Positions 1-58,563 of a stretch of 58,563 nucleotides of DNA are shown in pieces. This DNA comes from Gammaproteobacteria bacterium. Lineage in GTDB: Bacteria > Pseudomonadota > Gammaproteobacteria > Porifericomitales > Porifericomitaceae. The position numbers were made by a program, and so were the translations under genes. The DNA is taken from assembly GCA_014238615.1 (NCBI GenBank), contig JABAAT010000041.1:1-58563 (forward strand), in the 5' to 3' direction. The notes under the pieces are model-generated. The model was not told the DNA's origin. It made no database searches and worked only from the letters and a program-made list of their open reading frames with translations. Positions within the stretch are counted from its first letter, which is position 1. The number at the start of each line of letters is the position of its first letter.

Positions 1-1272
1 CACGAGTTCCATGAACAGGGCGCGGGTGCGGTCATCGGCGCGCGCCGCACGGTTCATGGAGGGCACATACCGGCACAGGGCCCGCGAGGTCGCCGGGGCC
101 AGGCGCCGCGCGCCCCGCTCCCGCGCCAGGCAACGCAAGGCTTCCAGCATGCTCCAGGGCGCACGCCGGAAAAGCTCCGCCCGGCGCACCTCCACCTGCC
201 CGGCGCGCAGGCGGAAACGACGGTTGATGGAACGCGAAGGCCCGCGCGCACGGCGCGGCGCGCAGCGCTCCCGCAGGGCCTCCAGGAGCAGCGCACAGCG
301 CATCTCGAGGTTGTGAGCGGTGTGGTAGTAGTCACGCATGCAGCGTTCCACCGCCGCGTTGGCGGCGCCGCGATAGCCGAGCAGGCGCGCCACGTCAGGC
401 TGATATTGGAAGAGCAGGCGGTTTTCCGCGCGGCCGGCCAGCAGGTGCAGCGCGTAGCGCAGGCGCTGCAAAAGCTCCCCCCCCGTGCGCAAGGCTTCCC
501 GTTCGGCGGCGTTCAGCCAGTGCAGGCGCGGGCGGGCGGGCGACCCGGCGGCTCTCCCCAGGCAGCGCAACGCCACCCAGTGCAGCGTCTGCAGATCACG
601 CAGTCCCCCCGGCGCCTCCTTGACGTCGGGCTCCAGGCCGCCGAGTTCGGGGCGGAAGCGCAGGTGCCGGGCCTCAAGCTCCCGCAGCTTGGCGCGCAGG
701 TAGCGGTCTGGAGACCACATCCGGTCCGTGGTGACCGCGGCGGCCAGGCGCCGCGGCAACTCCGCGTCGCCGATGAGCGGACGCGCCTCCAGAAGCGAGG
801 TCAGGGCCGCGGCGGCGCCGCGCACCACGCGCGCCGCATGCCCCGGAGTCGTCACCTGGTGCCCCACCTCCAGGCCCATGTCCCAAAGGAAAGTGACCCA
901 CTTTTCCAGGGCCAGCGCGCCGCGCCCCCGCGGCCGGCGCCGCAGCAGCACCAGCAAATCGATGTCAGAGGCGCGGTTCAACTCGGCGCGGCCGTAGCCG
1001 CCCACCGCGAGCAACGCAAAGCGCAACCTGTCCAACCCGTGCAGCACCCAGGATTCGCGCAGCAATTCGTCCAACAGGGCGCTGTGGGCGGCCAGGAGTT
1101 CCCCGATGGGGGCACCCGCCTTGAAACGCCGATCCAGGAGCGCACGCCGCCGCCGCAGGCGCTCCCGCCAGGCGGCAGGATCGGCGGGCGGCAGCCCGGC
1201 CCACGCGCTGGCCGGCGGCACCGGGCGCGCGCGCACTTCCCGAACGCGCGAGGCTGGCAGCGCTCTGCGCAA
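1..1272 (-). CDS. glnD: Protein-PII uridylyltransferase GlnD, N-terminal part (cut by window edge)
   Basis: Bifunctional nitrogen sensor that adds UMP to, or removes it from, the PII protein according to glutamine level. The minus strand reads without a stop from about 1272 to the window edge, about 424 residues. It carries the nucleotidyltransferase signature GGYGRAEL followed by SDIDLLVL (the metal-binding Asp pair) and then the family motif PGGLRDLQTLHW. The HD and ACT domains would lie beyond the left edge. No ATG is suitably placed; a TTG at 1272, two bases after the map stop codon, is the simplest start, and later GTG codons are possible. The map-glnD order matches E. coli and suggests co-transcription. 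Identity is firm from the motifs; the exact start is uncertain. Confidence 0.9.
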   Translation of the reverse strand, partial: MRRALPASRVREVRARPVPPASAWAGLPPADPAAWRERLRRRRALLDRRFKAGAPIGELLAAHSALLDELLRESWVLHGLDRLRFALLAVGGYGRAELNRASDIDLLVLLRRRPRGRGALALEKWVTFLWDMGLEVGHQVTTPGHAARVVRGAAAALTSLLEARPLIGDAELPRRLAAAVTTDRMWSPDRYLRAKLRELEARHLRFRPELGGLEPDVKEAPGGLRDLQTLHWVALRCLGRAAGSPARPRLHWLNAAEREALRTGGELLQRLRYALHLLAGRAENRLLFQYQPDVARLLGYRGAANAAVERCMRDYYHTAHNLEMRCALLLEALRERCAPRRARGPSRSINRRFRLRAGQVEVRRAELFRRAPWSMLEALRCLARERGARRLAPATSRALCRYVPSMNRAARADDRTRALFMELV

Positions 1273-1274
1273 GG

Positions 1275-2069
1275 CTAGAAGCGTTCTTCCGTGCGCCGGG
1301 TCAGGATTTCAGGATAGTCCGTGGTAATCAGCAGCGTGTGCTCCCATTGCGCGGACAGGCTGCGATCGCGGGTCACCGCGGTCCAACCGTCGGCAAGCAG
1401 CTTGACTTCGTGGCTTCCGGCGTTCAGCATCGGCTCGATCGTGAAGGTCATTCCCGGCTCCAGGATCAGGTCCGGCCCCCGGTTGCGGTAGTGCAGGACG
1501 CTGGGGGCTTCATGGAAATTGCTCCCAATGCCGTGGCCGCAGAAATCGCGCACCACCGAGAAGCGTTGCGCGTCGGCATATGCCTGGATGGCCGCACCCA
1601 CGGCGCGCAGCGAATGGCCGGGCCGGGCCGCGTCCATGCCGCGCAACAGGCACTCGTAAGCCGCCTCCACCAGCCTGCGGGCGCGCCGCAGCACCTTGCC
1701 CACCAGGAACATCTTGCTGGTGTCACCGTGGTAGCGGTCTTTCAGGACGGTCACGTCGATGTTGAGAATATCACCGTCGCGCAGGCGTCGATCGCCGGGA
1801 ATACCGTGACAGACCACGTGATTCACCGACGTACAGATGGACTTGGGGAAGCCCTTGTAGTTCAGGGGCGCCGGAATGGCCTGCTGCTTACGCACGATGT
1901 ACTCGTGGCAAAGGCGATCCAGCTCCCCGGTGCTGATCCCGGGACGCACGTGCCCGCCGATCATTTCCAGCACTTCGGAGGCCAGCCGTCCGGCGACCCG
2001 CATGCGCTCGATCTCCTCCGGACTCCTGATCATGGAGGCGGAAGCGGCTACGGCGGGTGAGTCGGACAT
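1275..2069 (-). CDS. map: Type I methionine aminopeptidase
   Basis: Cytosolic metalloprotease that removes the initiator methionine from nascent proteins. The 264-residue product has all five dinuclear-metal ligands in order: Asp105, Asp116, His179 (in GHGIG), Glu212 (in TIEPM) and Glu243 (in WEHT). The CHGIP loop supplies the substrate-binding His. Length is the normal 260-265, with a slightly longer N-terminus than E. coli; an alternative start would be the Met before IRSPEEIE. The stop codon is two bases from the proposed glnD start. The usual divergent partner rpsB is absent; upstream is a glycosyltransferase on the same strand. Confidence 0.97.
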   Translation of the reverse strand: MSDSPAVAASASMIRSPEEIERMRVAGRLASEVLEMIGGHVRPGISTGELDRLCHEYIVRKQQAIPAPLNYKGFPKSICTSVNHVVCHGIPGDRRLRDGDILNIDVTVLKDRYHGDTSKMFLVGKVLRRARRLVEAAYECLLRGMDAARPGHSLRAVGAAIQAYADAQRFSVVRDFCGHGIGSNFHEAPSVLHYRNRGPDLILEPGMTFTIEPMLNAGSHEVKLLADGWTAVTRDRSLSAQWEHTLLITTDYPEILTRRTEERF

Positions 2070-2162
2070 CAGGGAACCCCATGCGATGGAACAGGCGCGT
2101 CCGCCGGGCGGTGCGGACGCCGGCGCGAAAGCAATATTATAGGAGATACGTGCGGCGCCGAC

Positions 2163-3158
2163 CTACTCGGCCGCGTCGCCTGGTGCCCGTCGTTCCAGGG
2201 GAACGGAGCGCGGCATCAGGGTCTTCCACAGGCGGCCTTTCCCGGCACCCTTCCAAACGATGGAAGGCATGAGCCTGAGCGCCTTCCAGAGGCACTTGCA
2301 ATTTTCCGAAAAATGCCGGAAACGCCGCCGCCGCGACAGGTGGTAGCAAATGAAGGCAGTCACCTCCCTGCCAAATTCCGCCTGGAAGGCTTCCATGTAC
2401 CACGGGAAATATTGCGCTACCACCTGTTTCGTAAGCCGCCGCTGGCGTTTTTTATGCCTGACGCTCAGGCGGGCCTCGTTCCGAAGACTTCGATACAGGT
2501 AAAGCGATTGGTCCAAGTGGACGAACTTCCCAAACAGTTGCAGGCGCAAAAAATATTCGTAGTCCTCGATGATGCGCCAATCATCCCTGTAACCTTCCGT
2601 GCGCAACGCCAGGGAACTCCGGTACAGGAAACAGGCTCCCACGGCCCAGAAACCCAGCAACAGGACGCCGCGCGAGTCAGCACAGGTTTGGATGCGGCTG
2701 AGTTGCTGCTCCGAGCCATCCGGGTTGAAATATAAAAAATCGAAATTCGCGTGCACCAGGCCGACGTCGGGGTCACTTTCCAAGACCTCGCGCATGCCGC
2801 GCAGGGCATGCGGATAGTACTCGTTGTCATGCGAAATCCAGGTGTAGTACTCACCGCGCGCCGCGCTGAAGCCGTTGTTCAAAGAATTGGGAAGACCCTC
2901 ATTGCATGCGTTACGCAGCACCCGAATCCGCTGATCCCGCGCCGCGTAGGCTTGAATGATAGCGGGAGTGGAATCCGAGGAAGCATCGTCCACGATCAAC
3001 AATTCGAAATCCCGCAGGCTCTGCGCCAGGCAGCTTTCAATCGCGCGCGCCAGGAAGTTTTCGCCGTTATAGACCGGCAGTACAATGCTGACAGAGGGGC
3101 TGACAGAGGGGCTGACGGAGGGGCTGACGGGGGGCATGTGCGGTTTCTGCTGTTTCAT
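2163..3158 (-). CDS. Family 2 glycosyltransferase
   Basis: Inverting GT-A glycosyltransferase, likely acting on a cell-surface glycan at the cytoplasmic face. The 331-residue product has the nucleotide-sugar binding start SIVLPVYNGE, the VDDASSD acidic motif, a DxD-like SHDNEY segment, and an EDYEYFLRL segment supplying the likely catalytic base. The chosen ATG at 3158 begins MKQQ; an in-frame ATG at 3230 would add 24 residues but has no better ribosome site. Residues 11-24 are a repeated SVSP peptide from a 12-bp tandem repeat, so the extreme N-terminus is low complexity and the real fold begins at SIVLPV. It diverges from the three-domain gene at 3492, and both look part of one surface-polymer region. 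The sugar substrate cannot be predicted. Confidence 0.88.
   Translation of the reverse strand: MKQQKPHMPPVSPSVSPSVSPSVSIVLPVYNGENFLARAIESCLAQSLRDFELLIVDDASSDSTPAIIQAYAARDQRIRVLRNACNEGLPNSLNNGFSAARGEYYTWISHDNEYYPHALRGMREVLESDPDVGLVHANFDFLYFNPDGSEQQLSRIQTCADSRGVLLLGFWAVGACFLYRSSLALRTEGYRDDWRIIEDYEYFLRLQLFGKFVHLDQSLYLYRSLRNEARLSVRHKKRQRRLTKQVVAQYFPWYMEAFQAEFGREVTAFICYHLSRRRRFRHFSENCKCLWKALRLMPSIVWKGAGKGRLWKTLMPRSVPLERRAPGDAAE
3087..3134. repeat. 12-bp tandem repeat inside the GT2 gene 5' end
   Basis: About four copies of gctgacagaggg (third and fourth slightly changed). On the minus strand they encode the repeated Ser-Val-Ser-Pro segment at the N-terminus of the glycosyltransferase. The unit length is a multiple of three, so copy-number change would keep the frame. 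Confidence 0.85.
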
Positions 3159-3244
3159 GACTGCCGCTTGCTGCGCAGGATTATATAGAAGACCCAGGCG
3201 GCGGAACCCGGGGCAGAGCGCTTCAGCCATCCCAAAAGCGGATC

Positions 3245-3274
3245 TTGACAGGAAAGCTTAGGGTAGCACAGAAT
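3245..3274 (+). promoter_or_regulatory. Candidate sigma-70 promoter for the three-domain gene
   Basis: TTGACA at 3245-3250, an 18-bp spacer, then CAGAAT at 3269-3274 (four of six to the -10 consensus). It would leave a leader of about 210 bases before the ATG at 3492. Prediction from hexamers only. Confidence 0.35.
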
Positions 3275-3491
3275 ACCATGGGGAGGAATGCGGAGTCGGG
3301 GTCATCCAGGCACTTGGGAATGACTGGTTTGAGGCTGTTTTCACCTGCGCTTTTCGCCGCGTGGCACGGCGGCTTCCAGGGCGCCGGTGCGGCACGTCGG
3401 GGCAAGATTTAAGACACTTCCGCCGGACGGGAACACGCCGATGCCTTTTTAATGCTCCATCATTCGCACCAGGAACCTTGAAGAGATTTTC

Positions 3492-6188
3492 ATGAAAATC
3501 GTTTTCCCCTTGCTCAGTTACGGCTGCTTGTTCAGCCTGCATCCGATCTACAAGGAACTAGAGAAACGGGGGCATGTTGTCCGCTATTTGTTACGAGCCA
3601 GACGTAAAAAATGCTTTGTGGAATTTCGAAGGGATTTTCCAACCTACGGGATCAGCACCGAGTCAAACGCGGACCGTAACGCGGATGTAGTCGTCGCACG
3701 AGGAGCTGCAAGAAGATTTACCAACGCGATACAAATCAAGTTGATTTACGGCGTTAATCTACTACACCAACAGGGCTTCGCCCAAAGTCGGGCAGCCTTG
3801 GAAGGTTATGACGGAGCCTTGGCCTTTGGCGACTACTCGGCCCAACAAGCCGCCGCGTGGCTGCCGTCGGCGCGAGTCAAGTCGATCGGTTCGCCGATGC
3901 ATGATGATTTTTTCCGTAATCCCCCCGATGCGGCGACGACGCGGGCGCGCTTCGGAATCGCTCCCGAAGACAAACTCATCGTATATGTCACGACCTGGGA
4001 CGAACATTGCGGTGTCAGCCTGTTCGGCGCGCCGCTGCGGAACCTGGCGCGGGAACATGTCATGGTGGTACGCCCGCACCAGGGTATCTACGATGTGATA
4101 TCCCTCGGCATCTATCAAAGATATGCCCTCGAGACCGGTTGCCACCATTATTTCTCTCCGCCGGGTACGGCGAGTGCTATTGAAAAGCTGACTCCGCATC
4201 ACGACTTTCCCCGCCCTTTACCGGGGGAAATGATCCATAGCATGGGGGAGATCGTGCGCGCCGCCGACCTGTTGATCGTGGACGCCAAAAGCGGTTCCCT
4301 GGCGGAGTGCGTCCTATGTGCGCCGCAAACGCCTCTGATCGGCCTGTCCACGATGAGTGACGGTGAAAAGAATCGTCGCTTTCTGCCGGAAGTCTATGAA
4401 ATCTGTACGCTCGTGAATCATCCCGCACGGTTGGAGTCCGCGGTGCGGGACGCCTTGGCCGACGACCCGCTCGCCGAGCGGCGCGCCGCCTTGCGCGACC
4501 AGTTGTTCAGGCCCTGCGAGGGCCGCGCCGCTGCGGTCGCCGCCGACGCCATCCTGGAATTGGCCCGAATGCCGCGGCTCGCGAAACCACGGGCACCGCA
4601 CCGCCTGGGTGTGCGCCTGCGCCGTTCGCTGCGGAAAAGATGGATGCGCGTCCTGGCACTCCGCAAGGTCACCGGCGCACTGGTGCCCCCTTACCGCCGC
4701 TGCATGTCCTGGCTCCGGAAGCATTCATTGCCCGGACAGGGGGTCCGCGTATTGGTGGACGGCCGGCGGGAGATGCCGCCTTACCCGGAAGTGTCCGGCT
4801 ACCTGATTCCGACCCTGCTGCGCTGGGGAGAACGCACCCTGGCCCTGCAATATGCCCGCTGGCTCATCGGCCTGCAACGGCCGGACGGCGGTTGGTGCGA
4901 TGCTCATGGTAAGGCGCCATACGTATTTGGCAGCGGCCAGATCCTGAAGGGCCTGCTGGCGGTGGTGGAACTGCAGCCGGACGCGGAAAAGGCGATCCTG
5001 CGCGGCTGCGATTGGCTGCTGACCCACATCACTCCCGAAGGCCGGATGACATCGCCCACGCGGGAAATGTGGGACGAGTCGACGGGCGTTACCGACCTGA
5101 TACACCTTTACTGCCTGGAGCCGCTCCGCCTGGCCGCACGGCGCTTCCAGCGGCCACAATACGAGGAGGCGGCGCAAAAAGTGTTGGCCTACTACCTGCG
5201 CGAGCATAGGGATAAGCTCCTGGATTTCCATGCGCTGTCGCATTTCTACGCCTACATGCTGGAAGGACTCGTGGATATGGGGGAAACAGACACGGCGCGC
5301 GCCGCCATGCGGCAGGTGGCGGCCTTGCAAAAACAGGACGGCTCCATCCCGGCCTACAAGGACGTGTCCTGGGTCTGCTCGGTCGGACTGCTGCAGTTTG
5401 CCGTGATCTGGTACAAGCTCGGTGACCTGGAACGCGCCGATCGCGCCCTGAATTGCGTCGTGAAAAAACAGCACGCCGGCGGCGGCTTTCATGGTAGTTG
5501 GGGAAGCGGCGCGAACTACTGTAAAAAACAGGAAATCAGCTGGGCCTGTAAATATTTTCTGGACGCGCTGTATTGGAAGCAGCAAGTCCATTTCGAGCAC
5601 GCGAGGGAACGGGGCCGCGCCGCCGTGATGGCGCCGGCGGCCGGCGATACGCTGCGGGAAACGGACGGGCGGGTACAGGGCGCCTTGCATGCCATCACCG
5701 ACGCCGCACCGGCAAGTCTCCTGGAAATGGGTTGCGGCCAGGGCCGGATCACGCGCTTCATCAGGCAGCGCTTCCCGAAACTCCGGATCTGCGGCCTGGA
5801 TATCGACCCACGCAACCTGGACGAACTGCCGCCGGACATCGAAAGGACGTGCGGCGGCATGCTGGCGACGCCTTTTCCGGATGCTTCCTTTGACTTCGTG
5901 CTCTACGTGGAATCCCTGTTACACGCCGTGGATGTCGAGAACGCCTTGCGCGAGGCGGCGCGGCTCCTGGCACCGGGAGGCACGCTGCTGGTCGTTGACA
6001 AGGACATAAGAACCAGGGTCAGGATGCCTATCCCACCCTGGGAACAATGGTTTCACCCGGAGGAACTGGCGGCGACGGCGCTGCACACCGGCTTCACCGC
6101 GGTGCGGGTGCAAAGCAACATTCCCTATGATCATCGCGACGGCAGCGACGGGCTGTTCTTTGCCCTGGCGGCAAGGAAAGGCGGCTGA
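3492..6188 (+). CDS. Three-domain surface-polymer protein: CDP-glycerol-transferase-like + alpha/alpha toroid + SAM methyltransferase
   Basis: An 898-residue protein with three fused parts. Residues 1-360 resemble GT-B enzymes of the CDP-glycerol glycerophosphotransferase (TagF-like) group; VRPHQG near 194-199 and DAKSGSLAE near 264-272 fit their donor-binding region. Residues 415-700 form helical repeats with GWCDA, QDGSIPAY and GGGFHGSWG loops, typical of alpha/alpha toroid folds seen in terpene cyclases and glycan-active enzymes. Residues 725-898 are a class I methyltransferase with motif I LEMGCGQG at 743-750 and acidic CGLDID at 767-772. It has no signal peptide. A LicC-like cytidylyltransferase follows after about 40 bases. 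Inference: it builds and methylates a phospho-alcohol or phospho-sugar surface group. The first 300 bases are visibly richer in A/T than the housekeeping genes, hinting at transfer. Domain assignment is moderately sure; the reaction is not known. Confidence 0.72.
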   Translation: MKIVFPLLSYGCLFSLHPIYKELEKRGHVVRYLLRARRKKCFVEFRRDFPTYGISTESNADRNADVVVARGAARRFTNAIQIKLIYGVNLLHQQGFAQSRAALEGYDGALAFGDYSAQQAAAWLPSARVKSIGSPMHDDFFRNPPDAATTRARFGIAPEDKLIVYVTTWDEHCGVSLFGAPLRNLAREHVMVVRPHQGIYDVISLGIYQRYALETGCHHYFSPPGTASAIEKLTPHHDFPRPLPGEMIHSMGEIVRAADLLIVDAKSGSLAECVLCAPQTPLIGLSTMSDGEKNRRFLPEVYEICTLVNHPARLESAVRDALADDPLAERRAALRDQLFRPCEGRAAAVAADAILELARMPRLAKPRAPHRLGVRLRRSLRKRWMRVLALRKVTGALVPPYRRCMSWLRKHSLPGQGVRVLVDGRREMPPYPEVSGYLIPTLLRWGERTLALQYARWLIGLQRPDGGWCDAHGKAPYVFGSGQILKGLLAVVELQPDAEKAILRGCDWLLTHITPEGRMTSPTREMWDESTGVTDLIHLYCLEPLRLAARRFQRPQYEEAAQKVLAYYLREHRDKLLDFHALSHFYAYMLEGLVDMGETDTARAAMRQVAALQKQDGSIPAYKDVSWVCSVGLLQFAVIWYKLGDLERADRALNCVVKKQHAGGGFHGSWGSGANYCKKQEISWACKYFLDALYWKQQVHFEHARERGRAAVMAPAAGDTLRETDGRVQGALHAITDAAPASLLEMGCGQGRITRFIRQRFPKLRICGLDIDPRNLDELPPDIERTCGGMLATPFPDASFDFVLYVESLLHAVDVENALREAARLLAPGGTLLVVDKDIRTRVRMPIPPWEQWFHPEELAATALHTGFTAVRVQSNIPYDHRDGSDGLFFALAARKGG

Positions 6189-6229
6189 CTTCCCTTCAGC
6201 ATGGCACTTGATGGTTGAGCATTCAGGGT

Positions 6230-6985
6230 ATGAAGGTCGTCATTCTCGCGGCCGGGCAGGGTTCCCGCCTGGCCCACTTCACCGCTTCCAGGCCGAAAAC
6301 CATGGTGCGCGTGGCGGGCGAAGCCATCCTGAAGCGCCAGCTCCGGGCTTACCTCGCGGCCGGCCTTTCCGAGCGGGAGATCCACGTGGTCGCCGGCTAC
6401 AAGAGGGACAAGATCAGGGACTACCTGCGGGACCGGTATCCCGAGGTCCGCGTCATTGAGAATCCACGTTATGCGGAAACCAACAATATGTATTCCCTGT
6501 GGCTCGCGCTACGCGCCCTGGAGGAAGGACACTGCGACCTGCTGCTCGGCAACGGGGACAACGTGTTTGACAGCACCCTGGTGCGGGCGCTCCTGGAGTC
6601 CTCCGGCAACCGCATTCCCGTCCGGCCCGGGGCCTACGATCATGAGGCGATGAAAATCGTTGTGGCCGAGAACGGGCGCGTCACGGATATCGCCAAGACC
6701 ATTCCCCCGCACCGCGCTTTCGGTGTTTCCATGGACCTCCACAAGATAACCATGCCGGCACAACAACGCCTGCTGCAACTCATGGAGGAGCATCTCACCG
6801 AGAAAGGAGAAAAAGACTGGTTCGAGACGGTCTTCCCGGCGCTTTTTACCACGCGGCGCTTCGACTTCCTGGACACCGGCGCGGAGCGCTGGTACGAAGT
6901 GGACACACCCACCGACCTGGAACGCGCCAATGCACTTTTCAGTGCTCCACGTCCCGCCCCCGGCGCCTTGAAAAATCCCCCGTAA
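6230..6985 (+). CDS. LicC-like nucleotidyltransferase (phosphocholine cytidylyltransferase family)
   Basis: A 251-residue NTP-transferase of the GT-A-like fold, expected to couple CTP (or another NTP) to a phosphorylated alcohol or sugar. It has the family start MKVVILAAGQGSRL with the nucleotide-binding glycine loop, the RPKTMV substrate segment, the TNNMYSLW stretch typical of LicC-type cytidylyltransferases, the GNGDN metal-binding aspartate, and a late WYEVDTPTDLERA segment. The ATG at 6230 is preferred over a TTG at 6215 because the family begins directly with this strand. It follows the three-domain protein by about 40 bases on the same strand; making the CDP-linked donor for that protein's transferase domain is the simplest reading. 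Uridylyl or guanylyl activity cannot be excluded. Confidence 0.8.
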   Translation: MKVVILAAGQGSRLAHFTASRPKTMVRVAGEAILKRQLRAYLAAGLSEREIHVVAGYKRDKIRDYLRDRYPEVRVIENPRYAETNNMYSLWLALRALEEGHCDLLLGNGDNVFDSTLVRALLESSGNRIPVRPGAYDHEAMKIVVAENGRVTDIAKTIPPHRAFGVSMDLHKITMPAQQRLLQLMEEHLTEKGEKDWFETVFPALFTTRRFDFLDTGAERWYEVDTPTDLERANALFSAPRPAPGALKNPP

Positions 6986-7271
6986 AGATCGCTTCCGGGT
7001 GGTGCGCCACCGGCGACCGCTGCAAGCGGCGGACCTGTTTCAAGCACGCGGGGAAACGGGAGCTTCCCGTCGCCCAGGCGGCCGACGGTGTAGCACGCGT
7101 TTAGGGGAAAGCGAACTGCCGCATGCAGGGGACGAAAGCGGCCCATGCCCGGCGGCCGGATGCCCCACCTTCGGCCCTTCCCCCCTCCGTTTGGTCAATC
7201 GGCATACCTCCCTGGCCGTCTCGAACGCCTTCGGGCACGGATACAGCGACCGGCGGAGCTGCCCCCTGCCG

Positions 7272-7766
7272 TCAAACCACCACCTGGCAGGCACGCAGAA
7301 ATTCCACCCAGTTCATGCATTTCACATTCAACTTCTCACAGACACGTGGGATCCTATACCTGGAACGATCTTTAGGGGGGGTTACCTGCGGGCTTTCTTG
7401 CGTAACCACCGTAAATCCGTGTTTCTGGGCATAAACGACAAGAGACATGTCCTTGCGACTGAGTCCTTCCCGGCTGTTCTCCTTAAATTTAAATGATTTG
7501 GACAAATCCACAATCTTCTGACTCTCCACGTCGGAGGATACGGGATTGAGCGGGATCTTCCGAAGCCATGTCCGGAGGTCCCCAAATTTATTGGATTCAT
7601 CAGTGCTCTTGATCTCACTGAATATCTCCTTCAAAACCAGGGCGTATTTCGGAAAGACTCCTTTTAACTTCTCGTACAAAGCAGGGAAAACATCCGGGGG
7701 GTAACCCTCCTGCCATGCGTGTAATAAAGCACTGCTGTCCATACAATAAACGTCCCCGGAGCTCAC
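7272..7766 (-). CDS. DUF4411 family PIN-like toxin candidate
   Basis: A 164-residue protein of the DUF4411 group, PIN-domain-like putative ribonucleases found beside HTH/ImmA-IrrE proteins. The typical opening is present: YCMDSSALLHAW with the first catalytic Asp, then YPPDVFPALYEKL. The conserved later segment reads KDMSLVVYAQKHGFTVVTQES, with a second acidic position. The GTG at 7766 is preferred because GTGA overlaps the stop codon of the upstream HTH-peptidase gene by four bases, a translational-coupling arrangement; an ATG at 7742 would remove the strand before the Asp. Both genes are richer in A/T than their neighbours, as for mobile defence modules. RNase or toxin activity is inferred from family and context. 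Confidence 0.78.
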   Translation of the reverse strand: MSSGDVYCMDSSALLHAWQEGYPPDVFPALYEKLKGVFPKYALVLKEIFSEIKSTDESNKFGDLRTWLRKIPLNPVSSDVESQKIVDLSKSFKFKENSREGLSRKDMSLVVYAQKHGFTVVTQESPQVTPPKDRSRYRIPRVCEKLNVKCMNWVEFLRACQVVV

Positions 7767-8950
7767 AGCAGCTCTTCCAATTCCCCGGCATAGCGAACCT
7801 TGGTCAGGGACAAGATCCCGCATAGCTTACTCAAGGAGATTTCCTTGTCATAAAAGGCCTGCAGCACGGCTCCTGTATATAACCCGCCGAACTGCTGGAG
7901 TGTCTCTTTAGGGATGTTCCGGGGCGGCCCCCCGGATGTCTCTTTCTGTTTACCTTGGGCTTCCTCCCACTTAAGAGCCAAATACTCCTTCACGGCACGA
8001 TAAGCAGACCATTTCATCTCTCCTAGTCGACACATTTGAACAGCTGCCGCCAAGGGGCTTACCCCGAAGTGCCTGGCCACCGGCTCCAAATCCCTGGAGT
8101 GTTTTTCAGGTCCTCCGGAAAGTCGCACCTGCTCTCTCGCGTATCCCTTGAAGTCTTCCCGCGGCATCAACAGGTCGGCCGCAAACTGATTACAGAGCGA
8201 TTCCTCATTCTGCGAACGAAAGTCCTCGAAGTCTCCGACATCCCGAAATGTCTTCCGCCCCAGCACGTGCGCCAATTCATGCATGAGGGTAAAGGTCCGG
8301 GCAGGATGACTGTCGGAACCATTGACAACGATCACCGGCAGGGTTTCGTGGAACAGGGCAAGCCCTCGCATCTTGTTGACTTCCATTTTCGACCAGTGCG
8401 GGCGACTCCGGGTCATAAATACAAAGATGTTTTTCTCTTCGATAGCCTTCCTCCACAAGGGGAAAACATCTTGTGGTTTCCTCGCGGCCTTGACTTGTTC
8501 ATCCAGGGAGACTCCCAGCCATGCCCGAACCCTCCCGGGCGAAGGAACTCCATGATGGTTTGCCGGGCCGTCGAACGGGGGGATCGCGCTGCCCTCGTTG
8601 CGGCACAATTCCAGGAGATGTTCGCGCAGGTCTTCCACTGTCTGCACTAATCTCCGCACGCGATAGGAGAATTCGACCTTCCGCCCGCTCAAGGAACGAA
8701 AAACCGGGGTCTCCTGGAAGCGGAACTCCCGGGGAAGCATTTTCTCCTGGAACACCCAGGTAGGAACCAGGTAGAGATCGGCGAGCCTGCACAGCTGCAG
8801 ATACGTCGGTTGATGCTCGCCGCGCTCTACCTCGGGCAGTTTCTTCATGTCGCTAAGCCGCCCCGCCTCGTCCAAGTCGAGGCCGAGCTGCTCACGACAC
8901 TGCTTCAATACGCCCCCGTTGATCCCGGCAATCCGTTGGATTTTACCCAT
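7763..8950 (-). CDS. HTH-type regulator fused to ImmA/IrrE metallopeptidase (antitoxin-like)
   Basis: A 395-residue two-part protein. Residues about 8-65 form an XRE-like helix-turn-helix (LDLDEAGRLSDM...LPEVERGEHQPTYLQLCRLADLY). The C-terminal half is a COG2856/ImmA-IrrE zinc peptidase with HELAH at 224-228 and the downstream NEESLCNQFAADLLMP helix carrying the third ligand. Such proteins cleave or sequester regulators and often pair with DUF4411 toxins. The ATG at 8950 has GAGGG upstream at suitable spacing. The gene is coupled to the toxin-like gene by a GTGA overlap. Autoregulation by the HTH domain is likely but no operator was identified. The region is A/T-richer than the flanks, suggesting acquisition. 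Confidence 0.85.
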   Translation of the reverse strand: MGKIQRIAGINGGVLKQCREQLGLDLDEAGRLSDMKKLPEVERGEHQPTYLQLCRLADLYLVPTWVFQEKMLPREFRFQETPVFRSLSGRKVEFSYRVRRLVQTVEDLREHLLELCRNEGSAIPPFDGPANHHGVPSPGRVRAWLGVSLDEQVKAARKPQDVFPLWRKAIEEKNIFVFMTRSRPHWSKMEVNKMRGLALFHETLPVIVVNGSDSHPARTFTLMHELAHVLGRKTFRDVGDFEDFRSQNEESLCNQFAADLLMPREDFKGYAREQVRLSGGPEKHSRDLEPVARHFGVSPLAAAVQMCRLGEMKWSAYRAVKEYLALKWEEAQGKQKETSGGPPRNIPKETLQQFGGLYTGAVLQAFYDKEISLSKLCGILSLTKVRYAGELEELL

Positions 8951-9534
8951 GCATACAGCCCTCTACTCCGAGTCCTTTCGCCGATATTGATTCCGGCAGC
9001 CGCCGGGGGGAATCAGTATATCCTCCCATCACGGGCGAGGGGGAAATTCCCCGGCGGCGCCGCAGCCCGGAAACGGCCCCCATGCCTGGGTAACCCCGCG
9101 CCCGAGCGGGTTTCGAACTGATCGCCGCCCCACGCAATATGGGCTGGTGACCCGAACACCGCGTTCTCGCGACCCCGGCCAGGTGTCGCGCCGGGGAACC
9201 GACTGCCGACAGGCGGCAACCGACCGCGGAGCAGCAGCCGGGACCGCACGACCGGCCCCCCCACAAGCAGGGTGATCCGCCCCAAGTAATGGCCCTACGA
9301 CGCGACGCGCCGGTGGTGACCGCCGGAGCGGCCATCGCCCAATTGCGCCGAGGCGGAATGACCGGCTTGTCCCGGCTTTCCCGGGGAGCAATGGCCCCCG
9401 GCGGCTACGCGGATGGGTGCCAACCACATCCTTGCATGCTCCTTGCAACGGCGGCGGGCTGTTCTTTTCCTCGTCAGCGGGGAGAGGCGGCTGAACCAGG
9501 GCACCGCGCTTCAACTCGGCGACAGGGTTCTCTT
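8951..9534. other. Gene-poor GC-rich spacer
   Basis: About 580 bases between the HTH-peptidase gene and the 9-bp repeat array. Open frames on both strands have Arg/Pro/Gly-rich translations without recognisable domains or good ribosome sites. I see no RNA gene, terminator or convincing promoter in it. Confidence 0.5.
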
Positions 9535-9705
9535 AGGAATCGGGGAAATAGTAGAAATAGTAGAAATAGGGGGAATCATGGAAATAGTGGAAATCGTGGA
9601 AATAGTGGGAATCGTGGAAATAGTGGGAATCGTGGGAATAGTGGGAATCGTGGGAATAGTGGGAATAGTGGGAATAGTGGGAATAGTGGAAATCGTGGGA
9701 ATAGG
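9535..9705. repeat. Degenerate 9-bp tandem array downstream of wecB
   Basis: About 19 copies of a 9-base unit that varies between ggaaatagt, gggaatagt, ggaaatcgt and gggaatcgt. It ends six bases before the wecB stop codon on the opposite strand. Because the unit is three codons, all frames of the plus strand stay open across it, which explains long spurious ORFs rich in Gly-Asn-Ser or Val-Gly-Ile. No signs of translation. Confidence 0.9.
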
Positions 9706-9710
9706 GCGGC

Positions 9711-10871
9711 TTATGTTTTGCCGGTCGCGGACACGGGTGGAGGAGCCGGTTCGCGACCAGCCAGGATGTCGGCGATGCGCGGCGCCGACCGGCCGTCCCC
9801 ATAGGGATTCGGTGCGGCCGCCGCGGCCGCGTAGGATGCGGGGTCATCCAGCAGTTCGAAGGTCTCGTGCGCAATACGCCGGCCGGTCGCTCCGGCCAGT
9901 ATTACCGCGCCGACCGCCTCCGCCTCCGGGCGCTCCGTGACCTCGCGCATCAGGATCACGGGTTTGTCCAGGGACGGCGCTTCTTCCTGGATACCGCCAC
10001 TGTCCGTGAGGATCAGCCGGCAGGACTTCATGGCCAGCACAAAGGCTTCGTATTCCAGGGGCGGCAGCAAGTGGATATTCGGTTGCCCGGATAACTTCTT
10101 CCGCACCGTCCCGCGCACCCGGGGGTTCAGGTGCACCGCGTAAACAATATCCAGGGTGCGGCGCGTGCGCGCGATTTCCAGCAGACCGTCACAGATGTTC
10201 CGGAGACCCGCGCCGAAGCTTTCACGCCGATGCCCGGTGACCAGGATGAAGTCGCGCCGTGACAATGGGTAGCCGGCCTGCCGCAGGAGCTCGGCGGCGG
10301 GGGCCGGATCCTGGTCCAGGCGGGCGCTCACGGCGAGCAGTGCGTCCAGCACCGTGTTGCCGGTCACGTGAATCTCGCCATGCACCTTTTCGCGGCGCAG
10401 GTTCTCGGCGTTTGCCGCGGTGGGAGCAAAGTGTGACAAGGCCAGGTGGCTGATCAGCACCCGGTTCAATTCCTCCGGCCAGGGTCGGCTTCGGTCATAA
10501 CTCCTGAGGCCGGCCTCCACGTGCGCCACGTGCACATCGTTCAGGGCGGCCGCCAGCGCGGCGGCGAGCGCGGTCGCGGTGTCGCCCTGCACGAGCACCA
10601 GGTCCGGCCGCTCCCCGGCGATGACCTTCTCCAGTTTCCGCATGACGGCGGCCGTCACTGAATTCGGGGTCTGTCGCTCGCGCATCACGTCCAGGCTTAA
10701 ATCCGGGGTCAGGTTGAAGCAGCGCAAAGCCTGGTCCAGCAGCTGACGATGCTGCGCGCTGGTGCAGATGCGTACCGTGAAATCCTCGGGGCACCCGCGC
10801 AAACAGGCCGCGACGGGTGCCAGCTTGATGGCTTCCGGCCGGGTGCCAATGACGATCAGTATTTTTTTCAT
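9711..10871 (-). CDS. wecB: UDP-N-acetylglucosamine 2-epimerase (non-hydrolysing)
   Basis: Converts UDP-GlcNAc to UDP-ManNAc for surface polysaccharides such as enterobacterial common antigen or O-antigen. The 386-residue product starts MKKILIVIGTRPEAIKLAPV with the family's N-terminal active-site Arg, then has the VEAGLRSYD motif (catalytic Glu), TGHRRES (catalytic His), and DSGGIQEEAP for UDP binding. The ATG at 10871 gives the family's normal N-terminus; the open frame upstream to 11171 is antisense-like extension into the next gene. No wecC (UDP-ManNAc dehydrogenase) lies nearby. It follows a CgeB-like glycosyltransferase on the same strand, consistent with one glycan locus. Confidence 0.95.
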   Translation of the reverse strand: MKKILIVIGTRPEAIKLAPVAACLRGCPEDFTVRICTSAQHRQLLDQALRCFNLTPDLSLDVMRERQTPNSVTAAVMRKLEKVIAGERPDLVLVQGDTATALAAALAAALNDVHVAHVEAGLRSYDRSRPWPEELNRVLISHLALSHFAPTAANAENLRREKVHGEIHVTGNTVLDALLAVSARLDQDPAPAAELLRQAGYPLSRRDFILVTGHRRESFGAGLRNICDGLLEIARTRRTLDIVYAVHLNPRVRGTVRKKLSGQPNIHLLPPLEYEAFVLAMKSCRLILTDSGGIQEEAPSLDKPVILMREVTERPEAEAVGAVILAGATGRRIAHETFELLDDPASYAAAAAAPNPYGDGRSAPRIADILAGREPAPPPVSATGKT

Positions 10872-10923
10872 GCGACGGAATCTGCAAACCACGCGCCGGC
10901 CGCCTGTCCGACGGGGTGACTCT

Positions 10924-12030
10924 TCATCTGCCGCCGTGGGCCGCGGCAGCACCCGGTGGATAGCTGTCCGCCCGTGCCGGAGCCTCGTTCGATCGCCTTG
11001 TCGGCCATTCATAGTCTTCACTGTAGGGACGCCCCATGGCGGTTTCCAGGAGGAAGCGGGTGACCCGAACCTCGTTGAAAACGCGGTGCGCCTTCTCCCA
11101 GCCGGCACGGGCCGTGGCGCGGGTCTTGTCCGCACATGCCAGGTATTCCTTGAACTTGTCCTGGAACTCATCCAGGTCCTTGAAATAAACGACTTCTTCC
11201 TCGCTGAAGCAGCTTTCCATACCCGGCACCCGCGGACAAAAAGTCAGCACGCCGTTGCCGAGGAGGTGGATCATCCGGTCCGAGGAATATAAGGGGATCT
11301 CGTTGTTGTGGAGACTGTAGTTGACGCCCATTTGGGAATGACCGACGACATCCAGGTAGGAAGCGCTGTTCAGTTGGGTTTTCTGGGTCTGGCCGTAGAT
11401 GCCGACCCGGTAGTGAACCGCGAGCTCCCGCAACCGCGCAACCAGGGATTGTCTTGAGGCGGCCGGACGACCAATGTAGATCAGATCGTAACGGTGCTCC
11501 CGCCGTGCGAAGGAGCGGTGGGTGTACACCGAGCCGTCGCAAATATTGGGGAAAAAGTGAATGCGTTCGGCCGTGTCACCAAGGATTCTTGCGGCGTAGG
11601 CCGCTTCCGTGGTGCAGAAGAAAGCGTCCAGGAAAGGCAATTTCCGCTTGATACATGTTAATGCCTTGGCGCGTTCCGGATGCAGGGAGTCCACCCACCA
11701 TTGGACGATACGGATGCGTGGCAGGGCCTCACGCACGGCGTGCAGGGTGGCGGAGGTCACCTGGCGGGCGTGCCCCAGCAGGAGCAGGTCCGGGGCGAAG
11801 CATCTTGTCGTCTTCAGCAGCAGCGCATTCATGGCGGCGCGGCCGCTCCAGCAACCGCGCAACACGCGGCCGCGGTGAAACCGCGTGGTGTCATCCACGC
11901 TGAAGTCAAGCACACAGTGGCCGTTGCGATTGAGGCCGTTGTGCACGGCGCGGGCAGGGGCATACACATAGGCCAGGTTCGACTTCCGCGGGGGATACAG
12001 GGAAAAATTGGCAGCGTGGAGTATCTTCAT
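10924..12030 (-). CDS. CgeB-like glycosyltransferase
   Basis: A 368-residue GT-B protein resembling the CgeB/YkvP group of glycosyltransferases. The N-terminal Rossmann half begins MKILHAANFSLYPPRKSNLAY and has a DLLLLGHARQ strand. The C-terminal half has the signature YDLIYIGRPAASRQ, the IYGQTQ turn, GVNYSLHNNEIPLYSSDR, and an EEEVVYFKDLDEF donor-binding end. No signal or membrane segment is seen. It is followed 52 bases later by wecB on the same strand. It probably transfers a sugar in surface glycan or protein glycosylation; donor and acceptor are unknown. The last 25 residues are low complexity. Confidence 0.78.
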   Translation of the reverse strand: MKILHAANFSLYPPRKSNLAYVYAPARAVHNGLNRNGHCVLDFSVDDTTRFHRGRVLRGCWSGRAAMNALLLKTTRCFAPDLLLLGHARQVTSATLHAVREALPRIRIVQWWVDSLHPERAKALTCIKRKLPFLDAFFCTTEAAYAARILGDTAERIHFFPNICDGSVYTHRSFARREHRYDLIYIGRPAASRQSLVARLRELAVHYRVGIYGQTQKTQLNSASYLDVVGHSQMGVNYSLHNNEIPLYSSDRMIHLLGNGVLTFCPRVPGMESCFSEEEVVYFKDLDEFQDKFKEYLACADKTRATARAGWEKAHRVFNEVRVTRFLLETAMGRPYSEDYEWPTRRSNEAPARADSYPPGAAAAHGGR

Positions 12031-12132
12031 GCTGGAAACTCGCCTGGGAGCGCAGGAAGAACAGGGACGGGATTCAGCGATGCTCCCGCGCGCACCGTCC
12101 GCGCCGACCTTCCGGGCGCACCGGGGTCCGGG

Positions 12133-12819
12133 TCAGTCATGCAACCCGTCCAGCACTTCCACACCGGGCGGCGGCGTGAACTGGAACAGGGCGGGGTCCG
12201 GGGGGGGCTCTTCTTTCACATCACTGAATTGCAGGCCGGTGAGTTGGCCGAAATGATCCCACATGCGCAGTTGTTCCAACACCCCTCGGTAAAAGCCGAT
12301 TTCAAGCTTCCTGATCCGGGAGGCTTCCCCGCGCGGTGAGAACATCAGCCAGTAGCGGCCGTCCGCGTCCTGTCGGTCGCCGTCCACCTGGAAGTCTGCC
12401 TCCAGGCGCGTGGGCTCCAGGAGCAGACCGACCGGGGTGCGCAGCACCTCTTCGTCCAGTTCCCGAACCGTGATCTGCCCCAGTTCCTGATCGTAGTTCC
12501 AAACCCTGGCGCCGTCCACCAGCAGCAGGTGGGGATAGGGTGCGGCGATCTCCCAGCGCAGGCGGCCGGGGCGCAGCATGTGCAGCATGCCGCTGTTATG
12601 GTCCAATTGCTCTCCCGTCTCATCCAGCACAAGCAATTCAAAGCGGGCCTGCAAAGCCTCTATGCGCCCCAGGTAAGCGCGCGCCTCGGGGATGGATTGC
12701 ACCGCGTGCGCCGTCGATCCGAGGAGCCAGAGCGGCAACGCCAGCAGGAGCGACGGCAGGACCCGGGGGCAACCGCCCGGGCGGGCGGCGGCACCGCTCA
12801 AGGCATGCCGGGCTGGCAT
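12133..12819 (-). CDS. lolA: Outer-membrane lipoprotein carrier protein LolA
   Basis: Periplasmic chaperone that carries lipoproteins from LolCDE to LolB at the outer membrane. The 228-residue precursor has a signal peptide with hydrophobic core [12 protein letters not shown] and an AHA cleavage site near residue 39. The mature part shows the LolA fold pattern: a long helix with [13 protein letters not shown], then [29 protein letters not shown] and VGLLLEP. It overlaps the end of ftsK by 22 bases, so the two are transcribed together, the standard gammaproteobacterial order. A later start that avoids the overlap is possible. rarA, the next gene in many relatives, is absent. Confidence 0.93.
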
Positions 12820-15140
12820 TTCTCGCCGCGCGCGAGCACTTCCCGGTTGCCGTTCGTCTCCAATGGCCCCACGAAACCCTGGCGCTCCATCTCTTCCACC
12901 AGGCGCGCGGCGCGATTGTAGCCGATCTTAAGGCGGCGCTGGATTCCGGAGACAGAAGCGCGGCGGGTATGCATCACGATTTGCAAAGCCTCGTTGTAGA
13001 ACGGATCATCGTCGGAAACAGCCGGCGGATCCACGCCGGGCAGGGGCGCGGCCTCGCCCGCATCCCCTTGCAGAATCTCATCGTGGTAAGCCGGCGCACT
13101 GTTCTCCCGCAGTTTCCCCACGACCCGCTGCACATCGTCTTCACCCACGTAGGCACCGTGCACCCGCTCCGTGATGGAGCTGCCGGGCTGCATAAACAAC
13201 ATATCACCGTGGCCAAGCAGATGCTCCGCGCCCATCTGGTCCAGGATGGTGCGGGAGTCCACCCTTGAGGACACCTGGAAGGCGATACGCGCCGGAATAT
13301 TAGCCTTGATCAGGCCGGTGATCACATCCACCGAGGGGCGTTGGGTGGCAAGCACCAGGTGGATCCCGGCGGCCCGCGCCTTCTGGGCCAGGCGCGCGAT
13401 CAGCTGCTCGACCTTTTTCCCGGTGGTCATCATCATGTCGGCGAGTTCGTCCACGAACACGGCGATGTAGGGCATTTCCTGAAGCGGCTCTTCCCCTGGT
13501 CCCCGCGCCGATTTTCGGGCCCGTTCCCGGACGCAGCGGTTATAACCGGCCAGGTTGCGTACCCCCAGGGACGCCATGTGTTGATAGCGGCGCTCCATCT
13601 CGTGCACGCACCAGCGCAGGGCATTGGCGGCCAGCCGTACATCGGTCACTACCGGCGTCAGCAGATGCGGGATGCCATCGTAAACCGACAGTTCCAGCAT
13701 CTTCGGATCGATCAGGATCAGGCGCACCTGCTCGGCGGAGGACTTGTAGAGCAGGCTCAGGATCATCGCGTTCAGGGCCACGGACTTGCCCGAGCCGGTC
13801 GTGCCTGCCACCAACATATGCGGCATTTTCTCCAGTTCAGTCACGAAGGGACGACCGGCGATGTTCTTGCCCAGTACCAGCGTCAACGGCGAAGGGCTAC
13901 GTTCAAACTGTCGGGACGCAAGCAACTCGTGCAGCGTGACGAGTTCCCGGCGCTGATTGGGAATCTCCAGCCCAATCACGGATTTGCCCGGGATCACATC
14001 CTGCACTCGCACGCTGGACACCGACAACGAACGGGCCAGGTCCTTGGACAGTGAATTGACCTGGCTGCCCTTGACGCCGGGCGCCGGCTGCAATTCGAAG
14101 CGGGTGATGACCGGGCCGGGGTAAACCCCCATGACGCGGCCCTGCACACCGAAATCACCGAGCTTAATCTCCAGGCGGCGGGCCATCGCCTGCAGCTCCG
14201 TGTGCTCGTCGCCCGACGTTTGCGCCGTACCCGGAGCACCGCCGGGCGGCCCCGACCGCCCGTCCCGCGCCGCTCCCTCCGGCGCACCCGTGGCCAGCAG
14301 GTCCAGGGTCGGCCGGGTCTTGGCCGAGGGCGCATTGAACAGTTCCGCCTGGCGCTCCAGCAGCGAACGATCGCTTTTTTTAACGGGGGCCGGCAAAGAG
14401 CCAATGTGCGGCAGCGGGCGATCTTCCATGCGCGCCAGCCCCCGGCGCAGTTGTTGCTGGCGTTCCAGGCGCGCGCGACGCGCCTGCACGGCGGTGCGTA
14501 TCCAGCCGAACGCCAGTCCCTGCAGCCACAAGGCCCGGCGTCCGACCCACCCGGTCAGGACCGGCCAGGGCAACCGGGTGAACAGGCTCAGGCCGAACAG
14601 CATGGCGAGCAGCGCCGCCAGGGTGGCGCCCGTCAAGCCCAACGGTCCAAGCAAGGTCGCGCCAAGCGCATCGCCCAGCACCCCTCCACCACCCGCGCCG
14701 TGGTGCGGCAGGCGGATGGCGCCTTCGTAATAAAATTCCCCGAGGCAGCACATGCCCGCATAGCCAAGCGGCAAACCCCAGATCCTGAGCCAGGGGCGCA
14801 TTGTGCGCAAATTGCGGTAATCCGGAGCGGGTGCCAACCCCCAGCCCAGGCCGACCAGGGCGAAGGGGAGCAGGTAACCCGCGTAGCCGAACAGGTAAAG
14901 GCTCACATCGGCTACCCAGGCGCCTGCCGGACCACCGAGGTTATGGGTCATCATGGCGCCTGACTGGACTTGCGACCAGCCGTTATCGGCGGGGTGATAG
15001 CTGACCAGCGCCAGCAACAGGAAACAGCCGGCCAACCATGTGAGCGCCAGGTGCAACCCCTGCAGCAACCTCGGAACGAGGCGCGGCAGGCGTTTCGACG
15101 CCTGTCCCCGGTTAGTTCGAAATTGACTTAGAATTTCCAT
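12798..15140 (-). CDS. ftsK: DNA translocase FtsK
   Basis: Septal double-strand DNA pump that clears and aligns chromosome ends at division. The 780-residue product has four hydrophobic segments in residues 30-190, a short Pro/Gly-rich linker (about 240-310), then the RecA-like motor with Walker A GTTGSGKS at 446-453, Walker [13 protein letters not shown], and the [14 protein letters not shown] segment. The C-terminal winged-helix gamma domain ([24 protein letters not shown]) would read KOPS sequences. The linker is much shorter than in E. coli, making this a SpoIIIE-sized form. A 12-bp perfect palindrome sits just upstream of the ATG. Confidence 0.97.
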
Positions 15141-15152
15141 GCAAAACTTTGT

Positions 15153-15164
15153 ATCTCATGAGAT
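15153..15164. promoter_or_regulatory. Perfect 12-bp palindrome upstream of ftsK
   Basis: ATCTCATGAGAT lies 13 bases upstream of the ftsK ATG on the minus strand, in an A/T-richer stretch of the divergent region between ftsK and the phosphoesterase gene. It could be an operator. It does not match the LexA box (CTGT-N8-ACAG). Confidence 0.35.
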
Positions 15165-15246
15165 TTCTCTGCATTATTCCAGAGATCAGGCGGGCATGCA
15201 AGGCGTTGCGCCCGGAGCCCGTCCCGTCCGCCTCCCCCGGGACGCA

Positions 15247-15274
15247 TTGGAAAACGCCGCTTTCAAGCTAAGAT
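15247..15274 (+). promoter_or_regulatory. Candidate promoter for the phosphoesterase gene
   Basis: TTGGAA at 15247-15252 and TAAGAT at 15269-15274 with a 16-bp spacer, each four of six to sigma-70 consensus. An A-rich leader of about 70 bases leads to the ATG at 15345. Confidence 0.3.
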
Positions 15275-15344
15275 ACCTGCAATTCACGGGCTAAGCACTA
15301 AAAAATCTAAGCATCTAAACATTAAAAACCTGGCGGAGTTCTTT

Positions 15345-16073
15345 ATGCAGATTCGCGTTTTTTCTGATGTACACCTGGAATTCGGGGATTGCTTCCTGCC
15401 GATGGGCGGCGATGTGATCGTAGCGGCAGGCGATATCTCTCCCGGAACAAGAGGTGTGGACTGGCTGGGGCAATCCGATGTCCCGGTGATCTACGTGGCC
15501 GGGAACCACGAATACTACGGCGGCGATTTCTCGGATACCCAACGCGACATTCGGCGGCGCGCCGAGAATTACCGGAACCTGCATTTCCTGGAGTGCTCCA
15601 GCGTCGTGCTTGGCGGCGTGCGTTTCCTGGGGACGACCCTCTGGACGAGCTTTGAAAAGTTGAATCCCCGGGAACGGAGCCTGGTGCGCGCGCAGGTAAA
15701 CGACTACTTCTGTATCTACAAGGACGGACGCTACCTGCAGCCTGATGACACGGAGGCCATCCATCACAGCAGCCTGGCCTGGCTGCGCGGTGAGTTGGAA
15801 CGAGGTTTCGATGGCCGCACCGTCGTGGTCTCCCACCACGCGCCGAGCATGCAAAGCTGGCACCACTCCCCATTGGATGTTGCGCGCTATGCCTACTGCA
15901 ACGAGCTGGAGGAGTTGACCAAAACTTTCCCCCTTGACCTGTGGATTCACGGCCATACGCACGCCACCCAGAATTATCGGTTGCACAACACCCAGGTGCT
16001 GTGCAACCCACGCGGCTACTACATGCGCGAGACCATGAAGAAAGAACTCGCCGACTGCCTGGTGGAAGTCTGA
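15345..16073 (+). CDS. Calcineurin-like metallophosphoesterase
   Basis: A 242-residue cytosolic protein of the metallophosphoesterase superfamily. All dimetal motifs are in order: DVH near residue 7, GD in AAGDIS, GNHE in YVAGNHEYY, the SHHAP His pair, and GHTH in IHGHTHATQ. Substrate is unknown; relatives include phosphodiesterases and diadenosine-polyphosphate hydrolases. The leader ending in ctggcggag gives a reasonable ribosome site before the ATG at 15345. It stands alone, divergent from ftsK and separated by about 180 bases from the following GNAT-like gene. Confidence 0.88.
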   Translation: MQIRVFSDVHLEFGDCFLPMGGDVIVAAGDISPGTRGVDWLGQSDVPVIYVAGNHEYYGGDFSDTQRDIRRRAENYRNLHFLECSSVVLGGVRFLGTTLWTSFEKLNPRERSLVRAQVNDYFCIYKDGRYLQPDDTEAIHHSSLAWLRGELERGFDGRTVVVSHHAPSMQSWHHSPLDVARYAYCNELEELTKTFPLDLWIHGHTHATQNYRLHNTQVLCNPRGYYMRETMKKELADCLVEV

Positions 16074-16252
16074 CAGGATGTCTACCTCCACGCGGGCGGG
16101 GTGAGACTCTTCACACGACACGCCCAGGTTGGCGCGCCCGGTGGAACAGCAGCCCATCCGGGACGAAGCAACCATTGGCAAAGCACTGTCTTTCCGGCCC
16201 GGCCCACGCGGCGCCTGGTGCAGGGCGACGATCGACCGCCCCGGCTCCGGGT

Positions 16253-17431
16253 ATGAAGGCTCCCGCCGAGAACCTGGAGATCAGGGTGTTGGACTCCCTG
16301 GCGCGGGTCCAGGCCACGGCCTGGGATCGCCTGAACAGCGACGGCAACCCCTTCCTGAGCCACGCCTTCCTGTCCTGCCTGGAGCAGCGGGACTGCCTGC
16401 TCCCACACGGCTGGCAGCCGCTGCACCTGGCGGCCTACCAAGGCCAGGAACTGGTGGGCGCCGCCCCCCTGTACGCCAAGTTCAATTCCGAGGGCGAATT
16501 CGTCTTTGACTGGAACTGGGCCGAGGCCTATGCGCGCGCCGGCGGCCGCTACTATCCGAAACTGGTCGGGGCGATTCCCTACACCCCCGTGCCGGGCGCG
16601 CGCATACTCACCACCGGCCCGGAGGCGCAGCGCCGGGCGGTGCGCGGCGGCCTGCTGCACGCGGCCATGGAGCTCGCGCGGGATAACGGCCTGTCCTCCC
16701 TGCACTGGCTGTTCGTAGCCGACCGGGAACTGGAGGAGGTCGGTGCCGCGGCCCTGCCGGAACAGGGCCTGTTGACGCGCTACACCGTTTACTACCGCTG
16801 GCGGAACCGCGACTACCGGGACTTCTCCGACTTTCTCGCCGACTTGAACGCCCGGCGCCGCAAGGAGATCCGCCGGGAACGTGCCCAGGCCGCCGCCGCC
16901 GGACTGCGGATCGAGGTGCTGCGCGGCGCTGAAATCCAACCCCGGCACTGGCAGGCCTTCTATCGTTTTTATCTCCTCACCTTCTCCAAAAAATGGGGCA
17001 GGCCACGCTTTACCCTGGAGTTCTTTGAGGCGCTCGGTGAAGTGTTGCCGGACGCGCCCCTGCTGATCCTGGCGCGCCGCGCCAACACCTACGTGGCCGG
17101 AGCCTACGCCCTGCTGAGTCCGAACGCCGTGTACGGCCGCCACTGGGGGTGCAGCGAACAGTACTCCTGTCTGCACTTCGAGCTCTGCTACTACCAACTC
17201 ATCGATTACTGCATCCAGCACGGCCTACGCTACGCGGACGCCGGCGTACAGGGCGAGCATAAGCTCAAGCGTGGCTTCCTGCCCGAGTGCGGTCTGTCCC
17301 TGCACTGGCTCAGGGACCCCCGTTTCGGGAAGGCGGTGGCAGCCTACCTGGCGCGCGAAAGACCCGCGGTGGAACGGGAGCTGGAGCGCCTGCGCGGCCA
17401 TTTACCATTCCACAACAGGGAGCGGAGATGA
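16253..17431 (+). CDS. GNAT/FemAB-like N-acyltransferase (COG3146, DUF482)
   Basis: A 392-residue protein of the COG3146 group, once called peptidogalycan biosynthesis proteins and built from GNAT folds. The opening contains NPFLSHAFLSCLE, followed by WQPLHLAAYQGQELVGAAPLY. The middle has the basic ARRRKEIRRER helix and the C-terminal half has YGRHWGCSEQYSCLHFELCYYQ and GVQGEHKLKRGF, all typical of the group. The ATG at 16253 is preferred; the open frame further upstream lies over the phosphoesterase gene. It precedes aat, a tRNA-dependent aminoacyltransferase with a related fold, an arrangement of possible functional interest. Acyl donor and acceptor are unknown. Confidence 0.85.
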   Translation: MKAPAENLEIRVLDSLARVQATAWDRLNSDGNPFLSHAFLSCLEQRDCLLPHGWQPLHLAAYQGQELVGAAPLYAKFNSEGEFVFDWNWAEAYARAGGRYYPKLVGAIPYTPVPGARILTTGPEAQRRAVRGGLLHAAMELARDNGLSSLHWLFVADRELEEVGAAALPEQGLLTRYTVYYRWRNRDYRDFSDFLADLNARRRKEIRRERAQAAAAGLRIEVLRGAEIQPRHWQAFYRFYLLTFSKKWGRPRFTLEFFEALGEVLPDAPLLILARRANTYVAGAYALLSPNAVYGRHWGCSEQYSCLHFELCYYQLIDYCIQHGLRYADAGVQGEHKLKRGFLPECGLSLHWLRDPRFGKAVAAYLARERPAVERELERLRGHLPFHNRERR

Positions 17432-17538
17432 CGCATGCGGAAGCCCCGCATCGATCCACTCCCATGCCCCGAGGCCGTCCCGGGCACGGCCGGCGGGCGG
17501 CACATCCACACCCATGAAGCGCGCGGTGCGCGACACCC

Positions 17539-18303
17539 ATGAGGTGCGCGGCGCAACGGCCTGAACCGTTGAGCGCACGGCTGAATCGGAACAACCCCGT
17601 GCCGCTCCCGCCGCTCTATGCCGTGCGACAGCATGCCTTGGTGGAGGACTTCCCGTCCGTGCGGGAAGCCCTGCACGAGCCCAATGGACTGCTGGCCATG
17701 GGCGGCGGGTTGTCAGCAACCAGGCTCCTGCAAGCCTACCGGCAAGGCATCTTCCCCTGGTACAGCGAGGGCGAACCGATTCTCTGGTGGTCCCCCGACC
17801 CACGTTGCGTACTGTTTCCGGAGCGCCTGCGGACACCACGCGGAATACGCCGCGACCTGCGCCGCCTCGGCCACTGCCGCCTGAGCCGAAACCAGGCTTT
17901 CGAACAGGTCCTGCGCGCCTGCGCCAAGCCCGCCCCCGGGCGCGGGCACACCTGGATCACCCGGGACATGACCAGAGCCTACCTGGAACTGCACCGGCTC
18001 GGCCACTGCTGGTCCGTGGAACTCTGGGACGAGGCTGAGAAGCTGATTGGGGGCCTGTACGGAGTGCGGGTAGGCAACGTGTTCTCCGGAGAATCCATGT
18101 TCAGCCGGCGCCCCGGGGCCTCCCGGGCCGCCCTGCTATACCTGCTGCGACAATCCGGGAACACCGGCATACGGCTTCTGGACTGTCAAATGTCCTCCTC
18201 TCACCTGGAACGCATGGGAGCCGCACTCATCCCCCGCGCAAACTACCGGCAACTGCTCCGGGAGGAATTCGCCCAGGCGCCCCTCCCCGAAACGACCCCA
18301 TGA
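17539..18303 (+). CDS. aat: Leucyl/phenylalanyl-tRNA-protein transferase
   Basis: Adds Leu or Phe from aminoacyl-tRNA to proteins with N-terminal Arg or Lys, marking them for ClpAP (N-end rule). The hallmark NGLLAMGGGLS and GIFPWYSEGEPILWWSPDPR are present, then HTWITRDM, GGLYGVRVGNVFSGESMFS and LLDCQMSSSHLERMGA. From the ATG at 17539 the product is 254 residues; a GTG at 17599 would give 234, the exact E. coli length, so the first 20 residues may not be made. In many gammaproteobacteria aat lies with the arginyl-transferase gene, which is not seen here. Confidence 0.95.
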   Translation: MRCAAQRPEPLSARLNRNNPVPLPPLYAVRQHALVEDFPSVREALHEPNGLLAMGGGLSATRLLQAYRQGIFPWYSEGEPILWWSPDPRCVLFPERLRTPRGIRRDLRRLGHCRLSRNQAFEQVLRACAKPAPGRGHTWITRDMTRAYLELHRLGHCWSVELWDEAEKLIGGLYGVRVGNVFSGESMFSRRPGASRAALLYLLRQSGNTGIRLLDCQMSSSHLERMGAALIPRANYRQLLREEFAQAPLPETTP

Positions 18304-18375
18304 TTCTCCCGGCAACCCTGCACTGATCCCGGAAAGCGACCACCGCGCGGCGCCTCCGTGACAGGCGCCGGCAAT

Positions 18376-18387
18376 TGTTATGATAAC
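18376..18387 (+). promoter_or_regulatory. Extended -10 promoter with palindrome upstream of the VOC-speD pair
   Basis: TG at 18376-18377, one base, then TATGAT at 18379-18384 forms an extended -10 element. It overlaps the 11-bp palindrome GTTAT-G-ATAAC at 18377-18387. No good -35 is seen. It would serve the VOC protein and speD. Confidence 0.4.
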
Positions 18388-18533
18388 GACCGTGGAGGTC
18401 CCGCGAGTGCGCGGCGCCCGGGGGGCCTTGGGGTTCCCGGGATGCAGCCGGACACGCTTGTTCCCGGCTTTCCGGAGTTGGGGCGGCGACCCGCGCGGTG
18501 TATCGTCAGCCTTTCCCCGCCCAGGAGATCCTC

Positions 18534-18938
18534 ATGTCTGCGCAGCCTTCCCGACCACCACGCACCCGCGGGTTGCGGCATGTCGCCTTGCGGGTCCGCG
18601 ACCTAAAGCGTTGTGAAAGCTTCTACGTGAAACTGCTCGGCATGCGCGTGGAATGGCGGCCGGATGCGGACAACGTTTACCTGGGCTCGGGCTGCGACAA
18701 CCTGGCCCTGCATCGGGACCCGGCGGTGCCGCATGGGCCGCAACGGTTGGACCATATCGGCTTTCTTCTGGACACCCCGGAACAGGTCGACCACTGGTAC
18801 GCATACCTCGGGGGGCATTCCGTGCCGGTGCGCTCGGTACCGCGTACCCATCGTGACGGAGCGCGCAGCTTCTACTGCCTGGATCCGGAGGAGAACCTGG
18901 TGCAAATGATCTATCACCCGCCCCTGGCGAAGTCTTAA
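18534..18938 (+). CDS. VOC (glyoxalase/bleomycin-resistance) family protein
   Basis: A 134-residue single VOC protein. It opens with RGLRHVALRVRDLKRCESFYVKLLGM, the beta-alpha-beta unit of glyoxalase-like enzymes with a metal-ligand His. The second half has LDHIGFLLDTPEQVDHW and the family-ending YCLDPEENLVQMIYHP with a Glu ligand. The ATG at 18534 has a strong AGGAGA ribosome site eight bases upstream, which decides the start. The speD gene follows after 20 bases, so they are probably co-transcribed. Substrate is not predictable; dioxygenase, lyase and resistance roles all occur in the superfamily. Confidence 0.85.
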   Translation: MSAQPSRPPRTRGLRHVALRVRDLKRCESFYVKLLGMRVEWRPDADNVYLGSGCDNLALHRDPAVPHGPQRLDHIGFLLDTPEQVDHWYAYLGGHSVPVRSVPRTHRDGARSFYCLDPEENLVQMIYHPPLAKS

Positions 18939-18958
18939 AAGAAGGCAGGGTTAAAGTC

Positions 18959-19795
18959 ATGTCTCAACCGCTTGCGGCGCCGGCCGCCAGCAAAATCAGC
19001 CTGCATGGGTTCAACAACCTGACCAAGTCGCTGAGCTTCAACATCTACGATGTCTGCTACACGCGCTCCGCCTCCGACATCCAGGCCTACCTGGACTACA
19101 TCAACGAGGAATACAGCGCCTCCCGCCTGGCCGGCATTCTGCGCGGGCTGGCACGCCTCATCGGGGCCAACGTGTTGCATATTTCCCAAGCCGACTTCGA
19201 GCCGGCGGGAGCCGGCGTCACGATGCTGGTGTCCGAGGAGGCGCCGGTGCCGGACGGCGTCAACAACAGCCAGACGCCCGGACCGGCGGGGCGTTCCGCG
19301 GTAGCGCACCTGGACAAGAGCCACCTGACCGTGCACACCTATCCGGAGAGCCGGGTCGGGCCGGGGGTGCATGTCTTCCGCGCCGACATTGACGTCAGCA
19401 CCTGCGGCATGATCTCACCGCTCAAGGCGCTGAACTTCCTCATCCACAGCTTCCATTCGGATATTGTCTATATTGACTACCGGGTACGCGGTTTCACCCG
19501 TGACACCGGCGGCGACAAGATCTACATGGACCATCCCATCGATTCGATCCGCAACTACCTGGATTCGGACACCCGGCGCGCCTATGCGTTGATCGACCGC
19601 TGTCTGCCGGAGGACAATATCTTCCACACCCGCCTGTGCGTGCGTGAATTCCAATTGGACGACTACCTGTTCAACGTGCGCGGCGCGTGGCGCGGCGCGG
19701 CACCGCGGGCGGAGGAAAAAGCCGAGATCAAAGAGCACCTGCGCGCCGAGATGGACGAGATCTTCCACGGCCGCGGCAACGCCGGATGTTGCTGA
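18959..19795 (+). CDS. speD: S-adenosylmethionine decarboxylase proenzyme (E. coli type)
   Basis: Produces decarboxylated SAM, the aminopropyl donor for spermidine. The proenzyme self-cleaves before Ser121 in LDKSHLTVHTYPE to create the pyruvoyl cofactor; this site is intact, as is the conserved N-terminal LHGFNNLTKSLSFNIYDVCY. At 278 residues it matches the long SpeD type rather than the short SpeH type. No speE is adjacent. The ATG at 18959 follows an AAGGCAGGG ribosome site. It converges on hisH with 15 bases between stops; a TGAGCG/CGCTCA inverted repeat (19793-19813) spans both stop codons and might act as a weak shared terminator. Confidence 0.96.
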   Translation: MSQPLAAPAASKISLHGFNNLTKSLSFNIYDVCYTRSASDIQAYLDYINEEYSASRLAGILRGLARLIGANVLHISQADFEPAGAGVTMLVSEEAPVPDGVNNSQTPGPAGRSAVAHLDKSHLTVHTYPESRVGPGVHVFRADIDVSTCGMISPLKALNFLIHSFHSDIVYIDYRVRGFTRDTGGDKIYMDHPIDSIRNYLDSDTRRAYALIDRCLPEDNIFHTRLCVREFQLDDYLFNVRGAWRGAAPRAEEKAEIKEHLRAEMDEIFHGRGNAGCC

Positions 19796-19810
19796 GCGGC
19801 GTGGAAGCGC

Positions 19811-20455
19811 TCAGGCGCCGTCCCAACGCAGGAAGTTTGCGAGGAGTCGCAGACCGGCCGGGCGGCTTTTTTCCGGGTGGAACTGCGTGGCATACCAGTT
19901 ACCGCTGGCCAGGGCGCTGCAGAAACGCACGCCGTAATCGGTCTGGGCCGCCACGTGCGTCGGCTCCGGATCGGCATAGTAACTATGTACGAAATAGAAG
20001 TAGGGGGCCGCTTCCAGGCCCGCGTGCAAAGCGTGGGAACGGGTAAAGCGCGCCCGGTTCCAGCCCATGTGCGGTATCTTGCGTGGGTGCCCGTTGTCGT
20101 CCCGGGTACCGGCCGGCAGGCGCCGCACCCGGCCGGGCAGCAGGCCGAGGCCCTGACTGCCGCCGTGCTCTTCGCTGTACTCTAACAATGCATGCAGACC
20201 GATACAGATACCCATGCAGGGAACCCCACGGCGCGTGATTTCAGGCAGCACCACGTCCAGCCCGCATTTCTCAAGGCCCCGGAGGCAGGGGCCGATCGCC
20301 CCCTGGCCGGGGAATACGACGCGGTGCGCGCGGCGCAGGTCGGCGGGACTCGTGCAGAGGCGCACCCTGCAGGAGCGCCCACCGACCTTCTCCAGGGCCT
20401 TGACCACCGAACGCAGATTCCCGCTGCCACAGTCAATGACCGCTACCTGGAGCAT
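19811..20455 (-). CDS. hisH: Imidazole glycerol phosphate synthase, glutaminase subunit
   Basis: Class I glutamine amidotransferase that feeds ammonia to HisF in histidine biosynthesis. The 214-residue product has the opening DCGSGNLRSV, the oxyanion/nucleophile segment MGICIGLHAL with catalytic Cys84, and the FHPEKS segment with the His-Glu dyad. It follows hisB by 12 bases. hisA and hisF, which usually come next, are missing: the neighbour is speD, converging from the other strand, so the his operon is split here. HisF must be encoded elsewhere for this protein to work. Confidence 0.96.
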   Translation of the reverse strand: MLQVAVIDCGSGNLRSVVKALEKVGGRSCRVRLCTSPADLRRAHRVVFPGQGAIGPCLRGLEKCGLDVVLPEITRRGVPCMGICIGLHALLEYSEEHGGSQGLGLLPGRVRRLPAGTRDDNGHPRKIPHMGWNRARFTRSHALHAGLEAAPYFYFVHSYYADPEPTHVAAQTDYGVRFCSALASGNWYATQFHPEKSRPAGLRLLANFLRWDGA

Positions 20456-20467
20456 GGCGCGCGCAGG

Positions 20468-21064
20468 TTACAGGCTTCCCTTGGTGGACGGTGGCACGTC
20501 CTGCGGCGCACGCGGATCTGCTTCCACCGCAACGCGCAGGGCACGGCCGAACGCCTTGAACACCGTCTCCGCAATGTGATGGCTGTTCGTCCCCTGCAGG
20601 CAGTCAATGTGCAACGTCAGGGACGCATGATTCACCAGTCCCTGGAAAAATTCGCGCAGCAGGTCCACGTCGAAATCCCCGATCCGGGCACGCGGGTAAA
20701 CAACCCGGTAGTGCAGCCCCGGTCGCCCGGAGCAATCCACTACCACGCGGCTCAGGGCCTCATCCAGGGGCACATAAGCCTGCCCAAAACGACGGATGCC
20801 GTGCTTGTCGCCCAAGGCCCGCGCCAGGGCCTGCCCCAGGGTGATGCCGAGATCCTCCACCGTGTGGTGGGCATCCACACGCAGATCGCCGCACGCACGC
20901 ACGCGCAGGTCGAACAACCCGTGGCGGGCAACCTGTTCCAGCATGTGTTCCAGGAACGGGAGGCCGGTGTCCAGTTCGCACCGGCCCGTGCCGTTCAGCT
21001 TCAGATCGACGGTGATGCCGGTCTCGCGGGTTTCGCGGGTGACTTCCGCACTGCGCTTTTGCAT
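20468..21064 (-). CDS. hisB: Imidazoleglycerol-phosphate dehydratase
   Basis: Sixth step of histidine biosynthesis. The 198-residue product is the dehydratase-only form, without the phosphatase domain found in E. coli HisB. Metal-binding His clusters are intact: [23 protein letters not shown] and [17 protein letters not shown]. The ATG at 21064 begins [12 protein letters not shown], the normal family start; the upstream open frame to 21136 has no such homology. It is followed by hisH after 12 bases and diverges from tatB. Confidence 0.97.
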
Positions 21065-21256
21065 GGGTTGTGCTCCTTGGGCCGCGCACGTGGCGCCGCG
21101 GCAGGCGCGGCGCGAACCAAAAGACACGGGAGACACGCCGCGATGCTCCCGTCATCCTATTTTAGCGTCCACGCCGCATCCCGGGTACACCGCGACCATC
21201 GTGGCGGCGCGCGGGAAGCGGACCCGGGGCCCGCCGGCGTCCCCCCGGGATAAGCC

Positions 21257-21583
21257 GTGGACATCGGTTTCTGGGAAATCGCCTTGGTGGCCGTGGCCGG
21301 CCTGATCGTACTGGGGCCGGAACGCCTGGTGGAAACGGTGCGTATCGGGCGCCGCCTTTACCACATGCTCCAGCACCAGTTCAGGGACCTGCAGACGCAG
21401 GTGCGGGCGGAGTTGCGGGATGAACAGGAAAAACAGGGCGAAACCCGCCAACAGGCCGTGCGTTCGGCCCTGGGGACACCGCCTCCATCTGCTCCGGAAG
21501 CCTCGGAGGCACCGAAAAGCACCGACCCCCCCCCAACCTTGGAAACCCCGTCCACGTCCCGGGATGACCCGCCGCACTCCTGA
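21257..21583 (+). CDS. tatB: Sec-independent translocase subunit TatB-like
   Basis: Inner-membrane component that receives twin-arginine substrates. The 108-residue product has one N-terminal membrane helix and the family motif: DIGFWEIALV with the TatB-type Glu, then GLIVLGPERL before an amphipathic helix. TatA normally has Gln at that position. The tail is Pro/Ser-rich and disordered. The start is a GTG at 21257. No tatA or tatC is adjacent, unusual since the three normally form an operon. It stands alone, divergent from hisB. Confidence 0.88.
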   Translation: MDIGFWEIALVAVAGLIVLGPERLVETVRIGRRLYHMLQHQFRDLQTQVRAELRDEQEKQGETRQQAVRSALGTPPPSAPEASEAPKSTDPPPTLETPSTSRDDPPHS

Positions 21584-21669
21584 GACCTGCCACCGGTTCC
21601 TTGTCAGCAAGGCTAAATTCAATTAAAGTATAGTCTTACCTATCGCAGAATCCAGTGAGTTCCGTGTAC

Positions 21670-21729
21670 GCCATACTCGGCGCTGCCATACTTGGTTAGG
21701 CCAGACTTGGTTGGGCCAGGCTTAAGTTA
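21670..21729. repeat. Four imperfect 15-bp tandem repeats after tatB
   Basis: Units gccatactcggcgct, gccatacttggttag, gccagacttggttgg and gccaggcttaagtta lie back to back in the non-coding stretch between tatB and the EF-hand gene. The remaining bases of this 280-base spacer show no gene. Confidence 0.85.
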
Positions 21730-21872
21730 GAACTCAACGGACCGAAAGCGGCGGGACTGCCTCTTCAGGCGGGATGTGCGGCGCATGGGCGCTGTATCTT
21801 GAAACTTACCAAGCCACTTGTGAACACCCTCTAAATATGGACATTTTTAACAAGTAGCAGGAGATGATTCGG

Positions 21873-22226
21873 ATGAAAAAAATTCTTATCGGAATGATGT
21901 TGTGTACAGCCGGTATGGTTCTCAATATTTCGGCTAACGCCCAGGGCGGCGGCTCGGGCTTCATGCCGTGGACCGACGTCATGATGGATGCGGATGCCGA
22001 TGGCAGCGGCGGCGTCAGCATGAGTGAAATCAAAACTTACCGCCTCGGAAGCCGCTTTCAGGGTTTTCAGCCCTGGATGGGCGACCACTTCGACGAACTG
22101 GATCTTGATGGAGACGGTGAAATCACCATGTTCGAGCTCAAGAAAGGCACGATGGGCATGGAGATGGAAGACCAAGAGGTTTCCACCGGCTTCTACCGCG
22201 GATTCGGCTTTATGCCTGGCAGCTAG
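21873..22226 (+). CDS. Small secreted EF-hand protein
   Basis: A 117-residue exported protein. Residues 1-23 are a signal peptide (MKKILIGMMLCTAGMVL with cleavage after ANA). The mature part has two EF-hand-like loops: a canonical DLDGDGEITMFE, and an expanded loop DADADGSGGVSMSE in which two extra residues lie between the acidic ligands and the final Glu. The C-terminal part is Met/Gly/Phe-rich. The ATG at 21873 lies nine bases after AGGAG, which favours it over the ATG at 21864 that touches the AGGAG. It probably binds Ca2+ or another metal in the periplasm; a lanthanide role is possible in a methylotroph but the Pro-containing lanmodulin loops are absent. No operon partner. Confidence 0.8.
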   Translation: MKKILIGMMLCTAGMVLNISANAQGGGSGFMPWTDVMMDADADGSGGVSMSEIKTYRLGSRFQGFQPWMGDHFDELDLDGDGEITMFELKKGTMGMEMEDQEVSTGFYRGFGFMPGS

Positions 22227-22267
22227 CCCCTGGTATCCGGCTACTGAGAAAGGCCCTTCCCTCTGCT

Positions 22268-22330
22268 GAGAAAGGCCGGGAGAAAGGCCGGGAGAAAGGG
22301 CCGTCGGTAAGGCCGTCGGCGCCGTCGGCA
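22268..22330. repeat. Short tandem arrays downstream of the EF-hand gene
   Basis: Three copies of gagaaaggccgg (12 bp, slightly varied) followed by three copies of a gccgtcggc/gccgtcggtaag unit, starting 42 bases after the EF-hand stop. No coding signal. Confidence 0.75.
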
Positions 22331-22370
22331 AAATCTTCAGGACGGATCTTCCAAGGTAGGTGTTCAGGGC

Positions 22371-22434
22371 GGCAGACCATCTGGACGTCCGGGCAAGCGT
22401 GGTTTCGTATGAACCAGGTTGTCCGGACGTCTGC
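22371..22434. other. Strong imperfect hairpin in the EF-hand/TauE spacer
   Basis: Arms gacgtccgggcaa (22384-22396) and ttgtccggacgtc (22419-22431) pair over 13 bases with one G-T pair. Outer GGCA/TGCC extend the stem across an internal bulge. An inner TGGTT/AACCA stem (22400-22404 with 22412-22416) sits in the loop. No T-run follows on either strand, so a plain intrinsic terminator is unlikely; a REP-like palindromic unit or a structured RNA are options. Confidence 0.6.
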
Positions 22435-22473
22435 CCGCCTCGCTTAACCGTTCCGGTTCTTATCCAGTACTAC

Positions 22474-22554
22474 CCGGCTGACCACCCGGCTGACTGCCCG
22501 CTGGCTGACTGCCCACCAGCTGACTGCCCGCCGACTGATTGCCCAGGGTCCTAA
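22474..22554. repeat. About five 12-15-bp tandem repeats (ggctgactgccc core)
   Basis: Imperfect units such as gctggctgactgccc, accagctgactgccc and gccgactgattgccc in the spacer between the EF-hand gene and the permease gene. The gactg core is shared with the 13-bp array at the right end of the window. Confidence 0.75.
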
Positions 22555-22629
22555 CTGCCCGGAATTCTTTGCCGGGCTTTGCCGTGGATCCAGCCGACCC
22601 ATGGATCCAGCTGACCGGGGCGGCCTGAG

Positions 22630-22677
22630 CTTCAGGCGGCATTTCTGGCAGCACTTCAGGCGGCACTTCAGACGGCA
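22630..22677. repeat. Four 12-bp repeats overlapping the permease stop codon
   Basis: Units cttcaggcggca, tttctggcagca, cttcaggcggca and cttcagacggca. The minus-strand permease gene stops inside the last unit at 22668-22670. Confidence 0.8.
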
Positions 22678-23480
22678 CGGCCGAAGAAGCTGTAACACAG
22701 CCACGCTCCGATCCCCAGCAGGAGCGCCCCCAGGACGAAGCGCAATAATCGCTCCGGCAACAGGCCGCTCACATGTCCGCCCAGGTACACCCCGGGCCAG
22801 GAACCGATCAACAGGTTCAGCAGTAAGGCCAGATCCACCGTGCCCAGGTGCAGGTGCCCAAGACCGGCGACGGCGGTCAGGGGTATGGCATGAGCCAGGT
22901 CGGTGCCGACCACTGCCTTCGCGCGCAGCAGGGGGTACAGAAACAACAGGCAGGCAGTGCCCAGGGCCCCGGCCCCCACCGAAGAGAGGGTCACCAGTAC
23001 ACCCAGTAGCAGGCCGACGCCCCAGGTCTGCCAGCGGCGTACCCTCGTCCCGTGTGACGCGGCGGCAGCCCCCGGAATGTCACCGTTGCGGCCGCGCTGT
23101 AAGCCCTGTTGCACAAACACGGCGAGCGCGGTGAGCACCAGGGCGATCCCCAGGAACACGGTGACCAGCCGCTCGTAAAGCACCATGCCGTCAAGCAGTC
23201 GGCCCAGGAAAAGTACGGTCAGCAGCGCCATGGGCAGACTGCCCGCCACCAGCCACCCAACCACGCGCCATTCTATATGGCCGCGGCGCTGATGTACCCA
23301 AAGGCCGCCGCTCTTGGTCAACGCGGCGTAAAGCAAATCGGTGCCTACGGCGACCGCGGGCCGCACATCAAAGACCAGGATCAACAAGGGAGTCATCAGG
23401 GAGCCCCCCCCGATTCCGGTCAACCCAATGCAAAAGCCTACCACCAGGCCTGCCACGATTTGCGGGATTTCAAGCATCAT
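22668..23480 (-). CDS. TauE/SafE family permease (sulfite/organosulfur exporter-like)
   Basis: A 270-residue integral inner-membrane protein with about eight hydrophobic helices in two homologous halves. The diagnostic start IVAGLVVGFCIGLTGIGGGSLMTPLLIL has the family's Gly-rich turn. The second half repeats it as GVLVTLSSVGAGALGTACLLFLY. The ATG at 23480 starts just before that helix. The gene is divergent from the CysB-type regulator and close to cysH, so transport of a sulfur compound (sulfite or a sulfonate) fits the context, but the substrate is inferred. Confidence 0.86.
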   Translation of the reverse strand: MMLEIPQIVAGLVVGFCIGLTGIGGGSLMTPLLILVFDVRPAVAVGTDLLYAALTKSGGLWVHQRRGHIEWRVVGWLVAGSLPMALLTVLFLGRLLDGMVLYERLVTVFLGIALVLTALAVFVQQGLQRGRNGDIPGAAAASHGTRVRRWQTWGVGLLLGVLVTLSSVGAGALGTACLLFLYPLLRAKAVVGTDLAHAIPLTAVAGLGHLHLGTVDLALLLNLLIGSWPGVYLGGHVSGLLPERLLRFVLGALLLGIGAWLCYSFFGRAV

Positions 23481-23560
23481 TTTCGGTCTAACGAGGGTTC
23501 GGTGCGTGGCGCCCGGCGCCACGGGCACCCTGCACATGGGAAACCCTGCCTCATGTTAAG

Positions 23561-23589
23561 GTGAAGTACTTATTCTTTAAAGCTATAAT
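23561..23589 (+). promoter_or_regulatory. Promoter candidate for cysB
   Basis: A perfect TATAAT at 23584-23589 with a weak GTGAAG at 23561-23566 (17-bp spacer), in an A/T-rich island, about 100 bases before the GTG of cysB. Confidence 0.45.
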
Positions 23590-23692
23590 ATAGGAATATC
23601 TAAATAACAAAAACTTTGCCTCTCCGGCCACGCGGCCGGATCGTTATCCGGTTGCCCCGGGAAACACCCCGGCCCACACCAGGAATCCACCC

Positions 23693-24677
23693 GTGAAACT
23701 GCAACAGTTGCATTTCATCTGCGAAGTCGCCAGGCAAAACTTCAGTATTTCCGCGGCCGCCCAGGAATTGGGCTTTTCTCAACCTGGAGTCAGCAAGCAG
23801 ATTCGGCGGCTCGAGGAAGAATTGGGAGTAAGCATCTTTTAAGCGTTCGGGCAAACGCCTGGTGGGCCTTAGCAGCGAAGGCATGGAAATCCTGCGCCGC
23901 GCCCAGAAGGTGCTTCTGGGTGTGGAGGGCCTGCGGCACCTGGGCCGGGAGTGGCGACACCCTGGAGTCGGCAACCTTTCCCTGGCCACCACGCATACCC
24001 AGGCGCGTTACGTGCTGCCCCCGCTGCTGCAGCGCTTCACCCGGCGTTATCCCCGGGTTTCCCTGCAAATGTACCAAGGCACGCCGCAGCAGGTCGCCGA
24101 CCTGGTCGCGCAAGGCACGGTGGATTTCGCCATCGCCACCGAGGCCATCGAGTATTTCAAGGATCTCATCATGCTACCTTGCTACCGCTGGAACCGCAGC
24201 GTCATCGTGCCGCATGGACATCCGCTGGAGCGTGCGCCCAGGCTCAGTCTGAAAGCGCTGAAAGCGGTGGCTTCCTATCCCCTGATTACCTACGTGTTCG
24301 GCTTCACGGGGCGTTCGCGGCTGGATGAGGCCTTCAACTCCGCTGGCCTGCGCCCCAGGCTGGTACTGACCGCCAGCGTCGCCGATGTCATCAAGACTTA
24401 CGTCAAGCTCGGGCTGGGGATCGGCATCATCGCCACCATGGCCTACGATCCCAGACAGGATCAGGAATTGACCGCCCTGGACGCCTCCCACCTGTTCAAG
24501 CCCAGCATCACCCGCATCGGTTTCCGTAAGGACACTTTCCTGCGCCGCTATATGTACGAGTCTATCCAGCTGTTCGCCGCGCACATGACGCGGAACCTGG
24601 TGGAACGGGTGCGGGCGCTCGCCTCAAGGCGGGAGCGGGAGAAACTGCTCGCCTCCCTGGAACTGCCCGAATTCTGA
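23693..24677 (+). pseudogene. cysB: CysB-type LysR regulator interrupted by a one-base frameshift
   Basis: CysB activates sulfate-assimilation genes in response to N-acetylserine. The GTG at 23693 opens a normal HTH: VKLQQLHFICEVARQ, then FSQPGVSKQIRRLEEELG. After AGC ATC TTT the frame meets TAA at 23840-23842. Removing one T from the TTTT run (23837-23840) continues directly into KRSGKRLVGL and the full effector domain, ending at 24677: ATTHTQARYVLP, DFAIATEAI, TYVFGFTGRS and DVIKTYVKLGLGIGI are all intact and typical of CysB. The downstream frame has its own GTG at 23862 but would lack the HTH. Either a recent inactivation, a sequencing error, or a slippage site. Total length, if joined, about 327 residues, normal for CysB. 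Confidence 0.88.
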
Positions 24678-24729
24678 GCTTTGCATTCCAGGGATGTCCC
24701 GGCGGCGCACCACGTCCGGCTACATCCGG

Positions 24730-25101
24730 CTAGATGTAATCCAGGCCGGGGGTCTTCTCCAGCAGCTCACGCGCTTCCGCCGCCTCCGAGGGACGGCCGC
24801 GAAAAACCTCCCGAACCAGCTTCAGGTAGCTGGTATAAACGTGCTCGCCGTGCTCCGTTTCCATCACGAAGAAAGGCGCTTCGACCACGTTCAGGCACCG
24901 TGCCAGGCGCATGCCGGGGCTGTCCGGAGCGCGCTCGTCCGCCACCAGGATCCGGTCAATGCGCCCGGCATAACCCTGTTCCCGCAGGCGCTGCTCCACT
25001 TGGGCGCATTTGCGACAGGGCCGCCCGTCCGCCATGATTTTCTTGACCATGGTGAGACGCACGGCGCGCGCCGGAACAAGCGCTTCGAAATCGCGGGCCA
25101 T
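24730..25101 (-). CDS. Thioredoxin/glutaredoxin-like protein downstream of cysH
   Basis: A 123-residue protein with KKIMADGRPCRKCAQVEQRL, a CRKC pair in a thioredoxin-fold position, followed by a helix and RIDRILVADER and a VEAPFFVMETE strand containing the cis-Pro-like segment. No signal peptide. It starts 39 bases after the cysH stop on the same strand, so it probably forms an operon with it; a role as electron donor to the reductase is a reasonable inference. It differs from canonical thioredoxin (no WCGPC), so the call rests on the CxxC and context. Confidence 0.72.
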   Translation of the reverse strand: MARDFEALVPARAVRLTMVKKIMADGRPCRKCAQVEQRLREQGYAGRIDRILVADERAPDSPGMRLARCLNVVEAPFFVMETEHGEHVYTSYLKLVREVFRGRPSEAAEARELLEKTPGLDYI

Positions 25102-25140
25102 GACGGGCCTCCCGGGAAGGCTGCCGAACTCCCGTGGTAG

Positions 25141-25887
25141 TCAGGCGGAACGCGCGGGCTGCAAGTTGCCGGCGTGCAGACCGCATTCCTTGCCGGCCTC
25201 GCTCTCCCACCACCAACGGCCTTCACGCTCGTGCTGGTTGGGCAGTACGGGACGGGTGCAAGGCTCACAGCCGATACTGATGTAGCCTTGGGCGTGCAAC
25301 TCGTTCCAGGGCAGCTCGTTGCTCCTGATGTACTCCCAAACCTGCGCGGAACTCCAGTTCGCCAGCGGATTAAACTTGACCAGCGCCCCCTCCCGGCCGC
25401 TGAAGACCGAATCCCGCTCCACGACCGCGACCTCGGCCCGGGTGCCGGGACTCTGATCCCTCCGCTGGCCGGTGACCCAGGCGTCCAAGGTGGCCAGTTT
25501 CCGCTTCAGGGGGACCACCTTGCGAATTCCACAGCATTCCGCGTGACCATCGCGCAAGAAACTATATAAACCCTTGCGGGACACCAGTTCTCTTAGCTGC
25601 TCGTTGTCCGGAGACAGCACCTCCAGCACGATCCGATCCCCGTAGTGCGTGCGCACCCGCTCCAGGAAACGATAGGTCTCCGGGTGCAGGCGTCCGGTAT
25701 CCAGCGAGAAAATCTGTATCCCCGGGCGCAGGCGCGCCGCCATATCGATCAGCACCACGTCTTCGGCTCCGCTGAAGGACACGGCAAGCTGTTCGAAGCG
25801 CTCCAGCGCCTGGGCCAGGATTTCCGAAGGTCCGCGGTCGGCTAATTCGGCGGCGAGCGCGGAAATTTCCGTCTCAGACATCGTCAT
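25141..25887 (-). CDS. cysH: Adenylyl-sulfate reductase, iron-sulfur (APS) type
   Basis: Reduces activated sulfate to sulfite in assimilation. The 248-residue product has the PAPS/APS reductase fold with [14 protein letters not shown] and [14 protein letters not shown], and the catalytic Cys in KECGLH near the C-terminus. Paired cysteines ECCGIRK and GCEPC bind a [4Fe-4S] cluster, which marks the APS-reducing type; the E. coli PAPS enzyme lacks them. It is followed by a thioredoxin-like gene. A CysB-family gene lies convergent nearby, with its reading frame broken. A good sigma-70 promoter is present upstream. Confidence 0.95.
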
Positions 25888-25941
25888 TTCAAGTCCATAC
25901 CTCTTGATCCAGTGAATCGTTGCCTCTAAATCGATCGCTCA

Positions 25942-25971
25942 ACTATAGCAGGAGACAGGGGAATTTAACAA
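25942..25971 (-). promoter_or_regulatory. Sigma-70 promoter candidate for cysH
   Basis: On the minus strand: TTGTTA (25971-25966), an 18-bp spacer, then TATAGT (25947-25942), about 55 bases upstream of the cysH ATG. Five of six at -10 and four of six at -35. Confidence 0.5.
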
Positions 25972-26389
25972 TTTCCCGCCTGCTCCACGGTTGCCGCTTT
26001 CTGGGTTTTGGAGCAAAATAAATTCAGACTCTCACCTGGCCCGGCGGTCACCGGCCCGGCGGTTTTCCCATCGCACCGAAGCGCTGGTACGGAAGACGGG
26101 GTCAGCGACCTGCCCGGCGGGCGCTGAATGCGTTGTGTGCAGGCCTAAATCGATCCTTCAGGCCGCCCTGTATGCTAGAATCCACATGAAAGATGGGTGC
26201 TCCAACCTGTTATTATCCGGCAAAGCCTGGCGGCGGCAACTCCAGGTACAGCGACCTGCAGACAATCAATGGGAAGGAAAACCGGAACGTGTTACACTTT
26301 GCTCACTAGTCGGTAGCGATCAGGGGCAGGCCCAGGGATAAGCTGTCCGACCGAAGCAGTTTAAAGATGACGCTTGGAGAAGATTCAAC
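25972..26389. other. Spacer upstream of the hypothetical/FHA pair
   Basis: About 420 bases with no convincing gene; a 116-codon open frame on the plus strand has no recognisable motif or ribosome site. A tgtatgctagaat stretch near 26168 could be an extended -10 element for the gene at 26390, without a clear -35. Confidence 0.4.
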
Positions 26390-26806
26390 ATGATGGGTGA
26401 CAACGAAGAAAGCTTGACAATGTGGTCCGAGTCCCTCATGGAAAGCCTCTATGTGGCCTTGCGCAAGCGGAAATCGGACGACATCCTCAAGCAGATTATC
26501 GGAGAATTGAAGGCCAAGGGCTACAACGACAAGTACTTGGTGAACCTCGCCAGGGAGAAAGTCGGGCCGCGCGCCGGGACCCGGCTTACAGGTCTGCTTG
26601 GCCTGGCTGAATCCGGTGAAAAAAAGGAAGAAGCTCCATCGCCGATTGCGATGGAGGGTGCCCGGGGAGTCAGTCGCCCCGCCAAGAAAGTACGTGCCAG
26701 GGACACGCTCTGGAGTGAGCGGGCGCGCCGCAGCAGAGGTGACTCCAACAGACAATCGAAAAAACTGGGGTTTTTCTCCTGGCTGAAGGATATGCTTTCC
26801 CGCTGA
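26390..26806 (+). CDS. Hypothetical protein paired with an FHA protein
   Basis: A 138-residue protein I do not recognise. The N-terminal 70 residues are predicted helical and charged (SLMESLYVALRKRKSDDILKQ..., then GYNDKYLVNLAREKVGPRAG); the middle is low complexity and basic; the C-terminus ends in an amphipathic LGFFSWLKDML segment that might touch a membrane. The ATG at 26390 is followed by a second ATG; GGAGAAGAT upstream is the ribosome site. It lies 23 bases before the FHA gene on the same strand, so the two are probably co-expressed. No Cys or obvious catalytic residues. Confidence 0.68.
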   Translation: MMGDNEESLTMWSESLMESLYVALRKRKSDDILKQIIGELKAKGYNDKYLVNLAREKVGPRAGTRLTGLLGLAESGEKKEEAPSPIAMEGARGVSRPAKKVRARDTLWSERARRSRGDSNRQSKKLGFFSWLKDMLSR

Positions 26807-26829
26807 AATCCTTCATTATTGCAAGGCTC

Positions 26830-27840
26830 ATGGTAAAGCTCATGCGTATGTCAGGTTCTGTTTTGAAGAGACTCTACGGACGCGTGCTGCCCCTGCGCAT
26901 GCTCTTTCAGTCCAACCTCCTGCGATTTCACCATCTTGACTCCTTTAAGGACTTCTGCGGCAATCGTGTTTCCCTGCCTGCCAATCGCATGCACGAGTTG
27001 CCAAGCCTGGGCAAGGGCGACCTGCAGCAGCAGCTGGATATGCTCAAGGAAGCCCGGCAACGGCTCTTGAAATGCCTGATAACCACCGAGCTGCAACCCG
27101 GCCTGTATCTCCCCGAAGCGCGCATATTTTCTAAGGACAACGCCTGGCGCGATGTGATGCGCGCCTTGCGCGGCGCTACCGGGGGACGCCGACTGCACGC
27201 GGGAGCGGTGCGGCTCGCGTTGCTCTACTACCTGCAATACCTGGGGCGGCGCGAGGATTCCCTGTCCCTGGTGCTGCTTGGGCGCGCGGAGGATGACCTG
27301 GAACAAACCTTGAACCAACCGCCACCGCCGCACCTGGAAGAATTGGCCTTAGACTTAGAGGAGCCTCCCAGGCAGGGTTCCGCGCTTTCCGACGGACACG
27401 TGGCGGCGAACATGGCACCACCGATGGAAGCACCAATGGAGATGGAGTCCGAGAACAAAAAGCTTTTCCAGCGCCTGCCCCGGGGAATGGGGGTGAGCCT
27501 GAAACTGCAATCGAAAGAGCCGATCAAGATCTTGCTGTCCAGCCATCCCTGCAGGCTGGAATTGGGCCAGGAACCGTGCTTCGTTGACGTCGATGGGGTT
27601 TCGCACCGCCTGGCCGTGGGACGGACTTCGGTGGGCCGGGATCGCTCCAACGAAATCGTCCTTGACCCCACGTTGCGGGACATCTCAAGAGTGCACCTGG
27701 TCATTGAGTACCTGGGTGCCAGTCACCTGCAATTCTTTGATTTTTCTTCCTACGGCACTTACCTGCCACGCCACCTGAAGTGGCACCCCATCCCCGCTTC
27801 TACCTCCTCCTCCAGGCAAAAACTGTCTTCCCTGCACTGA
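26830..27840 (+). CDS. FHA-domain protein
   Basis: A 336-residue soluble protein. Residues 1-190 are helical and Arg/Leu-rich without a known motif. Residues about 190-215 are a Pro/Met-rich linker. Residues 245-320 form a forkhead-associated domain: AVGRTSVGRDRSNEIVLD, then the phosphothreonine-binding signature DISRVHLVIEYL and a closing SSYGTYLP. FHA domains bind phosphothreonine peptides, often near Ser/Thr kinases or type VI systems; none is seen here. The upstream 138-residue gene is a likely partner. Confidence 0.8.
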   Translation: MVKLMRMSGSVLKRLYGRVLPLRMLFQSNLLRFHHLDSFKDFCGNRVSLPANRMHELPSLGKGDLQQQLDMLKEARQRLLKCLITTELQPGLYLPEARIFSKDNAWRDVMRALRGATGGRRLHAGAVRLALLYYLQYLGRREDSLSLVLLGRAEDDLEQTLNQPPPPHLEELALDLEEPPRQGSALSDGHVAANMAPPMEAPMEMESENKKLFQRLPRGMGVSLKLQSKEPIKILLSSHPCRLELGQEPCFVDVDGVSHRLAVGRTSVGRDRSNEIVLDPTLRDISRVHLVIEYLGASHLQFFDFSSYGTYLPRHLKWHPIPASTSSSRQKLSSLH

Positions 27841-27855
27841 GCACGGCGCTCGATT

Positions 27856-27949
27856 GACAGGCCATAGACAGGCCATAGACAGGAGGCCAATAGACGGCGG
27901 CTTCCGGAAGCGCCTGGGGCGCTCTCCGGCAGCGCCTGGGGCGCTCACG
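27856..27949. repeat. Tandem repeats and twin hairpins after the FHA gene
   Basis: Two exact 11-bp gacaggccata units plus a degenerate third (27856-27893), then two 22-bp direct repeats, each holding the palindrome AGCGCC-TGG-GGCGCT (27909-27923 and 27931-27945). The two hairpins lie in tandem about 70 bases after the FHA stop and might terminate transcription, but no T-run follows. Confidence 0.75.
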
Positions 27950-28010
27950 GCGGCCTGTCGGCGCATCTCCTGCACTTAGTCAACCCGGGATTGCTTCACC
28001 TGGAAGCTTT

Positions 28011-28763
28011 TCAGTCGGGGAATTCGGCGGGGAATTCGGCGGGGGAATTCGGCGGGGGGATTCGGCTGAATAACCCTCCTGTCCCGGCTCCTTCGCTTTC
28101 CGGCTCCCGCCAGGCGCCAGGGCCGGCCCCGCGCAACAGGCTAAGCACTTTGCTGACGTAACGGCGCGTTTCCCGGTAAGGGGGAATCTTCCGCCCCGCG
28201 CGCAGCACCGCCCCCTCGCCCGCGTTGTAGGCGGCCAGGGCCAATTCCAAATCGCCGTCAAAGAGCAGCAGCAAATGTCTCAGGTAACGGCTGCCTCCCT
28301 CCAGGTTGGCACCTGGATCCAGTCGATCGGCGACTCCGAAGCGGAGCGCGGTACCGGGCATGAGCTGCATCAGCCCCACCGCCCCGGCCCGCGAAACGGC
28401 GTCCGGGCGGTAGGAAGACTCAACCTGCACGACGGCGTGCACCAATTGCGGACTGAGCGCGTGTCGGTGCGCTGCGATTTCAATCAGGGGAGCGTAGAGT
28501 TCCCGGTTCCGGGAACTCTGCGCGTTGTATGCATGGCCCTCCCATGCCTTCCAGGTCCAGACTTTCAGCAGCTGCGAACCGGCCTCGGCCGCCTGCGGCT
28601 CATCGGTGTACAGCATTTCGCCCTCGGGACCCAGGTACTTGTAGATCTGTTGGCCAGGCGCCGAAGCCGGGAAAACCAGCAGACACAGCGCGGCCCATAA
28701 AAGCGGGCAGGAGCCGCCGCGCGCCCCGTTACAGCGCGTTTTGTTCCTGAATCCGGTTCTCAT
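28011..28763 (-). CDS. Lytic transglycosylase with N-terminal DUF4124-like segment
   Basis: Periplasmic muramidase-like enzyme cleaving peptidoglycan glycan strands. The 250-residue precursor has a signal peptide (LLWAALCLLVFPASA, cleavage near residue 30), a short DUF4124-like stretch QQIYKYLGPEGEMLYTDEP, and an SLT domain: HAVVQVESSYRPDAVS with catalytic Glu, GAVGLMQLMPGTA, NLEGGSRYLRHLL and LALAAYNAGEGAV. The last residues (PPPNSPAEFPAEFPD) come from an in-gene tandem repeat, so the true tail is variable. The ATG at 28763 gives the best signal peptide; longer frames exist. Confidence 0.9.
   Translation of the reverse strand: MRTGFRNKTRCNGARGGSCPLLWAALCLLVFPASAPGQQIYKYLGPEGEMLYTDEPQAAEAGSQLLKVWTWKAWEGHAYNAQSSRNRELYAPLIEIAAHRHALSPQLVHAVVQVESSYRPDAVSRAGAVGLMQLMPGTALRFGVADRLDPGANLEGGSRYLRHLLLLFDGDLELALAAYNAGEGAVLRAGRKIPPYRETRRYVSKVLSLLRGAGPGAWREPESEGAGTGGLFSRIPPPNSPAEFPAEFPD
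28016..28066. repeat. 12-14-bp tandem repeat inside the transglycosylase 3' end
   Basis: About four units around cggggaattcgg with a growing G run. On the minus strand they encode the Pro/Glu/Phe repeat at the enzyme's C-terminus and overlap its stop region. Confidence 0.8.
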
Positions 28764-28877
28764 AAAAGCACTTACAAAAGGCACCAGGGGGGGCACCAGG
28801 GGGTGACAGCGGCACATCGCCCGATCAGACAGGTCACCGCACGGGTCCGGGGTGGATTCATTATACGGTTTCCGCTT

Positions 28878-29375
28878 TCAGGGCCATGCCAGGTGCCCGA
28901 TGTAGAGCAGCAGGGCGGCATAGACTCCGGCCAGGAGATCATCCAACATGACTCCCAGGCCGCCGCGTAATTTGCGGTCCACGAAGCCGATGGGCCACGG
29001 TTTCCAAATATCAAAGAGACGGAACAACAGGAAGCCGGGCAGAATCCAGCGTGGGTCGTCCGCGGGGGCGGCGCTCATAACCACCAGGAATCCCAGGATT
29101 TCATCGAAGACGATGGCACCGTGATCATGTACGCCCAGGCGCCGCCCGGAGTACTCACAGATCCAGACACCCGCCGCGAACAGCAAAAACAGCGCCCCCC
29201 AGTAACCCCAGTCCGGCAGGTGCCGCAGCAGCAACCAACAGGGAATGCCGAGCAGAGTGCCCAGGGTGCCGCCGGCATAGGGGCTTAAGCCCAGCCCGAA
29301 ACCCGTCGCAACAAGGTTGACCGGATGGCGAAGAAAGCCCTTCGGCAGGCTGCTCTTCTGTCGGGTTCGGGGCAA
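28878..29375 (-). CDS. pgpA: Phosphatidylglycerophosphatase A
   Basis: Inner-membrane enzyme that makes phosphatidylglycerol from its phosphate. The 165-residue product has four hydrophobic segments and the PgpA signature: FGLGLSPYAGGTLGTLLG, then VHDHGAIVFDEILGFLV with the catalytic Asp/His/Glu group, and FRLFDIWKPWPI. It follows hpnG by about 27 bases on the same strand, so lipid-synthesis genes are grouped. E. coli pgpA sits with thiL, which is absent here. Confidence 0.95.
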   Translation of the reverse strand: MPRTRQKSSLPKGFLRHPVNLVATGFGLGLSPYAGGTLGTLLGIPCWLLLRHLPDWGYWGALFLLFAAGVWICEYSGRRLGVHDHGAIVFDEILGFLVVMSAAPADDPRWILPGFLLFRLFDIWKPWPIGFVDRKLRGGLGVMLDDLLAGVYAALLLYIGHLAWP

Positions 29376-29402
29376 TGCTCCGCCTCGGCCTGCGGCGGCG
29401 CG

Positions 29403-30149
29403 CTACGGGCGCAGACAGGGCGCGGCGCGGCGCAGGCCGCGCAAGGCGCGCCAGTAACAACCAGCCAGGACCGCCAGGCCGTGCCATTGCGCGGGCCAGG
29501 CCAGGGGGCGGGCCAGCATGCCCCGGCCGAAGCGCCCCCAGTGCCAGTCGGTGTTCTCGTCCATGGCGCCGGGGACGCAATCAGGCAGGGCCAGTTCCAG
29601 GGGATCGGCGACCGCGCGCAGGATCGCCGCGGGCCGCCCGGCAGCCGCCGCCGCGCGCACCACACCCAGGCTCTCCATATCCGCCAGCGCCGCGCCCGAA
29701 GACCGTCCGGCCCGGCGCTTCACGTCCGGATTGCTCATCAGGCTGGAGGCGTGCCACAGGGCGCCGACGCGCGCGCTCAGGCCACGCCGCCGCAAACATG
29801 CGCACAAGGCCCGGACCCAATCCCCGTCCAGCGGCCAGCGTCGCTCATCGTGCACAAGGAGATCGGAAACCAGGAGTTCACCCGGCCGCCAATCGGGCTG
29901 CAGCCCCCCCCCAACACCCCAACTCAGGAGTCGCTCCGCTCCGCCTTCCAGAAGACGCCGTGAAGCCTGTTCGGCAGCCGCCGCGCCGCTTCCGGATAAG
30001 ACCACCAACAACCCCGAGGCCACTTCCCTGATTTGACCCCGGGTGGGGCGCCGCAGACCCAGGCAACGTGCTTCCCCCGGCCAGGCGGCCACCACTCCCA
30101 GGATCGGTAACCTGGCGCGCGTGCCGCCCCCTTGCTCAAATCCGTTCAA
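29403..30149 (-). CDS. hpnG: Hopanoid-associated phosphorylase HpnG
   Basis: Nucleoside-phosphorylase-family enzyme that releases adenine from adenosylhopane to give ribosylhopane phosphate. The 248-residue product has LPILGVVAAWPGEARCL at its start, the LSGSGAAAAEQASRRLL segment, LLSWGVGGGLQP, and LADMESLGVVRAAAAAGRPAA, where the MES segment marks the purine/nucleoside phosphorylase active site. It begins 23 bases after the squalene-hopene cyclase stop. Context and family agree, so confidence is good; biochemical role follows HpnG work in other bacteria. Confidence 0.88.
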   Translation of the reverse strand: MNGFEQGGGTRARLPILGVVAAWPGEARCLGLRRPTRGQIREVASGLLVVLSGSGAAAAEQASRRLLEGGAERLLSWGVGGGLQPDWRPGELLVSDLLVHDERRWPLDGDWVRALCACLRRRGLSARVGALWHASSLMSNPDVKRRAGRSSGAALADMESLGVVRAAAAAGRPAAILRAVADPLELALPDCVPGAMDENTDWHWGRFGRGMLARPLAWPAQWHGLAVLAGCYWRALRGLRRAAPCLRP

Positions 30150-30172
30150 GAATCCCGTTCAATAAGGACTAC

Positions 30173-32131
30173 TCAGGAGGATTGCGTTTGGCGATGCACC
30201 AAACGGCGGTACCGCCCCAGGGCCCAAAGTGGGAAATACCTGCTGTAGCCGTGGTAGCGCAGGTAGAAAACGCGCGGGAAACCGGGCGCGGTGAATTCCT
30301 CGCTGTTCCACAGGCCATCGTCCTGCTGAGTGTGCAGCAGATGCTCTACTCCCCGGCATACGGCCTCGGAATGCGCTTCGCCACACGCCAGCAGGCCAAG
30401 CAGCGCCCATGCGGTCTGGAAAGGAGTGCCGACACCGCAACCGGCCTGCTCGCGCCATATATAACTATCGTTGCTTTCCCCCCAGCTGCCATCGGTATTC
30501 TGGATCTTTTTCAGCCAGGCTGCGGCGCGCCGCACACGCGGGTCATCCGGCCGCACGCCGACCTGCTCCAGGGCGGAGAGCACCGACCAGGTGCCGTATA
30601 TGTAGTTTGTGCCCCAACGCCCGAACCAGGAGCCATCCTCCTCCTGTTCCCGCCACAGGAAATTCAACGCGCGCGCCGCGGCCGCCCGGTGCGCGGGTTC
30701 CGGACTTCGGCCCAATAGCACCAGGCAGCGCGCCGTGACATCGCTGGTCGGCGGATCCAACAGGGCCCCGTGGTCGGCGAAGGGGATGTAATTCAGGTAG
30801 TAGCAGGTATTGTCCGAGTCGAATGAGCCATAGCCGCCGTTCCTGGACTGCATGCCATGCACCCATTCAGCAGCCTGTGCAATCGGTTCCCTGTAACGCT
30901 CCGGGTCTGTCTCGCGCATGGCCCAGGCCACCACGGGCGTTGAGTCCAGATCGGGATAATGGTTGTTGCTGAACTGGAAAGCCCAGCCGCCGCCGGCCAG
31001 GTCCGGGTGTTTCTCCCGCCAGTCGCCGACCGACGCCTTCAGCACCTGTCGGCCGCGCAGCCAGTCCAGGGCCCGCACCAGGGGAATGTGACAGGCTTCG
31101 GGGTCAGCCTCCGCCAGGGCCAGGCAGCCCAGGGACGTGTCCCAGACCGGGGAGACGCAGGGCTGACAGGAAACGCTGCCATCGGGGCGCCGCACCAGCA
31201 GCTTGCGCAGGGCCTCACGGGCCTCCTTGCAGTAGGGATGCCCGGGTGCGTAGCCCAGTAATCCCAAGGCCTCATAGGCATTCACCATGGCCGGGAAGAT
31301 ACAGCCCAGGCCGTGGACGCCGTTCAGGCGCGGAATCAGCCAGTCGGCGGAGGCGCGCAGCGCGCGGGCGCGCAAGACCCTGGGGATCAGCGGTTCAAGA
31401 AGCCGCGCCGTCCGATCCCAGACCAGGAACAGGCGACCCAGCAGGCCTTGCGGCCGGAAGTAGTGGCGTTCCTGCTCCGCCGGTACGGTAAATAATTCGG
31501 CGATGCCCCTGCCGCGCTGGTTGACCGCCGCCGGTTTGACGCTGCAGAGCACCGCCAGCGGCACCAACACGGTGCGCGACCAGTAAGATATCTTCGAGAT
31601 GTGGAAGGGAAACCAACGCGGCAGCAGCATGTGCTCCACCGGAAGAAAGGGCACCCCGCGCCACGGGATCTGCCCGAACAGGGCCAGGGTGATACGTGTG
31701 AAAACGTTGCTGCGCGCCGCGCCGCCGTGCGCAAGGATCGCCTCGCGTGCGCGCCGCATATGCGGCGCCTGGGGATCGTCACCGCAAAGCTTCAAGGCGT
31801 AGTAAACCTTGACCGAGCAACTCATGTCAAAGTCGCCGCCGTGGTACAGGGGCCAGCCGCCTTGCTCAAGCTGCACGGCGCGCAACAACCCGGCAATGCG
31901 GCCCTCCAGTTCCTCCTCCGGCTCCCCCATGAAATGGGTCATGAGAATGTATTCGGCCGGGATGGTGCAGTCGGCCTCCAATTCCCAGGCCCACCAGCCC
32001 TCGTCGTGTTGCAGGCGCAACAAGGCCTGCACGGCTTCCTCAACGGCCGTGTTAACGGAGCGCGTGGCCGACCCAACGTCAGCAGGCGTCTCCCAGTCGT
32101 ACTCAAAGGCTGATTTCGGGTTCGTTGACAT
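30173..32131 (-). CDS. shc: Squalene-hopene cyclase with altered catalytic triad motif
   Basis: Membrane-associated cyclase that folds squalene to hopene/hopanol. The 652-residue product shows repeated QW motifs (for example HDEGWWAWELEADCTIPAEY, EEDGSWFGRWGTNYIYGTW, NTDGSWGESNDSY and QQDDGLW) and the channel segment GSFDSDNTCYYLN. The protonation motif, normally DxDDT, reads D394-L-D396-S-T-P: the third Asp is Ser and the residue after Thr is Pro. The nucleotides around it form an intact frame. The central Asp that donates the proton is kept, so activity is possible but may be altered in product or substrate. Downstream hpnG supports hopanoid function. The ATG at 32131 starts MSTNPKSAFEYDW. 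Confidence 0.93.
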   Translation of the reverse strand: MSTNPKSAFEYDWETPADVGSATRSVNTAVEEAVQALLRLQHDEGWWAWELEADCTIPAEYILMTHFMGEPEEELEGRIAGLLRAVQLEQGGWPLYHGGDFDMSCSVKVYYALKLCGDDPQAPHMRRAREAILAHGGAARSNVFTRITLALFGQIPWRGVPFLPVEHMLLPRWFPFHISKISYWSRTVLVPLAVLCSVKPAAVNQRGRGIAELFTVPAEQERHYFRPQGLLGRLFLVWDRTARLLEPLIPRVLRARALRASADWLIPRLNGVHGLGCIFPAMVNAYEALGLLGYAPGHPYCKEAREALRKLLVRRPDGSVSCQPCVSPVWDTSLGCLALAEADPEACHIPLVRALDWLRGRQVLKASVGDWREKHPDLAGGGWAFQFSNNHYPDLDSTPVVAWAMRETDPERYREPIAQAAEWVHGMQSRNGGYGSFDSDNTCYYLNYIPFADHGALLDPPTSDVTARCLVLLGRSPEPAHRAAAARALNFLWREQEEDGSWFGRWGTNYIYGTWSVLSALEQVGVRPDDPRVRRAAAWLKKIQNTDGSWGESNDSYIWREQAGCGVGTPFQTAWALLGLLACGEAHSEAVCRGVEHLLHTQQDDGLWNSEEFTAPGFPRVFYLRYHGYSRYFPLWALGRYRRLVHRQTQSS

Positions 32132-32240
32132 AAATACCCTTGTTCAATCAGATCTTGCCTGACCCACCGGCGCGGCGCTCACAACCCGCCGGCACCTGTC
32201 TCAAAATGTCTTATCCGGGGTGAAAGGCAGCCTGCCCGGC

Positions 32241-33287
32241 TCAGGTCATCGGCGCGGCGCGCAAAGCGCGGGTATAGCAGCGGAAAAGCAACCGCAGCGC
32301 CGCATCCATACGGCTCAGCGCCGTCAAGGTAGCGGTGCCGACGCGCACCGCGCGGCGGCTGATTTTCACCTGTTGACCACTGCTGAAGTCGGGCCGCCTG
32401 TGAATGCGGCGCAAGGTCAACACCGCCATCCCCAGCGCCCAGAGACAGAAACACCGGATGCCGTTCTCCCGCCGTGGGATCAGCAGGGTGTAACGCAGGG
32501 CCTCACGCAGGCGCCCGGCGGCGATGTCCAGCAACTGCTCCAGGCCGCGGCGGAAACCCGGTGCGTCCGGCTCCCGCACCAGCTGCTCCAGTTCAAAGCC
32601 ATGGCGACGGAATACCTCGCGGGGCAGCCAGCAGGCGCCGCGCTGCCGATCTTCCCAGAGGTCCTTGAGAATGTTGGTCATCTGCAGGCCCTGCCCGAAA
32701 GACACCGAAAGCGGCAACAACTCGGTGCGGTGCGTGGCGATGTCCGGAGAGTAGTCACAGAACAGTTCGGTCAGCATTTCCCCCACGACACCGGCGACAT
32801 GATAACAATAATCATCCAAATCCTCCATATCCGCCAGCCCGACTGTATCCGAACACTGCTGCTGGAAACGCGTCATGCCGCGCGCCATGATGCGTACACA
32901 GCGCTGCAGCGCGGCGCGCTGCACCGGGGTGCAGGCCGCCGTGATGCGCAAAATGGAAGGTAAGCGCTCCAACAGCTCTCGTTCCGCGGGCGGCGTGGCC
33001 GCCGCCAGGCGCGGCACCACTTCACGGCCCAATGCGGCGGCATCCGTGATGTTGCAGCCTCCATCCAGCAGTGCGATAAAGCGCTCCGCGTAGTGCTGCT
33101 TCAGCCCGCTGCTCATCTCCAGATCGTCTTCAATGGTGTCGGCGACGCGGCAAAGCAGGTAGCCATTGCCAACCACCCGGGCGAGCGGACCCGGCAACCG
33201 CGGAATCGTCAAGGCGAAGGTGCGGGAGACTCCCTGTAACGCGCGCTGCTGGTATTCTAGATCTGTGGCATGAACTGCTTGTTGCAT
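32241..33287 (-). CDS. Squalene synthase (class I trans-prenyl synthase)
   Basis: Head-to-head condensation of farnesyl diphosphate to squalene for the cyclase. The 348-residue product has the first Asp-rich motif CRVADTIEDD (residues about 46-54) and the second NILKDLWEDRQRG, with SRTFALTIP at the start. It is a single enzyme; the HpnC/HpnD/HpnE three-step set is not seen. Known methanotroph squalene synthases of this one-step kind exist, so squalene synthase is the preferred call, but HpnC- or HpnD-like or phytoene synthase activity is possible. The ATG at 33287 begins MQQAVHATD. It lies about 110 bases upstream of shc on the same strand. Confidence 0.85.
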   Translation of the reverse strand: MQQAVHATDLEYQQRALQGVSRTFALTIPRLPGPLARVVGNGYLLCRVADTIEDDLEMSSGLKQHYAERFIALLDGGCNITDAAALGREVVPRLAAATPPAERELLERLPSILRITAACTPVQRAALQRCVRIMARGMTRFQQQCSDTVGLADMEDLDDYCYHVAGVVGEMLTELFCDYSPDIATHRTELLPLSVSFGQGLQMTNILKDLWEDRQRGACWLPREVFRRHGFELEQLVREPDAPGFRRGLEQLLDIAAGRLREALRYTLLIPRRENGIRCFCLWALGMAVLTLRRIHRRPDFSSGQQVKISRRAVRVGTATLTALSRMDAALRLLFRCYTRALRAAPMT

Positions 33288-33450
33288 AAAGCGCTTATTA
33301 TGGCCTCTTCGCCAAGCCGCAGTCAACGCGCAGCGGCGCAGGCCAGCCACCGGTCAGACCGGCATGGACCGGCAGGCCGGGAAACGCGGGTGATCGCCTG
33401 GTGTATGCTGCACTGAACCATACCTTCGCTCCCGCCGCTCCCGAAGTATC

Positions 33451-33693
33451 TCACGAAGCGGCCCCGGGAGCCTCCGGCGGCGGTTGCAGCGGAAAACTGC
33501 GCGGTTGGATCCGCCCGGTCAGGAACCCCACCACCAGGATCAGCAGCAGCAACACCGTCAGGCCGACTCGCAGGCCGAGGGAGCGCATCAGGCGATCGGA
33601 CTGACCGCGATCGCGGACCAGGAACACCAAGCCGCTAAACAAGGTGGCAAAAATAACGAGCAACAAAGCGATAATGAGAATATTCAAGCGCAC
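33451..33693 (-). CDS. DUF2909 twin-helix membrane protein (cytochrome oxidase associated)
   Basis: An 80-residue protein with two membrane helices: LNILIIALLLVIFATLFSGLVFLV, then LRVGLTVLLLLILVVGFLTG. This matches the DUF2909 group that sits beside surf1 in many proteobacterial cox clusters. It starts at a GTG (33693) with GAGG just upstream. The 5' end overlaps the divergent surf1 reading frame by about 20 bases, so both start regions share DNA. Normally it is co-directional with surf1; here it is inverted. Function unknown; likely in cytochrome c oxidase assembly. Confidence 0.78.
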   Translation of the reverse strand: MRLNILIIALLLVIFATLFSGLVFLVRDRGQSDRLMRSLGLRVGLTVLLLLILVVGFLTGRIQPRSFPLQPPPEAPGAAS

Positions 33694-34489
33694 ACCCTCG
33701 GAAACGGAGTATTCCGCCAGTGTAGGCAGTTCCCCCGGGGAACGCAAGGCAAAACGGCGCTTCCATACCACCCTGCCATATACCCTGCTCGCCCTGGCCA
33801 CGGCCTTGAGCATGGTGAAACTGGGTTTCTGGCAATTGGATCGCGCCCGGCAAAAAGAACGGCTGCAGGAAGATTACCGGGCGCGGCAACAGCTGCCGAC
33901 GCTGGTGACGGATCGGGCGCCGAGCGACCCGCGGACGGGACGGCGCCTGGAGTTACGCGGCTCCTGGCTGGCGGCGCCGCAACTGTTACTGGATAACCAG
34001 ACGCGGGGAAGACGCCCAGGCTATTACGTGTACAGCGCCTTCCAGGCGGCGCGGGGTGCGGCCTGGATCCTGGTAAACCGCGGCTGGATCGAAGCCGGGC
34101 CCCGGCGCGAACAGGCTCCAGAAGTGGGATTGCACGGTGGCGCGGCGGTGCTGCGCGGTACCCTGGTCAAACCGACGGTCACCGGCCTGCGCCTGGACAA
34201 TGCATTGCGCACGGAACAACTGGCTCCCGGCCTGCACCGGGTGCAGCACCTGGAACCCACCGTCCTTGAACGCATCTTCGGCTCCACACCGATACCCCTG
34301 GAACTGCTCCTTGACCCGGACCAGGAACAAGGCTACCTGCGCACCTGGAAAGCGCCGGTTTCCAGGCGCGGTCCGGAGATCAACCGTGGTTACGCCTTCC
34401 AGTGGTTCTGCATGGCCGCCACGGTGCTGATCATCTACCTGGTGCTGGGTTTCCGCGCCGCGACACGCCGCCGCGGAGACGCAACATGA
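33674..34489 (+). CDS. SURF1 family cytochrome c oxidase assembly protein
   Basis: Inner-membrane protein aiding heme a insertion into cytochrome c oxidase. The 271-residue product has an N-terminal helix (LALATALSMVKLGFWQLDRARQKE), a large periplasmic domain with YVYSAFQAARGAAWILVNRGWIE, and a C-terminal helix INRGYAFQWFCMAATVLIIYLVLGF, the standard SURF1 topology. The ATG at 33674 gives a longer N-terminus and overlaps the divergent DUF2909 gene; a GTG at 33644 is an alternative. It is the first of four co-directional genes; its TGA overlaps the next ATG. Confidence 0.88.
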   Translation: MRIFKRTPSETEYSASVGSSPGERKAKRRFHTTLPYTLLALATALSMVKLGFWQLDRARQKERLQEDYRARQQLPTLVTDRAPSDPRTGRRLELRGSWLAAPQLLLDNQTRGRRPGYYVYSAFQAARGAAWILVNRGWIEAGPRREQAPEVGLHGGAAVLRGTLVKPTVTGLRLDNALRTEQLAPGLHRVQHLEPTVLERIFGSTPIPLELLLDPDQEQGYLRTWKAPVSRRGPEINRGYAFQWFCMAATVLIIYLVLGFRAATRRRGDAT

Positions 34490-35109
34490 AGCAAAGCGCT
34501 CCCGCCCCGGCGCGGTGCCGCACACGCTACCTGGTTGGCTTGCTGGCGCTGTTGTTCGCGGCGCCCATGCTGCTCGCCTGGTGGCTGCAGCGCCATCCCG
34601 CGTGGCTCCCGACCGGACAAAGTCAATACGGCCGCTTGTTACACCCGCCCCCGGAACTACCGGACGCCGTCCTGCACCACGCGATGGACGGGACAGCGGC
34701 GCGGCTGTACGGCAAATGGACCTTGCTGCAACCGGACGGTGGGCGCTGCGCGGCGGCCTGCATGCAAATGCTGCAACAGGCCCGCTACGTCCGCCTCATC
34801 AGCGGCCGCCACAGCCACCACACCCAACAACTGCTGCTGGCCGGCGGCCTTTCCGGAGAAGCGACGAGGCGCCGTCTCGCCGCACAACCCGGATTGCTGT
34901 TGTACCAGGCCCCGAAAGCGGCCCAGAACGCCTTGGACCTGCTCGGGGAAAAAGATCAGGGTGCCGCCGGGGACACGCTTCCGGCCGCCGCCTTGTACCT
35001 GGTCGATCCGCGCGGACAGGTGGTTCTGGCCTACACGGCGGAAGCCTCGGTGGGTGCCATACGGGAAGATCTGCAACGCCTGCTGCGCTACAACCGAAGC
35101 TTGGAATGA
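34486..35109 (+). CDS. SCO-like membrane protein with CxxxC
   Basis: A 207-residue protein with one N-terminal membrane helix (LVGLLALLFAAPMLLAWWL) and a periplasmic thioredoxin-like part. It has GRCAAACMQML, a CxxxC pair like that of SCO1/PrrC copper chaperones, and ALYLVDPRGQVVLAYT near the end. The ATG overlaps the surf1 stop (ATGA). It lies between surf1 and ctaA, where several proteobacteria encode such a protein. Copper delivery or thiol reduction for the CuA centre is the probable role; the His ligand of SCO is not clear, so it may be redox-only. Confidence 0.75.
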   Translation: MKQSAPAPARCRTRYLVGLLALLFAAPMLLAWWLQRHPAWLPTGQSQYGRLLHPPPELPDAVLHHAMDGTAARLYGKWTLLQPDGGRCAAACMQMLQQARYVRLISGRHSHHTQQLLLAGGLSGEATRRRLAAQPGLLLYQAPKAAQNALDLLGEKDQGAAGDTLPAAALYLVDPRGQVVLAYTAEASVGAIREDLQRLLRYNRSLE

Positions 35110-36179
35110 CACGGGCGGCGGCACACCCAGGGCCGCCGCCGCGACTGCGCCGCGTGGCCGGCTGCGCCGTGCTTCTGACACTCATCGTGGTGATCTTTGG
35201 CGCTTATGTACGCATCTCCGACGCCGGACTGGCCTGCCCTGATTGGCCCGGCTGCTACGGCCGTTTATGGGTCCCCGACGAAACCGAGGCCGCACGGGTG
35301 CAAAAAAGCCACCCACTGCAACCCCTGGATCGGGAGCGGGCCGGGAAGGAATTACTGCACCGCTACCTGGCCGCCGCCCTGGGGCTGTTGATCCTGTTCA
35401 TGACCCTGCTGGCCGTGCTGCAACGCCGCCGGCTGGGACGCCTGCTGTGGCTGCCGCCGCTGCTCTGCCTGCTGATCCTGGGACAGGCCCAGCTGGGACG
35501 CCTGACCGTCACGCTGCTGCTGGAACCCCTGGTGGTCACCGCACACCTGCTGGGCGGCGCCCTGATCCTGCTGCTGCTGTGGTGGTTTTTTCTTTCCCTG
35601 GAAGCGCGTCCCGCCGCCGCGCCGGCGCCGGTGGATCGGGGCCTGTGGGCGCCCGCCTGCCTGGCCCTGCTCCTGCTGTTCGGGCAACTCGCCCTGGGCG
35701 GCTGGACCAGTGCGCATTACGCCGGCATGGCCTGCCCGGACTTCCCCACCTGCGAGGGACAATGGTGGCCCACCCATCTGGATTTCCGGGGCGCTTTCTC
35801 TTTCCGGGAGCGCGTGGCCACCGCGGCTGCCCCCTCCCCGGCGGCCCTGCAAACCATCCAGATCGCCCACCGCGCGGGCGGCTTACTGATCCTGCTGCTG
35901 CTTGGCAGCCTGGCCGTCCGCGCCTGGCTTGTCGGCAGCCCGCACCTGCGCCGCGCGTCCCTCACGTTGGGCCTGCTGCTATGCCTCCAGTTCGGCATCG
36001 GCGTCCTGGCCGTATGGATGCGCCTGCCGACGCCCCTGGCCACGGCCCACAACGCCGGCGCCATGCTGCTGTTGATGGCCATGGGACTGTTCCTGCACCG
36101 TACCCGGGCCGGTCCCAGCGCCCCTGGCCCGGCCCCCCCGGCCCCCTTTCCCCGCACCCACGCGCGTCCGCTCCGCTAA
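35106..36179 (+). CDS. ctaA: Heme A synthase (COX15/CtaA)
   Basis: Oxidises the C8 methyl of heme O to the formyl group of heme A. The 357-residue membrane protein has eight hydrophobic segments and two related halves. Heme-ligand His positions occur in ELLHRYLAA, VTAHLLGG, QIAHRAGG and TAHNAGAM. The loop DAGLACPDWPGCYG and its partner YAGMACPDFPTCEG have the paired cysteines of the extracellular loops. The ATG at 35106 overlaps the preceding stop (ATGA); the longer frame upstream is out-of-frame coding for the previous gene. ctaB follows. Confidence 0.96.
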   Translation: MTRAAAHPGPPPRLRRVAGCAVLLTLIVVIFGAYVRISDAGLACPDWPGCYGRLWVPDETEAARVQKSHPLQPLDRERAGKELLHRYLAAALGLLILFMTLLAVLQRRRLGRLLWLPPLLCLLILGQAQLGRLTVTLLLEPLVVTAHLLGGALILLLLWWFFLSLEARPAAAPAPVDRGLWAPACLALLLLFGQLALGGWTSAHYAGMACPDFPTCEGQWWPTHLDFRGAFSFRERVATAAAPSPAALQTIQIAHRAGGLLILLLLGSLAVRAWLVGSPHLRRASLTLGLLLCLQFGIGVLAVWMRLPTPLATAHNAGAMLLLMAMGLFLHRTRAGPSAPGPAPPAPFPRTHARPLR

Positions 36180-36277
36180 AATAGCCCGGCGTCCCCTCTG
36201 ATTCTGGAGCGCAGGCGGGGAGAACACGCGGCATCACAAGCGCCCGAGACGTGCGCCTACCCAAGGTTGACCCTTTC

Positions 36278-37183
36278 ATGTCACAACCAAACCCGGCTGC
36301 AGCGGCATCGATCCCCTGGAACGAATACCTGCAGCTCTGCAAGCCACGTATCGTCGCGTTGATCCTGTTTACCGCCGTGGCGGGCATGCTGCTGGCCACC
36401 CCGGCCGCCGCCGCCCTGCCCTGGACAGCGCTGATCTTCGGCTCACTCGGTATCACCCTGGCCGCCGCCTCGGCGGCGGTGGTCAACCACGTGGTGGACC
36501 GCCACATTGACACCACGATGCACCGCACCCGCGATCGCCCCCTGCCGCGCGGCCAGATCACACCCCGGCAGGCAAGCATCCTGGCCTTCCTGCTCGGCCT
36601 GGGCTCCATGCTGATCCTGCTGTGGTTCGTGAATGCCCTGACCGCCTTCCTGACCCTGTTCTCCCTGATCGGCTACGGCTTCATCTATTCCATGTACCTG
36701 AAGCACGCCACCCCCCAGAACATCGTGATCGGCGGCGTCACCGGCGCCGCGCCGCCGGTGCTGGGCTGGAGCGCCGTGAGCAGCGACCTGGCGCCCGCCT
36801 CTCTGCTGCTTTTCCTGATCATCTATGTCTGGACTCCGCCGCACTTCTGGGCCCTGTCCCTGTATCGCCACCGCGAATATGCCAGGGCCGGCGTCCCCAT
36901 GCTGCCGGTCACCCACGGACTGGCCTTCACCCGCCTGCAGATCCTGCTGTACACGATCCTGCTGATCCTGGTCAGCCTGCTCCCCTACCTCACCTACATG
37001 AGCGGCCTGCTCTACCTGGGCGCTGTCATCTTCCTGAACGCCGTGTTCCTGTATTACGCGGTGCTGCTCTTCCGGCGCGGCGCGGAACAGGTGGCGCACA
37101 CAACTTTCCGCTACTCCATCCTCTACCTCGGCCTGCTGTTCGCGGCCCTGCTGACCGACCACTACCTGCCCATCCGCTTCTAG
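36278..37183 (+). CDS. ctaB: Protoheme IX farnesyltransferase (heme O synthase)
   Basis: UbiA-family prenyltransferase that converts heme B to heme O, the substrate of CtaA. The 301-residue protein has multiple membrane helices and the first Asp-rich motif NHVVDRHIDTTMHRTRDRPL. A second conserved segment is YVWTPPHFWALSLYRHREYA. The ATG at 36278 starts MSQPNPAAAAS. It lies 98 bases after ctaA on the same strand. No cox structural genes follow; the next gene is convergent. Confidence 0.97.
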   Translation: MSQPNPAAAASIPWNEYLQLCKPRIVALILFTAVAGMLLATPAAAALPWTALIFGSLGITLAAASAAVVNHVVDRHIDTTMHRTRDRPLPRGQITPRQASILAFLLGLGSMLILLWFVNALTAFLTLFSLIGYGFIYSMYLKHATPQNIVIGGVTGAAPPVLGWSAVSSDLAPASLLLFLIIYVWTPPHFWALSLYRHREYARAGVPMLPVTHGLAFTRLQILLYTILLILVSLLPYLTYMSGLLYLGAVIFLNAVFLYYAVLLFRRGAEQVAHTTFRYSILYLGLLFAALLTDHYLPIRF

Positions 37184-37222
37184 GGCCCGGGAAGCGCGGC
37201 GCACCGGCGACCCGAAGCAGCC

Positions 37223-39388
37223 TTACTCCTGTTGTCCGGGAACGGGGCGCGGCTCCGTGCTTTCCCAGGTCTCGGGGTCCAACTCCGCCAGGAAGCGGGA
37301 GGGCAACGGCAGGGCCATATCGCCGCGATAGGGCGTCTGCATGGGGGTGCTAAGGTAGAGCTGCTCTTTGGCGCGGGTCACGGCGACATAGAACAGGCGG
37401 CGTTCCTCTTCCAGGTCTTCCAGGTGCTGCAGGGAGCGGGCCGCGGGAAACAGGCCGTCCATCAGGTGCGGCACCCACACGGCGCGCCACTCCAGGCCTT
37501 TCGCGGAATGGATCGTGGACAGCGTCAGGAAAAACTCCTCTCCGTCTTCCAAGATCGGGGCACGGCGATCCTGGAAACTCCTGGAAGGGGGCTCCAAGGC
37601 AAAATCGCTGAGGAAACGCTCCAGTTCCTGGTAGCGTTCGGCCAGGCTGCGCAGCACCTCCAGGTCGCGCAAGCGCAACTCCCAGTCCTCCTCCAGGCGG
37701 CACAGCAGGGGCGCATAGAAATCCTGCGCCCGATCGAAGCGCTCCGCCACGCTCAATCCATCCATCCCGGCTTCCTCCAGCACCCGTAGCAACTCCCGTA
37801 ATTCGGGAAGGTACTTGCCGCCGCCCTTGAACACAAGACGCGCCGGCTTGTCCCCGGGCTCCAGGCGTTCAATGATGCGCCGGGCGGTCACCCGGCCGAC
37901 GCCCGGCAACAGCTCCAGGATGCGGTGCCAGGCGGGCGCGTCCCGGGGGTTCTGGAGGACCCGAAGGAACGCCACCAGGTCGCGCACGTGACGGCGCTCG
38001 ACGAACTTGATGCCTCCCACCACGACGTAGGGAACGGAGCGCCGCAGCAGTTCCGCCTGGATGTGGTTGCCGTGATAACCGGCGCGATAGAGCACCGCCA
38101 TGTCCTGCAGCGAGATGCCCTTTTCACGTAAGTCCAGTATGGTTTCCACCACGAAGCCCGCCTCTTCCTGGGCGGTGAGGAAGGCATCCAGGCGCGGGCG
38201 CGGCCCCGTTCTCGTCTCGCTTCGCAAGCGCTTGGCGTAGCCCAGGCCGGCCTGCGCCACCACGGAGTTAGCCAGGTCCAGAACAGGCTGCACGCTGCGA
38301 TAGTTGCGCTCCAGCTTGACCACCCGGCAGTCCGGATAGGTGTCGGGAAATTCCAGGATGTTGTCATGGTGGGCGCCGCGGAAGGAATAAATCCCCTGGA
38401 AGTCATCACCCACCACCATCAGGTTGCGGCTCCCGGCGGCGATCCGATCCACTATCTCGCGCTGTGCCAGGTTGGTGTCTTGATATTCGTCCACCAACAG
38501 GTGGCGGTAGTGTGCGCGCACCTGTTCCAGGAAAGCAGGCGTCTCGCGCAGGCCGCGCGCCATGCACTCCAGCAGGTCATCGTAATCCAACAGGCCGCGC
38601 CGCTCCTTGTACGCATGGTAGGCGCGGGCGATGAGCGCCAGTTCTTCCAGGTATTTGCTCCATTGTGGATACTCCCGCTCCAGCAACTCGGGTAACTCGA
38701 TGCGCCGGGCGCGCGTCGCCGAAATTAACTCCTGGATACGTCCCTTGCGGGGGAAGGTTCCGCCCGGCGCACGGCCGCGCCGCTCCGCGCGGATCAGGGC
38801 GACGATATCACGGGCATCAGCGCTGTCGATGATGCTGAAAGCGGCGGGCATGTTAAGTTGCGCGGCGTGGCGCCGCAGCATGAGGTTGGCGAAAGCGTGA
38901 AAAGTACCGCCCTGCACCTGGGCGGCGCCGTCGTTACCTAACAGGCCGGCGGTGCGACCCAGCATCTCGTAGGCGGCGCGGCGCGTGAAAGTCAGCAGCA
39001 GGATATGCCGCGGAGACACACCGGATTCCAGCAGGTAGCTGACGCGGTAGATCAGGGTGCGGGTCTTCCCGGTGCCGGCCCCGGCGATCACCAGGAGCGG
39101 TCCCTCCACGGTGGTGGCCGCCAGGCACTGCTCGGGATTCAGGGCGCGCGCGTAGTCCACGCGCAGGCCGGAGCGCAACGCGGGCGCGGCGCACGGCGCG
39201 GCCGCCAGGCTCTCGACCCGCCTGGCGTTCTCCTGCAACCTGCGCAGGCGGCTTTCCGTGGCGGGTGCGGGCACCGGCCAGTTGTAAAGATCCGGGTTGA
39301 GCTCCGCGAGCGGGGCGCCCGTGGGACGCGCCGGCGCATTCGGGGCAGGAGCATAAAAGCTCAGGAAATCATCGACAAAATTTTCCAT
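37223..39388 (-). CDS. UvrD/Rep-family DNA helicase
   Basis: Superfamily 1A 3'-to-5' helicase in repair or replication restart. The 721-residue product has an N-terminal extension of about 75 residues, then Walker A GAGTGKTRTLIYR, motif II LLVDEYQDTNLAQ, motif III GDDFQGIYSFRGA, motif IV/V LSTIHSAKGLEW, and motif VI RRLFYVAVTRAKEQLY. The ATG at 39388 is preferred over 39490, which overlaps hemH. The N-terminal extension and missing C-terminal UvrB-binding region separate it from canonical UvrD; it could be Rep-, PcrA- or otherwise specialised. It follows hemH with about 20 bases between. Confidence 0.9.
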   Translation of the reverse strand: MENFVDDFLSFYAPAPNAPARPTGAPLAELNPDLYNWPVPAPATESRLRRLQENARRVESLAAAPCAAPALRSGLRVDYARALNPEQCLAATTVEGPLLVIAGAGTGKTRTLIYRVSYLLESGVSPRHILLLTFTRRAAYEMLGRTAGLLGNDGAAQVQGGTFHAFANLMLRRHAAQLNMPAAFSIIDSADARDIVALIRAERRGRAPGGTFPRKGRIQELISATRARRIELPELLEREYPQWSKYLEELALIARAYHAYKERRGLLDYDDLLECMARGLRETPAFLEQVRAHYRHLLVDEYQDTNLAQREIVDRIAAGSRNLMVVGDDFQGIYSFRGAHHDNILEFPDTYPDCRVVKLERNYRSVQPVLDLANSVVAQAGLGYAKRLRSETRTGPRPRLDAFLTAQEEAGFVVETILDLREKGISLQDMAVLYRAGYHGNHIQAELLRRSVPYVVVGGIKFVERRHVRDLVAFLRVLQNPRDAPAWHRILELLPGVGRVTARRIIERLEPGDKPARLVFKGGGKYLPELRELLRVLEEAGMDGLSVAERFDRAQDFYAPLLCRLEEDWELRLRDLEVLRSLAERYQELERFLSDFALEPPSRSFQDRRAPILEDGEEFFLTLSTIHSAKGLEWRAVWVPHLMDGLFPAARSLQHLEDLEEERRLFYVAVTRAKEQLYLSTPMQTPYRGDMALPLPSRFLAELDPETWESTEPRPVPGQQE

Positions 39389-39410
39389 CAGGCCCAGTCC
39401 TTTACCAGGT

Positions 39411-40526
39411 TCAAGGTTTGCCCTCGGCGGCGAGTCGCTCGGCACGCCGCGCGCGCGCCGCGAGTTCCTGCTCCAACCGCCGGGGATCATGGCCGGGCAG
39501 GAATTCGGGCCAGCCGGCGCAGTGTTCTTTGATCAGCTCCAGCATCAGCTCCACCTGCGCGCCGCTGTCGTTCAGAGCCGCCACGTAAGAGAATTCATGG
39601 CCGCCGGCCTGAAGAAAGGCTGCGCGGCTTCCCATGGCGATCTCCTCCAGGGTTTCCAGGCAATCCACGGCAAATCCCGGACAAACCACCTGCACGCGGC
39701 GCACGCCCAGCGCGGCCAGTTCCTTCAGACGCTCGTCGATATAGGGCCGCAACCAGGCGCGGGGACCAAAACGGGATTGAAAGACCACCTCCCATGCCTG
39801 CTCCGGCAGCTCCAGGATTTCCGCCACGAGGCGGGCGCTTTTCAGGCATTCACAGTGATAAGGATCGCCGGCCAGGAAGTAGCGGCGCGGCAGCCCGTGG
39901 AAGGAGAACAGCAACTTCTCCGGGCGTCCGTGCGCGGCCGCATGCTCCCGCAGGCTCCGCGCCACGGCATGAAGATAAAGGGGATGCGTGCAATAGTTAC
40001 GTACCATGCGCAGTTCCGGCAGCCGGCGCCAGCGACGCAATTCCGCGCTCACGGCGTCAAACACGGAAGCGGTGGTGGCGGCGCTGTATTGCGGGTACAC
40101 GGGCAAGACCAGGAGGCGCTGCATGCCGGCGCCGTGTAGGCGCCGCAAGGCGGCGGCGATGGACGGCTCGCCGTAACGCATGGCGAGTTCAAGGCGCACC
40201 GCGCCGGGTGCACGCTCCGGCAGGCGCGCACGGACGGCTTCCGCCAGGCGCCTGGAAAAAACCATGAGCGGCGAACCGGCCTCACTCCAAATGCGGCGAT
40301 AAGCGGCCGCCGAGCGCCGCGGCCGCAATCTCAGGATGATGCCGTGCAGGATGGGCCGCCAGAACAGCGGCGGCAGCTCGATGACCCGCGGGTCGGAAAG
40401 AAACTCCGCCAGGTAACGGCGCAGGGCGGCCGGGGTGGGTTGCTCCGGCGTGCCCAGGTTGGTGAGCAAAATCCCGGTGCAGGGCGGTTCCCGGTGCCTG
40501 AAATCAGAGTGACCCAGGTAACGCAT
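39411..40526 (-). CDS. hemH: Ferrochelatase
   Basis: Inserts ferrous iron into protoporphyrin IX, the last step of heme synthesis, supplying heme to the nearby oxidase-assembly route. The 371-residue product has ILLTNLGTPEQPTP at its start, VLPVYPQYSAATTAS, and the catalytic-His segment LLFSFHGLPRRYF; VVCPGFAVDCLETLEEI follows late in the protein. Length is normal. The ATG at 40526 starts MRYLGHSDF. It is followed by the helicase gene on the same strand. Confidence 0.97.
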   Translation of the reverse strand: MRYLGHSDFRHREPPCTGILLTNLGTPEQPTPAALRRYLAEFLSDPRVIELPPLFWRPILHGIILRLRPRRSAAAYRRIWSEAGSPLMVFSRRLAEAVRARLPERAPGAVRLELAMRYGEPSIAAALRRLHGAGMQRLLVLPVYPQYSAATTASVFDAVSAELRRWRRLPELRMVRNYCTHPLYLHAVARSLREHAAAHGRPEKLLFSFHGLPRRYFLAGDPYHCECLKSARLVAEILELPEQAWEVVFQSRFGPRAWLRPYIDERLKELAALGVRRVQVVCPGFAVDCLETLEEIAMGSRAAFLQAGGHEFSYVAALNDSGAQVELMLELIKEHCAGWPEFLPGHDPRRLEQELAARARRAERLAAEGKP

Positions 40527-40568
40527 GGATGGCGGAGTTCCGGCTCGGGGGGACGATCGCGGCTATCG

Positions 40569-41546
40569 TCAGCGCCGTATGTAGGGAGAATCACGCTGCT
40601 CCCATTCCGCGTCCCTGGCATCCTTCTCAACGACGCGCTCCAGCCGCCCCGGAGCCAGCAGCAAGACGATGTAAAAAAACAGGATCAGGCCCAGGGCCAC
40701 GCCGCCCATGGGATGCATGGCGGGATCGTAAAGCCACAAGGGCAACGCTCCGAGCACCGAGTAGCCGCAGTAATGCACCACGCGCAGACCCAGTACCAAT
40801 CCCAGGTGCAGACCGATGCAGGGCCAAAGCACGCCGCTGCGGACCCGGAACAGGGCCAGGATCAGGCCCAACACGAACAGCAGAGCGGCCGTCATGGAAT
40901 GCATGGGGAAGTTCAGCCATGTCTGCACATGGGCCTTCCACAGAAGCTCCAGGCCGCTGTACCAAAGCAGTTCGGAGGACTCCCACAACGGCTCCGGGCG
41001 CAGAAAATGCAGGATCGAAAAGATCGCGCTGGAAAGCACCGCGGCCGGGATCACGCCCAGCAGCCGCAGCAGAATCCCCAGGAGGACGCCGCGGAAGATA
41101 ATTTCCTCCAGGAACCCCACGGCGCTCCCGGTGGCCAGGCCCTTGCCCGCCTGTACCGCCAGGTCACTCCAGGCAAAGTCCTCGGCCGTCACCAGTTCGC
41201 GGGCGCCGGCCAGCATGAGCAGCCCTTCCAGGGACAGCAACAACAGCAAGCCCAGGAAGACACCGCTGACCAGATGAATTCCCGCCTGGCGCCACGGCCC
41301 GGCCAGCAGACCCTCGGCGGCTCCGGGCCGCGACATCAGCCAGGCCAGGCCCGCCAGGAAAGCCAGGGCCAGGCCGCTGTAGTGCGTGCACTTGTAGAAG
41401 GGCAGCGACGCGCCCAACTCCCCCAGCACCAGGAACAACGGGTAGCCCAGCAAGGCACCGAGCACAAGCACGGCCTCCACCGCCGCCACCAGGCCCAGCG
41501 TGATGAACAGACCTCTCAAGCGACCACTCCGCCCCGAAACAGGCAT
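40569..41546 (-). CDS. CPBP family intramembrane glutamic endopeptidase
   Basis: A 325-residue integral membrane protein of the CAAX-protease and bacteriocin-processing (CPBP/Abi) group. About eight hydrophobic helices are visible. Motif 1 is FLEEIIFRGVLLG (the EExxxR active site), motif 2 FSILHFL, and the third His lies in IGLHLGLV. The ATG at 41546 comes directly after the T-run of the fae terminator, so its own ribosome site is absent or lies inside the hairpin; a TTG before GLFIT is another option. Bacterial members cleave membrane-bound peptides; the substrate here is unknown. Confidence 0.82.
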   Translation of the reverse strand: MPVSGRSGRLRGLFITLGLVAAVEAVLVLGALLGYPLFLVLGELGASLPFYKCTHYSGLALAFLAGLAWLMSRPGAAEGLLAGPWRQAGIHLVSGVFLGLLLLLSLEGLLMLAGARELVTAEDFAWSDLAVQAGKGLATGSAVGFLEEIIFRGVLLGILLRLLGVIPAAVLSSAIFSILHFLRPEPLWESSELLWYSGLELLWKAHVQTWLNFPMHSMTAALLFVLGLILALFRVRSGVLWPCIGLHLGLVLGLRVVHYCGYSVLGALPLWLYDPAMHPMGGVALGLILFFYIVLLLAPGRLERVVEKDARDAEWEQRDSPYIRR

Positions 41547-41585
41547 AAAAAGGCCCGGACCGGACACTCGGGTCCGACCCGGGCC
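41547..41585 (-). terminator. Intrinsic terminator of the C1 operon after fae
   Basis: A 14-bp stem (41552-41585; loop cccgag on the transcribed strand) with two G-U pairs, followed on the minus strand by TTTTT at 41551-41547. It lies about 60 bases after the fae stop and directly abuts the ATG of the next gene. Confidence 0.92.
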
Positions 41586-41648
41586 GCGTTAGCAAACCTC
41601 AGCATGACCCCCAGAACCGCCAAGGCCCCGGGGACATCTGGAAGGAGT

Positions 41649-42158
41649 TCAGGAAGCCTGGAAGGGGTGCGGCGAAGTCCCTCGCTTGCTGAGCACCTCG
41701 GAAGCCCTTGGCTCGCCTCGTACCGCGCGCTGAATGGACTCCCTGGTGGCCTGGTGGTTGTATTCCTGGATCTTGGCATTGTCTTCCGCCAGCCAGTGAA
41801 TAAAGACACCGACGCAGATGAAAATATCATCCGCCTCGGAGGCCGGAATGGTGCCGTCTTCCACACAATCCATGACCGCCATGGACACGGCACGCTGCGC
41901 CGGCCCAAACATCTGTACCGCCTGCGTGGCACCCTTCATCGTCACCTTGTTGAACATCACGGTGCTGGGCTTGCAGGGCAGATTAGGAGCAACCACCGCC
42001 AGCAGGCTGGTGAAGCCGTCCTTGTTATTAGTTAAAGCGTTGCAGAAAGCAGTCTCCGCCGCGCTGCCGCGCGGTCCGATGATCAGGTCGATGTGGGCAA
42101 CCTCGTTGCCTTCTCCAACCAGCGATTCCCCAACCAGGGTTTTAGTGATCAGTGCCAT
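41649..42158 (-). CDS. fae: Formaldehyde-activating enzyme
   Basis: Condenses formaldehyde with tetrahydromethanopterin to methylene-H4MPT, the entry to C1 oxidation in aerobic methylotrophs. The 169-residue product is highly typical: [14 protein letters not shown] with catalytic His22, [31 protein letters not shown] and [24 protein letters not shown] ribosome site lies about 11 bases before the ATG, among the best in the window, consistent with a highly expressed protein. It is the last gene of the six-gene C1 block and is followed by a strong terminator. Confidence 0.98.
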
Positions 42159-42324
42159 AATTTTCAGCCTCCAAATTCAGGTTATCAGTCTATGTCTGCA
42201 GCAATGCCTGGCGAAGCCTCGCCTACTCACCCGAATGCAGAAAACCGGGCAGAAAACCGGGGAACGAAATCACGCGATATCCGGCTGGAACTCTGCATCA
42301 GGTCGGCGCACCGACAGGGATCAA

Positions 42325-43218
42325 TCAGCTTGAGGGTTTTCCTCGGTTTGTAAGCAACGCACTAAACAAGCTCGCCGCAGTCAGATCAGCGCAAGTTCCC
42401 GGATTCACACGGGCCTGCTTCAGATCACGGTCAAACTCCCGGAGCGCGTCAGTAAACTTGTGATCCGGGATATTACCACCAGGCAGGCGATGGTGCAATT
42501 CCCTGGCACGCTCCCGCACCCGGCGGGCCGTCTCCACGCCGTGGCGGCGCAGGATATGGGTATCCGGGAAGCGGCCAAGCCAGGCCAGGTAGCAGCAGAG
42601 CGCGGCCCACTCCAGGGTCGCGCCGACCCGCAGTCGTTCCCGCACCACGGGCAAACCCAGTTCAAAAACCTCGGCAAAGCCCTCCGCGTACTGGCGCGCG
42701 ATGCGATCACGCGGCGCCGCATAGCGCATGGCCGCAATCAAGTCGGCGGGCGGCCGCCCGGCATGCACGTCAAAGCGCTCGCTGCGCCCCAGGCCGCCGG
42801 GTGCGGCGTGGCGAATGGCCTCAAAGACCGCCGCCGCGGCTTCCGCGCCCTGGCGCGACAGCACCCGCTCCAGGCGCTCACGCAGCCTGCGCTCCGGAAA
42901 CGCCTGGGTAGCTCCGACGGCCGCCAGCGCGAGCGGCGCGCACAGCAACAGCATCCCGAGGTTGGTGTTACAACCCACCCGTTCCCGGGTCACCCGCACC
43001 GCTTCCAACACCCGCGCGCCCAAATCCGCGCCGGCGTCAGACACAGGGCGCACCAGGATGGGTGCGCAAAGCTCGGCGCTGAGTAGAAAATCGCGGGCCG
43101 TCATGTCATGGCCGGGGGAATCCAGGCTGACATTGCCCGGCTTAAAGGCACGCACCTCGGCTTCCAGGCTACGCCGCAACGCCGTCTCGAGGAAGCCACG
43201 CGGCGCGGAAGCAGGCAT
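42325..43218 (-). CDS. CitG-like triphosphoribosyl-dephospho-CoA synthase homologue in the H4MPT cluster
   Basis: A 297-residue protein of the CitG/MdcB family, whose members join the ribose of ATP to dephospho-CoA with loss of adenine. Family segments are present: AFKPGNVSLDSPGHDM, GCNTNLGMLLL (nucleotide-binding), and NPGTCADLTAASLFSALL at the end. No citrate lyase or malonate decarboxylase genes are near, so the classical acyl-carrier role is unlikely. It lies between the RimK-like ligase and fae, and homologues recur in methylotroph H4MPT clusters. A ribosyl-phosphate transfer in H4MPT or methylofuran biosynthesis is my inference. Confidence 0.85.
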   Translation of the reverse strand: MPASAPRGFLETALRRSLEAEVRAFKPGNVSLDSPGHDMTARDFLLSAELCAPILVRPVSDAGADLGARVLEAVRVTRERVGCNTNLGMLLLCAPLALAAVGATQAFPERRLRERLERVLSRQGAEAAAAVFEAIRHAAPGGLGRSERFDVHAGRPPADLIAAMRYAAPRDRIARQYAEGFAEVFELGLPVVRERLRVGATLEWAALCCYLAWLGRFPDTHILRRHGVETARRVRERARELHHRLPGGNIPDHKFTDALREFDRDLKQARVNPGTCADLTAASLFSALLTNRGKPSS

Positions 43219-43230
43219 TCCCGGCGACCT

Positions 43231-44193
43231 CTAAACGACCCCCGAGGCAACCCCGGGAGCCATTTCAGGCATCGGACGGCCAGACCCCGGCTCCAGCAAC
43301 TCCACCACCGCCTCGGCGATATCCCAGGACACCAATTCCTGCAGCCCACGCCAGGCAGGCACACCGTTTACTTCAAGCACTTGCAGACGACCGGCGGCGT
43401 CCGGCACCAGGTCCACGCCGGCGTAACTGGCGCCCAGGGCGCGCGCCGCCGCCTCCGCGAGGCGCGCACTCACGGCATCCAGCGGCCAGGGTTCGCAGCA
43501 CGCGCCACGCGCCCGGTTCGTAATCCAGTGGGCCGCGCGGCGGCGCATGGCCGCGCGCGCCCGGCCGCCTATGACCAGCACCCGCAGATCCCAGAAGCAC
43601 TCCGCGGCACTCTCCACGAAATGCTGCAGGTACCAGACGCCGCCCACGGCGGCGCAACGCTCCAGGTCGGCGGGACCGGAAAGCAGGCGCAGCTCACGAC
43701 CCTCGGAACCAAACAGCGGCTTGAGCACCAGGCGCCGGCCGGAGCGCCAGGCTGCCTGACAATAATCGTTGGCCGCCGACAGCGTCTCGCAAACCAGGGT
43801 GGGGGGCGTAGGCAACCCGGCGCGCAGCAGCAGCAAGCTGCTCATGCCCTTGTCCACCGTGTGCTCAATAGCGCGCGGCGGATTACAGACCGGCACACCT
43901 TGACGCTCCAAGGCATGCAGCAAATCCAGCCGCAAGACGATCTGCTCCAGGCTGCCGGCGGCGATACCACGCACCAGGGCGGCGCGCGGCAGGCGCCCGC
44001 CGCAACCCGGCAGGCGCAACCGCCCGGGCGACTCCAACTCCAGGGCGCACTCAGCCAGATCTACAAAAACGCAGCGCAGGCCGCGGCGCGCCAAGGCCTT
44101 CGCCAGGCGCTCGCCATGCCAGCCGGGCTCCCGGGTGAAGACGATTACCCGGGGGGTATGAAACGTCGTTTCAGGAGCTCGCTCCGCCGCCAT
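43231..44193 (-). CDS. RimK-type ATP-grasp ligase (MptN-like)
   Basis: A 320-residue ATP-grasp enzyme, likely adding glutamate (or another amino acid) to a pterin or furan cofactor. ATP-grasp features: HTVDKGMSSLLLLRAGLPTPPT, GRRLVLKPLFGSEGRELRLL (Lys and Gly loop), DLRVLVIGGRARAAMRRRA, and a metal-binding end LQVLEVNGVPAWRGLQ. This arrangement is shared with RimK and the archaeal H4MPT glutamyl ligase MptN. It overlaps the mch stop by 23 bases and is followed by the CitG-like gene after 12 bases, so translation is coupled. The exact product cannot be read from sequence. Confidence 0.85.
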   Translation of the reverse strand: MAAERAPETTFHTPRVIVFTREPGWHGERLAKALARRGLRCVFVDLAECALELESPGRLRLPGCGGRLPRAALVRGIAAGSLEQIVLRLDLLHALERQGVPVCNPPRAIEHTVDKGMSSLLLLRAGLPTPPTLVCETLSAANDYCQAAWRSGRRLVLKPLFGSEGRELRLLSGPADLERCAAVGGVWYLQHFVESAAECFWDLRVLVIGGRARAAMRRRAAHWITNRARGACCEPWPLDAVSARLAEAAARALGASYAGVDLVPDAAGRLQVLEVNGVPAWRGLQELVSWDIAEAVVELLEPGSGRPMPEMAPGVASGVV

Positions 44194-45178
44194 AAGAACG
44201 CTCGAGCAGCTCTTCGTTTACGGCGCCCGCGTGAAAAGTACGACCGCTCTCCAAGGCGGTGACGCTCACCATGGCCGGGCTGAACAGCATCGGGTCGACC
44301 TGGTAGAAATCGCAGTTCACCGCCTGGAAAATCTCCACGAAAGGTCGGCCGTATTCCGCCGAGGTGTTACTCGGCAGGTTCTCAGCCAGGGTATGCGCCT
44401 CGGCTTCGGCGCCGGAGACATAAAGGTGCACCCGTCCGGCGCACAGTATGGCGTCGTTGCCGCGACCCATGGCGGTCAGGAAATCCGGAGACGGCGGGAA
44501 CAGGGGCGCGTTTCCAATACCATCGACAATGTCTTTCAGGGGGAACCCCAGGATGTGCGCCTTATGCAGCGCCACTTCCAACACCCGACCCACCACCTGC
44601 ACCATGCCGACCAGGCTGCACGTAGGCGCCAGCACCAGGGTCAGACACTCCGGCGCCACCGCACAACGGCTCGCGATCTTCTCCGCCAGGGCCACGGGCG
44701 GCCGTTGATCGCTTTCCAATACCATGCAGGTCTCCGAGGCGCGGTCACGATACAACAGGTCTCCAAACAACTTCTCCTTACTCCCCAGGGCGCGCGCCGG
44801 ACCGGAACCCAGCGCATTGAACTTTCCGCCGGTCGGCAATGGATGCTCCAGGCCCCAGCCGGCATACTGACTGGCCAGGCAGGCCAACACCGGGCGTGCG
44901 CTGTGTACGCAGAGTTCCCACGGCCAATGTTCCCGCGACGCCGCACAACCCAGGCTCACCACCCCCAGGCCGCCCATACAAAGTTCAGTAATGCGCCGAC
45001 CGACCTCCAGGCCGCCCATACCGGCCTTCAGCACCCGGGTGCCATTCTCCAAAAAGGACTCCTCAAGGCCCAGTACCTGCTGATCCCTGAGCAAATGCCG
45101 TAACAGCGGCAACGCAGCCGCGTGGATGCTGGGAACGGCGGCTGTTTTACGGGATGATTTAGACACTACTTCAGACAT
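44171..45178 (-). CDS. mch: Methenyltetrahydromethanopterin cyclohydrolase
   Basis: Hydrolyses methenyl-H4MPT to formyl-H4MPT. The 335-residue product has the Mch features LCMGGLGVVSLG, YAGWGLEHPLPTGGKFNALGSGPAR, YRDRASETCMVLESDQRPP, APTCSLVGMVQVVGR and FSPAMVSVTALESGRTFHAG. Length is in the normal 320-335 range. Its start overlaps the end of the upstream ATP-grasp gene by eight bases, and its end overlaps the next ATP-grasp gene by 23, giving a tightly coupled operon. Confidence 0.97.
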   Translation of the reverse strand: MSEVVSKSSRKTAAVPSIHAAALPLLRHLLRDQQVLGLEESFLENGTRVLKAGMGGLEVGRRITELCMGGLGVVSLGCAASREHWPWELCVHSARPVLACLASQYAGWGLEHPLPTGGKFNALGSGPARALGSKEKLFGDLLYRDRASETCMVLESDQRPPVALAEKIASRCAVAPECLTLVLAPTCSLVGMVQVVGRVLEVALHKAHILGFPLKDIVDGIGNAPLFPPSPDFLTAMGRGNDAILCAGRVHLYVSGAEAEAHTLAENLPSNTSAEYGRPFVEIFQAVNCDFYQVDPMLFSPAMVSVTALESGRTFHAGAVNEELLERSYGGGASS

Positions 45179-46409
45179 GACAGGACATTCTCGATTTCAA
45201 GGGATTTACGTGCGGAGTGCACGGGAAAAAGACACGGGCGGCCCAGCCCGGGCCAGCCGACGAACTCCATGGAGCACCGGGCACAACGGCATCGCGCAGG
45301 CCGCGCAGACCACGCAGGCCCAGGCAACGCCGCCGCAACAGCCAGGCGGCCGCGGCAGGCGTGGCAGCGCTCGCATGCACCGTACAAACCGGCGCTCCGG
45401 CGCTCACTCTGCTGCCGGGACGCGACCGGTCACGCACCCAGGCCGGCCAGGCGCGCGGTGCCAGGGAACCGGAAGATGCGGCATAGCATACCGCCAAAGC
45501 GCGCACGGGAGAACAACCCGGCCGCGGCAGGCGGCGTGGTATGCGGTTAGCCTGGCAGGCCGCCAGGTGCGCATCAAACAGAAACCCTCCCTGGTCATGT
45601 AGCTCGAAACCAGCCGGCGGCCGCGGATTCAATTCGAGCAGGCGGAAACCATCCTCTCGATCCAGGACCGCGTCCAAACCGCACAAACCACGCAATTCCA
45701 GCACCCGGGACAGCTCACAAGCCGCTTCCAACAACCCGGCGGCGGCCCGCGCCGGCGGCCGCGGCCATGCGATCGCACCACCAAAGCGAAAATCCCCATC
45801 CACCGCCGCCGGCCAACCGCTCCAACCCACCGGAAGCAGCGTTCCCCGCGCCGCCAGAAACACCAGGGACAAGAGCCGCCCCGGGTAGTAGCGCTGTAAG
45901 TAGCTGTCCCGCGGCGGCCTTTCTCCCCTGTAAAAATGCACATGCCCACCGCCCATGCCGCCGCGCCGCTTCACCAACCAATGTCCCGCCGCGATGTTCC
46001 CCGTCTCTCCCCGCGGGCGGAGCTCAGGGCGCGGCACGCCGAGACGATCCAACAGGGTCATGAAGCCTTCCACGTCCCGTACCCGGCGCAACTGCGCCGG
46101 GTAGGCACAGGGCAAAGAATAACGCGCACCCAGCGCGTCCAACAATTCCGGGCGTGCTTCAAAACCGCTGCCCGGCAACAGCATGGCGCGGCCCGGGCGC
46201 ACCGGCACCCAGTCATCCAGGAAAGACTCCAGGTCAGCCTGGAAGCCGCGTTCATCCCCCCTCCAGGGCGCGGCCCGCGCCGCCGCGCGCGTCTCCAGAT
46301 CGGCATGAAAATCCACCACCTGCAAGGTATGGCCGCCGCGCCGCGCCGCCTGCGCCATGGCCCTGCCACTCACCGAGACCCACAACAGGCCGGCTCTCCG
46401 CCTCCTCAC
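45171..46409 (-). CDS. ATP-grasp protein of the methylotroph H4MPT cluster
   Basis: A 412-residue protein of the ATP-grasp type found in C1 gene clusters. N-terminal segment GRAMAQAARRGGHTLQVVDFHADLETR, then WLVKRRGGMGGGHVHFY (ATP-binding Lys and Gly loop), YLQRYYPGRLLSLVFLA, and DREDGFRLLELNPRPPAGFEL with the metal-binding Glu-Asn pair. The C-terminal 110 residues are Arg/Ala-rich and poorly conserved. The GTG at 46409 has AAGGTG upstream. It lies between mtdB and mch. A cofactor-biosynthesis ligase role is known for the neighbourhood; the precise step is unknown. Confidence 0.83.
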   Translation of the reverse strand: MRRRRAGLLWVSVSGRAMAQAARRGGHTLQVVDFHADLETRAAARAAPWRGDERGFQADLESFLDDWVPVRPGRAMLLPGSGFEARPELLDALGARYSLPCAYPAQLRRVRDVEGFMTLLDRLGVPRPELRPRGETGNIAAGHWLVKRRGGMGGGHVHFYRGERPPRDSYLQRYYPGRLLSLVFLAARGTLLPVGWSGWPAAVDGDFRFGGAIAWPRPPARAAAGLLEAACELSRVLELRGLCGLDAVLDREDGFRLLELNPRPPAGFELHDQGGFLFDAHLAACQANRIPRRLPRPGCSPVRALAVCYAASSGSLAPRAWPAWVRDRSRPGSRVSAGAPVCTVHASAATPAAAAWLLRRRCLGLRGLRGLRDAVVPGAPWSSSAGPGWAARVFFPCTPHVNPLKSRMSCHV

Positions 46410-46454
46410 CGCAACACCTTCACCTCTCTATAGCACAATGCAAACACCGCGGCG

Positions 46455-47393
46455 CTATAGGTCCTCATGCTCCTCTTCGCAAGTGGGTTCTTTAGGCACA
46501 TGCTGCCGGGCCACCTCCATGGCATACTCCATACCTACATGCATGCTTTCCTTGGATGTCTTGATGATATCAAAGATGTGCTGATGCACCTGGAACTTGA
46601 TTTTACCCACCGCCATCGCCCCCGCACCCAAAGCGTTTGAACTGGTGGCTTCCATACGCACTCCAAAATCCCCCGAGCGCAACCTGGCGATACCGAAGGG
46701 GGGCACTGGGTTCACATCCACCGCCGCCATCAGCAAGGGCGCCCGCCGCAGGTCGTCTTCATTCAGCATCTGCATGCCGTCGCGGCACGCCACGATGACC
46801 ACCTCCGACTGCGCGAGCACATCATGTATGTTCACACGGGTGCTGCTGTCACCGCCCATCATTTTCAAATCGTAGCGCTGATTGTACTCTTCGACCACTT
46901 GGTCCGCGACTATCTTCCCCCGGTCGCTGAGCAGGGTCACGAAAGCCCCGAGGCGCGCCGCCAGGATCCCGCAGCATATTCCCAACGGCTCCGTGCCGTC
47001 GAACACCGCAACATGCTGACCGGCCAGCTTACGCCCCGTGCGCAGCTTGATGAGGTATTCAACCGAGGCGGTGACCGCGGCGGCAAGCGTAAAGGCGCCC
47101 CCTGGATCAGCGAAAATGGAAAGCTCAAAAGGCTGCATCACGGCACTGCGGGCACGATACATCATGTCGATGGCAAAGCCCGGGTCACGGCCGGCTATAA
47201 ACACGGCGCTGCGGGGAACGCCCTTGTGACCGAGTGAGAAGACGATGTCCTGCACCAGGGAACTGACATCCTCCATACCCACATTGGTATAAGAAATCAC
47301 ACCATTGTATCCGGCCTTGTAACCCATATACACATCAAAGGGGCTGGGATTATCAACCGGGGTAATTATATGCAACAGGTAAGGCTCTTCCAC
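46455..47393 (-). CDS. mtdB: NAD(P)-dependent methylene-H4MPT dehydrogenase
   Basis: Oxidises methylene-H4MPT to methenyl-H4MPT, between Fae and Mch. The 312-residue product has the methanotroph MtdB opening YLLHIITPVDNPSPFDVYMGY, NGVISYTNVGMEDVSSLVQD, and the Rossmann loop HVAVFDGTEPLGICCGILAARLG; it ends with GAMAVGKIKFQVHQHIFD. The loop GTEPLG varies from the more usual GTGPVG. The start codon is a GTG at 47393 with GAGGG ten bases upstream. It is the first gene of the mtdB - ATP-grasp - mch - ATP-grasp - citG-like - fae operon. Confidence 0.93.
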   Translation of the reverse strand: MEEPYLLHIITPVDNPSPFDVYMGYKAGYNGVISYTNVGMEDVSSLVQDIVFSLGHKGVPRSAVFIAGRDPGFAIDMMYRARSAVMQPFELSIFADPGGAFTLAAAVTASVEYLIKLRTGRKLAGQHVAVFDGTEPLGICCGILAARLGAFVTLLSDRGKIVADQVVEEYNQRYDLKMMGGDSSTRVNIHDVLAQSEVVIVACRDGMQMLNEDDLRRAPLLMAAVDVNPVPPFGIARLRSGDFGVRMEATSSNALGAGAMAVGKIKFQVHQHIFDIIKTSKESMHVGMEYAMEVARQHVPKEPTCEEEHEDL

Positions 47394-47739
47394 GACGTCA
47401 TCACCCTCTGGAGGAACGATTGTTCCCGCAAGCCACCAGCAAATGTAAGGCGTGTCATCTCAAGCTGAGCCCAGGCGATTTCTCTTCCGAACCCCCTCGT
47501 CAAAACGCAGTCCCCAGGCACAATCACCAAGCACAATTACCAGGCTCGTCACCAACTGCAAGCATGGAAAACACATTGACGCTTCCTTGCCGTCGGCATC
47601 CTGCGGGCATTTCTGCAGCTGAATATAGCATCTTTGCAAAATTAATGCTCAACTCCCTCCTTTCACTCCAGCTCACGCGCGCACCAGCGAGACGGTTGAG
47701 AGCACAGGACCCCAGCCGCTGATGGCTGCTTCGGCGTAC
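47394..47739. other. Upstream region of the C1 operon
   Basis: About 350 bases without a credible gene. It holds the promoter candidate at 47622-47652 and a leader of about 215 bases before mtdB. Confidence 0.4.
47622..47652 (-). promoter_or_regulatory. Candidate promoter of the mtdB operon
   Basis: Minus strand: TTGAGC (47652-47647), a 19-bp A/T-rich spacer, TATATT (47627-47622). The spacer is longer than optimum. No operator recognised. Confidence 0.3.
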
Positions 47740-48045
47740 CGCGTGACGGCACGACATTGAGCATGGCTTCGACCCTCACCTGACCGGGTAGGATACCTGG
47801 GGCCGCGGTGCCGGCTCTTAGGGCAGGGAGGATGGGGCGACACGGTATCAAGACACCATCGGCGGCGCGGGCCGCGACCGGAGCCGTGCTTTCGGAATAC
47901 GGCGTGGTGTCGATCACAACAAGCCACGCATCGTGTTCGCGAGCGGTGTCCAACATTGCATGCAGACGTGGGCAGACGTCGGCATTGCCTGGAGCGCTTG
48001 CCACCGGGTGGCTTCGTTGCGGCACCCGCGACTTCCACTGGTTCT
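47740..48045 (-). pseudogene. ParA-family ATPase remnant
   Basis: A minus-strand stretch matches the middle of plasmid or integrative-element ParA proteins: CPRLHAMLDTAREHDAWLVVIDTTPYSE, then TAPVAARAADGVLIPCRP and a damaged LPALRAGTAAPGILP before VEAMLNVVPSRG. The N-terminal Walker A P-loop is absent, where the comM promoter now lies, and residues are missing after the CRP segment. It probably is a relic of a mobile element or plasmid inserted between the C1 operon and comM. No partner parB, att site or integrase is seen. Confidence 0.62.
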
Positions 48046-48122
48046 TCCCGGGACCCCGGGCGGCCTGGGACTGCATATAGCCTGGGCGCCCATCGGGGCT
48101 GCACGAGCGTGTATTCCCAAGG

Positions 48123-48128
48123 TATAAT
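48123..48128 (+). promoter_or_regulatory. -10 element upstream of comM
   Basis: A perfect TATAAT about 90 bases before the GTG start of comM. No convincing -35. Confidence 0.4.
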
Positions 48129-48219
48129 GATCGCCCGAGGATCAATATTCCCCCGCGCGGCGACGGAACACCCGGCGGACTGAGCCTTTTAAGGAATGCT
48201 GTAAGACACAAGGATTAGT

Positions 48220-49743
48220 GTGAGCACCGCTATTGTTTACAGCCGCGGACGCCGCGGCACCGACGCGCCCCTGATCATCGTGGAAGCGCACCTTTCCGGG
48301 GGGTTGCCGCGTTTCTCCATCGTGGGTCTGCCGGAAGCAGCGGTGCGCGAGAGCCGGGACCGGGTACGCAGCGCCCTGCTGACCAATCGCTTCCGCTTCC
48401 CCGCGCGCCGTATCACGGTCAGCCTGGCACCGGCCGACCTGCGCAAAGAAGGCAGCCGCTTCGACCTGGCGGTGGCGCTCGGCATCCTGGCCGCTTCAGA
48501 ACAACTGCCGGGGGCGCGGCTGGAAGGCTACGAATTCGTCGGGGAGCTGTCCCTGACCGGCGTCCTGCGGCCCCTGACCGGCGTGCTGCCGGCAATCATT
48601 ACGGCGACCGCCGCCGGGCGGTGCCTGCTGCTGCCGACGGCGAACGCTCCCGAAGCCGCCCTCTATCCCCAGGCGCGCTTCCTGGCGGCGGAGAACCTGC
48701 TGCAGGTCTGCGCACACCTTACGGGAACCCAAAGCCTCCCGAAGCCATCTCCTCCGCCGCCGTCCGACACGGCCGTTGCTTCCTGCTACCCGAATCTCTC
48801 CGAGGTGATGGGGCAGGAAAGCGCCTGCCGTGCCATGGAAATCGCCGCCGCCGGGGGGCACAACCTGCTGCTCATCGGTCCCCCGGGCAGTGGCAAAACC
48901 ATGCTGGCACGGTGCCTGCCCGGGATCCTGCCGCCCATGACCGAGCGTGAAGCGCTGGAATCCAGCGTGCTGCGCTCCCTGCGGGACACTTTGGATGCCC
49001 GCCACTGGGGCCGGCGGCCCTTCCGCTCTCCACACCACAGCGCCTCCGCGCCCTCCCTGGTGGGCGGCGGCAGCATACCGAGACCCGGGGAAATCTCCCT
49101 GGCGCACCACGGAGTCTTGTTCCTGGATGAACTCCCGGAGTTCAGACGGAGCACCCTGGAAATGCTGCGTGAGCCACTGGAATCCGGGGAGATCCACGTG
49201 GCGCGCGCACGGGAGCACGTGGTGTTTCCGGCCCGCTTCCAGTTGGTTGCGGCGATGAATCCCTGCCCCTGCGGCTTCCTGGGTAGCAAGGAAGGGCGCT
49301 GTCGCTGCTCTCCGGAGCAGGTACGCCGCTACCGGAGTCGTGTCTCCGGCCCCCTGCTGGACCGTATTGACCTGCATGTGCCAGTGCCCCGTTGTACCCT
49401 GGAATTCCTCCGCACCGTCGGTGCCAGGGAAGACTCCGGCGCCGTGCGGGCGCGTGTCGAAGCGGCCCATGCCCTGCAGTTGCGGCGCAGCGGCAAAGTC
49501 AACAGCCTCCTGGACCACAAGGAACTCGAATCGCTCTGTCCCCTGGATCAGCCCGCCCGCCGGCTCCTGGAACAGGCCGCCCGGCACCTGGGCCTATCCA
49601 TGCGCTCCCTGCAAAGACTGCGCCGGGTGGCCCGCACCATCGCCGACCTGGAAGACGCTGAGAACCTGACACTCCAACACCTGCGGGAAGCCATCAGCCT
49701 GCGCCGCCTGGCTCCTGACCTGAGTACCATCCACCCCGCGTGA
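48220..49743 (+). CDS. comM: ComM/YifB family Mg-chelatase-like AAA ATPase
   Basis: Hexameric helicase promoting branch migration during natural transformation. The 507-residue product has an N-terminal Lon-protease-like domain (RFSIVGLPEAAVRESRDRVRSAL), Walker A LLLIGPPGSGKTMLARCLPG, PFRSPHHSASAPSLVGGG, HHGVLFLDELPEFRR (Walker B), and a Zn-type CPCGF...CRC cluster. The C-terminal domain is typical (SMRSLQRLRRVARTIADLE). The start is a GTG at 48220. Its 3' end converges on ggt with six bases between. Confidence 0.95.
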   Translation: MSTAIVYSRGRRGTDAPLIIVEAHLSGGLPRFSIVGLPEAAVRESRDRVRSALLTNRFRFPARRITVSLAPADLRKEGSRFDLAVALGILAASEQLPGARLEGYEFVGELSLTGVLRPLTGVLPAIITATAAGRCLLLPTANAPEAALYPQARFLAAENLLQVCAHLTGTQSLPKPSPPPPSDTAVASCYPNLSEVMGQESACRAMEIAAAGGHNLLLIGPPGSGKTMLARCLPGILPPMTEREALESSVLRSLRDTLDARHWGRRPFRSPHHSASAPSLVGGGSIPRPGEISLAHHGVLFLDELPEFRRSTLEMLREPLESGEIHVARAREHVVFPARFQLVAAMNPCPCGFLGSKEGRCRCSPEQVRRYRSRVSGPLLDRIDLHVPVPRCTLEFLRTVGAREDSGAVRARVEAAHALQLRRSGKVNSLLDHKELESLCPLDQPARRLLEQAARHLGLSMRSLQRLRRVARTIADLEDAENLTLQHLREAISLRRLAPDLSTIHPA

Positions 49744-49749
49744 CAGGAG

Positions 49750-51465
49750 CTAATGCACGGGAGCCGGCTGGCAGGGCCCCACGGAGAAGATGCGCGCCTC
49801 GCCTTCGCCGCGCGGGTCACTGGCCGCCGCTACGCGGTTGCCGAGACGGTCCCAGAGAATCGCCTGCATGTTGCCGTAGCGACGTTTTTTCTCCTGCAAT
49901 TGATGGCCCATGGCGCGTAACGCCCGCTGTTCCCCGGCCGGCAACGCACCCAACTCAAATTGCAGAATATCGGGTAGGTATTGGTGGTGATAGCGCGGCA
50001 GGGTCACCCAGGATTGCGGCTCGGCGCCAGCGGTAAAGTCCAGTATGGCAAGCAGCACCATGCTGATGATGCGGCTGCCTCCCGGGGTACCGAGCAGGGC
50101 AATGCGCTCCGGCGTTTCCAGGAAAGTCGGGGTCATGCTGGACAGCGGGCGCCTGCCTCCCGCCACGACGTTGGACTGCCCGCCCACCAGGCCGTAAGCG
50201 TTCGGGTCCCGGAAACCGAAGGCAAAGTCATCCATCTCGTCGTTCAGCAGCACTCCGGTGCCGGCCGCCATCAGGCCCGCACCAAAAGGCAGGTTGATGC
50301 TGAGCGTGGCGGCCACCCGGTTCCCTGCCTCGTCCAAGATGGAAAAGTGCGTGGTGTCCGCGCTCTCAGGTTCCGGGATACGCTTCGGAGCAGGCAATTT
50401 AGTGCTCGGCGTGGCCTCGGAAAGGGAAATATCCCTTGCCAGGCGGGCGCTGTGCGCCCCGGATAACAGGCGCTGCATGGGGATCTTTGTGAAATCCGGA
50501 TCGCCCAGCCACCAGGCGCGGTCACGATAGGCGCGGCGCATGGCCTCCACTACCAGGTGCACGCGCGCCGGGCCGGACCCGGGCAGAGAGAAACGCTCCA
50601 GGATCTTCAGGGTCTCAGCCAGCACCACGCCGCCGGAAGAAGGCGGCGGCGCGGAAATCACCCGAACACCTTGATATTCAAACACCACCGGTGCGCGCTC
50701 CACCACCCGGTAGTCGTCCAAATCCTTTAACTCCCAAACGCCGCCCGCCGCCCGTACCGCCCGTACCAAGCGGCGGGCCACCTCTCCGGCGTAGAAACCG
50801 GCGCGGCCCTCCGCGCCGAGCCGCTCCAGGGTGGCGGCGAGTTCCTCTTGCACAATAAGATGCCCCGCGGGCGGTATCTCGCCTTGTTCCAGGAAGATCC
50901 CGGCGGCGGCCGGATCGGCGCGCAGCAACTCCAATCGATATTGCACCAGGCGGCGATAACGCGGGGTCACCGGGAAACCGGCGCGGGCATGGCGCACGGC
51001 CGGAGCCAGGCTGCGCGCCAGCGGCAGTCGACCGTAGTGCTTCGCCAGGTACAGCAGCGCCGCGGGTACTCCCGGAACGGCGACGGCCGTTCCTCCATCC
51101 CGGCTGAGCTCGGGCGATGGGGTTCCGTCAGCGGCATGGAAGAGCTCGGGGCGCGCCGCGGCCGGGGCGGTCTCACGCCCGTCCAGCATGACCTGCCTGC
51201 CGTCGGCGGCGCGGTGTAACAACCAGAAGCCGCCCCCACCCAGCCCGGAGGCATAAGGTTCCACGACCGCCAGGGTGGCGCTCACCGCCACCGCGGCGTC
51301 AAAGGCGTTCCCGCCGGCCCGCAGCAACTCCTCGCCGGCAGCGCTCGCCAAGGGATGCGCGCTGACGACCGCGGCGCGCGGCGGCCGTTCTTCCGGGCCC
51401 GCGCCCGCGGCGCAGGCCAGGCCCCAGCCGAGCAGGAAAGCGCCCAGGCGCACACACCGCGCCAT
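49750..51465 (-). CDS. ggt: Gamma-glutamyltransferase
   Basis: Periplasmic N-terminal-nucleophile enzyme that hydrolyses glutathione or transfers its glutamyl group. The 571-residue precursor has a signal peptide (LGAFLLGWGLACAAGA) and the self-cleavage site before Thr in SADTTHFSILDEAGNRVAATLS. Other family motifs are YASGLGGGGFWLL, AVPGVPAALLYLAKHYGR, PPSSGGVVLAETL and TGVLLNDEMDDFA. The later Met at 51465 avoids overlap with coaD and fits the signal peptide. No cysteine-use genes are adjacent. Confidence 0.93.
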   Translation of the reverse strand: MARCVRLGAFLLGWGLACAAGAGPEERPPRAAVVSAHPLASAAGEELLRAGGNAFDAAVAVSATLAVVEPYASGLGGGGFWLLHRAADGRQVMLDGRETAPAAARPELFHAADGTPSPELSRDGGTAVAVPGVPAALLYLAKHYGRLPLARSLAPAVRHARAGFPVTPRYRRLVQYRLELLRADPAAAGIFLEQGEIPPAGHLIVQEELAATLERLGAEGRAGFYAGEVARRLVRAVRAAGGVWELKDLDDYRVVERAPVVFEYQGVRVISAPPPSSGGVVLAETLKILERFSLPGSGPARVHLVVEAMRRAYRDRAWWLGDPDFTKIPMQRLLSGAHSARLARDISLSEATPSTKLPAPKRIPEPESADTTHFSILDEAGNRVAATLSINLPFGAGLMAAGTGVLLNDEMDDFAFGFRDPNAYGLVGGQSNVVAGGRRPLSSMTPTFLETPERIALLGTPGGSRIISMVLLAILDFTAGAEPQSWVTLPRYHHQYLPDILQFELGALPAGEQRALRAMGHQLQEKKRRYGNMQAILWDRLGNRVAAASDPRGEGEARIFSVGPCQPAPVH

Positions 51466-51475
51466 GGCCCGAGGC

Positions 51476-52012
51476 TCACGCCCGCCCGGCTGATTTACCA
51501 TGCAGGCGGTGCAAGGCCGCGGCTACTTTCGGGTGCACCCATTCCTGTACGTCTCCTTGCAGGTGGGCGAGCTCATGCACCATGCTTGAAGAAAGAAAGT
51601 TGTAGCGGTTCGCGGGGGTCAGGAAGATCGTCTCCACTTCATCGGCAATCTGCCGGTTGATGCCCGCCAGCTGGAATTCGTATTCAAAATCGGACAAGGC
51701 CCGCAGACCGCGAATCATCACCCGAATCCCCATACGGCGGGCCAGCGAAGTGGCCAGGCCGTGGAAACCGATGACCTCCAGGCCGGAGATATCCGCCAAC
51801 GCCTGCTCGGCCAGGCGCACCCGCTCCTTCAAGGGAAACATGGTCTTCTTGCGGGTACTGCCCGCTACCGCGACTACCACCCGGTCAAACAGGCGCGCCA
51901 CGCGCGCCGTGATATCCGAATGGCCGTTGGTGATCGGATCAAAAGTGCCGGGATACAGGGCGGCGCTCTCATGAAAGGCGGGCCCGGATTTGGTTCGGCG
52001 CCGAGAGGACAT
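51476..52012 (-). CDS. coaD: Phosphopantetheine adenylyltransferase
   Basis: Fourth step of coenzyme A synthesis. The 178-residue product has ALYPGTFDPITNGHSDI (the nucleotidyltransferase TxxH-type motif), GLRALSDFEYEFQLAGINR, and SSSMVHELAHLQGDV. A 15-residue N-terminal extension before YPGTFD is unusual in length; a shorter start is not obvious. Its ATG overlaps the fumC stop (TGATG), so the two are probably co-transcribed. Confidence 0.95.
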   Translation of the reverse strand: MSSRRRTKSGPAFHESAALYPGTFDPITNGHSDITARVARLFDRVVVAVAGSTRKKTMFPLKERVRLAEQALADISGLEVIGFHGLATSLARRMGIRVMIRGLRALSDFEYEFQLAGINRQIADEVETIFLTPANRYNFLSSSMVHELAHLQGDVQEWVHPKVAAALHRLHGKSAGRA

Positions 52013-53400
52013 CAGTCGACAGGCAGACCACCGCGGGTCAGCCGCACCGGGTCCAGCAGCTTTAACAATTCATCTTCGCTTAAATCGGTCTCTTCGCGCG
52101 CCACGTCCAGGACCGACCGTCCCCTGGAATAAGCCAGCTTGGCGATGCGCGCCCCTTGCGCGTAGCCGATCCTGGAATTGAGCGCGGTCACCAGCATCGG
52201 GTTGCGCAGCAGGGATTCCTCCAAACGCGCGCGATTCACGGTAAAGCCGGCCACGGCCTTCTCGCTCAGCACCCCGCACGCGTTGGCCAGCAATTCCAGG
52301 CTCTGACAAAGGTTATGGGCGATAACCGGTAGCATGACGTTCAGTTGGAAATTGCCGGACTGCCCGGCGATGCTGATGGTCAGATCGTTCCCCATCACCT
52401 GGGCGCAGACCATGCATACCGCCTCCGGGATCACCGGGTTGACCTTGCCCGGCATGATGCTGCTGCCGGGCTGCAACACCGGCAGTCCAATCTCGGCCAG
52501 TCCGGTCAGCGGCCCGCTGTTCATCCAGCGCAGATCATTGGAAATCTTCATGAGGCTGACCGCTACCGTTTTCAGCTGGCCGCTGAGTTCCACGGCCGCG
52601 TCCTGGCCGCTGAGTCCTTCAAAGCGGTTTTCCTTCACGCGGAAGGGAAAAGCGGTGCGCTCGCCCAGGCGTGACACCACGCGCTCACCGAACTCGGGGT
52701 GTGCATTGATGCCCGTGCCTACCGCGGTGCCGCCCTGCGGCAACTCCGCCACGCGTCGCAGGGCCTCCTCGATGCGTTTCCCACCCAGGCGCACCTGCGC
52801 TCCCCATCCGCCCAGCTCCTGGCTCAGCGTGATCGGCATGGCATCCATCAGGTGCGTACGCCCGGTGGTGACCACGGTGCGTAATTCCCGGGCGCGCCGG
52901 CCGATGGTATCCGCCAGTTCCGCCAGGGCCGGCAACAACCGCTCCCTGGCCAGCAGGCAGGCGCTGACGTGGATGGCGCTGGGAATCACGTCGTTGCTGC
53001 TCTGCCCCATATTGACGTGATCGTTGGGATGCACGGCCCGTCCCAGGTCGCGGGTGGCCAGGGTGGCAATCACCTCGTTGCAGTTCATATTGCTGCTGGT
53101 ACCGGACCCGGTCTGGAACACGTCCACGGGAAAATGCTCATCGTGCCTGCCTTCCTCCACGGCCACGGCGGCCGCGCGAATGGCGGCCGCCATGTCCTCC
53201 TCAAGCATCCCGAGCGAAGCGTTGGTCGCCGCCGCGGCTTCCTTGATAAGGCCCAGGGCGCGAATAAAGAAACGCGGCATGGGCAAACCGCTGATCGGGA
53301 AATTTTCCACGGCGCGTTGGGTCTGGGCGGCGTACAGCACCTCCGCGGGCACCACCACCTTACCCATGCTGTCCCGTTCGACTCGATGCTTATCGCTCAT
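52012..53400 (-). CDS. fumC: Class II fumarate hydratase
   Basis: TCA-cycle enzyme converting fumarate to malate, iron-independent and oxygen-stable. The 462-residue product has the superfamily signature GSSIMPGKVNPV, the TGRTHLMDAMPITL segment with catalytic residues, QTGSGTSSNMNCNEV and VGTGINAHPEF. The ATG at 53400 is preceded by a weak GGAG. It precedes coaD with a TGATG overlap; the tRNA-Leu lies divergent about 250 bases upstream. Confidence 0.96.
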   Translation of the reverse strand: MSDKHRVERDSMGKVVVPAEVLYAAQTQRAVENFPISGLPMPRFFIRALGLIKEAAAATNASLGMLEEDMAAAIRAAAVAVEEGRHDEHFPVDVFQTGSGTSSNMNCNEVIATLATRDLGRAVHPNDHVNMGQSSNDVIPSAIHVSACLLARERLLPALAELADTIGRRARELRTVVTTGRTHLMDAMPITLSQELGGWGAQVRLGGKRIEEALRRVAELPQGGTAVGTGINAHPEFGERVVSRLGERTAFPFRVKENRFEGLSGQDAAVELSGQLKTVAVSLMKISNDLRWMNSGPLTGLAEIGLPVLQPGSSIMPGKVNPVIPEAVCMVCAQVMGNDLTISIAGQSGNFQLNVMLPVIAHNLCQSLELLANACGVLSEKAVAGFTVNRARLEESLLRNPMLVTALNSRIGYAQGARIAKLAYSRGRSVLDVAREETDLSEDELLKLLDPVRLTRGGLPVD

Positions 53401-53596
53401 AAAATCAACCCAATCTCCGTCGGAATTTCAGGTGCGCTGGAGGCCCCGCCCGCAACGCCGGGGTGGAACACATCCCGGCGGGTCTCCAGGCGGAGGCGGC
53501 GTACCGGCGGCGCATAAGAAACCGGAGCTTCCTCCATGCTGGCACAGTCGGAACGCCCATGCAAGCAAAACGCCCGCCCGCGGCGTGGCTCCCGGG

Positions 53597-53602
53597 TATA
53601 AT
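53597..53602 (+). promoter_or_regulatory. -10 element upstream of tRNA-Leu
   Basis: A perfect TATAAT 44 bases before the mature tRNA-Leu 5' end, followed by a GC-rich discriminator; no -35 hexamer matches. The remaining fumC-to-tRNA spacer (53401-53646) shows no gene and no secG, the usual neighbour. Confidence 0.45.
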
Positions 53603-53646
53603 GATGGTTGATGGGGCGCCGCCACCTCCCGCCCCTGGAACGTTCA

Positions 53647-53732
53647 GCCGATGTGGTGGAACCTGGTAGACACGCTACCTTGAGGGGGTAGTGGCGAAAG
53701 CCGTGCCGGTTCGAGTCCGGCCATCGGCACCA
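53647..53732 (+). tRNA. tRNA-Leu (anticodon GAG)
   Basis: An 86-base type II tRNA. Acceptor GCCGATG pairs with CATCGGC; CTACC/GGTAG forms the anticodon stem around TTGAGGG, giving anticodon GAG (CUC/CUU). It has a long variable arm, the T-arm GCCGG-TTCGAGT-CCGGC, and an encoded CCA. It lies 136 bases upstream of nuoA, an arrangement seen in other gammaproteobacteria after secG. Confidence 0.97.
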
Positions 53733-53868
53733 ACCGCCCGCGCCGCGGTCCCGGGGTTGCAGGGCCGAAAATACCGCCCCCGGTCGCCGTCACGCCGTGC
53801 TACACTGACGTTGTCAGCCGTGCTGGAAGCACCGGCAAGGAAGACGCGGCGGCCTGGAGCCACATCAT

Positions 53869-54222
53869 ATGCTTCTTGAGTACTACCCCATCCTGCTGTT
53901 CATCCTGCTGAGCCTGTTACTGGGCGTCGTCATGCTGGGCCTCGGCTTCCTGCTTGGGCCACGGCACCCGGACCCCCGCAAGCTGGCGCCTTACGAATGC
54001 GGCTTCGAGGCTTTTAACGACGCCCGCAGCCGCTTTGACATACGCTATTACCTGGTCGCCATTGTCTTTATCCTCTTCGATCTGGAATTCGCCTTCTTCT
54101 TTCCCTGGGCGGTCAGCTTCCGCCATTTAGAGATCGGCTTCTGGGCCATGTTTCCCTTCGTGGCGATCCTGGCCGTGATCTTCATCTACGAGTGGCGCAA
54201 GGGGGCCTTGGAATGGGAATAG
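53869..54222 (+). CDS. nuoA: NADH-quinone oxidoreductase subunit A
   Basis: Membrane subunit of complex I. The 117-residue product has three hydrophobic helices, [22 protein letters not shown] between helix 1 and 2, and [13 protein letters not shown]. The ATG at 53869 has TGGAG upstream. It overlaps nuoB by ten bases. No promoter between it and the tRNA-Leu is clear. Confidence 0.97.
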
Positions 54223-54788
54223 ACCCCTCCCGCCTTCCTCCCTGGCCGCAGTTCGGCGAGGCGCCCCCCGGAGCACCCATCTCCCACCCGGCGGAAGTCC
54301 CGGCCGATGAGCCGTTCGGCCAACTGGCAGGCCAAGGCTACCTGACGACCACCGCGGACCGCCTGGTGAACTGGGCACGCACCGGCTCGCTCTGGCCCAT
54401 GACCTTCGGCCTGGCCTGCTGCGCCGTGGAAATGATGCACGCAGGCGCCGCCCGCTACGACCTGGATCGCTTCGGCGTCATCTTCCGCCCCAGCCCGCGC
54501 CAATCCGATGTGATGATCGTGGCCGGTACCCTGGTCAACAAAATGGCCCCCGCCTTGCGCCGGGTTTATGACCAGATGTCCGAGCCGCGCTGGGTCATCT
54601 CCATGGGCTCCTGTGCCAACGGCGGCGGCTATTACCATTATTCCTACTCCGTGGTGCGCGGCTGCGATCGCATCGTGCCGGTGGATATCTATGTGCCCGG
54701 CTGCCCTCCCACCGCGGAAGCCCTGCTCTACGGGATCATGCAGTTACAAAAGAAAATCCGCCGCACCAGCACTTTCATCGCCCGCTGA
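54213..54788 (+). CDS. nuoB: NADH-quinone oxidoreductase subunit B
   Basis: Carries cluster N2, the last iron-sulfur centre before quinone. The 191-residue product has the ligand set [20 protein letters not shown] and [15 protein letters not shown]. The N-terminus is longer than usual by about 25 residues. The ATG at 54213 lies inside the end of nuoA. The nuoC start follows after 19 bases. Confidence 0.97.
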
Positions 54789-54807
54789 ACGGGGAGCAGC
54801 GCGGGCC

Positions 54808-55548
54808 TTGAACGCCATCAGCGACCTCGATACGCAGCTGCGGAAGCGCTTCGATGAACTGCTGCTGTTCAAGGACGGCGCACGCGATATGGTCACGGCG
54901 GAGGTGGACGCAGAGCACCTGCTGGAAGTCTGCCGCGTGCTGCACGATGACCAGGCCCTGCGCTTTGAGCAGCTTTCCGATATCTGCGGCATGGACTACT
55001 CCACTTACGGCCATACGGACTGGAACACCCAATCCACGACCCACACCGGCTACAGTCGCGGCGTGCAGCCGGATGCACGCGGAACGCCGAAAGAGGAGAC
55101 TTGGGGCGATGCGGACCAGGAGCCGTCGAACGAAGCGGACCAGTCCCACCTTGCGGCTATCTACCATCTGCTTTCCCTCAAGCACAACCGCCGCCTGCGG
55201 CTACGCTGCCGGGCGGTCGGCACACCGCCGCGCCTGCCTTCCGTGGTGACCATATGGAACAGTGCGAACTGGTATGAACGCGAGGCTTTTGACCTTTTCG
55301 GCATCCTCTTCACGGAGCATCCCGATCTGCGCCGGCTGCTGACCGACTACGGCTTCATCGGCCACCCCTTCCGCAAGGACTTTCCCCTGCACGGCAAGGT
55401 GGAAGTACGCTATGACCCCGACCAGGAACGGGTCGTCTATCAGCCCGTGAGTATCGAGAACCGCGTTCTGATGCCGCGCGTCATGCGCGACGACAACCGC
55501 TACCTGCGAAACGGGGAAGAGAACACGGAGGAAGACGCGAAAGCTTGA
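54808..55548 (+). CDS. nuoC: NADH-quinone oxidoreductase subunit C
   Basis: Peripheral-arm subunit of complex I. The 246-residue product has the conserved end: [21 protein letters not shown], then [15 protein letters not shown] and [14 protein letters not shown] longer hydrophilic loop follows CGMDYSTYG. The start is a TTG at 54808 with GGGGAGC ten bases upstream, which decides it over upstream in-frame codons inside nuoB. nuoD, always next in the standard operon, is absent: nuoC is followed by a convergent tRNA-Ala. The rest of complex I must be encoded elsewhere. Confidence 0.94.
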
Positions 55549-55632
55549 ACCACGCACCCGCGCCGCCGTGACCCGGGGAGACTGCTGGTGAATGCCGGGG
55601 AAGCTGAAGGGGGCGATGGAACAAGAGAAACC

Positions 55633-55708
55633 TGGTGGAGCCGAGGAGAATCGAACTCCTGACCTTCGCGTTGCGAACGCGACGCTCTACCAACTGAGCT
55701 ACGGCCCC
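55633..55708 (-). tRNA. tRNA-Ala (anticodon CGC)
   Basis: A 76-base tRNA with encoded CCA. Acceptor GGGGCCG pairs with CGGCTCC including the G3-U70 alanine identity pair. The anticodon loop TTCGCAA gives anticodon CGC (GCG). T-arm AGGAG-TTCGATT-CTCCT is intact. It is convergent with nuoC, 84 bases beyond its stop. Confidence 0.97.
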
Positions 55709-55795
55709 TTGGGTGGTTCCCGGGTTACTTCCCGGGTAAAATCAGGCCAGGGGGAATCCACATCTCTCCTGATTGGGAGCCTATTTTAAGAATAT

Positions 55796-55813
55796 ATTGA
55801 AAGCATTTTCAAT
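55796..55813. promoter_or_regulatory. 18-bp inverted repeat overlapping a -10-like element before arsS
   Basis: ATTGAAA-GCAT-TTTCAAT, perfect seven-base arms with a four-base centre, about 45 bases before the ArsS ATG. TATATT at 55793-55798 overlaps its left arm, so a repressor here could block a promoter. Similar A/T-rich palindromes serve ArsR or other regulators, but no regulator gene is present. Confidence 0.45.
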
Positions 55814-55858
55814 AGCGTTTCCAGAGTTTCCCGGGCCACCCGCCCGTCGATACGAACC

Positions 55859-56824
55859 ATGCACGACACCTTAGCCCTGCTGCAGCAACACGCCTTTCCG
55901 CCGATGCGGCGGCGGCGTCTGCGCACGCTGCAGGTGAACCTGGGCTACAAATGCAACCAGCAGTGCGTGCACTGCCATGTCAACGCCGGCCCGCATCGCA
56001 CCGAACTCATGAGCGCGGAACATGTGGACCTGGTGCTGCATTTCCTGGAGGCCGGTTCCGTGGAGATCCTGGATGTGACCGGCGGAGCGCCGGAACTCAA
56101 TCCTGAATTCCGGCGACTCGTGGACAGGACACGGGCCCTGGGCCGGCGGGTCATTGACCGCTGCAACCTGACCATCCTGGAAGTACCGGGCCACGAAGAC
56201 CTGGCGAAATTCCTGGCGGATCGGCAGGTGGAAATCATTGCCTCACTGCCTTGCTACCTGGAACAGAACGTGGAGCGGCAGCGCGGAGCGGGAGTGTTCA
56301 GTGCAAGCCTGCGCGGTCTGCGGCGTTTGAACGCGCTGGGTTACGGTGACGACAGCGGCCGCCTGCCGCTGCACCTGGTCTATAACCCGCAAGGACCCGT
56401 GCTGCCGCCGCCGCAGGAAAGCCTGGAAGCTGACTACAAGCGCGAGTTGGGACGCCTGGGAATCCGCTTTGACCGCCTGTACACGCTATGCAACATGCCC
56501 ATCAAGCGTTTTGGCAGCATGCTGGTCTCACGTGGGGAGTTTGGTGCCTACCTGCGGCTGCTGGCGGATAACCATCGCCCGGAGAACCTGGAAAACGTGA
56601 TGTGCCGGGATTTGCTGAGCGTTGATTGGCAGGGCTATGTCTATGACTGCGACTTCAACCAGATGCTGGGACTGGGGCTGGCCGGTGGGCGCGTGCATTT
56701 GTCCGGGTTGCTGGGCGAAACCCTGGAAGGACGGCCGATCCAGGTACGGGACCATTGCTATGGCTGCACCGCCGGCCAGGGCAGCAGTTGCGGGGGGGCG
56801 CTGGCGAAATCCCAGGCGTCGTAA
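55859..56824 (+). CDS. arsS: ArsS-type radical SAM protein (arsenosugar biosynthesis)
   Basis: Radical SAM enzyme proposed to add a deoxyadenosyl group in arsenosugar formation. The 321-residue product has VNLGYKCNQQCVHCHVNAGP with the CxxxCxxC cluster for [4Fe-4S]/SAM, and EILDVTGGAPELNPEF. The C-terminal DUF3641 part has DWQGYVYDCDFNQML and DHCYGCTAGQGSSCGG, extra cysteines typical of this group. The ATG at 55859 begins MHDTLALLQQH. It is followed by two genes annotated in relatives as arsenosugar glycosyltransferases. No arsM methyltransferase is seen in the window, so an arsenic role is inferred from family. Confidence 0.86.
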   Translation: MHDTLALLQQHAFPPMRRRRLRTLQVNLGYKCNQQCVHCHVNAGPHRTELMSAEHVDLVLHFLEAGSVEILDVTGGAPELNPEFRRLVDRTRALGRRVIDRCNLTILEVPGHEDLAKFLADRQVEIIASLPCYLEQNVERQRGAGVFSASLRGLRRLNALGYGDDSGRLPLHLVYNPQGPVLPPPQESLEADYKRELGRLGIRFDRLYTLCNMPIKRFGSMLVSRGEFGAYLRLLADNHRPENLENVMCRDLLSVDWQGYVYDCDFNQMLGLGLAGGRVHLSGLLGETLEGRPIQVRDHCYGCTAGQGSSCGGALAKSQAS

Positions 56825-56832
56825 CCGCCTCG

Positions 56833-57504
56833 GTGCACATTTCGATCATCACCCCCGTGCTGAACGAGGCAGAACGCATTGCGCCTTGCTTAAACCGCCT
56901 GCGGGCCTGGCGGCGCGCCGGCCACGAACTCATCGTGGTGGACGGGGGCAGCAGCGACGGCAGCGCGGCGCTGGCGCGACCGCTGGCCGACCAGGTTCTG
57001 GAAGCGCCTCCCTGCAGGGCTCTGCAGCTGCGTGCCGGAAGCGCCGCGGCCTCGGGTGCGTTACTGCTGTTTTTGCATGTGGACACGGAGTTGCCGGCCG
57101 ACGCCATGGAAAGGCTGGAAGAACAGGCCCGCATGGCACCCTGCTGGGGACGTTTTGACGTGCGCCTGAGCGGCGCCCACGGCCTGCTCCGGATACTCGA
57201 GCGCTGCATCAACTGGCGTTCCCGGTTAACGGGCGTGGCGACCGGCGATCAGGCGATCTTTGTCAGCCGCGCACTGTACCTGGAGTGCGGCGGCTTTCCC
57301 CCCATCGCGCTCATGGAAGACGTGGCATTCTGCAAGATGCTGCGGCGCCGGCGGCGGCCGCTCTGCCTGAGCCCACCGGTGATCACCTCCAGCCGGCGCT
57401 GGGAACAGCGCGGCATCCTGCGCACCGTACTGCTCATGTGGTGGCTGCGGTTCGCATTCTTCCTGGGCGTGCGCCCGGAACACCTGGCCCGATTTTACCG
57501 ATGA
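56833..57504 (+). CDS. TIGR04283-type glycosyltransferase (arsenosugar cluster)
   Basis: A 223-residue GT-A glycosyltransferase. It opens ISIITPVLNEAERIAPCL, has LIVVDGGSSDGSAALA (the nucleotide-binding acidic motif) and LLFLHVDTELP (DxD-like). The later GVATGDQAIFVSRALYLECGGFP and LMEDVAFCKMLRR match the TIGR04283 group found beside ArsS. The start is a GTG at 56833, nine bases after the arsS stop; its own stop overlaps the next ATG (ATGA). Substrate inferred from genomic association only. Confidence 0.85.
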   Translation: MHISIITPVLNEAERIAPCLNRLRAWRRAGHELIVVDGGSSDGSAALARPLADQVLEAPPCRALQLRAGSAAASGALLLFLHVDTELPADAMERLEEQARMAPCWGRFDVRLSGAHGLLRILERCINWRSRLTGVATGDQAIFVSRALYLECGGFPPIALMEDVAFCKMLRRRRRPLCLSPPVITSSRRWEQRGILRTVLLMWWLRFAFFLGVRPEHLARFYR

Positions 57505-58202
57505 AACGGCGGCGCGGCTGCGCCCTGCTGATTTTCACCCGGGCGCCGTACCCGGGCGAGGTCAAAACCCGCCTGATACCGATGCTGAACGCGGCGGGGG
57601 CGGCACGGCTGCAAGCCACCCTCCTGCAGCGGGTGCTGGCGGAGGTCCTGGGCGGGCGGCGTATGCCCACCCAACTTTGGTACGCCGGCCGACCCCATCC
57701 CCTACTGCAAAGCCTGGCACACCGCTACCGGATCGACCTGCGACGGCAGCAGGGTGGAGATCTCGGGGCGCGCATGGCGTATGCCTGCCGCGCGGCGTTG
57801 CGGCGGTGCCACGCCGTCCTGATGATAGGCAGCGACTGCCCGCGGCTACGCAAGGCGGACCTGGAAAGCGCGGCGGCGAACCTGAACCCCGGCGGCAAAA
57901 ACTGCAGCGACGTGGTGCTGGGACCGGCGCTGGACGGGGGCTATTACCTGCTGGGCCTGCGCCGCCCCAGGCCGCCGCTGTTCCAGGGGTTACCCTGGGG
58001 TGGCCCGCGGGTGCTGGAGATCAGCCTGCGCCGCTGCCGCCTGATGGGGCTACGGATACGACTTCTGGGCCGCCGCCGGGACCTGGACCGGCCGGAGGAC
58101 CTGGAGGATTGGATCACCGGGAGGCCGGAAGCAATACGGCGTCCCCCGCCTGCTCGAAGCCGTCGCCCGCAGCCGGGGTGGGAACCGCTTCCCAAGGCCT
58201 GA
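57501..58202 (+). CDS. TIGR04282-type glycosyltransferase/nucleotidyltransferase (DUF2064)
   Basis: A 233-residue GT-A-fold protein of the DUF2064/TIGR04282 group. It opens CALLIFTRAPYPGEVKTRLIP (the KTRL signature), has LGARMAYACRAAL and LMIGSDCPRLRKADLE (acidic metal-binding motif), and DVVLGPALDGGYYLLGLRRP. The ATG at 57501 overlaps the preceding stop. The last 30 residues are Arg/Pro-rich and may be non-functional extension. It completes the three-gene unit with arsS. Confidence 0.83.
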   Translation: MKRRRGCALLIFTRAPYPGEVKTRLIPMLNAAGAARLQATLLQRVLAEVLGGRRMPTQLWYAGRPHPLLQSLAHRYRIDLRRQQGGDLGARMAYACRAALRRCHAVLMIGSDCPRLRKADLESAAANLNPGGKNCSDVVLGPALDGGYYLLGLRRPRPPLFQGLPWGGPRVLEISLRRCRLMGLRIRLLGRRRDLDRPEDLEDWITGRPEAIRRPPPARSRRPQPGWEPLPKA

Positions 58203-58446
58203 ATTCGCGCCCGCGCCGACCTTCGGCCAAGAACTGCTCCCGGATGCAGACGAGTCACCCGGAGACCGTTGCGCCCGCGGCCACGGCTTAAATTGTACAA
58301 AAACGCCTTAAATTTGCGTTATACTTGAAGACTGAATTTTTGCACGGTCATATGCTTTCCCGCACGGTCAGCGGAAGGAATTCGTCGCCAGGAAGCGAAT
58401 CCGCGGCTCTTCAGCTTTTTTCGTACCGCGTATGCGGCGGCTTTCT
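58203..58446. other. Spacer with a weak promoter-like sequence
   Basis: About 240 bases with no gene seen. TTATACT near 58319-58325 is a -10-like element in an A/T-rich island, without a good -35; it might serve a gene beyond the window. Confidence 0.35.
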
Positions 58447-58563
58447 CTTGACTGACTGGCTTGACTGACTGGCTTGACTGACTGGCTTGACTGACTGGCT
58501 TGACTGACTGGCTTGACTGACTGGCTTGACTGACTGGCTTGACTGACTGGCTTGACTGACTGG
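58447..58563. repeat. Nine exact 13-bp tandem repeats at the window end
   Basis: cttgactgactgg repeated nine times without change, and cut by the window end so the true copy number may be larger. Each unit contains TTGACT, one base from a -35 hexamer. There are no spacers, so it is not CRISPR. The unit length is not a multiple of three. Confidence 0.95.

Follow-up and report, generated by a model that had tools for sequence, protein, structure and literature searches.

A three-domain protein from a gammaproteobacterial glycan island contains an apparently undescribed toroid-methyltransferase pair found across many phyla

The window, by which we mean the whole 58,563-nucleotide stretch of DNA that was analyzed, carries a glycan island between metAP (1275-2069) and lolA/ftsK (12133-15140). 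This island comprises a GT2 glycosyltransferase gene, a gene fusing three domains, a LicC-like gene, a DUF4411 and HTH-M78 gene pair, wecB, and a second glycosyltransferase gene (Table 1). The fusion gene is a single open frame at 3492-6188 of the forward strand, encoding 898 amino acids from an ATG start with no internal stop, and its coding score is positive in every 100-codon block but the first. The first-pass annotation had described the gene as a GT-B transferase, a toroid, and a SAM methyltransferase in one frame, and Pfam, profile, and fold matches agree with these domain calls. It had also described the first part as A/T-richer, and indeed the first 100 codons have a GC content of 48.7% (GC3, 0.55), compared to 57 to 70% (GC3, 0.65 to 0.81) in the remaining blocks.

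Table 1. Coordinates of island genes and of the domains encoded by the fusion gene
Feature	Positions	Strand	Evidence
GT2 glycosyltransferase	2163..3230	-	PF00535 2.9e-32
GT-B domain, TagF/TarL (CDP-polyol phosphotransferase) superfamily, residues 1-~360	3492..4571	+	PF04464 in relatives, TagF profile match, TarL fold match
Arg/Lys-rich linker, residues ~361-400	4572..4691	+	sequence
(alpha/alpha)6 toroid, residues ~401-706	4692..5609	+	79-sequence alignment, AlphaFold2, Foldseek
Class I SAM methyltransferase, residues ~725-898	5664..6185	+	Pfam Methyltransf_11, family motifs
LicC/PntC-type cytidylyltransferase, 251 aa	6230..6985	+	NTP_transf_3 1.1e-13
wecB/mnaA-type non-hydrolysing UDP-GlcNAc 2-epimerase, 486 aa; not in fusion-gene operon	9711..11171	-	TIGR00236 2.7e-124
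Glyco_trans_1_2 (PF13524) glycosyltransferase	10924..12030	-	1.4e-14

In three relatives, no island gene was found as a neighbor of metAP or lolA; together with the A/T-rich start of the fusion gene, this fits the acquisition suggested earlier. An empty site could not be demonstrated owing to contig ends, as metAP lies at the end of its contig in two of these genomes (G001 and G002) and in none of the three do metAP and lolA share a contig. Within the island, positions 7272-8950 hold a DUF4411 gene and a gene for an HTH-plus-IrrE/M78 metallopeptidase, a pair that is probably toxin-antitoxin-like. Upstream of metAP, a 321-amino-acid frame (313-1278) matched no family; a relative of it sits beside metAP in two related genomes.

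A single-sequence scan of genome contigs returned nothing; it took the toroid alignment as query to recover 80 loci, which come from many phyla. With the window included, the toroid is followed directly by the methyltransferase in one protein at 53 of 81 loci, always with the toroid first, and the other 28 have the toroid only. The N-terminal partner is variable; examples are the TagF-like domain in the window and in L039, a GT2 domain in L031, L032, L053, L059, and L072, and a Rossmann-like domain of 110 residues (read by eye) in Lachnospiraceae. In L018, L019, L021, L022, L029, and L055, the toroid-methyltransferase gene is followed directly by a gene in which another methyltransferase is fused to a TagF-like domain, a TagD-type gene also lying close by, and in L080 (Gammaproteobacteria) the same parts occur as separate toroid-methyltransferase, LicC-like, and TagF-like genes. 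By sequence comparison, the conserved core is the toroid plus the methyltransferase, and the transferase is an exchangeable partner. The three-part fusion was found again in L039; the unit that is conserved is smaller than the one first singled out.

Given that L039 is an unrelated contig with the complete window order (GT-B, toroid, methyltransferase), and that the toroid and methyltransferase are fused at so many loci, we ruled out a frame artefact joining separate genes; the window fusion is not a chance read-through. L039 also has a similar basic stretch ahead of its toroid. Nor did a single known family extend over the whole protein, the matches instead falling domain by domain: the sole confident Pfam match was Methyltransf_11 (residues 744-833; 6.7e-18), accompanied by a weak SQHop_cyclase_C match (residues 455-517). 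The first-pass annotation knew of no described system with this domain order, and we likewise found none in the open-access papers searched. The fusion protein is absent from the three other genomes of the same taxonomic order, and a survey of 369 genomes of the class yielded relatives of the toroid or of the methyltransferase only.

The neighborhoods of the toroid loci, which contain wecB, GT2, Wzm/Wzt, teichoic, phosphocholine, and phosphonate genes, back the surface-polymer setting proposed at the outset. A TagF-like GT-B domain is fused or lies within 8 kb at 18 of 53 fused loci and at 0 of 28 toroid-only loci (Fisher P = 2e-4), and most of these 18 also have a cytidylyltransferase; a clear cytidylyltransferase of any type lies within 8 kb at 22/52 fused loci versus 1/28 toroid-only loci (Fisher P = 2e-4; window excluded, strong matches picked by hand), but both tests are confounded by ancestry and overstate independence, the toroid-only loci being mostly from related Proteobacteria and five Gastranaerophilales loci being similar to one another. 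Within 8 kb, TagD-type genes accompany 13 fused loci and 1 toroid-only locus and IspD-type genes 14 and 0; the corresponding numbers for LicC-type genes, at a loose cut-off, are 16 and 1. wecB is frequent in both groups (45/81 loci within 8 kb; 23 fused, 22 toroid-only). The CDP/CMP routes represented are TagD-type, IspD-SDR (TarIJ-like), choline kinase-LicC fusions (L030 and L048), and PEP mutase-cytidylyltransferase fusions (L040 and L063). A LicC-like gene does not always adjoin the fusion; TagD- or IspD/TarI-type cytidylyltransferases stand in its place at other loci. In L039 the run consists of Wzm, Wzt, an IspD-type gene, the three-domain fusion, and wecB.

The GT-B domain was assigned through its relatives. 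Residues 1-383 of the window protein alone had no Pfam match, while four aligned relatives reached the Pfam cut-off for Glyphos_transf (PF04464), namely L039 (5e-10), L080 (3e-9), L019 (1e-8), and L018. A family profile built on a 15-sequence alignment of the N-terminal domain matched TagF (3l7i; 1.7e-9), aligning the TagF catalytic H584 with the invariant H196 of the family and placing the D264/S267 pair close to the TDYSS motif. A predicted model of the domain (m61e0d9d9ebc3; pLDDT, 81) had TarL as its best fold match (5e-10), with general GT-B enzymes close behind. The other catalytic histidine of TagF, H444, appears to have no conserved counterpart in the family; an invariant Tyr86-Gly87 lies approximately where WHG would be expected, by spacing, in a part outside the TagF alignment. 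We searched the toroid loci for canonical WHG/TDYSS TagF proteins with which to align H444 and found none. Since a counterpart of H444 is apparently missing, the CDP-polyol chemistry of the domain may be altered or lost. TagF-like polymerases carrying extra domains are already known. TagF/TarL and the Gram-negative capsule polymerases Cps1B and Cps7D have in common with the window family the GT-B superfamily, the H584 position, and multidomain fusions with other transferases, and in many toroid loci, too, enzymes that would make CDP-activated donors are encoded nearby. The fusion partners in the known polymerases are a second transferase and a TPR domain, however, and not a toroid and a methyltransferase (PMC5974469), and the window family differs from TagF/TarL-type polymerases in apparently lacking a conserved H444 counterpart.

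The toroid was modeled with high confidence from a 79-sequence alignment (AlphaFold2; 12 helices; pLDDT, 95.8). Its invariant residues (W407, E433, G436, Y437, F479, H584, Y588, C629, Q635, Y676, W684, and K687) are polar and aromatic and are placed largely at the starts of inner helices, as expected of a functional cavity in the model. This placement argues that the domain is more likely catalytic or glycan binding than a spacer, and it sharpens the initial view that the toroid had no obvious role and could bind or edit the glycan. In the Foldseek search, the best solved match was MmpH (7qsj; TM, 0.75; 8.9e-10), followed by terpene cyclases, GH88/GH105 enzymes, and complement thioester domains, and a polysaccharide lyase also matched; squalene-hopene cyclases match about as well as MmpH. 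A sugar 2-epimerase role of the AGE type is disfavored, as AGE enzymes use a two-histidine mechanism and the family has one invariant histidine. We also rejected a prenyl or terpene cyclase role, given the polysaccharide setting and the missing DxDD motif, no motif of this type being found among the conserved columns of the 79-sequence alignment; the family shares QW-like repeats and fold with squalene-hopene cyclase and prenyltransferase-repeat toroids but lies in polysaccharide clusters and has another set of invariant residues. MmpH is a toroid hydrolase of methylmannose polysaccharide whose gene cluster holds methyltransferases and a glycosyltransferase, a setting like the one here, but it is unfused, is only ~15% identical, and has a base residue that is apparently not conserved in the window family (PMC9883506).

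The methyltransferase domain has the family motifs GxGxG and DK..WEQWF. G747 and G749 of the glycine-rich SAM motif and D770, the acidic residue after strand 2, are invariant in 53/53 sequences, and the window copy retains an intact SAM-binding motif (LEMGCGQGR). It departs from the family at L810 (E in 52/53), V843 (G in 51/53), and L892 (W in 51/53), and its toroid has G480 where 78/79 sequences have D or N. In view of these four departures, the window copy may differ in specificity or be functionally weakened. Methyltransferase chain terminators are already known; in WbdD and the Klebsiella pneumoniae O7 terminator, a methyltransferase is likewise fused to another enzyme of polysaccharide assembly, and their Wzm/Wzt export setting is matched by part of the toroid loci, but the window protein has a toroid and a TagF-like domain (GT2 at other loci) instead of a kinase (PMC11231755). 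A Pfam search of the 898-amino-acid protein for a kinase domain found none.

The gene that follows on the same strand, correctly called LicC-like from the start, probably begins at ATG 6230 rather than at TTG 6215, where the longest frame opens. Its product is a MobA-like NTP transferase matching LicC (1jyk; 1.8e-12), inositol-1-phosphate cytidylyltransferase (2e-10), and PntC (4e-10), the inositol-1-phosphate enzyme being about as strong a full-length match as LicC and PntC. It contains the motifs LAAGxGSRL-PK, NNMYSL, GD, and WYEVD, and thus the PK, GD, and ExD metal motifs of the fold. It shares sequence family, substrate-binding and metal motifs, and a glycan-decoration setting with the phosphocholine and 2-aminoethylphosphonate cytidylyltransferases LicC and PntC (PMC6697681); it is a separate gene, and the PEP mutase-linked pair of this genome is on another contig, C47. 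There, a LicC-like gene stands in one run (G000, L109:5931-10687) with genes for a PEP mutase-LicC fusion that has the EDKLFPKSNS motif, for a TPP enzyme similar to phosphonopyruvate decarboxylase, and for a class V aminotransferase. Together these seem to make up a full pathway to CMP-aminoethylphosphonate, so phosphonates probably decorate the surface of this organism. On the same contig, a protein kinase domain and a cyclic-nucleotide-binding domain are joined in one protein (L109:4473-5822), and a cNMP-binding and rhodanese protein is encoded nearby (10921-12021).

Drawing on sequence and on analogy with these systems, we propose, with a probability of about 0.45, that the fusion protein works in the cytosol close to the membrane, tailoring or capping a surface glycan while it is being assembled. 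The downstream LicC/PntC-type enzyme would use CTP to form a CDP- or CMP-activated group, such as a phospho-alcohol, a phosphocholine-like group, or aminoethylphosphonate, and the TagF/TarL-type GT-B domain would attach this group, or a different unit activated by a nucleotide, to the glycan as it grows. The toroid would hold the glycan end, and maybe cut or rearrange it, and the methyltransferase would O-methylate the same end, such that a single polypeptide decorates and methyl-caps the chain. The activities, substrates, and step order proposed here are inferred, with the transfer, toroid, and methylation steps taken from family knowledge. What the sequences themselves show is the domain anatomy of the protein, that the toroid-methyltransferase pair is widely conserved, and that TagF-like and cytidylyltransferase genes are associated with it. 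The proposal is weakest where a counterpart of H444 is apparently missing and where the window copy makes its four departures. The route first envisaged, CTP activation followed by transfer and methylation, is plausible, but its LicC-like partner is not universal.

An unlikely alternative, though one deserving attention, is that the GT-B domain is an ordinary nucleotide-sugar glycosyltransferase, that the protein acts as polymerase and methyl-terminator, and that the neighboring cytidylyltransferase serves another enzyme. The lack of an apparent H444 equivalent would suit this, as would the closeness of other GT-B enzymes to TarL in the fold search, the five loci in which the core pairs with a GT2 domain (L031, L032, L053, L059, and L072), and the Wzm/Wzt genes of many loci, which suit capped-chain export. 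Yet TarL is the best match by fold and TagF by profile, and the same GT-B family occurs at 18/53 fused loci, most of them with a cytidylyltransferase too.

We give little credence to a role for the toroid in trimming or recycling glycan as a glycoside hydrolase or lyase, as MmpH does with methylmannose polysaccharide, while the methyltransferase marks new chain ends. MmpH is the top fold match, GH88/GH105 enzymes and a polysaccharide lyase also match, and the invariant E433 sits at the helix A-B junction as do Asp47 and Asp50 of MmpH; however, the MmpH base Glu262 maps, by residue spacing and not structural alignment, near the invariant Cys629/Thr631, where the family has no acid, squalene-hopene cyclases match about equally well, and at position 480 the conserved D/N is missing from the window copy. 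Still more improbable is that the gene was acquired and is now decaying, the window copy having partly lost the activity of a family functional elsewhere. The four substitutions at near-invariant sites, spread over two domains, the A/T-rich start, and the absence of the fusion from the three relatives point that way, but the frame is open across 898 codons with coding-like codon usage, and both the SAM motif and the remaining invariant residues of the toroid are preserved.

Beyond tailoring by this one protein, it is a long shot that the pair represents a new, phylum-spanning class of glycan end processing, in which the toroid would cut or rearrange the end, the methyltransferase would cap it, and exchangeable transferases would add a CDP/CMP-activated group. 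By sequence, the pair is apparently undescribed and conserved across many phyla; we found no published description of it, or of its TagF-like fusion, and no role assigned to it, in the open-access papers searched. The surface-glycan clusters that carry it belong to gut Clostridia, Gastranaerophilales, Treponema, Proteobacteria, Planctomycetes, and further groups. Its strict conservation in teichoic, phosphocholine, and phosphonate company leads to a testable prediction, namely methylated, phospho-decorated polymers on little-known surfaces.

Of 398 genomes sampled from the phylum, 33 carried a broad toroid subfamily, which also occurs in haloarchaea. On a Haladaptatus plasmid (L128; NZ_CP119792.1), a toroid relative lies beside an alginate-lyase-family gene and a sulfatase gene, with wecB further off.

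Follow-up and report, generated by a model that had tools for sequence, protein, structure and literature searches.

In class II cyclases the middle Asp acts as the acid (PMC9290348, PMC9814783), and in squalene-hopene cyclases (SHCs) the DXDD motif has been described as essential for carbocation stabilisation in the squalene-to-hopene reaction (PMC6127371). When the third Asp of the Alicyclobacillus enzyme (AacSHC) was replaced by Cys, the resulting D377C mutant gave mainly monocyclic 3-deoxyachilleol instead of hopene, with strongly decreased activity (PMC6127371, citing Sato and Hoshino 1999), and the matching mutant of BmeTC, D373C, likewise yields 3-deoxyachilleol (PMC6127371). For oxidosqualene cyclases, hydrogen bonding by the Cys that neighbours the acid Asp has been described, and an SHC in which DDTAVV was changed to DCTAEA was reported to switch its substrate to oxidosqualene (PMC6678101). 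Bacterial drimenol synthases, which are DxDTT enzymes, are active, and replacing their middle Asp abolishes the activity (PMC9128629). Literature searches on natural variants and on position 377, in a collection that covers a minority of the subscription journals, turned up no naturally occurring squalene cyclase with DxDS.

The window, by which we mean the whole stretch of 58,563 nucleotides analysed here, encodes an SHC homologue in which the third Asp of this motif is Ser. A near-universal catalytic residue has been replaced in an otherwise ordinary, apparently functional gene, this being one residue in one draft genome (G000; 1.67 Mb, 99% complete, in 75 contigs). The features of the locus are as follows.

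29403..30149, minus strand: HpnG-like phosphorylase, the next gene downstream of the SHC; best NCBIfam match TIGR03468 HpnG at 125.7 bits, under the cut-off of 187.1.
30173..32131, minus strand: SHC homologue of 652 aa, identified by TIGR01507, PF13243, phmmer and the AlphaFold2 fold.
30935..30937, minus strand: Pro399 (AacSHC A379), a clade feature and not private to the window; in 5 of 81 sequences, one clade, SH-aLRT 99.
30941..30943, minus strand: Ser397 codon TCA, where AacSHC has D377; Asp in 80 of 81 aligned SHCs.
30941..30952, minus strand: DxDD motif positions, D394-L395-D396-S397, codons GAT CTG GAC TCA, aligned with AacSHC 374-377.
32241..33350, minus strand: squalene synthase homologue, the next gene upstream of the SHC; best NCBIfam match TIGR01559 at 97.6 bits, under the cut-off of 286.75.

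The SHC reading frame is uninterrupted from ATG to stop over 652 codons. Its product scores 796 bits against NCBIfam TIGR01507 (curated cut-off 431.1) and 443 bits against PF13243, the family on which the Pfam assignment rests; phmmer gave 1.5e-132 against AacSHC. The AlphaFold2 model, with a mean pLDDT of 88.9 and 91 over residues 391-400, matched the AacSHC entries 1sqc, 2sqc and 3sqc with TM-scores of 0.89-0.90 (by query length), at 39-40% identity in the structural alignment. In a phylogenetic tree the enzyme falls within a clade with four SHCs that read DxDDTP. By descent, fold and score it belongs with the squalene-hopene cyclases, and we infer that it functions as a hopene synthase. It departs from the family in the DXDD active-site motif, which reads DLDS, with the first two Asp kept and the third replaced by Ser. 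The residues corresponding to D374 and to the proton donor D376 of AacSHC are Asp in 81 of 81 aligned SHCs, the window enzyme included.

An earlier note on this DNA had read the motif as D-L-D-S-T-P at residues 394-399, with Ser for the third Asp and the proton-donating Asp retained, and both the codons and the alignments with AacSHC confirm this. Codons 394-399 are GAT CTG GAC TCA ACG CCC, translated as D L D S T P; GGWAFQFSNNHYPDLDSTPVV of the window SHC aligns with GGFAFQFDNVYYPDVDDTAVV of AacSHC, and pairwise and multiple alignments agree that D394 corresponds to D374, D396 to D376 and Ser397 to D377. The span that the note gave for the motif, 30941-30952, holds for residues 394-397, and T398-P399 fall just below it. 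TCA differs from both Asp codons, GAT and GAC, at all three codon positions, and a single base error therefore cannot produce Ser397.

We asked how rare Ser is at this position. In an alignment of 81 SHCs, comprising AacSHC, the window enzyme, named relatives and relatives from further genomes, 80 have Asp at position 377 and the window alone has Ser, and positions 374, 376 and 378 are invariant. Two partial sequences, L007 and L042, were left out of this alignment and of a 73-row alignment, as was L061, whose gene is divided between two ORFs; all three show Asp at position 377. The L061 gene, from genome G286, has an intact DxDDTA and is either broken or an assembly error. A DNA motif pattern that leaves position 377 free was also used in two wider surveys, in both of which the reversed control pattern gave 0 matches and the residues were counted by eye from tables. 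Of 398 genomes of the phylum, 45 yielded 48 motif sites (47 of 48 Asp, the window being Ser); of 385 genomes belonging to a second class, 95 yielded 97 sites, every one of them with Asp. Ten sites are common to both surveys, giving 135 distinct sites with Asp at 134 and the window as the exception; 10 of the 48 phylum-survey sites, including those of G323 and the window, were confirmed as SHC genes, and the 87 sites found only in the second survey are pattern matches alone.

A looser motif pattern, searched within the window's own class, gave 31 sites in 31 of 369 genomes, and its reversed control gave 3 matches, in G166, G217 and G348. The surrounding locus was inspected for 30 of the 31 sites, of which 22 contain an SHC-like ORF (21 with Asp and one, the window, with Ser) and 8 contain none; the odd third residues at these 8 sites are taken as chance matches. 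The remaining site, in G155 and known from the pattern match alone, has Phe at the position. The idea that non-Asp variants are common was rejected, since 21 of the 22 SHC-like ORFs have Asp and the 8 odd sites lie outside such ORFs. Nor, in this sample, is Ser the common and benign state among close relatives that the earlier note had considered. As a separate observation, genome G476, from another class of the phylum, carries two SHC paralogues, L109 and L110, one of which reads DDTG and the other DDTS; in the same family L107, L108, L111 and L112 read DDTS and L113 reads DDTG.

A maximum-likelihood tree of 75 SHCs, from which L045, L046, L050, L053, L111 and L112 were left out besides, groups the window enzyme with L002 (of the same family), L071, L072 and L074 (SH-aLRT 99). 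All four clade-mates read DLDDTP, so that Pro marks the clade and Ser is a change on the window's own branch. The earlier note was correct that Pro follows Thr, but this is no oddity: of the 81 sequences only the window and its clade-mates, 5 in total, have P379, and the four clade-mates all have Asp at position 377. We therefore rejected Pro, common to the whole clade, as part of the anomaly. An alignment check on whether Ser defines a clade came out negative, and Ser was rejected as a clade marker for this sample, because Asp is present in the rest of the clade as well as in the remaining relatives of the sample. The replacement of the third Asp is real and, within the sample, private to the window's lineage. 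The branch lengths are 0.51 for the window, 0.69 for its family relative L002 and 0.39 for L074.

The AacSHC residues kept in the window enzyme are W169, W312, D313, F365, D374, D376, D447, W489, Y495, F601, F605, Y609 and Y612. The residues aligned with F601, F605, Y609 and Y612 help to shape the product. At other listed active-site positions the window departs from AacSHC, having Phe at 262, Pro at 306, Cys at 307, Phe at 420, His at 437 and Arg at 451, forms that are common among relatives. To gauge constraint we took the window enzyme and, from the 73-row alignment, the 30 SHCs closest to it, a set of 31 with 120 invariant gap-free columns. In this set the window makes one private departure from otherwise invariant gap-free columns, which is D377S, and the others make 0 to 9. 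Across 11 genomes that carry HpnH as well, the SHC of the window shows 6 private departures (others 0 to 19) and the HpnH of its genome 6 (others 0 to 13). Nothing in these counts suggests relaxed constraint. Across the 81 rows, taking the columns where over 40 of the other rows have a residue, 23 residues are found in the window only, a count made for the window sequence alone, and S397 is the only one of them at an otherwise invariant column. Compared at the level of sequence, these 23 residues revealed no compensating change near Ser397. The earlier view that the frame and other motifs are intact and that the gene looks functional is supported.

At position 451, the 81 SHCs have Arg in 69 cases, the window included, and His in 12; AacSHC has His, which pairs with D376. 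The electrostatics round the acid may thus differ between the two enzymes, so that the AacSHC mutant need not predict the behaviour of the window enzyme. More widely, this Arg/His split may matter when AacSHC mutants serve to predict proteobacterial enzymes.

The family relative G003 has the same gene order, squalene synthase - SHC - HpnG, and so do G014 and G142, in both of which HpnN follows further downstream. The claim that hpnG adjoins the cyclase holds, in that the gene directly downstream has HpnG as its best match, under the curated cut-off. Elsewhere in the window's genome, hpnH, hpnM, an mlaA-like gene, ispH and dxs lie on one contig and hpnN on another; HpnH, HpnM and HpnN all score over their cut-offs. 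The order is sampled by four genomes, the window's included, with no other member of its genus among them. A squalene synthase homologue is present in all four and is 58-61% identical in the three relatives. The SHC-bearing genomes of the order, G000 and G003, have HpnH and HpnN over cut-off, and in G001 and G002, of the same family, SHC gave no match and neither HpnH nor HpnN exceeds its cut-off. On G001:C108 and G002:C164 (loci L093, L092 and L100) the squalene synthase homologue (58% identity) occurs without a cyclase match. HpnH was found in 11 of 12 chosen SHC-bearing genomes; the twelfth, G051 (88% complete), gave no HpnH at E <= 1e-60.

The check for a second shc proposed in the earlier note was carried out, and the window's genome, which is 99% complete, yielded no further cyclase. 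A weak PF13243 match at window positions 4851-5042 (17.9 bits, cut-off 26.1) was set aside as a second cyclase, the C-terminal part of its ORF being methyltransferase-like. This ORF of 898 aa (3492-6188, plus strand) matches methyltransferases under cut-off in its C-terminal part and has a sub-threshold match to the squalene cyclase C-terminal family.

We consider it probable, though well short of certain, that the gene encodes a working SHC in a bacterium that makes hopanoids, the third DxDD Asp having given way to Ser on this lineage, and that hopene is still a main product. D396 would still protonate the terminal double bond of squalene, and S397 would donate a hydrogen bond to D396, leaving D394 as the sole other carboxylate in the motif. 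The roles of D396 as the acid and of S397 as its hydrogen-bond partner are drawn by analogy: position 377 aligns with the Cys of the SDCTAE motif of lanosterol synthase, and S397 may act much as the Cys of oxidosqualene cyclases does, and as Thr may do in DxDTT enzymes. Hopene (diploptene) would stay a main product and feed HpnH, at a rate probably lower, and with early-stopped by-products probably more abundant, than where the DxDD motif is complete. The window enzyme probably still makes hopene because HpnH, the user of diploptene, is kept, and the retention of HpnH together with HpnN alongside the cyclase argues the same. Against this stands AacSHC D377C, which works slowly and makes mainly 3-deoxyachilleol (PMC6127371). 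HpnH could also act on another alkene, and too little time may have passed since the change for decay to be visible. The window branch is also longer than that of its clade-mate L074, though shorter than that of the family relative, and the co-occurrence of SHC, HpnH and HpnN in the order is a matter of four genomes, one of them just 86% complete, with G051 an SHC-bearing genome without HpnH.

The main rival is a shift to early-stopped products, which we regard as unlikely but as the strongest of the alternatives. Lacking the third Asp, the enzyme would end the cascade early and make chiefly a triterpene with one or two rings, for example 3-deoxyachilleol A, with hopene as a minor product; it would be a natural counterpart of D377C. 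The earlier suggestion that a product shift is possible agrees with AacSHC D377C and BmeTC D373C, both of which give 3-deoxyachilleol, the former instead of hopene (PMC6127371). Moreover, Ser and Cys are alike in shape, and the change is private and needed three bases in an enzyme whose remainder is constrained. On the other hand, the residues aligned with F601, F605, Y609 and Y612, which help to shape the product, are unchanged. HpnH, HpnM and HpnN are retained, and HpnH acts on diploptene (PMC12583986), which also speaks against the shift. The more specific claim of a naturally evolved DxDS class II cyclase, whose physiological product is a mono- or bicyclic triterpene from an early end of the cascade, or else a defined mixture of hopene and monocycle, reached by the route of D377C engineering, strikes us as rather doubtful.

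It is decidedly unlikely, in our view, that the enzyme is impaired, with a slightly or strongly damaging Ser fixed by drift and cyclisation low or absent. The genome is small, AacSHC D377C is slow (PMC6127371), and two family relatives lack SHC, HpnH and HpnN by the searches above, suggesting that the pathway may come and go in the group. However, the gene has neither stop nor frameshift and no surplus of private changes at conserved sites, its partner genes are present, and a single neutral hit would not account for the three base changes in this codon. An assembly or sequencing artefact at the Ser397 codon is very improbable: the codon is seen from the assembly of a single draft genome, with no second genome of the genus in the sample, but the frame is intact, TCA stands three changes from GAT or GAC, and the flanking residues fit the clade (DLD-TP). 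Least probable of all is a shift to 2,3-oxidosqualene or another substrate, with Ser mimicking the Cys of DCTAE, which the earlier note had entertained and which is not favoured here: position 377 is Cys in lanosterol synthase, and the DDTAVV to DCTAEA change was reported to switch the substrate of an SHC (PMC6678101), but the other positions altered in that switch, 380 and 381, are V-V in the window SHC, no match to the squalene epoxidase family PF08491 was found at E <= 0.01 in the window's genome (alternative epoxidases of unknown type being possible), and the SHC score of 796 bits is far above the 234.1 bits against the oxidosqualene cyclase family TIGR03463, itself below the cut-off of 851.

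The window enzyme is a natural test of whether the third Asp is truly needed, and a sharp test case for the tuning of the acid in class II cyclases. If the Ser enzyme makes hopene efficiently, the third carboxylate is dispensable in a proteobacterial setting and the picture of acid tuning needs revision. If the product is monocyclic, the gene would be a natural source for a step in ambrein synthesis that is now done with a slow mutant (PMC6127371), and its lipid would be misread by surveys based on hopanoid genes. A published screen for new SHCs selected on DXDD as a family-specific motif (PMC9290348), and enzymes like this one can therefore be missed.

How does the enzyme compare with known systems? 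The SHCs of the DxDDTP clade, L002, L071, L072 and L074, are 61-65% identical to it and share the Pro after Thr, but have Asp at position 377 where the window has Ser; L002 is alike in the listed active-site residues except at positions 377 and 380. AacSHC D377C resembles it in having a small polar side chain in place of Asp at the same position, but that mutant is man-made, has Cys and not Ser, and lies in a host enzyme only 39-40% identical, with His where the window has Arg at 451. In the oxidosqualene cyclases (DCTAE), as in the window SHC, a non-carboxylate residue adjoins the proton-donor Asp; the window reads DSTPV, however, which is not a DCTAE motif and has no counterpart of its Glu. 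The DxDTT class II terpene synthases also carry a hydroxyl residue where DxDD has its final Asp, and the DxDTT site works (PMC9128629), but these enzymes use farnesyl diphosphate as substrate, have another architecture and carry Thr, not Ser.
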